A DNA stretch of 43,976 nt, taken from Nitrospira sp. UW-LDO-01. GTDB lineage: Bacteria; Nitrospirota; Nitrospiria; Nitrospirales; Nitrospiraceae. The stretch covers positions 1 through 43,976 of the forward strand of contig NIUT01000122.1 of NCBI GenBank assembly GCA_002254365.1. Reading direction: 5' to 3'. The notes below the pieces were generated by a model. It was not told the origin of the DNA and ran no database searches. It saw nothing but the letters and a program-made list of their open reading frames with translations. Shown here one piece after another: positions 1 through 43,976 of this stretch; position 1 is the stretch's first letter; each line of letters begins with the position of its first letter. The position numbers and the translations under genes are program-made.

Positions 1-114
1 GCGTTTATGCTCTTCTCGCTTGTGGTGAGCGGGCTCATTGCAATCAAGCATAAGGGGAATATTGAACGGCTGCGAAATGGAACAGAAAGTAAGATAGGGG
101 AGAAAAAGACGTAG
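1..114 (+). CDS. plsY: Glycerol-3-phosphate acyltransferase PlsY, C-terminal end (partial)
   Basis: Only the last 37 codons are in the window; the gene enters from the left edge in frame 1 and stops with TAG at 112-114. The visible peptide has a hydrophobic stretch (residues 1-15, FMLFSLVVSGLIAIKH) followed by a basic tail with N-I-E-R-L-x-x-G-T-E-x-K-I-G. That pattern is the characteristic end of PlsY, the inner-membrane enzyme that moves an acyl group from acyl-phosphate to glycerol-3-phosphate in the first step of phospholipid synthesis. The catalytic loops lie outside the window, so the call rests on the tail motif alone. Confidence 0.8.
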   Translation, partial: AFMLFSLVVSGLIAIKHKGNIERLRNGTESKIGEKKT

Positions 115-197
115 AGAAGAGGTTAGATAGTTCTTTTTGCCAGAGGAAAACACGTTCTCAAAATTGTCGAGTTGAACCGAAACCTCAATCGGCTTGC

Positions 198-944
198 ATG
201 ATGCCAGAACAACCTCCGGAAGATAAGCTCGCTCATCCCTGCTTCCCTCAACCTTTAGATAGTTCCATAAAGATATGGCGGTATATAGACCTGGCCAAGT
301 TCATTTGGTTGCTTGAGAACCATAAGCTTTACCTTTCGAGATTAGACCTGCTTCGCGATTCTCATGAGGGGGCTGTGCCACTGTCTACCGTTCAAGCTCG
401 TAACGAGTTTTATGAAAAGCATGCGCCATCAATAGTGGAAGTGATCCCCGAGATTAATCGAAAATTACGGACAAGCGTGTATGTCAGTTGCTGGTGCCAA
501 GGGAATGATGAATCGGAAGCAATGTGGCGTTTGTATTGTCCTGACAATAAAGGTGTTGCGATTCAATTAAACTACCAAGGTCTTGTTGATTCCATTGCCC
601 ATGAACCATTTCTTCATATCGGGTGTGTGAGATACATAGATTATGAGAAGGATTGGTTTCCAGAAGGGAACACGTATTATCCGGTCATGCACAAGCGGAT
701 TGCTTTTTCACATGAAAGAGAGATTCGCTTAGCAAAGTTATGGATGGATAACTATCACTCTGGAAATCAGCCAGCAGGAATTTCTGTGGACTGGGACATT
801 GAGAGGTTTATGGAAGCTCTGTACATCGATCCTCATGCACCAGATTGGTATAAAGATGTTGTTGTTGCGGTAGTGCAGAAATTTTGCCCTAATCTTGGGA
901 AGCGCATAGTTTGGTCTCGGATCAGAGCCATGCCTCTTTATTAG
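198..944 (+). CDS. DUF2971-family protein
   Basis: A 248-residue soluble protein without signal peptide or membrane segment. The family is recognised from an early lysine/tyrosine-rich block (IKIWRYIDLAKFIWLLEN, about residues 24-41), then L-x-L-S-R-L-D-x-L-x-D-x-x-E-G, and a central S-C-W-C-Q-G-N-D-E-S-x-A-M-W-R-L-Y motif near residue 97. All three are typical of DUF2971 proteins, which are frequent in mobile and defence-associated regions and have no established biochemical role. It starts with two consecutive ATGs (198 and 201). The codons are visibly richer in A and T than in the operons downstream, which fits acquisition by transfer. It stands alone between plsY and a minus-strand accessory patch. 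Confidence 0.82.
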   Translation: MMPEQPPEDKLAHPCFPQPLDSSIKIWRYIDLAKFIWLLENHKLYLSRLDLLRDSHEGAVPLSTVQARNEFYEKHAPSIVEVIPEINRKLRTSVYVSCWCQGNDESEAMWRLYCPDNKGVAIQLNYQGLVDSIAHEPFLHIGCVRYIDYEKDWFPEGNTYYPVMHKRIAFSHEREIRLAKLWMDNYHSGNQPAGISVDWDIERFMEALYIDPHAPDWYKDVVVAVVQKFCPNLGKRIVWSRIRAMPLY

Positions 945-1040
945 AGTGCTTGTGTCAATATTGCCATGCTGGGGGTTGTCAGAAAATTAGCTGGTTTGAA
1001 ATCTCTATCGATGATGAATATATCTCAATATGAGGCGATG

Positions 1041-1475
1041 CTAGAAGTGCGAGTTTAACCCAAACGTCACCATGTGTCCGTTATCTTGGAATTGTTTATC
1101 ACGTAGGTTGGCATCCTTCGACTCGATGTTCTCAAGCCAGATATGGCGATAGGTGCTGTCGAGTGAGAGATGTTCGTTCAGAAAGAGCTGCAGGCCTGCC
1201 CCCACATGGGCGCCGAACCGATGTTGCGTCTTGTCGAAGCCGTGAGGGCCTTCGACGTTGGTAAAGTACCAGCCGGCCCCGCTGAGAATGAACGGAGACA
1301 GCCGCTTGGTCCCAAATGGATAGATCAGTGCGGATCCTTGATCCGGAAAGGGTCGGACGGTGGTCGAACTGATGTCGGTCTTGCGATAGTCGACGGAGCC
1401 TTCAATAGCGAGAAAGTTGAACGGTAGAGATTGCCTGTTTAGGCTGCACCACGTTCTGTACCAACGTCTGCACTC
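1041..1475 (-). pseudogene. 5'-truncated beta-barrel outer-membrane protein
   Basis: The minus frame from the stop at 1041-1043 is open up to an in-frame stop at 1476-1478 but has no usable start for the whole stretch. The peptide reads like the C-terminal third of an 8-stranded outer-membrane barrel: alternating strands such as FLAIEGSVDYRKTD, LIYPFGTKRLSPFILSGAGW, RFGAHVGAGLQLFLNEHLSL and STYRHIWLE, ending in HMVTFGLNSHF with the terminal phenylalanine expected for BAM recognition. Barrel-like sequence begins close to the 3' end of the DUF2442 gene (1439), so the missing N-terminal part, with its signal peptide, appears to have been replaced by the neighbouring module. It could also be a never-expressed remnant. 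Confidence 0.62.
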
Positions 1476-1699
1476 TCATACAGTTCCTCAGGGGCAATGT
1501 CCGCACCATTCGGCCAGGCGACTGTCCAGCCGTCTAGAAAGAATCGCCGAAAGTACTTCAGGTCTTTCAAGGGCTCAAAAACAGGCCCCTTCAGGTAGCG
1601 TCGGAAGTCGACAGTCTTTTCCAAATTGTCATCGAAGATCACATGAATCCGGTATCCGCCTCGATATTCTGCTTTGGTCACACAAGGGATCCTGTTCAT
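1439..1699 (-). CDS. DUF2442 domain protein
   Basis: An 86-residue protein with the DUF2442 layout: a YRI-x-V-x-F-D-D strand near residue 16-24, D-F-R-R-Y-L-K-G-P-V-F-E-P-L-K-D around residues 31-46, and W-P-N-G-A-D-I-A-P-E-x-L-Y near residues 63-75. DUF2442 proteins are small DNA-binding-type partners, often found beside toxin genes or DUF4160 proteins; their exact function is not established. It is the last gene of a minus-strand trio (DUF433, DUF5615, DUF2442) with a 21-base gap to the PIN-like gene. Its 3' end overlaps, in another frame, the open stretch of the truncated outer-membrane gene, suggesting that the module landed in or next to that gene. Confidence 0.85.
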   Translation of the reverse strand: MNRIPCVTKAEYRGGYRIHVIFDDNLEKTVDFRRYLKGPVFEPLKDLKYFRRFFLDGWTVAWPNGADIAPEELYESADVGTERGAA

Positions 1700-1720
1700 G
1701 ATGCCTCCTTCCTCACCATC

Positions 1721-2092
1721 CTACGAAGCGGTATCTTCCTCCCCATGAATCCGTACCGCACTATCGCCGACAATCCATAAGCGGCCTTCGATCGTTTCAC
1801 GCTTTAGGATAGGTAATAACCCCTGCAAGACACGCAAAACATGTGTCCGGCTTTGGCTACTGAGGCGCATGACGATGAGCCCGGAGTATTGGTTCGGCGG
1901 ATAGGCGCGAATGTCAGCGAAGTCGAGGTCGAGTGTGATGAGCGTCCTCTGTTCTTCTTGGCAAACCTCGGCAATCTTGGCATCCGGACGGCCTTGAAGC
2001 CCTTGATCCCAGATGGTCAATGCATCATGCCCACTATTGCTGAGAAGGGTAGAGGCGTCTGGCGGGAGATTCTCGTCGAGTTTGAAGCGCAC
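1721..2092 (-). CDS. DUF5615 PIN-like protein, probable toxin component
   Basis: A 123-residue protein that opens with M-R-F-K-L-D-E-N-L-P-P, the hallmark of DUF5615/Mut7-C-type PIN-like proteins, where the D and E/N form part of the acidic nuclease-like site. Further acidic residues are in T-L-D-L-D-F-A-D near residues 52-60. PIN-like members are presumed RNases acting as toxins, but DUF5615 activity is largely predicted. The start codon overlaps the last base of the DUF433 gene, showing co-translation, and DUF433-DUF5615 is a common bacterial pair. This supports a type II toxin-antitoxin-like role. Confidence 0.85.
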   Translation of the reverse strand: MRFKLDENLPPDASTLLSNSGHDALTIWDQGLQGRPDAKIAEVCQEEQRTLITLDLDFADIRAYPPNQYSGLIVMRLSSQSRTHVLRVLQGLLPILKRETIEGRLWIVGDSAVRIHGEEDTAS

Positions 2093-2325
2093 TACGCTGC
2101 ACCGGATTCCAGATGGACAATCCGTTCACGTGTCAGTTCTGCGGCATATTGCAACGCAGCTTGAACGTCTTCTTTTGCTAGGTGGTAGGCGGTTGCAATT
2201 TGATTGGCAGGTTCTCCTGCAGCAATATTATCCAGAACAACCGATACCATCACTCGCGTTCCTTTGATGCAAGGCTTACCATGGCAGACGGCAGGGTCTA
2301 CTACAATGCGATCGCGCCAGGTCAT
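2092..2325 (-). CDS. DUF433 protein, probable antitoxin
   Basis: A 77-residue protein carrying the DUF433 signature: I-V-V-D-P-x-V-C-H-G-K-P-C-I-K-G-T-R-V-M-V near residues 6-26, followed by a helix-turn-helix-like stretch (A-x-G-E-P-A-N-Q-I-A-T-A-Y-H-L). DUF433 proteins are HTH proteins that generally accompany DUF5615 PIN-like toxins. I place the start at the ATG at 2325 (MTWRDR), because the family pattern begins there. An upstream in-frame ATG at 2370 would add 15 residues unlike the family. It is the first gene of the minus-strand trio and is coupled to the toxin-like gene. Confidence 0.83.
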   Translation of the reverse strand: MTWRDRIVVDPAVCHGKPCIKGTRVMVSVVLDNIAAGEPANQIATAYHLAKEDVQAALQYAAELTRERIVHLESGAA

Positions 2326-2408
2326 GACAGCCACTATGCTCCAGTTAGTGCCATGGTTGCATAACAGCAACGAGCTTGCAAGAAATCTGAGAAGGAAACG
2401 TCACCGAA

Positions 2409-2437
2409 TTGACTCTCCTCCACCCCCTTCATATAAT
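2409..2437 (+). promoter_or_regulatory. Sigma70-type promoter of the MutL/DUF6754 operon
   Basis: TTGACT at 2409-2414 and TATAAT at 2432-2437 are separated by exactly 17 bases, five of six and six of six matches to the sigma70 consensus. It lies about 39 bases before the ATG at 2476, leaving a leader of roughly 30 bases. It is the best-looking promoter in the window and sits at the only place where the following seven-gene co-directional run could start. Confidence 0.75.
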
Positions 2438-2475
2438 GCGGCTCGTTCTGGGTTTCCTTTATCCAACCGATACTT

Positions 2476-2847
2476 ATGCGATCATTCTTCACTGGAAGTG
2501 CAGTTGGAAAACTGGCTCAACTTCGAGCCGGTCTACGCCACGCCTTTGCCCTGCAGCCGGAGGATCAACCCCTCGCCATAGAAGATGTCCAATTGCTGGA
2601 GCGCATCGCCGACGTCATTATCAATCGTCGGATGGCGGCGCCGGCAACGATGTTCTTGGAGTCCATGGGGCCGATGAATTTTCTCGGAAGCCAGGCGCTC
2701 CATTTCCTGACCCCCATCCTTGACTGTGCCTTCAATACCAAGGAAGTCGAACAGGTTGCTCGCTTGCTCGAACGTCGTGATACGGTGACTCGTCTCATCG
2801 CCATCATTGAAACCAAGTCTGCTCCACAGGGAGCCACGGCTCAATGA
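2476..2847 (+). CDS. Small conserved-looking protein, first gene of the MutL operon
   Basis: A 123-residue protein I do not recognise. It appears helical and soluble: MRSFFTGSAVGKLAQLRAGL at the N-terminus, then a run of amphipathic segments (IEDVQLLERIADVIINRRM, KEVEQVARLLERRDTVTRLI) and no signal peptide. One hydrophobic patch (FLGSQALHFLTPILDCAF, about residues 70-87) could bury in a membrane or a partner. Its stop overlaps the start of the MutL-like gene by four bases (ATGA), so the two are translationally coupled and probably function together. The ATG at 2476 is the first in frame after the predicted promoter. Confidence 0.7.
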   Translation: MRSFFTGSAVGKLAQLRAGLRHAFALQPEDQPLAIEDVQLLERIADVIINRRMAAPATMFLESMGPMNFLGSQALHFLTPILDCAFNTKEVEQVARLLERRDTVTRLIAIIETKSAPQGATAQ

Positions 2848-4679
2848 CGGCTTCTGTTTCCACTTCTCCAAAGATCGATCATCCCCTCAACGTCATTGTC
2901 GCCACAGACTGTGGCAGTACCACCACTAAGGCGATTCTCATCGAGAAAGTTGGGGACACCTATCGACAGACCTATCGTGGTGAGGCACCGACGACCGTTG
3001 AGGCTCCGTTCGAAGATGTGACGCGCGGGGTCTTGAACGCCATCGCGGAAATTGAGGAACTGTCTGGCCGCAAGATTCTAGATGGTGATCAGATCATCAC
3101 GCCGTGCCGTGATGACAAGACGGGTGTCGACATCTATATCTCCACCAGCAGTGCGGGCGGCGGCCTGCAAATGATGGTGACCGGTGTTGTGCAGAACATG
3201 ACTGGTGAAAGCGCGCAACGGGCGGCGCTGGGAGCCGGGGCCATTGTCATCGATGTGTTGGCGGCGAATGATGGGCGTTTGCCGCATGAAAAGATCGAAC
3301 GGATCCGCTCGATGAGACCGGACATGATCCTGATGGCCGGCGGTACAGACGGAGGGGCGGTGAATCACGTGGTGGAGATGGCCGAGTATGTGGCGGCGGC
3401 GGAACCGCGTCCACGATTCGGATTTACCTACAAGTTGCCGCTGATCTACGCAGGCAATAAGGAAGCTCAACCACAAGTTAGGAAGATCCTTGAAGAGAAA
3501 TCCGCGCTCGTCGTGACCGACAACATTCGACCGGTTCTGGAACGCGAGAACCTCACACCGGCGCGGAACAAGATCCATGACCTGTTTCTCGAACATGTCA
3601 TGCAGCAGGCACCCGGGTACAAGAAACTGATTGAGATGGCCGGTGCGCCCATCATGCCGACTCCAGCCGCAGTCGGCCTCATTATGGAAGCGATTGCGAA
3701 GCGGGAACATCTGAACCTAATAGGGGTGGATATCGGTGGAGCCACGACCGACGTCTTCTCCGTGTTCGACGGTGTGTTCAATCGGACGGTCAGTGCCAAT
3801 CTTGGGATGTCGTACAGCGTGTCGAATGTCCTGGCGGAAGCAGGACTGGCCAATATCATGCGCTGGGTGCCGTTCACGATTGATGAGCAGACGTTGCGGA
3901 ACCGCATCAAGAACAAGATGATCCGTCCGACAACCATCCCGCAAACGCTTGATGAGTTGCAAATTGAACAAGCGATTGCGCGCGAAGCCTTGCGGTTGGC
4001 CTTGATTCATCACAAGTCGCTGGCCACTGGACTGAAAGGGGTCCAACAAGAACGGACGATCTCCGATGTGTTCGAACAGCAGGCTTCGGGCAAGTCACTG
4101 ATCGATATGCTGAAGCTGGATCTAATCGTTGGAAGCGGCGGGATCTTGTCCCATGCTCCGCGTCGGATTCAATCCATGTTGATGATGGTCGATGCCTACG
4201 AGCCGATGGGCTGTACGAGGTTATCCGTCGACAGCATCTTCATGATGCCGCACCTTGGGGTGCTCTCGACGATCAATGAGAAGGCAGCGACGGATGTGTT
4301 CGTGCGAGATTGCATGGTCTATCTCGGGACTTGCGTGGCGCCGATCGGGCAGGGGAAGGACGGTGATCGTTGTGCGGACTATCAGATGACGATGCCGGAC
4401 GGAAAGACGATCGGTGATCAGCTGAAGTTTGGCGAGTTGAAGCTCTATCCATTGGAGTCAGGTCAGAAGGCCACGATCACGGTTCAGCCTGCCAAAGGCG
4501 TCAGCATGGGGGCTGGAGCTGGCGTGGCTGTGACCAAGGAAGTTCATGGCGGTGTGGTTGGACTCTTGCTTGACGGACGTGGGCGGCCACTGAAACTTCC
4601 GGGTGAGCAACAGGCCCGTGTGGCATCACTCACGAAATGGTTCGATTCTGTCGGCTTGTATCCGATGGCGAGCGGCTAG
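2844..4679 (+). CDS. MutL-type (glutamate mutase L) ASKHA-fold ATPase
   Basis: A 611-residue cytosolic protein of the MutL/hydantoinase-like ASKHA superfamily. The phosphate-1 loop is seen as A-T-D-C-G-S-T-T-T-K-A-I-L at about residues 20-32, the second phosphate motif as G-V-D-I-G-G-A-T-T-D-V-F-S-V near residues 292-305, and an adenosine-type motif as V-G-S-G-G-I-L-S-H near 427-435. In clostridia MutL lies beside the glutamate mutase genes and is thought to act as chaperone or reactivase. Here no mutase S or E gene is nearby and the partners are membrane proteins, so the usual name is misleading. More likely it is an ATP-driven component of a membrane complex. It overlaps its upstream neighbour by four bases and precedes the KOW protein by 63. 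Confidence 0.85.
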   Translation: MTASVSTSPKIDHPLNVIVATDCGSTTTKAILIEKVGDTYRQTYRGEAPTTVEAPFEDVTRGVLNAIAEIEELSGRKILDGDQIITPCRDDKTGVDIYISTSSAGGGLQMMVTGVVQNMTGESAQRAALGAGAIVIDVLAANDGRLPHEKIERIRSMRPDMILMAGGTDGGAVNHVVEMAEYVAAAEPRPRFGFTYKLPLIYAGNKEAQPQVRKILEEKSALVVTDNIRPVLERENLTPARNKIHDLFLEHVMQQAPGYKKLIEMAGAPIMPTPAAVGLIMEAIAKREHLNLIGVDIGGATTDVFSVFDGVFNRTVSANLGMSYSVSNVLAEAGLANIMRWVPFTIDEQTLRNRIKNKMIRPTTIPQTLDELQIEQAIAREALRLALIHHKSLATGLKGVQQERTISDVFEQQASGKSLIDMLKLDLIVGSGGILSHAPRRIQSMLMMVDAYEPMGCTRLSVDSIFMMPHLGVLSTINEKAATDVFVRDCMVYLGTCVAPIGQGKDGDRCADYQMTMPDGKTIGDQLKFGELKLYPLESGQKATITVQPAKGVSMGAGAGVAVTKEVHGGVVGLLLDGRGRPLKLPGEQQARVASLTKWFDSVGLYPMASG

Positions 4680-4742
4680 TGTCGAGTGCTTGGTTTTAGT
4701 TATCGGACAGTAATGCAATACTCAAAGTTCGAAACTTAATTT

Positions 4743-5867
4743 ATGGCTCACAGCTACACTCCCGGTCTCACTGTCACGGAACATACGGTCGTTCATCGTC
4801 GCCGTATGTTGCCGCTTCCGGGGAAAGTCTTGGTCGCCGTCGGCGATCGGGTCCGGTCCGATCAGGTGGTGGCCAACGCTGAGTTGCCTGGAAAGGTCTT
4901 CCCGATCAACCTCGCCAATCAGCTCAGCGTGACTCCAGGCGAACTGAAAGGGTATCTGACCAAACGAGAAGGTGACGCGGTCACCAAGGATGAGATTCTG
5001 GCTGAGAATAAACCGCTGATCAAATGGTTCAAGACGGAAATTCGCTCGCCGGTCTCCGGCACGATCGAATCTATATCGTCCGTGACGGGGCAAGTCTTGT
5101 TACGTGAGCCGCCGCGAGTGCTGGAGCTGTTGGCTTATGTGGACGGCACGATCACCGAGACGATTCCACAACAGGGTGTTGTGGTTGAGACGACCTGTAG
5201 CTTGGTGCAGGGCATTTTCGGCATTGGTGGGGAGACGTTCGGCGACATTGTAATGGCGGTGAACGCTCCGGACGAACCATTGATACCGAGTCACTTCACG
5301 GCTGCCATGAAGGGCAAGGTGGTGGTCGGAGGCTCGTTTCTTTCAGCCGAATCGATGAAGCAGGCCAAGACTGTGGGTGTGGCCGGTCTGGTGGTTGGCG
5401 GCATTCACGATGAAGATCTCCGTGCTTTGCTGGGCTATGACCTGGGTGTGGCTATTACGGGTACCGAACAGGTTGGGTTTACGCTGATTCTAACCGAGGG
5501 GTTTGGGACCATTCCAATGGCCACAAAGACGTTTAAGCTCCTCTCCGCTCATGCCGGTCAGAAAGCGTCGATCTCCGGGGCCACACAAATCAGGGCCGGT
5601 GTGATTCGTCCGGAGATTATTATTCCACAGGGGGAAGGGGAGACGAAGACTGTCAGCCGATCGCAGCGGGAAGGCATCAACATTGGTGATCCCGTTCGGA
5701 TCATCCGTGATCCGATGTTTGGCCGAATCGGTGAAGTGTCGGCGCTCCCGTCCGAGCTGACCAAGATATCCACGGAGAGTGAAGTGCGTGTCTTGGAGGT
5801 CACATTTGCCGATGGAAAGACCGCTGTGATTCCAAGGACGAATATCGAAGTGATTGAAGGGGCATGA
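4743..5867 (+). CDS. Barrel-sandwich/KOW-domain protein of the MutL operon
   Basis: A 374-residue protein without signal peptide. Residues about 20-60 (LPLPGKVLVAVGDRV, then LPGKVFPINL) and 95-120 (IRSPVSGTIESISSVTGQVL) resemble the halves of a biotinyl/lipoyl-like barrel-sandwich domain, but the lipoylation or biotinylation lysine motif is not evident. The middle (residues 140-265) is a glycine/valine-rich alpha/beta region. Residues about 310-335 (GDPVRIIRDPMFGRIGEVSA) form a KOW motif like those in ribosomal proteins and NusG. The gene begins with ATG after an AT-rich spacer that lacks a clear ribosome binding site, and its stop overlaps the DUF6754 start (ATGA). The precise role is unknown; context suggests a cytosolic part of the same membrane assembly. 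Confidence 0.75.
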   Translation: MAHSYTPGLTVTEHTVVHRRRMLPLPGKVLVAVGDRVRSDQVVANAELPGKVFPINLANQLSVTPGELKGYLTKREGDAVTKDEILAENKPLIKWFKTEIRSPVSGTIESISSVTGQVLLREPPRVLELLAYVDGTITETIPQQGVVVETTCSLVQGIFGIGGETFGDIVMAVNAPDEPLIPSHFTAAMKGKVVVGGSFLSAESMKQAKTVGVAGLVVGGIHDEDLRALLGYDLGVAITGTEQVGFTLILTEGFGTIPMATKTFKLLSAHAGQKASISGATQIRAGVIRPEIIIPQGEGETKTVSRSQREGINIGDPVRIIRDPMFGRIGEVSALPSELTKISTESEVRVLEVTFADGKTAVIPRTNIEVIEGA

Positions 5868-7153
5868 GTTGCGTGAAGCGTGAAACGTATCTCGTCAAAC
5901 GTCGGTATGCTCGCTCAGCCTGTCGGTTGCTATTCGCGATTGGCTGGATGATGGGTGTGTTGGCATCACATGCCGTGGCAGAGCCTCTGATCACTGCACC
6001 ACAGGAGGTGCGGGTTTTTGATACGCCGAACGACGGAGGAGAAAGCCTCACCGTTCAGTGGGCGCCTCTGGCGACTGATGGTCCGGATGTCCGATATCAG
6101 GTGCTAGTCGGTGATGCGTCCACGACGGATCCTCAGAGGTTGATGGTCGTTGCAGAATTTCCATCCAATGCCAAGTATGTCAAAGATGTAAAAACCGCTT
6201 GGTGGACCAGGACGGCGGAGAAGACGTGGCATCAGACGATGGTGAAAAGTACGAAGGGTCTGGAGATCAAGAATGATCAGTCCTATGCCGTGGCGGTGGC
6301 CGCCATGCAGGCTGATCAACGTCTCTTCAGTACCGTCCAGGTCGCGACGCCGACGGCCAACTGGTTCAACTGGAACCAGCTCAATAATTTGATCATCGGT
6401 CTTTCATTCGGTGGTCTGGTATTCTTTGCGATCAGCTATGCCAAGCGGCACGAGATTTTTCTGCGCCGCATTCCGGGGTTGGATGCCGTTGATGAAGCCA
6501 TTGGCCGGGCGACGGAGCTGGGCAAGCCGATTCTCTATCTCACCGGGGCTCATGATCTGCATGACCCCTCGACGATCGCCGCGGCGGTCATTCTCGGGAA
6601 GGTGGCCAAACGGGCGGCGCTCTATGAGACGGAACTGATGGTGCCTCATCGCGAGCCGATCACGATGGCGGTCTGCCAAGAGATCACGAAACAGGCGTAT
6701 TTGGAAGCGGGGAAGCCGGACCTCTTCAAGGAGGACGCGAACTTTTTTATCACATCGGATCAGTTTAGCTATACGGCGGCGGTGGACGGCATCATGTTGC
6801 GCAAAAAGCCCGCGGCGAATTTTTTCATGGGTCATTATTTTGCCGAATCGTTGCTCTTGACGGAAACAGGAGCCAGTACCGGGGCCATTCAAATTGCCGG
6901 AACCGATGCGGACCACCAATTGCCTTTCTTCGTGACGACCTGCGACTACACACTGATCGGTGAGGAGCTCTACGCAGCCAGCGCCTACCTTTCCAAAGAG
7001 TCGGTCCAGATCGGAACCCTGCGCGGACAGGATATCGGGAAGGCCGTGATTCTGGTGGCGCTGGCAGTGGGAACCGTCTTGGCGACCGTGGGAGTCGTCA
7101 CCGGCGCGCAATGGCCGCAGTTCTTTCTCGATCTCATGAGGGACCTGAAATGA
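5864..7153 (+). CDS. DUF6754-family membrane protein
   Basis: A 429-residue protein. A basic N-region and hydrophobic stretch (about residues 20-39, LLFAIGWMMGVLASHAVA) look like a signal peptide or anchor. Residues 45-165 resemble a fibronectin-III-like beta domain (SLTVQWAPL, VRYQVLVGD). A membrane helix follows at about 175-194 (LIIGLSFGGLVFFAISYAKR), then the DUF6754 core (about 200-385, with KPILYLTGAHDLHDPSTIAA), and a final helix at about 390-412. The topology suggests a periplasmic beta domain and a core domain on the opposite face. The start overlaps the preceding stop by four bases. The first codons are made of a GTGAAACG-like repeat (5871-5901), so the N-region sequence may be poorly conserved. 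Function is unknown. Confidence 0.8.
   Translation: MSCVKRETYLVKRRYARSACRLLFAIGWMMGVLASHAVAEPLITAPQEVRVFDTPNDGGESLTVQWAPLATDGPDVRYQVLVGDASTTDPQRLMVVAEFPSNAKYVKDVKTAWWTRTAEKTWHQTMVKSTKGLEIKNDQSYAVAVAAMQADQRLFSTVQVATPTANWFNWNQLNNLIIGLSFGGLVFFAISYAKRHEIFLRRIPGLDAVDEAIGRATELGKPILYLTGAHDLHDPSTIAAAVILGKVAKRAALYETELMVPHREPITMAVCQEITKQAYLEAGKPDLFKEDANFFITSDQFSYTAAVDGIMLRKKPAANFFMGHYFAESLLLTETGASTGAIQIAGTDADHQLPFFVTTCDYTLIGEELYAASAYLSKESVQIGTLRGQDIGKAVILVALAVGTVLATVGVVTGAQWPQFFLDLMRDLK
5871..5901 (+). repeat. GTGAAACG-type repeat inside the 5' end of a coding region
   Basis: The stretch contains GCGTGAAGCGTGAAACGT followed by CTCGTCAAACG, the kind of short tandem that I associate with intergenic repeats of Nitrospira-like genomes. 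Related motifs occur at 4720-4740 and 7954-8064. Here it encodes residues 3-13 of the DUF6754 protein, the basic N-region before the hydrophobic segment. Confidence 0.4.
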
Positions 7154-7293
7154 CCTTTCTGCGCCGGTAACTTCCGTTGTTGATCACGCTGGTGACAGGA
7201 ATGCTGTTTGCCGCTCAGTACTATGTGCCGCATTTGGCTTTGGTAGGGGCTCACCTCTACGCACTGGCCGCAGGAAGTTTTTGGTCTGCCTAA
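7150..7293 (+). pseudogene. Broken tandem copy of the 5' end of the following membrane-protein gene
   Basis: An ATG at 7150 overlaps the DUF6754 stop (ATGA) and opens M-T-F-L-R-R, then TAA at 7168-7170. Reading on in the same frame gives LPLLITLVTGMLFAAQYYVP, nearly the same as residues 8-27 of the intact gene starting at 7303 (LPLLITLVTGLLFAAQYYVP). A CAA-to-TAA change explains the stop. After the P-H pair the copies diverge, and the remnant ends at TAA 7291-7293. The likely history is a partial duplication in which the upstream, translationally coupled start was lost and the second copy gained its own ribosome binding site (AAGGAG at 7292-7297). Confidence 0.75.
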
Positions 7294-7302
7294 GGAGCTG
7301 AC

Positions 7303-7953
7303 ATGATTTTTCTGCGCCGACAACTTCCTCTCCTCATTACGTTGGTCACAGGTTTGTTGTTTGCCGCTCAGTACTATGTGCCGCATCCGGCCTCGGAGCA
7401 GATGCTCACGTCTGCCACAAAGTGGATGCAGATCGTCGGTGGGTTTGCGTTGATCTTGGGAGTGACCAGTCTGTTCCATCAACATGCGGTGAAGATCAAA
7501 CGCCAGGAAGCAGGTTGGGGGTATAGCCTCGTCCTCTATGTCGGCATGCTCGGCACAATCGCGGTTGGGCTCTGGGCCAATGGGAAAGAAAGTATCGATG
7601 GCACGATGACGGCCTTCGGCTGGGTCTACAACTTCATGATGGTGCCGTTACAAGGCACGATGTTCGCCATCTTGGCGTTCTTTATCGCGTCGGCGGCCTA
7701 TCGCTCGTTCAGGGCGAGAAGCCGTGAAGCGGCGGTGCTCTTGGTGGCGGCTGTGATTGTGATGATGGGACGGGTGCCGCTGGGTGAGTATCTGATTCCT
7801 CTGAGCGGCGACGTGTCCTCGTGGATTTTGAACGTGCTGAACTCGTCCGTGCGTCGGGCCATCCTGATCGGGGTCAGCCTTGGAGCCATCGCCCTGTCGT
7901 TCAAGATCATCTTCGGCGTGGAACGGTCGTATCTGGGTGGGGGAAAAGAGTAA
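7303..7953 (+). CDS. Multi-pass membrane protein of the MutL/DUF6754 operon
   Basis: A 216-residue integral membrane protein with about six hydrophobic segments, roughly at residues 8-26, 46-60, 75-93, 107-131, 143-158 and 187-207. Loops such as HQHAVKIKRQEAGWG and SAAYRSFRARSREA are basic and probably cytoplasmic. I do not recognise a named family. ATG at 7303 is preceded by AAGGAG with five bases between. A near-identical but broken copy of its first 27 codons lies directly upstream (7150-7293). Because it shares the operon with a cytosolic ATPase and other membrane proteins, it is probably a structural subunit of that complex. Confidence 0.78.
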   Translation: MIFLRRQLPLLITLVTGLLFAAQYYVPHPASEQMLTSATKWMQIVGGFALILGVTSLFHQHAVKIKRQEAGWGYSLVLYVGMLGTIAVGLWANGKESIDGTMTAFGWVYNFMMVPLQGTMFAILAFFIASAAYRSFRARSREAAVLLVAAVIVMMGRVPLGEYLIPLSGDVSSWILNVLNSSVRRAILIGVSLGAIALSFKIIFGVERSYLGGGKE

Positions 7954-8003
7954 CGTGAAACCTCGTTCGTCTCTCGTTTCTCACTATCGCATGCAGAACG
8001 ATA

Positions 8004-8064
8004 GTTTCGAGTTTCTCGTTTCGGGTTCGGCGGGACCGGAAATTCGAAACCCCAAACTCGAAAC
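8004..8064. repeat. REP-like imperfect palindrome
   Basis: GTTTCGAGTTT at 8004-8014 and its exact reverse complement AAACTCGAAAC at 8054-8064 enclose a partly complementary core, so the stretch can fold into a long hairpin. More motifs of the same kind (CGTTTCTC, GTTTCGGG, TTCGAAACC) lie at 7954-8052. It occupies the whole gap between two operon genes and could affect mRNA stability or simply be a dispersed repeat. Confidence 0.55.
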
Positions 8065-8090
8065 TTACTGTGCCTCATGAGAAACAGGTC

Positions 8091-8933
8091 ATGAGCTTCT
8101 CAGATCGCATGCTCAAGATCGATCGGCGAATCATCTTCTTGATGATCGGTCTCTGTACCCTCTTGCCGTTGCTCTATCCGGTCGGGTTGCCGATCAAGAT
8201 TTCGCCGGAAGTGCGCGGCGTGTATGACCATATTGAGTCGTTACCGGAAGGGTCGGTGTTTCTCCTCTCGATCGATTTTGATCCGGCCTCAAAGCCGGAG
8301 CTGTATCCCCAAGCGATTTCGCTGCTCCGACACGCGTTCAGGAAAAATCTTCGTGTGATGACGATGACCTTGTGGGTATCCGGCACCGGGATGGCGGACC
8401 AGATCGTGACGCAGGTCGCCAAGGAGATGGGAAAGGAATATGGAAAGGACTACGCCTTTCTCGGGTGGAGTCCCGGCGGACAGGCCGTGATCATCAATAT
8501 GGGGCAGGATCTCTACTCGGCCTTCCCCAGCGACTATGGCGGCAAACCGACGAAGGGGCTGCCTGTGTTGGAGGGCGTGCGCAATCTGAAAGATGTGACG
8601 TACATGGTTAGTCTGGGTGCAGGACGACCGGGGGTGGAAGAGTGGTACGTCTTTGGGAAGGATAAGTACAAATTTGAAATGGGTGGTGGCTGTACAGGCG
8701 TCATGGCGCCTGGACTCTATCCATTGCTCCGGAGCGGGCAGATCAACGGCCTGATCGGGGGTCTCCGTGGGGCGGCGGAATATGAAAGCTTGATCGGTCA
8801 AAAAGGCAAGGCGGTGGCCGGCATGGATGCACAGTCCGCGACGCATGTGGCGATCATTGTTCTGGTCATCACGTGCAACCTGATCTATTTTTCGCAGCGG
8901 CGGGCCTTACGGGCTCAGGGGCACCTCGGGTAG
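8091..8933 (+). CDS. Bitopic membrane protein of the MutL/DUF6754 operon
   Basis: A 280-residue protein with a hydrophobic helix near the N-terminus (about residues 14-36, IIFLMIGLCTLLPLLYPVG) and one near the C-terminus (about 253-270, VAIIVLVITCNLIYFSQRR). The 215 residues between form an alpha/beta domain (GSVFLLSIDFDPASKPELYP, LRVMTMTLWVSG, YAFLGWSPGGQAVIINMGQD, FEMGGGCTGVMAPGLYPLL). I do not recognise the family. I prefer ATG at 8091 over GTG at 8070, because the extra residues are encoded by sequence bordering the repeat and there is no ribosome binding site before 8070; the site before 8091 is weak as well. The large soluble domain is probably outside the cytoplasm. Confidence 0.72.
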   Translation: MSFSDRMLKIDRRIIFLMIGLCTLLPLLYPVGLPIKISPEVRGVYDHIESLPEGSVFLLSIDFDPASKPELYPQAISLLRHAFRKNLRVMTMTLWVSGTGMADQIVTQVAKEMGKEYGKDYAFLGWSPGGQAVIINMGQDLYSAFPSDYGGKPTKGLPVLEGVRNLKDVTYMVSLGAGRPGVEEWYVFGKDKYKFEMGGGCTGVMAPGLYPLLRSGQINGLIGGLRGAAEYESLIGQKGKAVAGMDAQSATHVAIIVLVITCNLIYFSQRRALRAQGHLG

Positions 8934-8949
8934 TAGATAGGGGATAAGG

Positions 8950-9699
8950 ATGGATGCCACAATATTTGGAGCTTGGGTTGCAACAGGGTTAACGCTCCTG
9001 ATCTTTTCCTTTCTCTATAAGGACACCCCGCTCTTTAAATTCGCCGAACATCTCTATGTCGGGGTCTCGATCGGGTACACGATCGTGAAGACCTACGACA
9101 CCGTGATTCTGCACCTCATCATCAAGCCGATCGTCGAGAACGGAGAGTTTGCGCTCTTCATTCCCGTGGCAATCGGGATGCTCATGTTGACTCGCTATGT
9201 GCCAAAGGCGGCCTGGATGTCTCGGTATGCCTTTGCGTTTATCGTGGGAATGGGGTCGGGCTTGGCCATTCCACGGACGATCTCGTCGTTTATTTTGAAG
9301 CAAATCGAGGATACCGTGCGTCCGCTTTTGTCGATCGCGGGACCGGATGGGCTCACCTTTTCAATGAATCTGCTCAATCCGGCCAGTAACCTCAATGCCA
9401 TCATTATCTTGCTGGGGGTCAGCTCGGTGCTCTTCTATTTTTTCTTTTCCATCGAGCATAGCGGAACGGGAAAAGCGGTGGCGCGAACCGGCATCATGTT
9501 CCTCATGATCTCCTTCGGCGCCGGGTTTGGGTACACGGTGATGGCTCGTATGTCGCTTTTGATCGGTCGACTCAGCGATCTTATCGAGTTTTCCGACGCT
9601 TCCTACGGTCGCCCCACAATCTGGTTGGTGGTTGCCGTCGTGGCCGCGTTGGTTCTTCTCAGTCGGCGGTCGAGCCTCGGTGCGCAGGAAAAACAATAA
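8950..9699 (+). CDS. Multi-pass membrane protein, last gene of the MutL/DUF6754 operon
   Basis: A 249-residue integral membrane protein with seven or so hydrophobic segments (for example residues 5-22, 57-80, 93-112, 142-165, 176-200 and 222-240). A conserved-looking N-terminal block reads F-L-Y-K-D-T-P-L-F-K-F-A-E-H-L-Y-V-G. I know no named family. It starts 16 bases after the preceding gene, with GATAAGG upstream. It is the last gene before a MITE-like repeat. The even spacing and shared strand indicate that it belongs to the same transcript as the MutL-type ATPase. Confidence 0.77.
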   Translation: MDATIFGAWVATGLTLLIFSFLYKDTPLFKFAEHLYVGVSIGYTIVKTYDTVILHLIIKPIVENGEFALFIPVAIGMLMLTRYVPKAAWMSRYAFAFIVGMGSGLAIPRTISSFILKQIEDTVRPLLSIAGPDGLTFSMNLLNPASNLNAIIILLGVSSVLFYFFFSIEHSGTGKAVARTGIMFLMISFGAGFGYTVMARMSLLIGRLSDLIEFSDASYGRPTIWLVVAVVAALVLLSRRSSLGAQEKQ

Positions 9700-9701
9700 C
9701 A

Positions 9702-9829
9702 GTCTGCTGAAAAGCCCTCCGGTCATCCTTCGAGAGCCTCAGGACGAATGGAGTGGTTATTGAAAGCATTGAGGTTTTCCGTTCGTACTGAGCCTGTCGA
9801 AGCACACAAACCGAGTTTTTTCAGCAGAC
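9702..9829. repeat. MITE-like inverted-repeat element
   Basis: A 128-base element with perfect 12-base terminal inverted repeats: GTCTGCTGAAAA at 9702-9713 and TTTTCAGCAGAC at 9818-9829. An inner imperfect inverted repeat (CTTCGAGAGCCTCAGGACGA near 9729 against TACTGAGCCTGTCGAAG near 9787-9803) lets the whole element fold into a long hairpin. The CTGAGCCTGTCGAAG core is a motif I know from dispersed intergenic repeats of several bacteria. No open frame is present. It begins three bases after an operon stop, so it may also end transcription. No target-site duplication is obvious. Confidence 0.65.
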
Positions 9830-9995
9830 GGATAGATCTTTTTGGTCTCTCTGATTTTTCTGGTGAGCCGGATCTGCCGATGCCAGACTCTTGACGAAAT
9901 GGACCATAGTCCAGATACACTGTGTCAGCGAGATGAAACGTATTGTGTTCTAAACAGGCCAAACAGACCGCATAGACGAGATCGACCTCATCATC

Positions 9996-11231
9996 ATGAC
10001 AAAGAGTTCAACCAAAGATTCTGTCCAATATCCGATCCTCAGAAATCTTCAGTTCTCACCCATCAAGCAGGGGGAAGATCAGTTGGTCGTGCTGTGGGAC
10101 CCAAGTGGGCTGAGTCAAGAAAAGCTGGTGCTGCCGCTCAACTTCTTTTTTATCGTGCAGCATTTTGATGGAGAACATTCCCTCCTGGATATCGGGGGGG
10201 TGTACTTGAAACGGTTCGGTGAGTTTCTGCTCCCGAGCAAAGTTGAGCAGCTGGTCGCAGATCTGGATGAGAAGCTGTTTCTGGAAGGTCCACGGATTGA
10301 GGCCGCACGGCAACAGGCTCTGGCCGAGTATCGACAACGGCCGTTCCGTCCCGCGGTGTTTGTCGGACGAAGTTATGAAGCGGATGGCGCCAAACTGCGC
10401 AAGCAGATCGACGGATTCTTCACCTCAAGCGAAGGGCCCGATTTCAAGCCATCTGAGAACAAAGGGAAGTTGATCAAAGGGCTCGTGACGCCCACCTACG
10501 ACCTCAAACAAGCAGGACCGGTCTACGCATGGGGCTACAAAGAACTTCAAGAAAGTCAGCAGCCGGACGTCTATGTCATCATCGGGACCGCCCATGCCGG
10601 TCTTGAACATGTGTTTGCCGTGACGGACAAGGATTTTGAAACGCCGTTTGGCCTGATCCCAACGGATCAACAGATTGTGACGCGGCTCAAGGCATTGGTG
10701 CCGGATTGTGTTGACGAAGAGATCGCACACCAGGCTGAACCTGCGATTGAATTCCAGCTGCCGTTTCTTCAGACGAGTGTCAACAAACCCTTCACCATTG
10801 TTCCAATTCTTTCCTCGTTTTCAGCATCCAGCCTGAAAGATGTAACCGTTCAGCATTCCGTGGAGCAATTTCTTACGGCTCTCCGGAATACTATTACTGA
10901 ATCTGGAAAGACAGTCTGCGTGATCGCGGCCGGAGAATTGGCCCATCTTGGTCTGCGCTATGGCGATACTGCACCACCTACCGATTTTTCGTTCCACCGT
11001 TCCATGCAGCGGGACTTAGAAATGCTGAAGCACGTGGAAGAACTCAAGCCTGAGGAATTCGCTGCCTATATTCAGAGAGAAAACGATCAGCGTCGCATTT
11101 CCGGCTTCTCGCCCATCTACTGCCTCTTGCGAGTGATCCAAGCCGAGAAGGGGCAGGTTCTCCGCTACGATCGCGGTATCACCGATCAATATAACTCTAC
11201 GGCGACCTACACCAGCATGGCGTTTTTCTAA
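9996..11231 (+). CDS. MEMO-family protein (AmmeMemoRadiSam system protein B)
   Basis: A 411-residue protein. Residues about 1-105 form an N-terminal winged-helix/PqqD-like domain (LPLNFFFIVQHFDGEHSLLD, F-L-L-P-S-K-V-E-Q-L). Residues about 165-411 are MEMO-like: KGLVTPTYDLKQAGPVYAW, D-V-Y-V-I-I-G-T-A-H-A-G-L near 190-202, F-x-T-P-F-G-L-I-P-T-D, E-x-A-H-Q-A-E-P-A-I-E-F-Q-L-P-F-L near 243-259, and A-A-G-E-L-A-H-L-G near 308-316. MEMO proteins share a fold with class III extradiol dioxygenases, with the metal-ligand histidines partly conserved. The 'Amme' and radical-SAM partners are not in the window. The gene stands alone, about 165 bases after the MITE-like element. Its substrate is unknown. 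Confidence 0.85.
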   Translation: MTKSSTKDSVQYPILRNLQFSPIKQGEDQLVVLWDPSGLSQEKLVLPLNFFFIVQHFDGEHSLLDIGGVYLKRFGEFLLPSKVEQLVADLDEKLFLEGPRIEAARQQALAEYRQRPFRPAVFVGRSYEADGAKLRKQIDGFFTSSEGPDFKPSENKGKLIKGLVTPTYDLKQAGPVYAWGYKELQESQQPDVYVIIGTAHAGLEHVFAVTDKDFETPFGLIPTDQQIVTRLKALVPDCVDEEIAHQAEPAIEFQLPFLQTSVNKPFTIVPILSSFSASSLKDVTVQHSVEQFLTALRNTITESGKTVCVIAAGELAHLGLRYGDTAPPTDFSFHRSMQRDLEMLKHVEELKPEEFAAYIQRENDQRRISGFSPIYCLLRVIQAEKGQVLRYDRGITDQYNSTATYTSMAFF

Positions 11232-11507
11232 CGACAGCTCAGTCCGTAAAACTCCTTCCCGTTGTCCCATCCTGCCCCAAATGGACAATGCGGAATGTCT
11301 AATGAATTAGACAGTTATAACCATATGATTTATATTGATAGATGTAGACTTTGTCTAGCGGATGTCTTCCTCTGTAGAAAAGTTCCGCAAAGTCTGTTGA
11401 GTGGTATTGCGAGCGTGAATTCACCACAACCTCTTGTATCTATTAAAAATACTGATCCATTTGATCGTTCGTACAAAAAGGCACAGTGATTGCTCACGAA
11501 TATTGTT

Positions 11508-11583
11508 GCTGGTGAAGGTCTGGGTGATTTTGGACCGGCCTCCGAATGACCCATTCCTTCGCAAGAAGGAACCCTTCACCAGC
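11508..11583 (+). ncRNA. Candidate structured RNA with a three-way junction
   Basis: An 11-base outer stem pairs GCTGGTGAAGG (11508-11518) with CCTTCACCAGC (11573-11583) without mismatch. Inside are two adjacent hairpins. One pairs TGGGTGATT (11521-11529) with AATGACCCA (11545-11553), with one mismatch and an inner GGA/TCC extension. The other pairs TTCCTTC (11554-11560) with GAAGGAA (11565-11571) around a GCAA tetraloop. The GNRA-type loop on the plus strand favours a plus-strand RNA. It lies 277 bases after the MEMO gene and about 300 before the oxidase start. It could be a leader element, a small RNA or part of a mobile element; I recognise no known class. Confidence 0.45.
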
Positions 11584-11698
11584 TCTTTATTTCTCAGGTT
11601 CACTAGCGGCCGGAGTCACGCTGGAGGCCGGTGTCTCAGTGCACCATCAGAGGACGTGGGGGTGTGGTGCCCAAAAGCACCTCAGCCACACAAAAAAC

Positions 11699-11728
11699 TT
11701 GACACCGTTTCTAGCAAGCGGCTACATA
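11699..11728 (+). promoter_or_regulatory. Probable promoter of the first multicopper oxidase gene
   Basis: TTGACA at 11699-11704 (perfect -35) and TACATA at 11723-11728 (four of six to the -10 consensus) are separated by 18 bases. This would give a leader of about 145 bases before ATG 11880. The second oxidase gene has a matching arrangement with the same perfect -35 and 18-base spacer. Confidence 0.5.
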
Positions 11729-11879
11729 GCTTGCTAAGACAATGGGATTAGCCGGGCTAAGAGCGTGAAAATACTTAATTTTTAAATGTGGGTCGATGTT
11801 GAAGTGGGAGAAGTAATTGGGGGTTTTTCAATACGATCATCCGCTCTCAGGGATGCATCTAAGCGAGGGGAGGCCAAGT

Positions 11880-14800
11880 ATGGGAGTTCTATTTTTTAAA
11901 CCTTTTAGAGGGCTGAGGCGATCAGGCATCGCGCGGATGCTCCAGTCAGTCTTGCTGGCTGGGGGTCTGTTTGCGGCGCCTGGGTTGTTTGCTGCCGAGT
12001 CGGGGGTTGCTCCTCATGGTGGGCATGCGACTCCGGTGGCGATGCCAGGCTGGGCCCAACAGCTGAAGGGGCAGACGGTGGTTGAGAATGCCATCGAAGG
12101 GCGCGCCGACAATGCCCAAAAGATGGAGATGCAGCATCATCGCCTGATGGAGAAGCTCGGACAGCAGGCTCAAAGTGATGCGCAGGTGCAGCAGACGTCC
12201 GGTGCATTCAACAATATGTCGATGATGCACCAGTATATGGGGCAGGATGGGAGCAGCTTCCTGTTGATGACGGATGCAGGAAAGGGTGAACCGGTCCTCA
12301 GCTCGGGAGGGAAGTGCCCTGCCGGCGTGCCGGTAAAACAGTTCGATGTGTCCATGATCAACATCGAAATCACCTTGAATCGTTGGCTCGATTTTTATCC
12401 GGGCTACATGTACGTGTTGACGGAGGATCTCTCCAAGGCTCGTGCAGAGGAAACGAAAAATAAAGAAGCCAGAGAGAAAGATGGGTACGATCCGGGTGCC
12501 GTTACCACCGGATTGCAGGGTGATGTGATTCAGCCGTTGGTCATGCGCGCAAACCCTGGAGATTGCGTGAAGATGACCTTGCGCAATCAGATGGAAGGTG
12601 AGGATGGGAGTCTGTTCATTCAGGCGTCCAGCATGATCGTAAGCTCGTCTGGTAAGCCGGCGACCACCACGAATCCTGAATCGATTGTGGCGCCAGGCAA
12701 GGTGCAAGAATTTGAATGGTATCTTCATCCTCAGATGCAGGAAGGCGTACGTCAGTTCCATTCCTTCAGTCATGACCGTGAGTTGACGGTGTTGGGCCTC
12801 TTCGGGGCGTTCGTTGTCGAGCCGAAGGGTTCTAAGTACGTCGACGCGTTGGGGAGTGGGGGGGCTGCACCTGAAGTGAAGAGCGGCTGGCAGGTCAATA
12901 TTGACAACGGCTCCGGACCTGACTTCCGTGAGTTTGTGCTGTTCTACCATGAGATCGGGGACGAAGCGTTCCGTCCGTTGAACAAGAAGGGCGACTTCCT
13001 GCCTCAACGTGACCCATTGACCGATGCCTATCGTCCAGGCGGTCGCGCGATTAACTATCGCAGTGAGCCGTTTGGGATCGACCAGATGCATCTCCAGCAC
13101 GAGTATTTCGGGTTTGAAGATGAATCGATGGCCTACAGCTCCTATACATTCGGCGACACGCCGACCACGATTGCTCGTGGCTACTTAGGCGATCCAGTGA
13201 AGTGGCGGGTGGTCCATGGTGGTTCCGAAGTGTTCCATTCACACCATCCTCATAGTGGGTCGATCCGGTGGCAGCGGAGCCCAGGCACCGAGCCCAACAA
13301 TCTCTGGGCCATGGGTGTGGATGGGCCCGTGAAGTATCCGATCGTGAGAACGAAGTCGGATCGCGTGGATGTGGAAGTGATCGGTCCATCTGAGGCGTTG
13401 GACCTTGAGCCTGAATGCGGTGGTGGTGGTTGTCAACATTTGGCAGGGGAGTTTCTCTATCACTGCCATGTGGCCCACCATTATGTAGCCGGCATGTGGG
13501 GGTATGGTCGATTCTACAATACGCTTCAAATGGGGGCGGCCCATACCGACAGCATGCCGGATCTCCGTGAGTTGCCGGATCGCATCGGTCGGATGAAGCT
13601 CGGTGTTTCGTCCGATAAGCTGATCGGTACCACGGTTGATTGGTTCGGCAAGACGTTTAAGATTGTCGACAAGGGGCAGAAGACCAACTGGAAGTCTAAC
13701 CCGGTCGTCGTGAACGTCAAGGATTGGGTTGAGATGTTTGTCCCGGCACAAGGAAAGCCGGGCCATACCGATGATGAAAAGGGACAGATCCTGTCCTATG
13801 ATTCAACGGTGTGGGATTGGAAGTGGGACGGAAATATCGCGCGTGGTGAACGTGAAAGTACCGCGCAGAATCCTAAATATACATGGGCAGCCAAGTGGGA
13901 GGACAGCACCAGGCCTGCTATTCTGTTTGATCCAACCACGGCCAAGATGGCGTGGCCATTGTTCAAACCGCACTTCGGCAAGCGTGTGCCGTTCTCAGCA
14001 AACCACAGCGGAGCGCCCTGGTTGGAGCCGATTCACCAGGATGAAAATGGTGAGCGGACCTCCGAGCCAGCCAAGCCGGGTGAGCAGGGCCGATGGAGCC
14101 TCTGCCCCGAAAATGCGAATCGTAAGCACTACAACATCCACTTCGTGCGGATGCCGATTACCCTGGCTAAGAAGCAGGGCAAAGAGCCGGCCATGGTCGA
14201 CAAGGACGGCTTGATCTATGTGCTTCATGAAGAAGAACGTTTGACCAGAGCGAATGACGATCTGAAGCTTCCCGCAGTCATTCGTGCCAACGTGTATGAC
14301 TGTGTGGACGTGCTGCTGACGAGCGAGTGGGATGACGACGACTACACGAATTTCCAGTCATCCAAGATCAACATCCATCCCCACTTTTTCCAGTTCGACA
14401 CGGGGAACTCGGATGGTGTGATCTCAGGGTTTGAATATGAGATGTCAGTCCGGCCGTTCACCATGTGGGGGAAAAAGACCAAGCATGGGTTGCCGGCTCC
14501 GATGGTGGCGAAGCTAGAGGGTGCCGTGAAGGCTGGAGCGAAATCGCTCAAGATCAAGATGGCTCCAGGCGCCACGCCCTTCCATGTCAATACCGAAGTC
14601 ATGGTCGGGATGGATTGTTTAGACAAGGGGAACGATCCGACGGCCTCATTGCCACGGGACAAGAGCTGCCAAGAGGTTGCCCGGATCAAGGAGATCAAGG
14701 GCAATCAGGTGACGTTCTATAAGCCGTTGAAGAATAATCACCCGGCGGGTGATCTGGTATCGCCGGAGTTTGTCCGCTATCGGTGGTGGGTGGATGTAGA

Positions 14801-16823
14801 CATGGGCACTGTGTTCTGGCATGACCATGCATTCGGTGCGACGACCTGGCCGCATGGCGGGTTCGGCGTTACGATCGTGGAGCCCTTCGGATCGACCTAT
14901 CATGATCCGAAGAACGGCAAGTTGGTCTACAGCGGCCCGGTTGCAGACATTCACAGCAACGAACCGATCGGGGCGGGCGTGAGTGGGAGTTTTCGTGAGC
15001 TGATGGTATCGATCCATGACACGGTGCCGCACACCGTGAACGTGATCGAGGCCGGTAATCCTCCAGGACAGCCGGTAGAGGTTGCTCTGGAAGCTGGAAA
15101 GACCGTGTCGTTCCAGATGCCGGAAAAGATCCTGAATGCGCCGAATAAGTACATCAACGGCGGAACGCATACGACCGGCAGCGGCTTCAATTTCCGCGCG
15201 GCTCCGTTTGCACAACGTCTATCCAACAATCCGGATACCTCGAAGCTGTTCAGCAGCGCGATCCATGGAGATCCTGGGACACCGTTGATTCGGGCCTACA
15301 CAGGTGACACATTGGTCGTCCGCCTGTTGCACCAGCTCATGAATGAGTCCCACGTTTGGACGATCTCCGGTCATACGTTCCTCACAGAACGCTATGCGGC
15401 GGATGCCAATCGGAAGAACTCGATTCACGTTGGAATCGCCGAACGGTATGATTTGGTCACAAAGGCAGGCGGATTCCAGGGTATGCCGGGTGACTATATC
15501 CACTTTAATGGTAGAAGTTCCCACTTCGCAGAAGGTGGATGGGGAATCCTTCGGGTACTTGATAAGCAAGTGCCCGATCTGATGCCTTTGCCAAAGGGGA
15601 CCAATCCTTTGAGTATTCCTGCCACGCCGAGCTCAGTCTGCCCGGCGGATGCACCGGTCAAGAACTTCAGTGTGGTGGCATTGGATCGCCCAATGAAGTT
15701 GAATCCGAAAGCGCCGGATGCGATTGAAGTGGACTTCGAGCGGAAGATTGAAATGACCATGCCGGAGGGCAAAATCTTCGCGCTGGAAGGAGAAGCCACG
15801 ACGGTGTCCAGCGGTGCGACACCGCATCCGCTGACGCTACGTGCAAATTTAGGCGACTGTATCAAGGTGAATTTGACGAATAAGATGAAGGAGAGCCGGG
15901 CGTCATTCTTTGCGCCTGGATTGGCCTTTGATCCGAAGGACAGCCAAGGGTTGAACGTCGGTAACAACGGCGGCGACCAGACCATTGGTCCAGGTGAAAA
16001 ACGTCAGTACACCTATTATGCGCATCCGTCGAACAAGGAGACGACCTCCTTGGTGTGGGATGGTGGCAATATCGTCGTCAACCCACGGAACGGGTTGTAT
16101 GGCGCGATCATCATCGGCCCACGTGGCTCACAGTATCGTGATCCTGTGAGCGGTGCAGATGTCTCACAGAAGAACGCCTGGCGGGCGGACGTGATCGTGG
16201 ATACGACGCTCCCAGACAACGTTGGGAAACGGAACTACCGTGACGTGGCCCTCTTCTTCCAAGATGAGGACAACATCATCGGGACGGCATTCATGCCGTA
16301 TGTGCAGAATGTCGCGGGCTTGACGTCGGTGAACTACCGCGCAGAGCCCTACAAGTTCCGAGAAGATCAAGGATGCTCACTCGGGAAGATCTTCCAGCCT
16401 TGTGTCGTCGACAAGCCGGAGGATCCTGTGACGCCGTTGATCGAAGCGCACGCAGGCGACGCGGTCAGGATTCACGTGATCGGCGCCAATAGTGAGCAAA
16501 ACGGGATGTTTGGAGTCGAGGGCCATGAGTGGCCGATCGAGCCGTACATGCCGGGTGCTGATATGATCAGTGTTGTGGAGTACGCTGGTTCTGAAACACT
16601 CGATGTCTTCCTACGTGGCGGTGCGGGTGGTCCGTACCGTCAAGTCGGTGACTTCGTGTGGTCGAACCAACGGTTGCCCTACACGCAGTCCGGTCAGTGG
16701 GGCTATCTCCGAGTATTGCCGGCAGGTGATACCCGGATCCAGCCGCTCGGGGCTATGGGAGCGGCGGTCAAGCGGGCTGAGGTAGCGCCCCAACCGAAAG
16801 CTACTCCGACCGCGATGAAATAG
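11880..16823 (+). CDS. Giant exported multicopper oxidase, MofA-like in size (paralog 1)
   Basis: A 1647-residue secreted protein. The start is ATG 11880, preceded by GGGGAGG with six bases between. A signal peptide covers about residues 1-38 (LQSVLLAGGLFAAPGLFAAES). Copper motifs, by residue: VFHSHHPHSG about 447-456; F-L-Y-H-C-H-V-A-H-H-Y-V-A-G-M-W about 521-536, a canonical H-C-H-x3-H-x4-M type 1/type 3 motif; N-I-H-P-H-F-F-Q-F about 830; V-F-W-H-D-H-A-F-G about 976-984. Together these supply the His pairs for a trinuclear centre plus a type 1 site. The last third repeats the domain layout (PLTLRANLGDCIKVNLTNKM, RDVALFFQDED) but lacks the copper histidines. MofA of Leptothrix, linked to Mn(II) oxidation, has about the same length. 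The substrate here is unproven; metal oxidation, copper detoxification or an electron-transfer role are all possible. A terminator follows. Confidence 0.85.
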   Translation: MGVLFFKPFRGLRRSGIARMLQSVLLAGGLFAAPGLFAAESGVAPHGGHATPVAMPGWAQQLKGQTVVENAIEGRADNAQKMEMQHHRLMEKLGQQAQSDAQVQQTSGAFNNMSMMHQYMGQDGSSFLLMTDAGKGEPVLSSGGKCPAGVPVKQFDVSMINIEITLNRWLDFYPGYMYVLTEDLSKARAEETKNKEAREKDGYDPGAVTTGLQGDVIQPLVMRANPGDCVKMTLRNQMEGEDGSLFIQASSMIVSSSGKPATTTNPESIVAPGKVQEFEWYLHPQMQEGVRQFHSFSHDRELTVLGLFGAFVVEPKGSKYVDALGSGGAAPEVKSGWQVNIDNGSGPDFREFVLFYHEIGDEAFRPLNKKGDFLPQRDPLTDAYRPGGRAINYRSEPFGIDQMHLQHEYFGFEDESMAYSSYTFGDTPTTIARGYLGDPVKWRVVHGGSEVFHSHHPHSGSIRWQRSPGTEPNNLWAMGVDGPVKYPIVRTKSDRVDVEVIGPSEALDLEPECGGGGCQHLAGEFLYHCHVAHHYVAGMWGYGRFYNTLQMGAAHTDSMPDLRELPDRIGRMKLGVSSDKLIGTTVDWFGKTFKIVDKGQKTNWKSNPVVVNVKDWVEMFVPAQGKPGHTDDEKGQILSYDSTVWDWKWDGNIARGERESTAQNPKYTWAAKWEDSTRPAILFDPTTAKMAWPLFKPHFGKRVPFSANHSGAPWLEPIHQDENGERTSEPAKPGEQGRWSLCPENANRKHYNIHFVRMPITLAKKQGKEPAMVDKDGLIYVLHEEERLTRANDDLKLPAVIRANVYDCVDVLLTSEWDDDDYTNFQSSKINIHPHFFQFDTGNSDGVISGFEYEMSVRPFTMWGKKTKHGLPAPMVAKLEGAVKAGAKSLKIKMAPGATPFHVNTEVMVGMDCLDKGNDPTASLPRDKSCQEVARIKEIKGNQVTFYKPLKNNHPAGDLVSPEFVRYRWWVDVDMGTVFWHDHAFGATTWPHGGFGVTIVEPFGSTYHDPKNGKLVYSGPVADIHSNEPIGAGVSGSFRELMVSIHDTVPHTVNVIEAGNPPGQPVEVALEAGKTVSFQMPEKILNAPNKYINGGTHTTGSGFNFRAAPFAQRLSNNPDTSKLFSSAIHGDPGTPLIRAYTGDTLVVRLLHQLMNESHVWTISGHTFLTERYAADANRKNSIHVGIAERYDLVTKAGGFQGMPGDYIHFNGRSSHFAEGGWGILRVLDKQVPDLMPLPKGTNPLSIPATPSSVCPADAPVKNFSVVALDRPMKLNPKAPDAIEVDFERKIEMTMPEGKIFALEGEATTVSSGATPHPLTLRANLGDCIKVNLTNKMKESRASFFAPGLAFDPKDSQGLNVGNNGGDQTIGPGEKRQYTYYAHPSNKETTSLVWDGGNIVVNPRNGLYGAIIIGPRGSQYRDPVSGADVSQKNAWRADVIVDTTLPDNVGKRNYRDVALFFQDEDNIIGTAFMPYVQNVAGLTSVNYRAEPYKFREDQGCSLGKIFQPCVVDKPEDPVTPLIEAHAGDAVRIHVIGANSEQNGMFGVEGHEWPIEPYMPGADMISVVEYAGSETLDVFLRGGAGGPYRQVGDFVWSNQRLPYTQSGQWGYLRVLPAGDTRIQPLGAMGAAVKRAEVAPQPKATPTAMK

Positions 16824-16847
16824 CGGAACGGAGATAGTATCGCATCT

Positions 16848-16890
16848 GTGGGGGAGTCGCCTGTTTCATGCGGCTCCCCCACTTGTGTTT
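16848..16890 (+). terminator. Hairpin terminator after oxidase 1
   Basis: GTGGGGGAG (16848-16856) pairs with CTCCCCCAC (16874-16882), extended by three more pairs including one G-U, around a short loop. It is followed by a weakly T-rich tail (TTGTGTTTGT). A closely similar GGGGAGTCG...CGGCTCCCC hairpin follows the second oxidase gene. Confidence 0.75.
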
Positions 16891-16957
16891 GTAGTGATTC
16901 CAGTCCTATCGTGTAGGTTGATTGCGATGGCAAAATCAGGATACACAAGGAGTGAAT

Positions 16958-17896
16958 ATGAACATGCTGACGTGGGGGCGATTCATCATCGGGTTAATCA
17001 TGCTCGCGGGGGGCAGTCAGGCTGCCGCGTACCAAGAATATATGGTTTCAGACGGTGGAAGTATTATGGGGACGGTGTATCTCGGTGGGCAGGTCCCGAA
17101 GCCGAAAGGCTATAATCTCACGACGTTGCCTGATCCCTTCTACTGCGGCCGCATCTCAGACGGACAAGGGTGGCGGATTTTGCAGCCCTTCAATGTGGGA
17201 CTCGGTGGAGAATTTCGAGAAGTCGTGGTGTATCTCGAAGGGGTGGAGAAAGGTAAGCCGTTTGACGAGACGAGTACGCCTCAAGTTGAAGCCAAGGACT
17301 GCTTGTTTCTCCCCTTTACGATGGCGGTGAGAGACGACCAATCAGTGACCGTCGTCAATATGGATCCTGTCATGCACGATATCCAAGCGTATGAAACGTC
17401 GAATCTGGGGGCACGAGTCCTGTTCAATGTTCCGCTACCGATGAATCCAGGACATCCTCGGAACTTTAAAGATCGTAGCGATGCCGCGATGTATCACAAA
17501 CACATGGCCGGTGCTCCCACGAAACAATTGGTGAATCTCAGCAAGGGGCGCAGGATCTTCGTGATGCAGTGCGGCTTTCACGCGTATATGGAGAGTTGGG
17601 GAGTAGCGGTCAACAATCCGTACTTTGCCAAGACGGACGAGGAGGGGCGATTCGCCATCACCAACGTTCCCCCGGGTACCTATAAGTTGGTCGTCTGGCA
17701 TCCCTACGTGAGGACATCCGTTGAGCAAACGATTACGGTGCGTCCAAAAGAGACGATGGAAACGACGCTGATGGTCCAGGCTCCGACGGGTCGCCTCTAT
17801 GCCAATGAGGTCCTAGAACATGACTATGTCCGGTATAATGTGACGGAGGAAGCCCAGAAAGAGATTGATCCAATGATTCAGAAGCAGAAACGGTGA
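16958..17896 (+). CDS. Exported cupredoxin-like protein with C-terminal carboxypeptidase-regulatory-like domain (paralog 1)
   Basis: A 312-residue protein. ATG 16958 is chosen because AAGGAG lies five bases upstream; an upstream in-frame ATG at 16922 lacks this. A signal peptide spans about residues 1-26 (FIIGLIMLAGGSQAAA). Residues about 30-215 form a beta-rich domain with M-D-P-V-M-H-D-I-Q near 136-144 and Q-C-G-F-H-A-Y-M near 204-211. The His plus Cys-x2-His-x3-Met set matches type 1 copper ligands. Residues about 228-265 (GRFAITNVPPGTYKLVVWHP) are a carboxypeptidase-regulatory-like beta-sandwich. The fold recalls 'methylamine utilization protein'-type cupredoxins. It probably passes electrons to or from the preceding oxidase, though a terminator separates the two. 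A close paralog follows oxidase 2. Confidence 0.8.
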   Translation: MNMLTWGRFIIGLIMLAGGSQAAAYQEYMVSDGGSIMGTVYLGGQVPKPKGYNLTTLPDPFYCGRISDGQGWRILQPFNVGLGGEFREVVVYLEGVEKGKPFDETSTPQVEAKDCLFLPFTMAVRDDQSVTVVNMDPVMHDIQAYETSNLGARVLFNVPLPMNPGHPRNFKDRSDAAMYHKHMAGAPTKQLVNLSKGRRIFVMQCGFHAYMESWGVAVNNPYFAKTDEEGRFAITNVPPGTYKLVVWHPYVRTSVEQTITVRPKETMETTLMVQAPTGRLYANEVLEHDYVRYNVTEEAQKEIDPMIQKQKR

Positions 17897-17911
17897 GAGA
17901 AGGTTGGATCG

Positions 17912-18874
17912 ATGCAGGTTGAGGGAGCAGTGGCATCACTCGTCGGTCTCATGCGATGCATCTGGATAATCGTCGTGTGTGGGCTGCTGTCACTCATTGG
18001 TGTCCCGGCGAGGGCCGACCACGAGAGCTCGAAGCAGCCGCAGCTGTGGACGCCACATGATGAAGCCGAGCGGTTGGGGGCAATGGAGGTGCCGGGTGGA
18101 ATGGTATTGGTCCCGGCAGGATCGTTTCTTATGGGGAGTGATCCGCGAAAAGACCGTGCCGCCGGCCCGCAGGAGCAGCCACAGCATGAGGTTTATCTTG
18201 ACACGTTCAGGATCGACCGGTTCGAGGTGTCAAACGTTGAGTATCTTAGATTCGTCCTCGGGACGGGAGCAGATTGGCCGAAGTTCTGGCGAGAGAATCC
18301 ATTTCCAGAAAAGGCAATACTCCATCCCGTGATCAACGTGAGCTGGCGTGAAGCCGATGCTTTTTGCCGGTGGGCCGGTAAACGACTTCCGACTGAGGCC
18401 GAGTGGGAGAAAGCAGCCCGTGGGGTAGACGGTCGGATTTTTCCCTGGGGGAATGAGCCTGCAGGTTGGATCAAGAGTAATATTGCCCACCCTGGGTCGA
18501 AGCGAGGATTCAAGTACCCGCCGCTCGCCAATATCAATCGCTATGACAAAGGCGCCAGTCCGTACGGCGTGTATCAAATGGCCGGTAATGTCAGCGAATG
18601 GGTATCGGATTGGTTTGATCCGGAGTATTACCGGCATGGTCACGACAAGAATCCGCAAGGGCCTACGACCGGAGAACTCAAGGTCTTTCGTGGAGGGTCC
18701 TGGAACGAAGACCCGGAGGTTGCCCGCTCCGCCGGCCGCAATGGTGGTCCACCTGATCGGGAGAGTTACTTGACGGGGTTTCGCTGTGCGAAGTTCGGAG
18801 ATGATAGCAGTGGTGAGGCGTCGACTGTCGATCATGATGGTGTTGTGCAAAAGGCGATGCAGTTTTCCCAGTGA
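17912..18874 (+). CDS. Exported SUMF1/FGE-like domain protein A
   Basis: A 320-residue protein with a hydrophobic export signal at about residues 15-36 (CIWIIVVCGLLSLIGVPARA). The SUMF1 domain follows: G-G-M-V-L-V-P-A-G-S-F-L-M-G-S near 60-74, L-D-T-F-x-I-D-R-F-E-V, K-R-L-P-T-E-A-E-W-E-K-A-A-R-G near 156-170, F-P-W-G, M-A-G-N-V-S-E-W-V-S-D-W near 219-230, F-R-G-G-S-W near 261 and G-F-R-C-A. True formylglycine-generating enzymes have two copper-binding cysteines just after R-G-G-S; here that stretch reads N-E-D-P, so FGE activity is unlikely. It starts 15 bases after the cupredoxin gene. Its fold could serve as a binding scaffold or an oxidoreductase with other residues. Confidence 0.83.
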   Translation: MQVEGAVASLVGLMRCIWIIVVCGLLSLIGVPARADHESSKQPQLWTPHDEAERLGAMEVPGGMVLVPAGSFLMGSDPRKDRAAGPQEQPQHEVYLDTFRIDRFEVSNVEYLRFVLGTGADWPKFWRENPFPEKAILHPVINVSWREADAFCRWAGKRLPTEAEWEKAARGVDGRIFPWGNEPAGWIKSNIAHPGSKRGFKYPPLANINRYDKGASPYGVYQMAGNVSEWVSDWFDPEYYRHGHDKNPQGPTTGELKVFRGGSWNEDPEVARSAGRNGGPPDRESYLTGFRCAKFGDDSSGEASTVDHDGVVQKAMQFSQ

Positions 18875-18923
18875 CACCCGATATGCTGAGGGCGTTCTAC
18901 TATTTGGGGGTTGGGAGGGGATG

Positions 18924-19907
18924 ATGAGTGAAAAAACGAGCAGTACACGGGGTTGGGTATGTCGGACGCTACTCATGATCGGTGCCCTAGCGGTCATGTC
19001 CCAGACCGCAGGAGCCCTAGATACCCAAGACATCACGGTCGATTGGACCGAAGCCGGCAAGAAGCTTGCCGCTGAGCGAGTCGCGAATTGGAAAACGAAG
19101 GCAGAAATGGTGATGGTGCCAGCGGGAGAGTTTCTGATGGGCAGCGATAAGAAGACGGATCGGCTTGCCTATCGGAGTGAGATCCCTCAGCATCGTGTCT
19201 ACCTTGATGCCTTCGAGATCGGCAAGTACGAAGTGACGGCACTCGAATATTTGAAGTTCGTGCTGGCCACCAACCGCTCCCCGCAACTTGACTGGCGGTA
19301 CGATGGAGGCAACTTCCAAGACTCGATGGCTCACCATCCGATCATGCACGTGACTTGGTATGATGCCGATGCCTACTGTAAGTGGGCTGGTCAGCGCCTA
19401 CCGACGGAAGCTGAGTGGGAGAAAGCGGCACGTGGGTCAGATGGTCGGCTCTTTCCTTGGGGGCAGGAGTATGCGGGACCAACACGGGCCAATTTCGGGC
19501 GGACAGGTCTTTCCGGGCCCGTTCGTGATCGCCCTGAGCGATTACTGCTCTACCCGCCTATTATTTCAGTCGATAAGTATGAGAATGCCTTGAGTCCCTA
19601 CGGACTGTATCAGACCATCGGCAACGTTGCTGAGTGGGTCGCTGATTGGTATAACCCGGACTACTACAAGACAGCGCCTGATCGAAACCCTCAAGGGCCT
19701 GAAGCTGGAACACAAAAAGCGTTTCGCGGCGGTGGATGGATGGATAGTACCACCACGATGAGGGTGGCGATGAGGAACGGGACCGATCCGAACACGAAGA
19801 TTAATTGGTTGGGATTCCGTTGCGCAAGGTCGGTGTCTGAGAATCAATTATCGATCAAGACTTCTCATGTACGACCTGCATTGTCGCTTCTGGAAGCAGA
19901 GCACTGA
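18924..19907 (+). CDS. Exported SUMF1/FGE-like domain protein B
   Basis: A 327-residue protein starting at ATG 18924, five bases after GGGAGG; another ATG sits at 18921. Its signal peptide is about residues 12-30 (LLMIGALAVMSQTAGA). Then come W-T-E-A-G-K-K-L-A-A-E-R and the SUMF1 domain: M-V-P-A-G-E-F-L-M-G-S, R-L-P-T-E-A-E-W-E-K-A-A-R-G, I-G-N-V-A-E-W-V-A-D-W, F-R-G-G-G-W and G-F-R-C-A-R. The FGE catalytic cysteines are absent (M-D-S-T at that place). It is most like protein D at 30008-30919, sharing the block F-G-R-T-G-L-S-G-P-V-R-D-R-P-E and most of the domain. This points to duplication inside the cluster. It sits 49 bases after protein A. Confidence 0.83.
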   Translation: MSEKTSSTRGWVCRTLLMIGALAVMSQTAGALDTQDITVDWTEAGKKLAAERVANWKTKAEMVMVPAGEFLMGSDKKTDRLAYRSEIPQHRVYLDAFEIGKYEVTALEYLKFVLATNRSPQLDWRYDGGNFQDSMAHHPIMHVTWYDADAYCKWAGQRLPTEAEWEKAARGSDGRLFPWGQEYAGPTRANFGRTGLSGPVRDRPERLLLYPPIISVDKYENALSPYGLYQTIGNVAEWVADWYNPDYYKTAPDRNPQGPEAGTQKAFRGGGWMDSTTTMRVAMRNGTDPNTKINWLGFRCARSVSENQLSIKTSHVRPALSLLEAEH

Positions 19908-19956
19908 GGCATAGCGTTGTGTGATATTCTCACACGCCGATTCACTGTGCCGATTA

Positions 19957-19984
19957 AGCGAGGAACGTATAGCGAGGAACGTAT
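19957..19984 (+). repeat. 14-base tandem duplication carrying a duplicated ribosome binding site
   Basis: AGCGAGGAACGTAT occurs twice head to tail (19957-19970 and 19971-19984) directly before ATG 19985. Each copy has GAGGA; the second lies six bases from the start codon, so two Shine-Dalgarno sequences precede one gene. Confidence 0.8.
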
Positions 19985-20647
19985 ATGGTTGTCATTGGGA
20001 TGGCTTCACACATGACTCGTGCCGCGTTACGAGATTTCCGGCTTATCCTCTTCTTACTTGCCGGCCTGCTTTCGTCGAGCATTCCGTGCGTGAGTGACGC
20101 AGCACCAGGTGGAAAGACCGAGGTCCTGCCTGTGGAGAAGGCTGCGCCTGCGGCAGTGGTCATCGAGGCAGCCGGAACTGAGCAGGAATTGAGGGGCCAG
20201 ATGAGAACAAAGAACGGTGTGGTGGAATTGGCGAGTGGTGCAGTTCGGTTTTCGCTGGCGCCCACAGGAAGTTATGGCTTTATCGAGCCCAAGCAACTCG
20301 GGTTGGCATTAGTGACACAGAGCCCGGATCTGATGGTGGAGCGGATATCCTCCTCAACTGGATCCTACGAGATTCATAAGCTTGGTGATGGAAGCGGATT
20401 GCTGGTCGGTTTCGTGGGGAAGGAGGTGGTTGCTCAGATCAAGCCGAGCGAGCGACCGAAGAGCGTGCGGCTTTCGTTGTATTCGAATCCTTTCGGTGCC
20501 GCGATGACTATCGCAGCAGTTCCGTTAACGAAACTCATGGTTGACCAAATGCCACGCGCGACTGAGTCGCGCAAGCGAGATGGGCCTGTCGTGCTAGACA
20601 TGGATTTGCAAGGCACCGCAAACAGAAAATCACCTGTCGCAAAGTAG
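19985..20647 (+). CDS. Exported protein of unknown function
   Basis: A 220-residue protein. A basic N-region is followed by a hydrophobic segment (about residues 19-36, LILFLLAGLLSSSIPCVSDA). The cysteine in S-S-I-P-C could be a lipobox-like site, but the fit is weak. The rest is a beta-rich domain with GVVELASGAVRFSLAPTGSY, LMVERISSSTGSYEIHKLGD and SVRLSLYSNPFGAAMTIAAV, and a hydrophilic C-terminal tail. I recognise no family. It lies after the first SUMF1 pair and before the second oxidase promoter, so it closes the first half of the copper cluster. A tandem 14-base duplication doubles its ribosome binding site. Confidence 0.72.
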   Translation: MVVIGMASHMTRAALRDFRLILFLLAGLLSSSIPCVSDAAPGGKTEVLPVEKAAPAAVVIEAAGTEQELRGQMRTKNGVVELASGAVRFSLAPTGSYGFIEPKQLGLALVTQSPDLMVERISSSTGSYEIHKLGDGSGLLVGFVGKEVVAQIKPSERPKSVRLSLYSNPFGAAMTIAAVPLTKLMVDQMPRATESRKRDGPVVLDMDLQGTANRKSPVAK

Positions 20648-20682
20648 TGGGTGGAGTTGGAGTGATAGCTGCGACGAAAGTC

Positions 20683-20712
20683 TTGACACTCCATATAAAG
20701 TTTAAGTATGGT
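20683..20712 (+). promoter_or_regulatory. Probable promoter of the second multicopper oxidase gene
   Basis: TTGACA at 20683-20688 and TATGGT at 20707-20712 are 18 bases apart, four of six matches at -10. The leader to ATG 20879 would be about 160 bases and is AT-rich, with no other strong motif. Confidence 0.5.
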
Positions 20713-20878
20713 GCATCATTGAGTATTTTTTACAAATGTTAATTCAAGGTGTGACTTATCTGAGAGGTTTTCGTCCTATATCAAAAACGTCTTCGTTCTG
20801 AATATCCTAAAATATAAAAGAGTAGGCCAATTTAGTGGTCGCTCTGTCCACTTTCCAACTTAGCAAGGAGGTCGGTCC

Positions 20879-23800
20879 ATGCTTGGTTTCGGTTCACCTT
20901 ACAATAGAGTCTTGCGCGGGCTCGCTGGAATAGCATTTCTAGCGATACCGGCAGTGGCGACTGCCGAGAGTTCATCACACGTCGCGATGAATCATCAGTT
21001 GCCGGCTTGGGCTGAACAGCTCAAGGGTCAGACCATCGTTGAAGACGCCATGTCTGGTCAGGCTAACCGAGCTGCGATGGTTGAACAGCAGCACCAGCGC
21101 ATCATGGAGCATATGTCCAAGGATCCGCAAGTGCAGGCGGTCAATACCGGTATGTACAACACCTCCGCCATGATGCATCAGTACGGAGCGGGCGGGCAGG
21201 ATCTATTGCTCATGTCGGATCCTCGCGCAGAACCAGTAGCCTCGACCCCAGGCGGTCGGTGTCCAGCCACTGCGCCTGTGAAGCAATACAATGTCTCCAC
21301 GATAAACGTCGAGATCACGCTTAATCAGTGGCTCGATTTTTATCCGGGCTACATGTACGTCTTGGACGAAGATATCGATAAGGTGCGAGCTGAAGAAACC
21401 AAGAACAAGGAAGCACGGGAAAAAGAGGGGTTTGATCCAGGGGCTGTGATTCCCGGGGTGCAGGCCCAGTGGATTCAGCCTTTGACGATCCGTGCGAATC
21501 AGGGCGATTGTCTGAAGATTAAGCTAAGCAATAAGTTGGAGGGTGGCGAGGAAGTCAGTCTCCATATCCACGGTTCGTCGATGGTCGTGAGTAAGACAGG
21601 AGCGGCGGCCACCACGAGTAACGCTGACGCTATCGCTGCCAAGGACAAGCCCGTGGAGTTGGAATGGTACATCCATCCCGACCTGCAGGAGGGCGTTCGT
21701 CAGTTTCATACATATAGCAACGATCGTGAGTTGACGGTTATGGGCATGTTCGGTTCTTTTGTCGTGGAACCCAAAGGCTCCACCTACTGGGAACCGCTCG
21801 GAACCGGAGATGCGACGCCGGCCACCAGTGGCTGGCAGGTCATGATCAAGAACGGGACCGGTCCTGACTTCCGTGAATTTGTGTTGTATTACCACGAAGT
21901 CGGCGACGAAGCCTTCCGTCCACTCAATAAGAAGGGTGATTTCTTGCCGCAACGTGATCCGTTGACGGATACGTACCGTCCAGGCGGCCGCGCGATCAAC
22001 TATCGAAGCGAGCCGTTCGGGATCAATAACATGCATTTACAACATGAATACTTTGGGTTTGAAGATGAGTCGATGGGGTATAGTTCCTATACCTTCGGCG
22101 ATGCCTCTCCAACGATCCCTCGCTCCTACATGGGTGATCCTGCGAAGTTTCGTCTTGTTCATGGTGGATCGGAAGTCTTCCATAGCCATCATCCGCATGG
22201 TGGGTCGATCCGATGGCCACGGAGCCCGCGAGCCATCGATGACATGAATCTCTGGGCCACAGCGATGAATGGTCCGGTCAAGTATCCGGTCATCCGCGCG
22301 AAGACTGATCGAGTTGATGTGGAAGTTGTCGGTCCGTCCGAGGCGTTGGACCTGGAGACAGAGTGCGGCTCCGGGCTTTGCCAACAGCTCGCCGGTGATT
22401 TCCTGTTCCATTGCCACGTGGCGCATCATTACGTTTCAGGTATGTGGGGTTACTGGCGTGTGTACAACACTATTCAGCAGGGCGAGATGCGGAACGATGT
22501 GATGCCAGATCTGCGCGAACTACCGGATCGCAAAGGCCGTATCAAAACACCGATTTCATCGGACAAGCTCATCGGTCAAACCGTTGATTGGTTCGGCACT
22601 CAGTTTAAGATCATCGAGAAGGGGAAGAGTAACTGGAAGGGCAATCCCGCCACGATTACGATCAAGGATTGGGTGGCGATGCAGTTGCCGCCGGCGGGGA
22701 AGCCTGGCCATAAGGAAGACGAGAAGGGGCAGATTGTCTCCTACGATGCTACGGTGTTGGATTGGGCTTGGGAAGGCAATCGGGCGATGAGCGAAAAGGA
22801 AAGCACGATTGTTAACCCGAAGTATGTCTCAAGCCATCCGGGCAAGCGGCATCCACTCATGTTTGAGCCGTTGACAGGGAAGGTGGCGTGGCCCCATCTT
22901 ACCCCGCACTTTGGAAAACGGGTCATGTTTTCTCCGAATCACGTCGGGGCGCCATGGTTGGAGATGATCCGTCGTGACGACAACGGAGAGGAGAGTCTCG
23001 ATCAAGCCAAGCCAGGCGAGCAAGGGAATTGGAGCCTTTGTCCGGTGAATGCCGGACGGAAGAATTACAATGTCCATTTCATCAAGGTGCCGATCAAGAT
23101 TGCCAAGGCGCAAGGGAACGAGCCGGCCGTTATTGATCAGAATGGCTTGATCTACGTGTTGCACGAAGAGGAAGCAGCGGTTCGTGCCAACGACGATCTC
23201 AAGTATCCATTGGTCGTACGAGGGAACATCTATGACTGCGTGGATTGGACATTGACTAGTGAGTGGGATGATGATGATTACACGAATTTCCAGGCGTCAA
23301 AAATTAACACACACTGGCACTTCCTCCAGTTTGATAATCAGGCCTCGGACGGTGTAATCACGGGCTTCTCCTATGAACAGTCCGTTCGTCCGTTCACGAT
23401 GCTCGAGAAGAAGAATCCAAAGGGGCTTCCCGCTCCGATGAATACGGTGTTGACTTCGGCCGTAAAGAAGGGTGCTAAAACAATCTCGGTGAAGAATGCC
23501 AAACAGTATCACGTCGGAACCTTGATCATGGTCGGCGCCGATAATGTGAAGGGGAATGAGATTGCACGCATCATAGCCATCAAAGGCGATCAGCTTACGT
23601 TGTCCAAGGGGTTAAAAAACGATCACCCTGCCAAGGACATTGTGACGGTCGAGTTTGTTCGTCAGCGTTTCTGGGTGGATGCGGATGTGGGAACCGTTTT
23701 TTGGCATGACCACGCGTTCGGGGCGACGACCTGGCCACATGGCGGGTTTGGGACCTTTATCGCGGAGCCTGTCGGGTCAACCTATCATGATCCTACGACA

Positions 23801-25711
23801 GGAAAAGAGATCCGTAGTGGCCCAATCGCGGATATTCACACGAACGAGCCTGTGGGCCATGGAGTGAATAACAGCTTCCGTGAGTTGATGGTTCAGGTTC
23901 ACGATACGGTACCGCACACCGTCAATATCGTTACGGCAGGGAATCCTCCAGGGCAACCAATCGAGGTCGCCTTGGAAGCGGGTAAGACCGTCTCTTTTGT
24001 GATGCCGGAAAAGATTTACATGACGCCGATGCCTTTCTTGAACGGGGGTACGCATACAACCGGCAGTGGTTTGAACTTCCGTGCCGGCCCAATCGCACAA
24101 CGGTTGGCGACCAACCCGGATGTTTCGCAAATCTTCAATAGCCAGATCCATGGAGATCCTTACACGCCGCTTCTGAGGGCGTATACCGGCGACACCATGG
24201 TGTTTCGATTGTTACATACCCTGATGAACGAGACGATGACCTGGACTTTATCCGGCCATACGTTTTGGACCGAGCGGTATGCACCAGATGCAAACCGCAA
24301 GAACTCAATTCATGTCGGTATTGCTGAGCGCTATGATCTTGTAGTGCCTGAAGCAGGTGGTCCTCGTCATCAGGCCGGGGACTACATCCACTTTAACGGT
24401 AGATCATCAAAGCTATCCGAAGGTGGATGGGGGATCGTGCGGGTGTATGATCAAGAACGTTCTGACCTGAAGAAACTGCCTGCTGGATTCTCGAATAAAG
24501 GTGAGATCCCGAAGGCCTTACCGGTATGTCCGGCTGATGCTCCGGTCAAGAGTTTCAATGTGGTTGCCTTGGATTATCCGTCGATGACGTTCAATCCCAA
24601 AGCACCTGAGGCAATTGAAGTGGATTTTGAGCGAAAAATACAAATCTCCAATCCAGAGGCGAAGATTTATGCACTGGAGGATGATTTGGCGAAGGTGGCT
24701 GGAAACTACAAGCCGATGCCGCTCACGCTTCGGGTCAACATTGGTGACTGTGTGAAGGTGAATCTCAAAAATAAAATGAAGGCGAGTAAGGCCTCATTTT
24801 CAGCGATTGGACTCGCATTTGATCCAAAGGATTCATTGGGAGCTAATGTCGGTAACAATTCGGGCGATCAAACAATTGCGCCTGGTGGAGAGCGTCAGTA
24901 CACGTACTACGCCGATCCATTCAACGGCGAAACCACGTCCCTTGTTTGGGACTGGGGCAACGTCATGACGAATCCACGTAATGGCTTGTTCGGTGCGATC
25001 GTGGTTGGTCCGAAAGGGTCGAAATACCGTGACACAAGGACGGGCGTTGATCTGACCAACCGAAACGCCTGGGCAGCCGACGTGATCGTGGACAAGTCCA
25101 TTCCTGGGAATGAAATGCGCGCGAACTATCGCGATGTCGCACTGTTTTTCCAGGACGAGGATAACATCATCGGTACGAGCTTTATGCCGTATGTGCAGAA
25201 CGTTGCTGGGTTGACCGGCATCAACTACCGGTCTGAACCGTATCTCTATCGACAAGACCAGGGCTGTTCATTGGGTAAGATGTTTCAACCATGCAAAGCG
25301 GATAAGCCTGAAGATCCGGGTACACCGATCATCGAGTCGCATGCGGGTGACCCGGTACGTATCCATGTCATCGGGGCAAACAATGAGCAGAATGGGATGT
25401 TCAGCGTTGAGAAGCATGAATGGCCGATCGAACCATTTATGCGCGGCGCGGACCAGATCAGTGTCGTGGAATTCTCCGGCTCCGAAGTGCTTGATGCCTT
25501 CATTCCTTCGGCCGGAGGGCCATATCGATTGCCTGGTGACTACGTGTACAGTAACCAGCGCTTGCCCTATTCCCAGTCCGGACAATGGGGATTCCTGAGG
25601 GTCTTGCCGAACGGCGACAACAGGATTCAGCCGTTAAGCGGAAGTGGAGTTGGTTCAAAGCATGCCGAGGCGAATCATGAGCCAAAGGTTCTTCCGACGG
25701 CAATAAAATAG
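20879..25711 (+). CDS. Giant exported multicopper oxidase, MofA-like in size (paralog 2)
   Basis: A 1610-residue secreted protein, collinear with paralog 1 over its whole length. ATG 20879 follows AAGGAGG by seven bases. The signal peptide is about residues 1-29 (LAGIAFLAIPAVATAES). Copper motifs are V-F-H-S-H-H-P-H-G-G about 431, F-H-C-H-V-A-H-H-Y-V-S-G-M-W about 508-521, N-T-H-W-H-F-L-Q-F about 809 and V-F-W-H-D-H-A-F-G about 938. At the third site it has H-W-H where paralog 1 has H-P-H. Around residues 845-905 it is shorter than paralog 1, which carries an extra cysteine-containing insert (MDCLDKGNDPTASLPRDKSC). The C-terminal third again lacks copper ligands. Both proteins were probably made by duplication and then diverged, perhaps for different substrates or conditions. 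Confidence 0.85.
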   Translation: MLGFGSPYNRVLRGLAGIAFLAIPAVATAESSSHVAMNHQLPAWAEQLKGQTIVEDAMSGQANRAAMVEQQHQRIMEHMSKDPQVQAVNTGMYNTSAMMHQYGAGGQDLLLMSDPRAEPVASTPGGRCPATAPVKQYNVSTINVEITLNQWLDFYPGYMYVLDEDIDKVRAEETKNKEAREKEGFDPGAVIPGVQAQWIQPLTIRANQGDCLKIKLSNKLEGGEEVSLHIHGSSMVVSKTGAAATTSNADAIAAKDKPVELEWYIHPDLQEGVRQFHTYSNDRELTVMGMFGSFVVEPKGSTYWEPLGTGDATPATSGWQVMIKNGTGPDFREFVLYYHEVGDEAFRPLNKKGDFLPQRDPLTDTYRPGGRAINYRSEPFGINNMHLQHEYFGFEDESMGYSSYTFGDASPTIPRSYMGDPAKFRLVHGGSEVFHSHHPHGGSIRWPRSPRAIDDMNLWATAMNGPVKYPVIRAKTDRVDVEVVGPSEALDLETECGSGLCQQLAGDFLFHCHVAHHYVSGMWGYWRVYNTIQQGEMRNDVMPDLRELPDRKGRIKTPISSDKLIGQTVDWFGTQFKIIEKGKSNWKGNPATITIKDWVAMQLPPAGKPGHKEDEKGQIVSYDATVLDWAWEGNRAMSEKESTIVNPKYVSSHPGKRHPLMFEPLTGKVAWPHLTPHFGKRVMFSPNHVGAPWLEMIRRDDNGEESLDQAKPGEQGNWSLCPVNAGRKNYNVHFIKVPIKIAKAQGNEPAVIDQNGLIYVLHEEEAAVRANDDLKYPLVVRGNIYDCVDWTLTSEWDDDDYTNFQASKINTHWHFLQFDNQASDGVITGFSYEQSVRPFTMLEKKNPKGLPAPMNTVLTSAVKKGAKTISVKNAKQYHVGTLIMVGADNVKGNEIARIIAIKGDQLTLSKGLKNDHPAKDIVTVEFVRQRFWVDADVGTVFWHDHAFGATTWPHGGFGTFIAEPVGSTYHDPTTGKEIRSGPIADIHTNEPVGHGVNNSFRELMVQVHDTVPHTVNIVTAGNPPGQPIEVALEAGKTVSFVMPEKIYMTPMPFLNGGTHTTGSGLNFRAGPIAQRLATNPDVSQIFNSQIHGDPYTPLLRAYTGDTMVFRLLHTLMNETMTWTLSGHTFWTERYAPDANRKNSIHVGIAERYDLVVPEAGGPRHQAGDYIHFNGRSSKLSEGGWGIVRVYDQERSDLKKLPAGFSNKGEIPKALPVCPADAPVKSFNVVALDYPSMTFNPKAPEAIEVDFERKIQISNPEAKIYALEDDLAKVAGNYKPMPLTLRVNIGDCVKVNLKNKMKASKASFSAIGLAFDPKDSLGANVGNNSGDQTIAPGGERQYTYYADPFNGETTSLVWDWGNVMTNPRNGLFGAIVVGPKGSKYRDTRTGVDLTNRNAWAADVIVDKSIPGNEMRANYRDVALFFQDEDNIIGTSFMPYVQNVAGLTGINYRSEPYLYRQDQGCSLGKMFQPCKADKPEDPGTPIIESHAGDPVRIHVIGANNEQNGMFSVEKHEWPIEPFMRGADQISVVEFSGSEVLDAFIPSAGGPYRLPGDYVYSNQRLPYSQSGQWGFLRVLPNGDNRIQPLSGSGVGSKHAEANHEPKVLPTAIK

Positions 25712-25738
25712 AACGATTCGCACATCTGCTTAGGAATG

Positions 25739-25776
25739 AGGGGAGTCGTGCTGTTAGCACGGCTCCCCTGTTTTTT
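25739..25776 (+). terminator. Rho-independent terminator after oxidase 2
   Basis: AGGGGAGTCGTGCT (25739-25752) pairs with AGCACGGCTCCCCT (25756-25769), one G-U pair, around a three-base loop. It is followed by G and six T (25771-25776). The stem shares its core with the hairpin after oxidase 1. Confidence 0.88.
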
Positions 25777-25796
25777 GCCCTCATCCTCGTAGAGCG

Positions 25797-25825
25797 CTGA
25801 TATTGTGTGTGACAATCGGTATAAT
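25797..25825 (+). promoter_or_regulatory. Possible promoter of the cupredoxin 2 operon
   Basis: A perfect TATAAT at 25820-25825 has CTGATA (four of six) 17 bases upstream at 25797-25802. It lies between the terminator of oxidase 2 and the TTG start at 26022. The remaining 25826-26021 shows no further feature. Confidence 0.45.
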
Positions 25826-26021
25826 GAAATGACTATTTCGAGGAAGTGCTTCTTTAATCACTCAAACTATCGGCTCGGTAGTTGAAGAGCATTTGTAGGG
25901 CTGACGATATTGGACCCGCACGTATACTCGGTAGAATATATGAGCCACATGAAGGGGTTCAGCATCGGATGGGTGGTTTAAGGTTTAGATTCACCTAGGA
26001 GCCAAATAGAAGGAGAAAGAG

Positions 26022-26945
26022 TTGGGCACAAGACGGATAATGATCGCCTTTTGTTCTGGAATCCTCACGTTGTTGCTGGGACTTGGCTCTGTGTATTCCT
26101 ATGATGTGATAGACGTGGAGCATGGGGGTACAATTGAAGGTACGATTATACTCGATGGAGTGGTGCCGGAACCAAAAGGGTTCAATCTCATTACCTTCCC
26201 AGACCCAATGTATTGTGGGCGTATTTCCAACGGGCGTGGGTGGCGCTTGCTTCATGATTTTGTCGTCAGCCGTCAGGGCGGATTGAAGGACGCCATCGTG
26301 TTGCTTGAAGGGATTGAAGCCGGGAAACCCTTTGATGTATCAGTGCCCTTGATAGAAGCGCGTGACTGTATGTTTTATCCGTTTATGACGATTGTTCGTA
26401 ACGGGCACGCTGTTGAGGTCATTAATATGGACCCTGTCATGCATGACATTCAGGGCTATGAGACGTCGCCGGAGGCTGGTGCGCGTGTATTATTCAATAC
26501 GCCTCTCATCATGAACCATCAGCATCATCGAGGCGATCTGCACGCCATGCATAATCATGCGCCAGGTAAGTCCTTGATCGGACCGATCTATCTGAACAAG
26601 GGTCGACGGACGTTCTACATGCAGTGTGGCTTTCATGCCTACATGGAAAGCTGGGCGATGGCTGTGAACAATCCCTACTATGCTGTCACAGATGCGGAAG
26701 GAAAGTTTGTAATTGACGGTATTCCGCCTGGTACGTATCAGTTGGTGGTGTGGCATCCGCAGACAGGCCCTGGCACGACGAAATTTGTTGTGGTGCAGCC
26801 AGATGGAAAATTGGTCGAACAGCTATCCTTGCCGGCCCCAAAGGGGAATCGAACTCCGTATAAAGTCATGGACAATCCTCGGTTTGGCCTTCAGTCCCTT
26901 GGGTATAGCATCGATATCCGACCGTTGGTTGAAAGTCAGCGGTAG
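26022..26945 (+). CDS. Exported cupredoxin-like protein with C-terminal carboxypeptidase-regulatory-like domain (paralog 2)
   Basis: A 307-residue paralog of the protein at 16958. I choose TTG 26022 because AAGGAG is six bases before it; an ATG at 26040 lacks such spacing. The signal peptide is about residues 7-27 (MIAFCSGILTLLLGLGSVYS). The copper-ligand candidates are H in V-M-H-D-I-Q (about 139) and Q-C-G-F-H-A-Y-M (about 200-207). Between them is a histidine-rich loop (NHQHHRGDLHAMHNHAPG, about 166-183) that could bind metal and is more His-rich than in paralog 1. The C-terminal beta-sandwich has GKFVIDGIPPGTYQLVVWHP. It lies after oxidase 2 and its terminator and probably starts the operon with the LolA-like and HEAT genes. 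Confidence 0.8.
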   Translation: MGTRRIMIAFCSGILTLLLGLGSVYSYDVIDVEHGGTIEGTIILDGVVPEPKGFNLITFPDPMYCGRISNGRGWRLLHDFVVSRQGGLKDAIVLLEGIEAGKPFDVSVPLIEARDCMFYPFMTIVRNGHAVEVINMDPVMHDIQGYETSPEAGARVLFNTPLIMNHQHHRGDLHAMHNHAPGKSLIGPIYLNKGRRTFYMQCGFHAYMESWAMAVNNPYYAVTDAEGKFVIDGIPPGTYQLVVWHPQTGPGTTKFVVVQPDGKLVEQLSLPAPKGNRTPYKVMDNPRFGLQSLGYSIDIRPLVESQR

Positions 26946-26984
26946 CGATAGGTGTGTATACGCGCTGCAAGGAGAACCTGTCGG

Positions 26985-27575
26985 TTGGTGCTCCCTTTCC
27001 TTATCTATGCTGTGACGACGTCGTTGATGACCTCGATCGGGGAGGCTGGCGATACGCTGCCTTTTGAGCCTGAATTTTCCGGTAGCTTTCTGAAACGAGT
27101 GAATGGCAAGACATATCAGGCCCAGGTATTCGGGAAGGGGGATCGGCTTAGGCTGGAATATAAATATGCCGTTCGAACTGAGCTCGGCTTTTCAGCACTT
27201 GAAATTATCCGACTGGATCTCGGTGAGCGATGGTATGTCCTGCCTCAACAGAAGTATCTCCTGGTCTTGCCTGTCATGGACGGTGCCCTATTGATACGCA
27301 AGGAGCTAGTTGGGGAGACGAGTAGAAATGAGGTCGGTGATGCGATTGTAGCCGGCCGTGCCGCGCGGCAGTTCGACGTTCAAGTAGAACGGGATGGAGT
27401 GTCAGAGCGATTCCATCAGTGGGTTGATATAGAGGTTGGTGTCGTGCTCAAGTTAGTCAGCCAGGACCAAAATTGGTCGTTTGAGTATGAACGAATCAGG
27501 GTATCGCCGCAGCCGTATCTGTATTTCGAGCAGCCGCCGGGGTATCGAAAACGCCGAAGCGAGACTATCCACTGA
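26985..27575 (+). CDS. Exported LolA-like protein 1
   Basis: A 196-residue protein. I place the start at TTG 26985 because AAGGAG lies ten bases upstream and translation then begins with a signal-like stretch (PFLIYAVTTSLMTSIGEAG). A GTG at 26952 is also in frame but lacks a binding site. The mature part has the repeated beta strands of the LolA/LppX-type sheet: F-S-G-S-F-L-K-R-V-N-G-K-T-Y-Q-A, W-Y-V-L-P-Q-Q-K-Y-L-L-V and F-H-Q-W-V-D-I-E-V-G-V-V-L-K-L. It aligns by eye with the protein at 30953, so the two are paralogs. LolA-like folds bind hydrophobic ligands; the ligand is unknown. It lies 39 bases after the cupredoxin gene. Confidence 0.7.
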   Translation: MVLPFLIYAVTTSLMTSIGEAGDTLPFEPEFSGSFLKRVNGKTYQAQVFGKGDRLRLEYKYAVRTELGFSALEIIRLDLGERWYVLPQQKYLLVLPVMDGALLIRKELVGETSRNEVGDAIVAGRAARQFDVQVERDGVSERFHQWVDIEVGVVLKLVSQDQNWSFEYERIRVSPQPYLYFEQPPGYRKRRSETIH

Positions 27576-27591
27576 TAGGAGAGATAGCACA

Positions 27592-28950
27592 GTGCGTGTT
27601 CTGAAAATGCGACGCGTGGTAGCCTTGATCACAAGCCTGATGCTGCTACCTTCCATTACTGCCCCTGCGTTGAGTGGGGCTGTGCCTGACATCTCACAGA
27701 TTCAGAGACACTACGATGCCAAGGAGTATCCCAAAACTCTTGAGGAGTTGGACCGGCTCGATCGGGAGACCGCTAATGTGCCGGATGTTCGTCGGCTTAA
27801 GATTCGCACGTTGCTGAGGCTCGGCAAGCCGAAGGATGCCCTGACAGAATACGACAAGCTGGCGGAGGTTGTGGATCAGGAGGATCAGTTGCTCCTGCGT
27901 GAAGTTGCACTTGGATTTGTCGTCATACTCACGAATGATATGCGAGAACAGATGCGTGGGGCGGCCTACACGGCTCTGAAGGATTGGCATAGTCCGGAAT
28001 CGATGCCATTCTTGGAGGGAGGACTGACCGATCAGTCCGGTCTCGTCAGAGCCTTAGCAGCTGAGGGTCTCGCGAACTTCGATGCTGGTCGACGCTCACC
28101 GAAGTTCCGCCAAGCGTTGGAAGATCAGGCTGCGTTGGTCAAAGAGGCGGTGCTCAAGGGCTTTACAAAGTCACATGATGCTTCGGTCATCTCACTGGCT
28201 GAGCCCTTGCTGAAGGACCCAGAAGTACGGGTTCGTGTTGCGGCAGCCGAGGTGCTCTGTCATCTCAAGCGGTCGAAGGGATGTGATGCGTTGCTGCGCT
28301 ATGCCAAAGCACCCAATCCAGATGAACGAACGGCAGCCATTCGTGCGCTGGTTGAGCGCCAATCGACAGAGTTGTTCCGTGTCCTCAAAGATGCGAGTGA
28401 AAACCAACAACCATCGGTGCGTGGTGCTGCTGCGACAGGATTTGGTCGTCTGCCGTCGGCAGAAGCGCTCGTCATACTGAACCGACTTCTGAGGGATCCG
28501 CTTCCTCCGGTGCGAATTGCTGCAGCGGTGAGCTTAGGGAAGTTTCATGGTTTGAACGCTGAAGAGCCCCTAAGTAGGGCACTCGTTGAGCGTGATGACG
28601 CTGTCAGAGCATTCGTGATCGGAGCACTACTGGAGCACGGAGAGCGATATGAGGTAGTGGCCAGTTCCATTCAGGCTCTCATCAACATGAAAGAACCCGC
28701 AGTTCGCGCCGCCGTGGCTCGCGCCTTGGGGCATGCCGGAGAGCCTAATCGCGAGTCGGCGCGGTCTGCCTTGATGATATTGATTCAGGATTCGGTGCCT
28801 CGGGTGAGGATTGCCGCGATTCGGTCGATGGCAAAGATTGAGGGATCACGCGCACGTACGGTTCTTAAGAATAGTTTGCATGACGAAGATGATGCGGTTC
28901 GAGCGACGGCAGGAGGCGCACTGCTCATCGTTCTTTCCCTCGCTGAATAA
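27592..28950 (+). CDS. Exported HEAT-repeat protein
   Basis: A 452-residue protein starting at GTG 27592 (AGGAG ten bases upstream); ATG 27607 is an alternative. A signal peptide covers about residues 6-29 (VVALITSLMLLPSITAPALS). A TPR-like helical pair follows (YPKTLEELDRLD, AKPKDALTEYDKL). From about residue 115 on there are roughly ten HEAT/PBS-lyase-type repeats of about 31 residues, each with a V-R-x-A-A-A/V-x-x-L-G pattern such as V-R-V-A-A-A-E-V-L, V-R-G-A-A-A-T-G-F-G, V-R-I-A-A-A-V-S-L-G and V-R-A-A-V-A-R-A-L-G. Such proteins are scaffolds. In this cluster it may assemble the periplasmic oxidase, cupredoxin and SUMF1 proteins. Confidence 0.83.
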   Translation: MRVLKMRRVVALITSLMLLPSITAPALSGAVPDISQIQRHYDAKEYPKTLEELDRLDRETANVPDVRRLKIRTLLRLGKPKDALTEYDKLAEVVDQEDQLLLREVALGFVVILTNDMREQMRGAAYTALKDWHSPESMPFLEGGLTDQSGLVRALAAEGLANFDAGRRSPKFRQALEDQAALVKEAVLKGFTKSHDASVISLAEPLLKDPEVRVRVAAAEVLCHLKRSKGCDALLRYAKAPNPDERTAAIRALVERQSTELFRVLKDASENQQPSVRGAAATGFGRLPSAEALVILNRLLRDPLPPVRIAAAVSLGKFHGLNAEEPLSRALVERDDAVRAFVIGALLEHGERYEVVASSIQALINMKEPAVRAAVARALGHAGEPNRESARSALMILIQDSVPRVRIAAIRSMAKIEGSRARTVLKNSLHDEDDAVRATAGGALLIVLSLAE

Positions 28951-29031
28951 GCAGCGGAGTCTGTATTGCCTTAGGTGTCGATATTCGGGGACATTGGGGG
29001 ATGAAGAAATGTCCTGGAAGGAGCTATTCAG

Positions 29032-29877
29032 ATGTTGATTCGATGTATGACCTTTTCAATCATGTTCGGCCTCGTTCTCGGTCTCGCGCTTTCCTTTGCC
29101 GAAGATAGAGTTTTATTCAATGAAACTCAGACGCCAACGAGTAAGGATGGGACACCGACGGTACTAGTTCCTGCCGGCCCATTTCCCATGGGGGTTCCAC
29201 CAGGAGATCGTGATGGGGGACGGGATGAGTATCCACGTCACGAGGTTTTCTTGGATTCGTTCTTGATCGATCAATTTGAAGTGACGAACGGTCGATATAT
29301 CGAGTTTGTCAAAAGCACGGGCCATCGTGTTCCACAGAACCAGACAAATCCCACGAGGAATCTATGGCAAGGCGACAGCATCACGGAGTCAGTTGCTGAG
29401 CGTCCTGTGATCAATGTTGATTGGTTTGATGCGGACGCTTACTGCAAATGGGCCGGCAAGCGACTACCCACGGAAGCTGAGTGGGAAAAAGCAGCAAAAG
29501 GGACATCCGACCGACGGTTCGTCTGGGGGAATGTTGAGCCGACTGCAAAGCATTTGAATTATAACCAGCGGTGGATCGGCGAAAAGACACTCATGCCGGT
29601 CGGAAGTTATGAAGCGGGGAAAAGTCCTTATGGTGCGTATGACATGGCCGGCAACGTATGGGAGTGGGTGAATGATTGGTATGATGCTCGGTACTATGAG
29701 AAAAGTCCTGAGAGGAATCCGAAAGGTCCTGAAACCGGGTTGAAGAAAGTCATTCGAGGAGCTGGTTGGCAAAATGAGACACCAACGGTCCGAATCTTTA
29801 CCCGTGTCGAGAGTGACCCGACCATGCGCAATGAGTCCACAGGGTTCCGATGTGCCACAGAGGTCGGGAGGAAATAG
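29032..29877 (+). CDS. Exported SUMF1/FGE-like domain protein C
   Basis: A 281-residue protein starting at ATG 29032, with AAGGAG eight bases upstream. Its signal peptide is about residues 1-23 (FSIMFGLVLGLALSFA). The SUMF1 domain shows V-P-A-G-P-F-P-M-G-V, H-E-V-F-L-D-S-F-L-I-D-Q-F-E-V-T-N, K-R-L-P-T-E-A-E-W-E-K-A-A-K-G, F-V-W-G-N, M-A-G-N-V-W-E-W-V-N-D-W and I-R-G-A-G-W, ending in G-F-R-C-A. At the FGE cysteine positions it has Q-N-E-T. It has the compact layout of canonical SUMF1 domains, without the linker of proteins B and D. It ends the plus-strand arm of the cluster and faces protein D on the other strand. Confidence 0.83.
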   Translation: MLIRCMTFSIMFGLVLGLALSFAEDRVLFNETQTPTSKDGTPTVLVPAGPFPMGVPPGDRDGGRDEYPRHEVFLDSFLIDQFEVTNGRYIEFVKSTGHRVPQNQTNPTRNLWQGDSITESVAERPVINVDWFDADAYCKWAGKRLPTEAEWEKAAKGTSDRRFVWGNVEPTAKHLNYNQRWIGEKTLMPVGSYEAGKSPYGAYDMAGNVWEWVNDWYDARYYEKSPERNPKGPETGLKKVIRGAGWQNETPTVRIFTRVESDPTMRNESTGFRCATEVGRK

Positions 29878-29882
29878 AAACT

Positions 29883-29901
29883 GGAGACGAGCTTCGTCTC
29901 T
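29883..29901. terminator. Small hairpin between convergent genes
   Basis: GAGACGA (29884-29890) pairs with TCGTCTC (29894-29900) around a three-base loop, six bases after the stop of SUMF1 protein C. No T-run follows on either strand, so it is at best a weak or protein-dependent terminator. The rest of the 130-base gap to 30008 shows nothing clear. Confidence 0.35.
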
Positions 29902-30007
29902 ATCTCCGAAGCTCAAAAGAGCAGAGTTCTCATCTCATATGCGTACTACCACTGCATCTCCTCCGAACCGGAACGTTTCCGTTCAAGAGAGCTAGGGAAA
30001 TCCTCAC

Positions 30008-30919
30008 CTATTGTGTGGAATCCTGTGAGGGTTGTACGTCCCGTGCGCAGCGAAAGCCGAGCCAGTTCATCTTCGTATTTGGATCAGTCCCATTCCGTTG
30101 AGCCACTCGTACACTTGGTGTGCTGTCGATCCAGCTTCCGCCCCGAAAACTCCGTTGAGTCCCCTTCTCCGGTCCTTTCGGGTTGCGATTCGGTGCTGTG
30201 GCATAGTACTTCGGGTCGTACCAGTCTGCTACCCATTCGGCTACATTGCCGGACATCTGGAAGACTCCGTATGGGCTGACAGCATTGTCATACTTGTCAA
30301 CGGAAATAATCGGTGGATAGAGCAGGAGTCGTTCTGGACGATCCCGCACGGGACCAGACAGGCCTGTCCGGCCGAAGTTTGACCTTGACAGTCCTGCGAT
30401 CTGATTTCCCCATGGATACAGCCGTCCATCCTCTCCACGGGCAGCTTTCTCCCATTCAGCTTCCGTGGGGAGTCGCTTACCAGCCCACTTACAATAGGCT
30501 TCGGCATCGGTCCAGGACACGTGCATGACCGGATGGCTCGTCATGGTTTCCTGAAAATTTCCCCCGTCGTATTGCCAATCGATGAGCGGAGGGAGATCAT
30601 GCGACAGGATAAATTTCAAAAATTGGACGGTCGTCACTTCAAACCGATCGATTTCGTAGGCGTCAAGATAGACGGTTTTCTGTGGCAGTTCGGCTTGATA
30701 CGCGTTCCGATCGGCCCTCTTGTCGCTTCCCATGAGAAACTCCCCGGCTGGGATCAGGACCATTTCGTCATGAGCCGGCAGCCTGGCCCGTTCAGCCGCA
30801 AGCTTCTTCCCTTCTGGAGTCCATTGTCGGACGACATCGGCCACATCCAGTGCGTATGCAGCACTTCCGGTGATGACTCCTATCAACGCAACGCCTACAA
30901 TAACTCCTAATGCGTGCAC
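30008..30919 (-). CDS. Exported SUMF1/FGE-like domain protein D
   Basis: A 303-residue protein with signal peptide at about residues 1-24 (GVIVGVALIGVITGSAAYA). Then follows the linker W-T-P-E-G-K-K-L-A-A-E-R shared with protein B, and the SUMF1 domain with L-I-P-A-G-E-F-L-M-G-S, R-L-P-T-E-A-E-W-E-K-A-A-R-G, Y-P-W-G-N, S-G-N-V-A-E-W-V-A-D-W, F-R-G-G-S-W and G-F-R-C-A-R. The FGE cysteines are replaced (I-D-S-T). It is the closest relative of protein B, 11 kb away on the other strand, suggesting inverted duplication. It is the last gene of a minus-strand set with the LolA-like protein 2 (33-base gap) and SUMF1 protein E. Confidence 0.83.
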   Translation of the reverse strand: MHALGVIVGVALIGVITGSAAYALDVADVVRQWTPEGKKLAAERARLPAHDEMVLIPAGEFLMGSDKRADRNAYQAELPQKTVYLDAYEIDRFEVTTVQFLKFILSHDLPPLIDWQYDGGNFQETMTSHPVMHVSWTDAEAYCKWAGKRLPTEAEWEKAARGEDGRLYPWGNQIAGLSRSNFGRTGLSGPVRDRPERLLLYPPIISVDKYDNAVSPYGVFQMSGNVAEWVADWYDPKYYATAPNRNPKGPEKGTQRSFRGGSWIDSTPSVRVAQRNGTDPNTKMNWLGFRCARDVQPSQDSTQ

Positions 30920-30952
30920 GGCCCATCCTCCCTTTCAACTGATATGGTTGTG

Positions 30953-31600
30953 TTACAGTCCAGGACCGGTCTGCTCAGGCGTCGGGGTGTCAAATCCCTC
31001 CAAGGGCTGGAAGTTGACCGGTAGGTTGAAGAGATAGTCTGATACTGAACGCAGCTTGACATGGTGATATTCCACGATCCAACTACCGTCTTTTTTAGCC
31101 AGCTTCATAGGAAAGTGGATATCGCTTGCCAGCCATTGGTAGTACTCGTCGACACGCTCCCCTTGTTTTGTTTTGACCTCGTAGAGGATGGTGTGGTGCC
31201 CTTCTCGCATTTCCGTACCGATTTCCTCACGAGAAATCTCTCCGTCTAGTCGCTCTTTGATCATGAGATCCTGCTCAGGACTATATGGAACAGTCTTGAA
31301 ATGCTTCATTCTCGATAGCAGCAGCCACACGACCTGCTTGTCCTTTCGCACGATGCTGACATTCACGGGGCCCATCGTATGATGTTCAATGCGCCACATC
31401 GCATCACGGTAGTAGATATAGGCCTTGCGTGTCTTGCCGTCGATCTTGATCACTTGGTCTGCGGTAAACTCGAGTGCGAGCGCTGACTGGCAGGACATCA
31501 GCGCATACAACACCACTGAGACGGCAATCCACAGCAGACTCATGGGGCGAAATCCTACCATATCGATCTGTGTATTTTCATTTCGTGCCATAGAGTGCAT
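30953..31600 (-). CDS. Exported LolA-like protein 2
   Basis: A 215-residue protein at the longest start. A later ATG at 31543 (MSLLWIAV) directly before the hydrophobic export segment (LLWIAVSVVLYALMSCQSAL) is possible; neither has a strong binding site. The mature part begins L-E-F-T-A-D-Q-V-I-K-I-D-G-K-T-R-K-A and continues with strands M-W-R-I-E-H-H, V-V-W-L-L-L-S-R-M-K-H-F and Y-Y-Q-W-L-A-S-D-I-H-F-P-M-K-L. It resembles the protein at 26985, including K-E-R/L, G-E-I/T-S-R and Q-W blocks at matching places. The LolA/DUF4412-like sheet suggests binding of a hydrophobic ligand. It is sandwiched between two SUMF1 genes. Confidence 0.73.
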   Translation of the reverse strand: MHSMARNENTQIDMVGFRPMSLLWIAVSVVLYALMSCQSALALEFTADQVIKIDGKTRKAYIYYRDAMWRIEHHTMGPVNVSIVRKDKQVVWLLLSRMKHFKTVPYSPEQDLMIKERLDGEISREEIGTEMREGHHTILYEVKTKQGERVDEYYQWLASDIHFPMKLAKKDGSWIVEYHHVKLRSVSDYLFNLPVNFQPLEGFDTPTPEQTGPGL

Positions 31601-31633
31601 GAATTGATTGTTTCACGGAGACAGGAGCAAGGT

Positions 31634-32533
31634 CTAGGGGGACGCCGTGACAGATGACCGTGCACATCGAAACCCAATTGTGGCGGAACGTTGATGGGGA
31701 GATGAGCCGCCCCTTGTTGCCGTTCTGAGCATCACTCGCTTACTTTTCCACGAACCTCCACGAACGCTTTTGTAGCGTCCGGTCGTCGGACCGGGGGGAT
31801 TGCGATCCGGCATGTAGGCATAATAGTCGAACCCAAACCAGTCATGGACCCACTCTGCCACGTTTCCCGCCATATGGTGGAGCCCATAGGGACTCTTGCC
31901 CTCTTCGTGAGAATCGACCGTCGCGAGAATGGGAATTTCATGGACGTGATGTTGTCCGAACATGGCCAGTTTTGGGTTGGGCATCGCGTCGCCCCACGGA
32001 TAGAGGTTACCCTCTGGCCCTCGCGCGGCCTTCTCCCATTCGGCTTCTGTGGGCAGTCTCGCATGCTTGACGGAGCAAAACTTCTCAGCTTCATCCCATG
32101 TCACGTACAGAGCGGGCCACCGTGTCAGAGCGTCGTCCTGGATTGAATGGACAGTGATGACATGCCATAGCAGTTGCTGCAACTCGTTCGAGGGGTAAGT
32201 TTTCTGTTGGTATAAGAAGGCCAGGTATTCCCCGAGACTCACCTCATCGCGATCGAGTTCATATGCGTCCAACCAGACGCGGTGTTGAGGAAGTTCGGTA
32301 TCATCAAACTGTGTCCACCTCCCATAAGGATCACTATCAACTCGTTTACTGCCGATCAAAAATGGACCGGCTGGAATAGCCACAATCGGTGAAGACTGGG
32401 ACAGGTTTGCGATAGCAGTGAGATGACGGGCTAGTTCGGGAGAAGGTTTTGATCCTGCCTGCACGATATCGGGGTGCCACAGAATGACGAGGAGGGAAAG
32501 AACAGTTGCGGTCCATCTACGACAATCCAACAT
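31634..32533 (-). CDS. Exported SUMF1/FGE-like domain protein E
   Basis: A 299-residue protein with signal peptide at about residues 8-26 (ATVLSLLVILWHPDIVQA). The SUMF1 domain is more divergent: V-A-I-P-A-G-P-F-L-I-G-S, H-R-V-W-L-D-A-Y-E-L-D-R-D-E-V, A-R-L-P-T-E-A-E-W-E-K-A-A-R-G, Y-P-W-G, M-A-G-N-V-A-E-W-V-H-D-W and V-R-G-G-S-W, then G-F-R-C-A-R. No FGE-type cysteine pair is present (K-S-K-R). As the first gene of the minus-strand trio it probably carries the promoter in the 330-base gap to 32864. I found no convincing -35/-10 pair there. Confidence 0.82.
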   Translation of the reverse strand: MLDCRRWTATVLSLLVILWHPDIVQAGSKPSPELARHLTAIANLSQSSPIVAIPAGPFLIGSKRVDSDPYGRWTQFDDTELPQHRVWLDAYELDRDEVSLGEYLAFLYQQKTYPSNELQQLLWHVITVHSIQDDALTRWPALYVTWDEAEKFCSVKHARLPTEAEWEKAARGPEGNLYPWGDAMPNPKLAMFGQHHVHEIPILATVDSHEEGKSPYGLHHMAGNVAEWVHDWFGFDYYAYMPDRNPPGPTTGRYKSVRGGSWKSKRVMLRTATRGGSSPHQRSATIGFRCARSSVTASP

Positions 32534-32863
32534 ATAATCGCATCTAAGAATCCCTCGTGGGCCGGAAGGCGCTGCACGATAGGGTCGGCGTCAATGACCG
32601 ACAGTGGACTAAGCCCTGTCTGACGACTGTCAGATTACCACAGAGGCCGATAGGCCTGCATCTGGTTGTACCCGGAAGATTTCGAGGTCTTCATGGTGCA
32701 TTGATACGAGGGAATCCCTGTCTTGTATGGGCGATGGGCTTGTTTCACTAGTGTATTGAGATGCGACGAAAAGCTTGGGTAGGATAAGTGCTTGTGGTGG
32801 AGCGCTGCTGAGCCAACGGATGTGCTCACGCAAAGCGTTGATAGTTCAAGAAAGGAGTCTCAC
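32534..32863. other. 330-base divergent intergenic region
   Basis: This separates the minus-strand SUMF1 operon from the protease gene, so promoters for both directions are expected. I see only small palindromes: TCTGAC-GACT-GTCAGA at 32619-32634, and AGGCC-GATA-GGCCT soon after. There is no clear promoter pair or gene. An in-frame ATG-like start at 32792 belongs to the protease frame, but the ribosome binding site favours 32864. Confidence 0.5.
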
Positions 32864-33889
32864 ATGGTCCGCTATCGGTTACTGAAGACGTGCTTCTCTC
32901 TCTTGTGTGTCTGGGCTCTCGCCACGCTCGTCGCAGCTTCTGCCGGAGCTGAAACAACCTCACTCAGCCAGGAGGCATTTCAACGGGCGAAACAAGTGAC
33001 GGTGGGCATCCTGGCCGATACGCAGGATCAACGAATGCCGGAAAAACCAGAAAAGATTTCCGTTCGAGGCACGGGAGTTCACCTGCGAGACGGCTACCTG
33101 GTTACCGCCAGGCACGCAGCGGAAAAGCATGATCCAACGACCGGCACCATCATTCAGAAACGAATCCGTATCCTGACGAGCGACCTTCACGAGCTGCCGG
33201 CTGATCTTGTTGGCGACAGCGCATTTATGGATGTCGTGGTCTATCGGGTGGCGGAGCCGCATCGCTCCAAACTGCAGACAGAAACCGCATTTGCCACCGG
33301 AGACGCCATACCTGGTACGGAGGTCTTCACGGTCGGCTATCCGCTTGGCTGGGGACCGACGATGGCTTTTGGCAGGCTAGGGAATACCAATACCTTCCTA
33401 CAGACCGTCGAGACTCGCTTGATTCAAGCGGATCTCTCGGCTTGTAGCGGCAATTCAGGGGGAGGTCTCTTCAACGGACAAGGGGAGATCGTGGGAATCC
33501 TCCACGCGGTGATTCACACCGACAAGGAGGAGACCCAGACCTATTGCAGCCGCATGGCATTCGCAATTCCCGGAAGGCTCGCCGAACGTATCGTCAACGC
33601 GGCGCTCTCGGGAAAACCACTCACCTTTTCCAAGTTGGGGCTCCATCTGACTTCGGTCAAAGATGGTACGAGACTGCGTGTGGCCGTGAAGGATGTTGCT
33701 GAGCCGGCGAAAGCAGCAGGCCTGCAGAAACATGATATCTTGCTGGCTGTTCAGGATACAGAAATTATCGATGCTGCCCAGCTGAAGAATTTTTTGATCG
33801 AGCGAACGACTCCGGGGCAAGAGGTGTCGATCAAAGTGCGTAGAGTCGATGCCGACCTCACGTTTCACGTCGTGCTGAGCGGTGGGTGA
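32864..33889 (+). CDS. HtrA-like exported serine protease with PDZ domain
   Basis: A 341-residue protein. ATG 32864 is preceded by AAGGAG at six bases. The signal peptide is about residues 8-31 (CFSLLCVWALATLVAASAGA). The trypsin-like domain has the catalytic triad: H in L-V-T-A-R-H-A-A-E (about 84), D in F-M-D-V-V-V-Y-R (about 123) and S in A-C-S-G-N-S-G-G-G-L-F (about 198). A PDZ domain follows at about 255-335 (GLHLTSVKDGTRLRVAVKDV, A-A-G-L-Q-K-H-D-I-L-L-A). A single PDZ resembles DegS-type rather than DegP-type architecture. It lies beside the copper cluster and could serve protein quality control there, but it may be unrelated. Confidence 0.82.
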   Translation: MVRYRLLKTCFSLLCVWALATLVAASAGAETTSLSQEAFQRAKQVTVGILADTQDQRMPEKPEKISVRGTGVHLRDGYLVTARHAAEKHDPTTGTIIQKRIRILTSDLHELPADLVGDSAFMDVVVYRVAEPHRSKLQTETAFATGDAIPGTEVFTVGYPLGWGPTMAFGRLGNTNTFLQTVETRLIQADLSACSGNSGGGLFNGQGEIVGILHAVIHTDKEETQTYCSRMAFAIPGRLAERIVNAALSGKPLTFSKLGLHLTSVKDGTRLRVAVKDVAEPAKAAGLQKHDILLAVQDTEIIDAAQLKNFLIERTTPGQEVSIKVRRVDADLTFHVVLSGG

Positions 33890-33952
33890 ACGTGGTCATG
33901 CGATGTGCTAGTGTACCTTAACGCTGGTTGCAGCCTGGAGAGAGGAGCGACG

Positions 33953-34579
33953 ATGAAAATTGCTGTTCTTGGCGCGTCCGCTGGGATAGGGCTGCAGTGT
34001 GTGCGGCTCGCTCTGCAGAAGGGACATGTGGTTGTGACGCTCTCGCGTCGGGTTGTGCCCATTCCAGATCATGTCAAGCTGACACGGGTACTGGGTAGTG
34101 CGACGGACGCCGAGGCTGTGCGACGAGCTGTGGAGGGAGTTGAGGCCGTTCTGGTCACGATCGGCACAAAAAGTCCATTGCCGACCACGATGTTCTCAGA
34201 CTCCGCTCGGATCTTGCTGCAAGTATCGAAGGAGATCGGCTCCTCACCAACCCTCCTCGTCCTGACTGGTTTTGGAACAGGCGATAGCTGGAACTATAAT
34301 TCGTTTCCGATGAAGATTCTCTTTACGCTGGCGCTGAAGCAGGTCTATCTGGATAAGGAGCGACAGGAAGAGCTGATTGCCGCCGGGTACCCTCGGTGGG
34401 AGATCGTACGGCCAGGGCGGCTCACCAACGGCAGCATGACCGGGCGCTATCGTGTTCTCGATACACTTGCGGATGGTATGAAGATGGGAGCCATTTCCCG
34501 TGCCGATGTTGCCCAGTTTCTGGTGGCTCAGGCTGAGCATCCGACCTACCTCGGCAAGTACCCGGCATTGACGTACTGA
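33953..34579 (+). CDS. NAD(P)-binding Rossmann-fold protein
   Basis: A 208-residue soluble protein. ATG 33953 follows GAGAGGAG by five bases. The N-terminus is K-I-A-V-L-G-A-S-A-G-I-G, the dinucleotide-binding G-x-x-x-x-G-x-G loop. R28-R29 after the second strand (L-S-R-R) would suit NADP. Further marks are D in V-L-G-S-A-T-D-A-E-A and the I-V-R-P-G-R-L-T-N-G motif near 157-166 typical of atypical short-chain dehydrogenases of the NmrA/SDR5 type (PF13460). There is no Y-x-x-x-K catalytic pair of classical SDRs. The substrate is unknown. It stands alone 63 bases after the protease. Confidence 0.82.
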   Translation: MKIAVLGASAGIGLQCVRLALQKGHVVVTLSRRVVPIPDHVKLTRVLGSATDAEAVRRAVEGVEAVLVTIGTKSPLPTTMFSDSARILLQVSKEIGSSPTLLVLTGFGTGDSWNYNSFPMKILFTLALKQVYLDKERQEELIAAGYPRWEIVRPGRLTNGSMTGRYRVLDTLADGMKMGAISRADVAQFLVAQAEHPTYLGKYPALTY

Positions 34580-34653
34580 CAGGACGTTGGAAAAGACTTC
34601 CAGCTTTGTTCTCGCCTCGTTTGGGAGAGGGTGAAGAGAAGGCGTAACGGGAC

Positions 34654-35103
34654 TTAGGTGGATGGGCGCACGGGGTCTCGTCTTGGAACGATCCGCCCTT
34701 CTTCGAGATCTTGCAGATCAGACCATGCGGTCAGATCGGTTCGTAATGGGTCGATGGCATCAAGGTATTTCTTGAACTTCGCCCCACTTTCCGGAGAACT
34801 CGGCCCCCGTAGCAACAGCCGCTGATTCCAGTCTTCTAATTCTTTCGGCTGATGGGCTTGTGCGTGCTGCTGAAACCACGCCAGGACCCCCTCGTCCGTC
34901 GCATTGGCCTTCACGGCGGCCGTAAATTGGTCGCTGGTGAGCCTGATAAATTCCAGCAGCCGTTCGTCCATCGGGCAGGGATAGATGTACTCACCTTCCG
35001 TCCCGGCCAGGACGGCTCGGCACTTGTCGATCATACGCGCAAGATGAGCATATCCCCCCAGCTTGAACTTCATGCTGCGAGGGAACTCTTTCCGCAAGTC
35101 CAT
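34654..35103 (-). CDS. DUF5069 protein
   Basis: A 149-residue soluble protein with the DUF5069 hallmark: M-D-L-R-K-E-F-P-R-S at the start, then L-G-G-Y-A-H-L-A-R-M-I-D-K-C-R-A near 15-30, Y-I-Y-P-C-P-M-D near 39-46 and L-L-E-F-I. The family has no assigned function. Its start lies two bases after the stop of the DUF3386 gene, so the pair is cotranscribed. Confidence 0.85.
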   Translation of the reverse strand: MDLRKEFPRSMKFKLGGYAHLARMIDKCRAVLAGTEGEYIYPCPMDERLLEFIRLTSDQFTAAVKANATDEGVLAWFQQHAQAHQPKELEDWNQRLLLRGPSSPESGAKFKKYLDAIDPLRTDLTAWSDLQDLEEGRIVPRRDPVRPST

Positions 35104-35105
35104 CG

Positions 35106-35777
35106 TTAGAGAACGCTGTGATTTGTGAAGTTCAGGTGTTTCACGACAACCTGCTTGCCTTCATAGGTGATGATCCGTCTGGTGGCCGGCAGGTCGCAGG
35201 CTCCGACACGGACGTGGGTGTCGGTGAAACTCTCCACATTGGTCAACGTGCCGTCCGTCGGTGAGTAGTAATAGACGGTGTATTTGCTCGTGAGGTTCTT
35301 CTGGTCTTTTGTGACGGCACTTTCTTCCACGTTGATGGTAAAGGCGAACGGATTCATGCCCGGATGGGCCATCTTACGGTTAATTTGGGTAATGCGGTTG
35401 TCCTTGAGCCGATAGTAGGAATTGGACCCATGAATCGTGAGTTTGACTCCTAAGGGATGGCCATCCTCTTCCATGGTCAGGGTATATTTGCCGTCTGATT
35501 CGTCGAAGCTCCTCGGACCACGATGGACGGCGATCATGCCCAGCTGTTCCTGTGCCCACTTTTGAATATCGCCATCAGTGAGCTGGACAGACACTTCACG
35601 AGGACTTTTCACGATGACCGACCCGTTGGTTTCTTTGCCGTTCACGTTCACGGTGAGGTCGGCGGTAAATCCTTGGAAGTCCTTGGGCCAGCGCGCAGTT
35701 GCCTCAAAGGCGCGACGAAGAAGGTCCCGAGCCCGTGGGTCATCCGCGACGGTCGATGGGTCAGGCCGATGTTCCAT
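35106..35777 (-). CDS. DUF3386 protein
   Basis: A 223-residue protein without signal peptide. It fits DUF3386, a family I know mainly from cyanobacteria: A-R-D-L-L-R-R-A-F-E-A-T-A-R-W-P-x-D-F-Q-G-F-T-A-D-L near the N-terminus, G-S-V-I-V-K-S-P-R-E-V, and a series of beta strands ending in K-Q-V-V-V-K-H-L-N-F-T-N-H. I prefer ATG 35777 because AGGAG lies seven bases upstream; ATG 35798 would add seven residues. It forms a two-gene unit with DUF5069. Function is unknown. Confidence 0.8.
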   Translation of the reverse strand: MEHRPDPSTVADDPRARDLLRRAFEATARWPKDFQGFTADLTVNVNGKETNGSVIVKSPREVSVQLTDGDIQKWAQEQLGMIAVHRGPRSFDESDGKYTLTMEEDGHPLGVKLTIHGSNSYYRLKDNRITQINRKMAHPGMNPFAFTINVEESAVTKDQKNLTSKYTVYYYSPTDGTLTNVESFTDTHVRVGACDLPATRRIITYEGKQVVVKHLNFTNHSVL

Positions 35778-35996
35778 ATTCAAGCTCCTCTCAGTCATAG
35801 CTCTTAAAATTGTATAGGCCTGTTATACCGGGTGGTGGCGGTCTTCCTCAAGGGCCTTGTTTGTGTCAGGGGGGGACGTTGTTTGAGGTTCACAATACAC
35901 CATCAATTCTGATATAATCCATTAATTTGCTTAGGCTTGGGTGTTCAATATTCGGAAACCTAACCGACCATCGTGTGTTGACTAGAGAGGATGGGC

Positions 35997-36344
35997 ATGG
36001 AACGACGAGCTGCTTCGCATACCGAAGAAGAAGAGATGAACCAACGCCGAAAGCTGCTCAGTGCAGCGAGACGAGGCGATACGAAAGCCATCAGTAAACT
36101 GTTTGAGCTGTACCAAGTGCGTGTGCTCAATGGAGACCAGTTGGCGAAGGTTAACCGCACCTCCGTATATATGGCACCGGTGAAATCTTCGTCGGGGAGC
36201 AAGTCCAAGGGTGCTGGGAAGAACAGCAAAACGGATCAGGTAAAAGGAGAAAAGAAATCGTCCAAGCCGGCGCCGAAGGGTTCGCCCGGGAAGTCGTCCG
36301 GTGCGACAAAAACGGTTGCTAAGCCTAAGGCAAAGCATAAGTAG
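35997..36344 (+). CDS. Small protein with lysine-rich histone-H1-like tail
   Basis: A 115-residue protein. AGAGAGG at 35984-35990 suits ATG 35997 (six bases), though ATG 35991 is also in frame. Residues about 10-50 form a charged helical part (EEEEMNQRRKLLSAARRGDT, SKLFELYQVRVLNG). The last 55 residues are low complexity, rich in K, S, P, G and A (KSSSGSKSKGAGKNSK, KPAPKGSPGKSSGATK). Such tails are typical of bacterial H1-like DNA-binding or RNA-binding proteins. It stands alone. Confidence 0.7.
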   Translation: MERRAASHTEEEEMNQRRKLLSAARRGDTKAISKLFELYQVRVLNGDQLAKVNRTSVYMAPVKSSSGSKSKGAGKNSKTDQVKGEKKSSKPAPKGSPGKSSGATKTVAKPKAKHK

Positions 36345-36357
36345 GTTGCTGAGCGCA

Positions 36358-36654
36358 CTACTGAACCACTACTTTGAGCCCACCCCCTGCGAGCTTCGCC
36401 GCGATATCGTCCGCGCGTTCAGTTGATCCGGTAAAGACGATGGCTTGTCCTTCGTGGTCAATACGATAGGCGAGTTCAAATGCCTTTGTCGAGGTCATGC
36501 CAGGAATGAAACGGCAAAATAAATCGATGACCTGTTTATAGGTATGACAGTCGCAATTGTACACGACGACACGGGATTCCAATCCGCTTCCGGTGCCGGT
36601 GTGAATCTCTTCCCCAATATCAGGAATGGTTTCTGGTGTGGCTGGTGTTGGCAT
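36358..36654 (-). CDS. ClpS-like Clp protease adaptor
   Basis: A 98-residue protein. After a disordered N-terminus it shows R-V-V-V-Y-N-C-D-C-H-T-Y-K-Q-V-I-D-L-F near 28-46 and R-I-D-H-E-G-Q-A-I-V near 68-77, the two landmarks of the ClpS domain. ClpS brings N-degron substrates to ClpAP. In E. coli ClpS the pocket starts N-D-D; here it is N-C-D, so one acidic ligand of the N-terminal amine is replaced by cysteine while the pocket His is kept. No clpA is next to it. It may have changed specificity or be a divergent paralog. Confidence 0.77.
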   Translation of the reverse strand: MPTPATPETIPDIGEEIHTGTGSGLESRVVVYNCDCHTYKQVIDLFCRFIPGMTSTKAFELAYRIDHEGQAIVFTGSTERADDIAAKLAGGGLKVVVQ

Positions 36655-36728
36655 GCAGCGGAGATTGTCGCACGTACGAGGAAGCGCGTCTCTTTCTTAG
36701 TCGGGTGACCAGATCTCTTTCTCGATTT

Positions 36729-36941
36729 TCACACCTTGTCCATATCGATTACTTCCGTCGCTTCCCACAGGTTTCTTAACTCGGCATCAGCCAGCTCTTT
36801 TTCACGATCCGCTTCGGTCTCACTGCCAAAGGTCTGGATAGGCTGAGCCGAAGCAGTGCCTCCGCTCGTGGAGTCGGGTGCCGGGACGCTCGGTGTGTGG
36901 AAACGCCGACGCTTTTTCGCTGGATCCATATTGACCGGCAT
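36729..36941 (-). CDS. Small hydrophilic protein of unknown function
   Basis: A 70-residue protein with a strong ribosome binding site (AAGGAG four bases before ATG on the minus strand). It has a basic N-terminus (DPAKKRRRFHTP), a low-complexity middle and an acidic helical C-terminus (DREKELADAELRNLWEATEV). No family recognised. The good binding site and sensible codon use support a real gene. Confidence 0.6.
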   Translation of the reverse strand: MPVNMDPAKKRRRFHTPSVPAPDSTSGGTASAQPIQTFGSETEADREKELADAELRNLWEATEVIDMDKV

Positions 36942-37070
36942 GGAGACTCCTTACAATGTCTCTGTAGTCTTCTCCAAACATGAGTAACTTGTCAATCGGT
37001 ACGAGACTCCAGCTGACGAGACGCTCGATCCCAGGCTGTGAGGCGTTGAATGTACCCTGGCTCCTCCAGT

Positions 37071-38198
37071 TCAGAACAGGCGTTCGGCTACTGAATCTGC
37101 ATACCGTCGCCCCAGTGGAGTGAGCCAGAGATGTTCTTGGTCGGTACTTAAGAACCCGCCTGTGATCAGGTGCTCGATCTCAGAATCCCGGTCGGCCTCC
37201 GCAACTGCCTGCAGAGGTACCCCACGCAGAAGGCGAAGGCCGAACACGAGGGCGTCTCGATCCTGCTCACTGCGTGAAAGTTTGGTGTAATCCGTCATGG
37301 GCAGACGGTGTTCACTCAGGAAAGTCAGATACCGGTCGAGATCCGCCACATTGCCGAACCTGGCCCCGTCTAGATACGATTGGGCGCTGGGACCAAGGCC
37401 GAGGTACTCGCCGCCGGTCCAATAGAGTAAGTTGTGACGGCAGCGCCTTGCCGGTTTAGCGTAGTTTGAGATCTCGTACTGGACAAACCCCGCCTGTGCA
37501 AGTACCTGCTCTGTTGAAGACTCCATATCCAATTGCAGTTGCTCGTCGATCGGTGAAACTCGTTGTCGAGCAATGTCCTGAGCGAGCTTGGTTCCTTCCT
37601 CAATGGTCAAGGCGTAACAGGAGATATGCGATGGGTCGAGAGGGAGGATCAACTCCAGGGTACGTTGCCAATCCTGGAGCGATTGACCGGGGAGTCCGTA
37701 CATGAGATCCAGGCTGACGTTGACAAACCCGGCCTCACGGGCTGCCTGAACGGCGGTCGCCGTGTCCCGTACCTGTCCATGCCGACCGATGGGGACAAAA
37801 TCCTGTTCCCGCATCGACTCTGCCCCGAAGCTGATTCTCGTGAAGCCGGCCTCTGCCAAGATTGTCAGACCTTCACGGGTGACAGAAGAGGGATGGGCTT
37901 CCACCGTGACCTCGACCGTTGGGCTGGTCGGCCAGGTTGTGCGGATCAGCTTCAGCAGAGCAACCAGTTGATCTGCTGGAAGGGCGGTCGGAGTCCCGCC
38001 ACCAAAATAAATGCTCTGGAGCCAGCGGCCATGGAAAGGATTGTGATGGCCTTGCAATCGGATTTCATGCGTGAGGGCGGAGTAAAACCTCGCTATGCGA
38101 TCGACATGTGCAATTTCAAGGTAGAAGGCGCAGAAATGACAGCGATGCTGACAGAAGGGGATATGCACATAGAGGCCAATATCTCCGGCAGGCGTCAT
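37071..38198 (-). CDS. hemW: Radical SAM heme chaperone HemW
   Basis: A 375-residue cytosolic protein of the HemW (formerly HemN-like) family, which binds heme and a 4Fe-4S cluster and delivers heme to respiratory proteins. The radical-SAM motif is C-Q-H-R-C-H-F-C (C16, C20, C23). Other marks are I-Y-F-G-G-G-T-P-T near 65-73, E-A-H-P, R-I-S-F-G-A-E-S, S-L-D-L-M-Y-G-L-P-G-Q near 163-173, S-x-Y-A-L-T-I-E-E-G-T and E-I-S-N-Y-A-K. The HNLLYW motif near 255-260 supports HemW rather than true coproporphyrinogen oxidase. The start overlaps the preceding 90-residue gene by four bases, so they are translationally coupled. Confidence 0.87.
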   Translation of the reverse strand: MTPAGDIGLYVHIPFCQHRCHFCAFYLEIAHVDRIARFYSALTHEIRLQGHHNPFHGRWLQSIYFGGGTPTALPADQLVALLKLIRTTWPTSPTVEVTVEAHPSSVTREGLTILAEAGFTRISFGAESMREQDFVPIGRHGQVRDTATAVQAAREAGFVNVSLDLMYGLPGQSLQDWQRTLELILPLDPSHISCYALTIEEGTKLAQDIARQRVSPIDEQLQLDMESSTEQVLAQAGFVQYEISNYAKPARRCRHNLLYWTGGEYLGLGPSAQSYLDGARFGNVADLDRYLTFLSEHRLPMTDYTKLSRSEQDRDALVFGLRLLRGVPLQAVAEADRDSEIEHLITGGFLSTDQEHLWLTPLGRRYADSVAERLF

Positions 38199-38467
38199 CG
38201 TTCAAAGACAAGAGGAACGGGTTTTGAGAAATCCTTACTCACGACAATCTCGATCTCATCGGTTGGCGAGACCCCTCGGTTCCGAATATGCGACGACCAA
38301 CCTCTCTGTTGCCGGAGGGAGTCGAACACCGACTTGATCAGCTGAGGTTTCATCCGTGCTTCCCACTCCCGGATCCAATTGGATTCGTCTTCTTCCCCAT
38401 CATAGTCATCCGGGAATGACGCCTCGAGCGTCACACGAAGGCGAAAAGTCTTTTCTTCCTGATACAT
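38195..38467 (-). CDS. Small protein coupled to hemW
   Basis: A 90-residue soluble acidic protein (DDYDGEEDESNWIREWE near residues 20-36) with a strand-helix pattern: FRLRVTLEASFP, KPQLIKSVFDSLRQQRGW and DEIEIVVSKD. No family recognised. It ends inside the start of hemW (ATGA overlap), which indicates coupled translation and a possible shared role. Confidence 0.68.
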   Translation of the reverse strand: MYQEEKTFRLRVTLEASFPDDYDGEEDESNWIREWEARMKPQLIKSVFDSLRQQRGWSSHIRNRGVSPTDEIEIVVSKDFSKPVPLVFER

Positions 38468-38537
38468 CCTGACCCTCTCGTTGCGATTCTCTGGAGGTGA
38501 TCTTATAATGCTTCATACAACCAAGGAGTTGTTGACT

Positions 38538-38762
38538 ATGCCTATCTTCGAATATGTCTGTCGTGAATGCAATCACCGTTTTGAGTTGTTGATACAGGGG
38601 TCAGCAGAAGCAGTGTGTCCCCAATGCAAGGCGACGAAGCTCGAGAAACAGTTCTCGGCGTTTGGCGTCGGAGCCACGGCTAATTGGGCTTCTTCCGGAA
38701 CTCCAGGCTCTTGCGGCAGCTGCGGCGATCCGCGTGGGCCCGGGGCCTGTTCGATGAATTAA
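38538..38762 (+). CDS. FmdB-family zinc-ribbon protein
   Basis: A 74-residue protein. ATG 38538 follows AAGGAG at nine bases. It begins M-P-I-F-E-Y-V-C-R-E-C-N-H-R-F-E, and a second pair C-P-Q-C-K-A completes a four-cysteine zinc ribbon (C8, C11, C28, C31), the FmdB putative regulatory domain. The tail is glycine/serine-rich with C-G-S-C-G-D. Function is unknown; the family is widespread, and the name comes from the formamidase operon. Confidence 0.87.
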   Translation: MPIFEYVCRECNHRFELLIQGSAEAVCPQCKATKLEKQFSAFGVGATANWASSGTPGSCGSCGDPRGPGACSMN

Positions 38763-38769
38763 CCAGGCC

Positions 38770-39096
38770 ATGGGCACTCTTGATGGACAGGTATTGACCC
38801 GAGCGATCTCCACTATTTCTCAATCCGACCCTCTAATCAAGCTCATTGAGCAAGTGCGAATAGGCCGCATGCAAGCCACCGATGCGGGCTTGCGTGCCAT
38901 CACAGAATCATGGCTGGGTATCTATGAACAGGCACTGAGTTTGGATGGCTTCACGCGATTCGACTTGCTCCGGCTCAATCCTGCTCCGCGGCTTGCGGTA
39001 CTCACTCAGGCTGGGGTGCTGTCCGACGAACATCCAGGTGTGATCTCGTTGAAAGCCTCCTATGAGCGGGCGCTCAGCCGTGCGGTCGTCGAGTAA
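38770..39096 (+). CDS. Unknown small helical protein
   Basis: A 108-residue protein without signal peptide, mainly helical (SDPLIKLIEQVRIGRM, AGLRAITESWLGIYEQALSL, FTRFDLLRLNPAPRLAVLTQ). Not recognised. It starts eight bases after the FmdB-type gene and overlaps the next gene by 35 bases, which suggests a tightly packed three-gene unit. The ribosome binding site is weak. Confidence 0.6.
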   Translation: MGTLDGQVLTRAISTISQSDPLIKLIEQVRIGRMQATDAGLRAITESWLGIYEQALSLDGFTRFDLLRLNPAPRLAVLTQAGVLSDEHPGVISLKASYERALSRAVVE

Positions 39097-39790
39097 GCTG
39101 CTGAGGTGTCTTGCCTCAGGCCTAGTGCTCTGCGCAGTTTCCCTGTCATCGGCCACCGCACGATCGGAAGATGACCCAGGACCTCGTCCGCTGCGGACAA
39201 TTTCTCTTCTCGAACTCGACCAGCTTCTCCCCTCCGGAACACATCTCCTCGTCCATCGGGGTGCGATCGAGTCCTTTCTGGCTGCGTTGGAGGGGACTCC
39301 GCCTGATTGGGCTACGGTATATGGCCGTGGTCATCATGATCCCGATCACGATGAACGGCTATTCAATTTGAATCGCGGACGTGATGCGGCGCGTGAAGAG
39401 AATCAAACCTTGACGTGGCGAATCGCGTTTATGTGGACGGGAGAAGTCTCGCACTTCGATTCCGAGACCAGGTCGTATGCAATCGCGGTCGGCCCGGAGT
39501 TTACTCCAACAAGCTGGGGTGTGGTTCGATTCAAGCCTGAGGAGGTCCCCAGCAATCTGCGCGTGCGACCCGACAAGTACCTCGCGGATTGGATTGACCG
39601 GAGTCTTCTCCGCCATAAATCTGTTCAGGTATCCCTTGTCATGGTCGGTACGCTCATCCCGACCGAGTCGGTCATCTACGATTTCTCCCATGAGGAGGAA
39701 GGCCTGGGACTTATCATGCCGGTCGTGAGGGTTGAACAGGTTGAGATCCTTCTTGTACAGCCGCCAGCCTCCGGAGCTCGACGAGACTGA
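39062..39790 (+). CDS. Exported protein of unknown function
   Basis: A 242-residue protein. Signal peptide at about residues 12-34 (LLRCLASGLVLCAVSLSSATA), preceded by basic residues. The mature part is a mixed alpha/beta domain with ISLLELDQLLPSGTHLLVHR, LTWRIAFMWTGEVSHFDSET and SVQVSLVMVGTLIPTESVIY. No family recognised. It overlaps the preceding gene by 35 bases in another frame and converges on SUMF1 protein F 58 bases away. Confidence 0.68.
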   Translation: MSGRSAVRSSSKLLRCLASGLVLCAVSLSSATARSEDDPGPRPLRTISLLELDQLLPSGTHLLVHRGAIESFLAALEGTPPDWATVYGRGHHDPDHDERLFNLNRGRDAAREENQTLTWRIAFMWTGEVSHFDSETRSYAIAVGPEFTPTSWGVVRFKPEEVPSNLRVRPDKYLADWIDRSLLRHKSVQVSLVMVGTLIPTESVIYDFSHEEEGLGLIMPVVRVEQVEILLVQPPASGARRD

Positions 39791-39848
39791 AGCTCTCGTG
39801 CTTTGGATTCACCGATGACCAGTAGGAAGCGGAAATGAGGAAGGCCTG

Positions 39849-40733
39849 CTACCAGACGTCTCTGGCACAACGAAAGCCGATTCCAGTCGCGCGATCAGTG
39901 GGCAAGGCATAGTCACGGTCGGAGGCACGGATGTTTCGTGCCGGCTTGAGCCAGGATCCTCCCCGTACAACCTTGAGAAGTTGCCCATGCGGGCCTTGGG
40001 GATCCGAGAGTGGGGCATTGAGATAGGAATAGGGTTCATACCAATCTTGCACCCATTCTGCGACGTTCCCGGCCATATCGAAGACGCCATAGGGACTGGC
40101 TCCTTGGGGGAAGGTCCCGATCGGGAGCGTCAACACCTCGCCCTTGAGGCCATGCTCGTGTGACGCACGCGCACCGTCGCCGTTCATCCAGAAGGCTTTC
40201 CACGCCGCGCCATCTTTGAATTCGATCGTGCGTCCAGCCCAATAACTTGCGCTGTTGCTGGAGAAGATGTCCCAGTCCATACCCCACGGATAGCGTCGGC
40301 CGTTCGTACCACGTGCGGCTTTCTCCCATTCCGCTTCGGTCGGGAGCCGTTTCTCCTGCCACCGGCAGTAGGCGACGGCGTCGTGCCAGCTGATGTTGAC
40401 CACCGGGTGTTGGTCGCTTCCAGGTAGTGGGGCGGCCTCGGTCCACAAGTTGAATCGTGGGGTGAGGTGGCTCGGTGGCGGATGTTCGGTGCCGTCGACA
40501 AATTGTTTATATTGAGCGTTGGTGACTTCGTAGCGATCAATCGAAAAGGCTGCGACATAAACCAGGCGTTGCGGGTGCTCGTCATCAAAGCTCAGACCGT
40601 CTTCCGGGCTGCCCATGAGGAACTCTCCGGCTGGAATCACGACCATATCGGTGGGAACTCCGGCCCGAGCCGTTGATGCCTGGTTGGTGAACGCGAGGAG
40701 CAGCGCACAGCAGGTGAGCAATCGGGCCATCAT
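39849..40733 (-). CDS. Exported SUMF1/FGE-like domain protein F
   Basis: A 294-residue protein. I choose ATG 40733, which overlaps the stop of the upstream diiron-protein gene (ATGA). A longer frame to 40787 exists but would lie inside that gene. Signal peptide about residues 1-24 (ARLLTCCALLLAFTNQASTA). The SUMF1 domain has V-I-P-A-G-E-F-L-M-G-S, R-Y-E-V-T-N-A-Q-Y-K-Q-F-V, K-R-L-P-T-E-A-E-W-E-K-A-A-R-G, Y-P-W-G, M-A-G-N-V-A-E-W-V-Q-D-W and V-R-G-G-S-W, then G-F-R-C-A-R. L-K-P-A replaces the FGE cysteines. It lies 7 kb outside the copper cluster. Confidence 0.83.
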   Translation of the reverse strand: MMARLLTCCALLLAFTNQASTARAGVPTDMVVIPAGEFLMGSPEDGLSFDDEHPQRLVYVAAFSIDRYEVTNAQYKQFVDGTEHPPPSHLTPRFNLWTEAAPLPGSDQHPVVNISWHDAVAYCRWQEKRLPTEAEWEKAARGTNGRRYPWGMDWDIFSSNSASYWAGRTIEFKDGAAWKAFWMNGDGARASHEHGLKGEVLTLPIGTFPQGASPYGVFDMAGNVAEWVQDWYEPYSYLNAPLSDPQGPHGQLLKVVRGGSWLKPARNIRASDRDYALPTDRATGIGFRCARDVW

Positions 40734-41479
40734 GAAGGTTGCGTCAGTCTGCAGGCTTTGGCGACCGCATCTCGATATGCCAGCCAAAAGGTGAGGCTCT
40801 TGCGAAGGGAGGTCAGCACCGATTGTCTCATCGCCGGTGGGGTGTAATTGACGACCATGTGATAGGCATCGTGACGATGTCCGGCTTCAACCAGCTGGTG
40901 CGCACGGACCAGATCCATCCGGCTTGGATGGAGGCCATGATAGCGGACGAGGGGGTGGATGTTGATGAGGGCTTCGATCTCTTTCGGCCGTTTCTTCTCT
41001 GATGGCGTTGTGAGTTCTGTGCGGTCCTTTACACTGCCCTCCACGAAGATGGTGAAGGTTGCAGCACCCAGTACCCACTCACGGTGATGGGACATACGAT
41101 CAAGCCAGGTCCGGTAACGTCGGGCCTCAGGCAAGAGATGGAACTGTTCGAAACTGTTGCGGCTGAATCGGAGTCCTTCCATCATCATCAAGAAGAGTTC
41201 CGGGTGAGACGTACCCAGCGAAAGTCCACCCGTTTCTTCCTCGTAGATATTTTCAGCCAGCATGTGACGTGCGGAAGGGGGTGGATTTTTTCCGAGAATT
41301 CTGGCTAAGAAGATAGGGAAGTCGCGAACGTAGACCGCATATTCTTGCTGAAAGTGAATCTTCAGTTGGGCATGGGTGAGTCGGCCGGAAGCAAAATGGT
41401 CCCAGGCCCAATGATGCTTGTTGTCCATGAGTTGGAGCAGCGATTCAAGGAACGTCGATTTCGTCATATGAGCCGACAT
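40730..41479 (-). CDS. Heme-oxygenase-like diiron protein (PqqC/TenA/CADD-like)
   Basis: A 249-residue soluble helical protein of the heme-oxygenase-like fold. Candidate metal ligands are acidic residues in N-I-Y-E-E-E-T-G-G (80-82), H92 in S-H-P-E-L-F, E147 in F-V-E-G-S, and H201, D204 and H207 in H-R-H-D-A-Y-H-M. This set is like diiron oxidases of the HDO group. Chlamydial CADD, a family member, makes p-aminobenzoate by consuming its own tyrosine; similar tyrosines are present here (Y47, Y50), but I cannot assign the reaction. Its stop overlaps the start of exported SUMF1 protein F. Confidence 0.75.
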   Translation of the reverse strand: MSAHMTKSTFLESLLQLMDNKHHWAWDHFASGRLTHAQLKIHFQQEYAVYVRDFPIFLARILGKNPPPSARHMLAENIYEEETGGLSLGTSHPELFLMMMEGLRFSRNSFEQFHLLPEARRYRTWLDRMSHHREWVLGAATFTIFVEGSVKDRTELTTPSEKKRPKEIEALINIHPLVRYHGLHPSRMDLVRAHQLVEAGHRHDAYHMVVNYTPPAMRQSVLTSLRKSLTFWLAYRDAVAKACRLTQPS

Positions 41480-41535
41480 GATGCCTTGCCTCTTTGAGGT
41501 GGTGTCGTTACAATTCGGAATCCAGAGGAAAGAAA

Positions 41536-41820
41536 ATGAAAGCCATTACCATCCAGAATCCTGATGAGATCCTGACGCTCCTGGCCGATGTGAGCCTTCA
41601 GGGAACAGGGTTTACGACCGAGTCCTTGCTTGATTACGTGTTAGAAGAGGGATTCACCGAACCCATCTTTCTCAATGCCAGTGGCGAGGATCCTACCGCA
41701 TTTTTTAAGGGCGAGCCAAACGCGTGGGCCATCTACCAAGTCCGTGAATGGAAACGCGTCCTCACAATTTCAGGTGGCCCAGGTCAAGAACGACGTGCGC
41801 GCATCACGGAAACGCCCTAA
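41536..41820 (+). CDS. Small unknown protein
   Basis: A 94-residue soluble protein with ATG 41536 after GAGGAAAG. It has an alpha/beta pattern: MKAITIQNPDEILTLLADV, F-T-T-E-S-L-L-D-Y-V-L-E-E-G-F and V-R-E-W-K-R-V-L-T-I-S-G-G. No family recognised. It is divergent from the diiron gene with a 56-base gap. Confidence 0.6.
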   Translation: MKAITIQNPDEILTLLADVSLQGTGFTTESLLDYVLEEGFTEPIFLNASGEDPTAFFKGEPNAWAIYQVREWKRVLTISGGPGQERRARITETP

Positions 41821-41903
41821 CGGCTGATCCAAGTGTAGAACGTGGATGAGCAAAGTGCAATCGATGGGCAGGTTTTTGAGGTGAGGACTCGATCAAGGGA
41901 GCC

Positions 41904-42137
41904 ATGATGCGGATGATCCATCTCATGAATGCGCAGGACGTCGGCGAGCTCGCGATGATCAAGAGTTTGCTGGACGGCAATCGCATCACATACGTCGTCC
42001 ATGGTGAACATGTCAGTAGTCTATATCCTGGAATGCCGTTTCTTGGGAGCCGCGTGATGGTTGATGTGGCCGATCATGCCCGTGCTGAGGTACTTCTCGG
42101 GCGACTCCGGCTCTCCATTCGAGACACATCCCCTTGA
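41904..42137 (+). CDS. DUF2007 protein (putative signal-transducing family)
   Basis: A 77-residue protein with the DUF2007 outline: N-A-Q-D-V-G-E-L-A-M-I-K-S-L-L-D-G-N-R-I at 9-28, Y-V-V-H-G-E-H near 30-36 and V-M-V-D-V-A-D-H-A-R-A-E-V-L-L near 51-65. It is a ferredoxin-like small fold thought to bind a ligand or partner. Two ATG codons (41904, 41907) start it. Confidence 0.8.
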   Translation: MMRMIHLMNAQDVGELAMIKSLLDGNRITYVVHGEHVSSLYPGMPFLGSRVMVDVADHARAEVLLGRLRLSIRDTSP

Positions 42138-42253
42138 ATGAGGAATAAACGAGCTAGGCTTTGCAGGGCCGCTTCGCGGGAGGATGTTCAAACGGCTGGC
42201 TATTTCAGATGTCGTCGCGTGCCTCGAACACGAGCGACCGCTTCACGCTGCTG

Positions 42254-42694
42254 CTAGGGCTGGATTTTCGGGTGCGGCTTGTCGGTGGGGAAGTCCCGAG
42301 CTTGTCGTTCGCGAGATCCTTCGTACCATCCTCCCTTCAGGACTCCTTCCTCGAAATAGAGATAGCGGTGACGGACCACCGAGGTGCTTTCCCAATCTTC
42401 GAAGATCCACTCTTCCTGCCGTATCCCGTCCTTAGTGAAGGTTGTATTGATCGTCTGCGGGCCACCCCAGGCTTGTAACACCTGTTCCTTGCTCATCCCC
42501 ACCATGACGCGATGTTGCTCGATGTGTTTGCGAAAGTCTGGGTCGCCGAGTTGCACGATCATGGGCCACACCACCGCCATCAAGGCAAAGAGAACAAGCC
42601 CCGTATAGATAATGATCCGCACAGGCCGACGGCGAATGAACGACGGTTCATTCGTGTCGGAATTGAGGGACAGCGGGTGAGATTCTACAGCCAT
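42254..42694 (-). CDS. Membrane-anchored SmpA/BamE-like protein
   Basis: A 146-residue protein with one membrane helix at about 28-48 (IIIYTGLVLFALMAVVWPMI) after a basic N-region. Residues 60-125 have the BamE/SmpA/OmlA-type outline: H-R-V-M-V-G-M-S-K-E-Q-V-L-Q-A-W-G-G-P, then E-E-W-I-F-E-D-W and Y-L-Y-F-E-E-G-V-L. Unlike BamE it has no lipobox, so it is not the BAM lipoprotein but a relative with a beta-lactamase-inhibitor-like fold. Confidence 0.73.
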   Translation of the reverse strand: MAVESHPLSLNSDTNEPSFIRRRPVRIIIYTGLVLFALMAVVWPMIVQLGDPDFRKHIEQHRVMVGMSKEQVLQAWGGPQTINTTFTKDGIRQEEWIFEDWESTSVVRHRYLYFEEGVLKGGWYEGSRERQARDFPTDKPHPKIQP

Positions 42695-42878
42695 GGTGTG
42701 ATGAAAAAGAAGCGATGCTAACAGCGCGGTCGCGCCAGAGTCAAGGAAGTGCTGCTAATAGCCAATGAAATCATATAGATACAGGGATAGCTATACTTAA
42801 TGGGGTAGGAGTGTGGTGGTGTCACGAGGATATCGAGAATATATATGGTGCAGTGAGCTCATAACGAGGTGGGTCGAT

Positions 42879-43430
42879 ATGATGGTGGTTAAGCAATACT
42901 GCTGGGCATTGGTGATGTGGTTCTGTGTTGTCCTGGGGCAGGGGCTTTCTGGCGAGGCCTGGGCGACAACGATGTATTCGTATATTGATGAGCAGGGGAA
43001 CTTGGTCTATACGGATACTCTGGAAACCGTTCCTCAAAAGTATCGAGCAAAAGTGAAAGCCCATGAGCAACCCGATGCCGTGACGAAGCCGCCTTCAGCA
43101 CTGCAGTCGGTACAAGAAAAAATCAAAACACAGGCCAAGAATCTTGGTTCGGGGATGTCTTCGGTAAATCTTGATCTAGCAGGGTTAGCACCGGAGCAGT
43201 CGAAGATTGTGACGCAAGCAGGCCTTGCCGCCGTCGTTCTGTTGGCGATCATGTTTTTCAGTAAAAATAGCCCGATGGTGCGCTTACTGGCGCTGGGCCT
43301 CTTGATCGTGTTGGGGATTGGTACACCTGTGCTGATGTACACCAGCAACGGCGGCCCAATGGATCGTATGAAAGAGAAAGCGGTCACCGCAGGACAGACC
43401 CAACAGAATCGACTTCAGGTCTCACCCTAG
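42879..43430 (+). CDS. DUF4124-domain membrane protein
   Basis: A 183-residue protein. ATG 42879 follows GAGGTG by about eight bases; the frame is open further upstream. A signal peptide (about residues 7-29, WALVMWFCVVLGQGLSGEAW) is followed by a DUF4124 motif: M-Y-S-Y-I-D-E-Q-G-N-L-V-Y-T-D near 33-47. Two membrane helices follow at about 115-128 (GLAAVVLLAIMFF) and 137-156 (LLALGLLIVLGIGTPVLMY). DUF4124 is a small beta domain often found in exported or membrane proteins; its role is unknown. Confidence 0.75.
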   Translation: MMVVKQYCWALVMWFCVVLGQGLSGEAWATTMYSYIDEQGNLVYTDTLETVPQKYRAKVKAHEQPDAVTKPPSALQSVQEKIKTQAKNLGSGMSSVNLDLAGLAPEQSKIVTQAGLAAVVLLAIMFFSKNSPMVRLLALGLLIVLGIGTPVLMYTSNGGPMDRMKEKAVTAGQTQQNRLQVSP

Positions 43431-43600
43431 CCCGCCTCCGTTGGCGAGCGCCTCTACTCCAACTCACCCACATACAACTGCGACCATTCGCGTTGTGTGT
43501 GAGAGGTAACGCGTATCTCGTTTCTGAATTGTGAGATTCCCGAGATAGGCCTCACAGGCTTGAAAACAACGTGAGAACGCCGCCGACGGATTGGGATCGA

Positions 43601-43976
43601 CTACTCCGCATAGTGGGGAACCGGGATTGTTCTCAGCGACTGCGGTGGGAGAATCGATTGCCTCTCGAATTGTGTGGAAAAGGGATTAAGGATCGGTTCA
43701 TGCGTGTGCCGTAATCGTCTGGTGATGAACTCCACGCTCTGTGCACCGACCTCGACACGATCGACCAGTGACTCTCTCGTCAAGCGCTCGGGAAGACCCT
43801 GCAGTGAGAAGAGTTGAAAACTGAGGGTCCAATCGAACTTGTCCCTGCCCGGCTCCTTGACGATGAAGCGGGCATCCGCTGAGGCAACGCCTTGAAACAG
43901 CAGCACCCAAATATTGGATCGAAAGGTCGGATTTGTCGGGTCCGAGGAGGGATGAAATTCAGGAATCAGTGAGGGG
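43601..43976 (-). CDS. Unknown protein, C-terminal part (runs off the right edge)
   Basis: The minus frame ending at 43601 is open to the window edge, about 125 codons. A GTG at 43906 would give 101 residues, but in-frame sequence upstream (P-S-L-I-P-E-F-H-P-S-S-D-P-T) continues without a stop, so the true start probably lies outside. Visible blocks are FIVKEPGRDKFDWTLSFQLF and RLTRESLVDRVEVGAQSVEF. Not recognised. Confidence 0.55.
   Translation of the reverse strand, partial: PSLIPEFHPSSDPTNPTFRSNIWVLLFQGVASADARFIVKEPGRDKFDWTLSFQLFSLQGLPERLTRESLVDRVEVGAQSVEFITRRLRHTHEPILNPFSTQFERQSILPPQSLRTIPVPHYAE

Follow-up and report, generated by a model that had tools for sequence, protein, structure and literature searches.

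The window, by which we mean the whole analysed stretch of 43,976 nucleotides, is part of a Nitrospira genome (contig C122; the assembly comprises 3.9 Mb in 230 contigs). It contains two genes, P1 and P2, for giant multicopper oxidases that share 66% identity, each with a gene of the Cup family behind it (Table 1). The longest open reading frame of P1 opens with TTG, but the true start is likely the ATG at 11880, and the N-terminus, judged by eye, is a probable signal peptide. CupA and CupB are probably exported. A third paralog (L002) lies on contig C98 at 16971-21650; it is 75% identical to P2 and has one in-frame TAA. Five genes of the FGE/SUMF1-like family (PF03781) flank the oxidases, at 17912-18874, 18786-19907, 29032-29877, 30008-30919 and 31634-32533, the last two on the minus strand, and several of them are syntenic across Nitrospira. 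A Memo-like protein (AmmeMemoRadiSam system protein B) is encoded at 9996-11231, a gene that also precedes the P1 oxidase in several other Nitrospira loci.

Table 1. Oxidase genes, Cup genes, and the domains and copper motifs of the oxidases, in window coordinates; P1 residues are counted from the start of the longest open reading frame.
Feature	Residues	Positions	Strand	Remarks
P1		11817..16823	+	six-domain multicopper oxidase, 1668 aa; longest ORF, TTG start
P1 D1	~167-378	12315..12950	+	approximate limits
P1 D2	~379-577	12951..13547	+	putative type 1 Cu ligands and half of the trinuclear ligands
P1 motif 3	474-479	13236..13253	+	HSHHPH; direct reading
P1 motif 4	549-560	13461..13496	+	HCHVAHHYVAGM; direct reading
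P1 D2-D3 linker	~578-762	13548..14102	+	
P1 D3	~763-1072	14103..15032	+	putative other half of the trinuclear ligands
P1 motif 1	854-856	14376..14384	+	HPH; direct reading
P1 D3 hairpin insert	881-984 (~100)	14457..14768	+	between motifs 1 and 2
P1 motif 2	1001-1004	14817..14828	+	WHDH; direct reading
P1 D4	~1073-1265	15033..15611	+	copper site lost, HCH Cys replaced by Phe
P1 D5-D6	~1275-1640	15639..16736	+	copperless two-domain laccase-like unit
CupA		16922..17896	+	directly 3′ of P1; conserved His...Cys-x2-His-x2-Met and CarboxypepD_reg domain
P2		20879..25711	+	six-domain multicopper oxidase paralogous to P1, 1610 aa
P2 motif 3	435-440	22181..22198	+	HSHHPH; direct reading
P2 motif 4	511-522	22409..22444	+	HCHVAHHYVSGM; direct reading
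P2 motif 1	812-814	23312..23320	+	HWH (not HPH); direct reading
P2 motif 2	942-945	23702..23713	+	WHDH; direct reading
CupB		26022..26945	+	same family as CupA, 3′ of P2

Motif order and domain architecture

Along the chains of both P1 and P2 the copper motifs come in the order HxxHxH (motif 3), HCHxxxHxxxxM (motif 4), HxH (motif 1) and WHDH (motif 2), which does not fit the canonical order of three-domain oxidases (HxH, WxHxH, HxxHxH, HCH). The sequence-only reading, in which HSHHPH and HCH precede HPH and WHDH in both paralogs, was accurate as to order and coordinates, with HWH as the form of motif 1 in P2; its residue numbers fall about 24 short of those in the longest open reading frame because it counted from an inner start, and the ATG at codon 22 gives nearly equal numbers. 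Motif 4 of the two proteins follows the common pattern HCHVAHHYVxGM. The order cannot be a matter of chance, since each motif histidine and the cysteine show 99-100% conservation among 89 aligned homologs and the order 3-4-1-2 is kept in all 19 distant relatives that were read (16 from Nitrospirota and one each from Bacillota, Actinomycetota and Haloarchaea). The last three are plasmid-borne proteins: 1228 aa in Priestia, 1772 aa in Streptomyces and 1480 aa in Haladaptatus. By homology, H474, C550, H555 and M560 of P1 would be ligands of the type 1 copper, and H477, H479, H549 and H551 would be ligands of the trinuclear centre.

The chain is made up of three tandem two-domain units, and thus of six cupredoxin domains. 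When the units of P1 (residues 162-580, 760-1270 and 1270-1640) were compared with one another by profile-profile alignment using hhalign, probabilities of 99.2, 99.7 and 99.8 were obtained, whereas the D2-D3 linker, used as a control, gave no meaningful match; a Pfam search with the linker also found nothing. All three units have the same orientation and can be aligned from end to end, and each of them starts with CP-x5-K and carries a conserved cysteine pair.

AlphaFold models were built from 41-row alignments for P1 residues 160-1262 (D1-D4) and 740-1668 (D3-D6). Their mean pLDDT values are 59.4 and 63.2, with most of D2 below 50, so that the fold matches described here speak for fold and domain number rather than for copper-site geometry; this low confidence probably reflects the input relatives, which are mostly 65-93% identical. 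The D1-D4 model matched residues 1-798 of MnxG (9bxa) with a Z score of 23.8 (625 residues aligned, rmsd 4.0 Å), the next match scoring 15.1, and the D3-D6 model matched residues 425-1216 with a Z score of 21.3 (651 residues aligned, rmsd 4.0 Å), followed by ceruloplasmin at 19.5. Two-domain laccases matched D5-D6 with a Z score of 13.4 and D1-D2 with a Z score of about 12.6. The number of cupredoxin domains, which the earlier reading had left to structure prediction, is given as six by the hhalign repeat together with the fold matches spanning 9bxa 1-798 and 425-1216.

MnxG as counterpart and the probable copper centre between D2 and D3

The best sequence match in PDB is likewise MnxG 9bxa, which oxidises Mn(II) as part of the Mnx complex of Bacillus sp. 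PL-12 (E value 8.9e-84 with P1 and 2.6e-105 with the family profile as query). The alignment takes in every motif: H474, H477 and H479 of P1 pair with residues 281, 284 and 286, the HCH motif with 334-345, H854 and H856 with 529 and 531, and H1002 and H1004 with 575 and 577. The deposited MnxG carries H340A, and this position aligns with H555 of P1, the predicted histidine ligand of the type 1 copper. MnxG shares with P1 and P2 the six cupredoxin domains and the motif order, and likewise has one type 1 copper site in D2 and trinuclear ligands in D2 and D3. It differs from them in length (1227 residues versus 1610-1668) and in the D3 hairpin insert, which MnxG lacks; it lies beside the trinuclear half-site in P1 and at the corresponding place in P2, and some relatives have a longer one. 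The spacing between motifs 1 and 2 is 148 residues in P1, 131 in P2 and 204 in a relative (L129), but only 46-47 in MnxG and in the Priestia and Haladaptatus proteins. A Pfam search with the insert of P1 gave no match.

Two-domain laccases such as Streptomyces SLAC and Ssl1 (4w1t) are separate chains that assemble into trimers with three copper centres, and each trinuclear centre is shared by domain 2 of a subunit and domain 1 of its neighbour. Their units share the fold with those of P1, which is a single chain with, as it appears, a single centre. A fused chain would have three possible interfaces, D2/D3, D4/D5 and D6/D1, of which only D2/D3 still has the ligands of a copper site. D2 bears motifs 3 and 4, which would supply the type 1 copper ligands and one half of those of the trinuclear centre, and D3 bears motifs 1 and 2; with the motifs so placed, the chain reads 3-4-1-2 and a permutation is unnecessary. 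Homology and conservation suggest that all four motifs come together in a single copper cluster at D2/D3. We regard it as highly probable that P1 and P2 are secreted bacterial six-domain oxidases of MnxG type, in which a two-domain laccase unit is triplicated and the copper centre lies between D2 and D3. The proposal of a multi-cupredoxin protein whose trinuclear centre would form between middle domains is supported by MnxG homology, the three-fold repeat and conservation, the middle domains being D2 and D3 of six.

The view that this motif order is unusual does not hold, as 3-4-1-2 is the standard layout of bacterial six-domain oxidases. In a 2013 phylogeny, the trinuclear site lies between D2 and D3 and the sole mononuclear (blue copper) site lies in D2, with residual ligands elsewhere, in all of those analysed (PMC3600357). 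Leptothrix MCOs, Pseudomonas MnxG and Geobacter GSU1252 (1217-2681 aa) are described there with this D2/D3 trinuclear site and D2-only blue site; it is by this published description that they are likened to the Nitrospira pair, which falls under the NCBIfam MnxG cut-off. As far as the passages drawn on here go, the D2/D3 layout in PMC3600357, the PDB entry of MnxG (9bxa), the oxidase in PMC3578206 and the MnxG-encoding bins in PMC12070406 make the earlier finding a correct rediscovery of a layout already published. The published architecture accounts for the motif order, so that the pair no longer looks like a new class of enzyme.

Putative function and the Cup proteins

The putative function in Nitrospira is most likely extracytoplasmic oxidation of a metal (Mn(II)-type) with reduction of O2. 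Outside the cytoplasm, electrons from the metal substrate would enter at the type 1 copper of D2 and O2 would be reduced to water at the D2/D3 centre, with D1 and D4-D6 serving as scaffold. The likeliest substrate is Mn(II), with Fe(II) and Cu(I) as further possibilities. The substrate is not transferable from MnxG by orthology, because P1 and P2 score only 104 and 140 bits with the MnxG equivalog model NF041487, far under its curated cut-off of 3100 bits; no protein anywhere in the genome exceeds that cut-off. The Mnx complex requires MnxE and MnxF (PMC5622069), whereas no MnxE/MnxF-like pair was recognised among the neighbours of P1 and P2, which comprise Cup and FGE-like genes besides unknown ones. 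Work on rapid sand filters suspects Nitrospira of manganese oxidation, and MnxG is reported to be encoded in Nitrospira bins from sand filters (PMC12070406).

Among near relatives, the oxidase gene occurs in 29 of 30 that are of high quality and in 38 of all 39. In a phylum-wide sample of 198 genomes its family is found in 72, mostly in the same class, Nitrospiria. The chromosome of Ca. Nitrospira defluvii encodes close relatives of P2 (85%) and P1 (88%). According to the part of a 2013 account that is cited here, Nitrospina has a periplasmic oxidase resembling the Bacillus Mn oxidase, which is conserved in Ca. N. defluvii (PMC3578206); this part makes no mention of motif order or domain layout. 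The same part proposes for the homologous oxidase of both organisms the production of Mn(III) against reactive oxygen species. Such a protective role, as opposed to detoxification or energy gain, would use the same active site and agrees with the near universal presence among near relatives, but the class-wide distribution suits several roles, and we hold it to be a tentative and rather unlikely reading. These multi-copy giants, near universal in these nitrifiers and so far putative in function, still matter for that reason.

Another possibility, compatible with an MnxG-kind oxidase with its centre at D2/D3, is that CupA and CupB are the physiological electron partners and that the oxidase works within an electron-transfer chain or a dedicated copper-protein complex, and not as a free-standing Mn oxidase. 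Of the 67 Nitrospira loci with enough flanking sequence, 55 have a Cup gene no more than 1 kb downstream of the oxidase, and such a gene also adjoins the oxidase in several deep-branching Nitrospiria; the His, Cys, His and Met residues are conserved at 99-100% in 122 Cup sequences. Moreover, according to the part of PMC3578206 cited above, the nitrite-oxidoreductase gene regions in Ca. N. defluvii and Nitrospina also contain a multicopper oxidase gene and genes for cupredoxin-like proteins. On the other hand, the remaining 12 loci have no Cup neighbour within 1 kb, and just past the stop codon of P2 there is a strong terminator-like hairpin of 14 pairs with a T-rich tail (25739-25769), which makes co-transcription of P2 and CupB doubtful. 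A PDB search with the Cup family matched only the carboxypeptidase-regulatory-like part, so that Cup is recognised as a cupredoxin solely by its ligand pattern. CupA is a possible copper partner of P1, but a partnership of this kind as the physiological role of both Cup proteins seems unlikely to us. It is quite improbable that the oxidase and Cup form a copper electron-transfer module conserved across Nitrospiria, from which substrate electrons may exit via Cup toward the respiratory chain; if it were so, the electrons of the metal substrate would not go only to O2 at D2/D3.

Empty copper sites and other domain arrangements

All twelve possible ligand slots were read in 21 aligned proteins. 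Motifs 3 and 4 of D2 and motifs 1 and 2 of D3 are intact in every one of them, and the sites of D4-D6 have decayed. The cysteine of the HCH motif is present in D2 only, its place being taken by Phe in D4 and lacking Cys in D6, so that the type 1 copper ligands are confined to D2. No His/Cys copper set was found in the slots of D5 and D6 in any member read, and D6 contained neither HxxHxH nor HCH in any of them. The C-terminal third, which the sequence-only reading had taken to be free of copper ligands, does have empty slots in D5 and D6, though conserved histidines are still present there (H1545, H1553 and H1570). D1 has taken different courses: P1 has lost its trinuclear half-site (FIQASS/FHSFSH), P2 retains LHIHGSS, and deep-branching relatives (L122-L128) keep both HxH motifs of the dead D1/D6 trinuclear site (LHIHG and FHSHV) with a ligandless D6. 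Deep-branching relatives also keep HxxH in D4.

The same succession of motifs would result if a three-domain laccase had undergone circular permutation and been joined to additional cupredoxin domains, 3-4-1-2 being formally a circular permutation of 1-2-3-4. This origin is, however, very improbable, and we reject it: the three two-domain units are co-directional by hhalign and the relic ligands of D1 and D4 sit where a triplicated two-domain ancestor predicts them; in addition, the whole-chain matches are MnxG, then ceruloplasmin and factor V/VIII, ahead of three-domain laccases. Ceruloplasmin likewise has six cupredoxin domains in one chain, but its trinuclear centre sits between D1 and D6 (PMC3600357), unlike the putative D2/D3 centre of P1 and P2. 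An oxidase of this type, with its centre at D1/D6, is rejected as very improbable, because the D6 ligands it requires (HxxHxH and HCH) are absent from all members read and HxH is lost from D1 of P1. In its favour, ceruloplasmin ranks with the best fold matches, and HxH persists in D1 of P2 and of deep-branching relatives, some of which also keep HSH. The leftovers in D1 and D4 of deep-branching relatives are as expected for relics of an ancestor with copper at further interfaces, and those at the D1 interface, now dead, support the idea that the ancestral six-domain protein had two or more copper centres.
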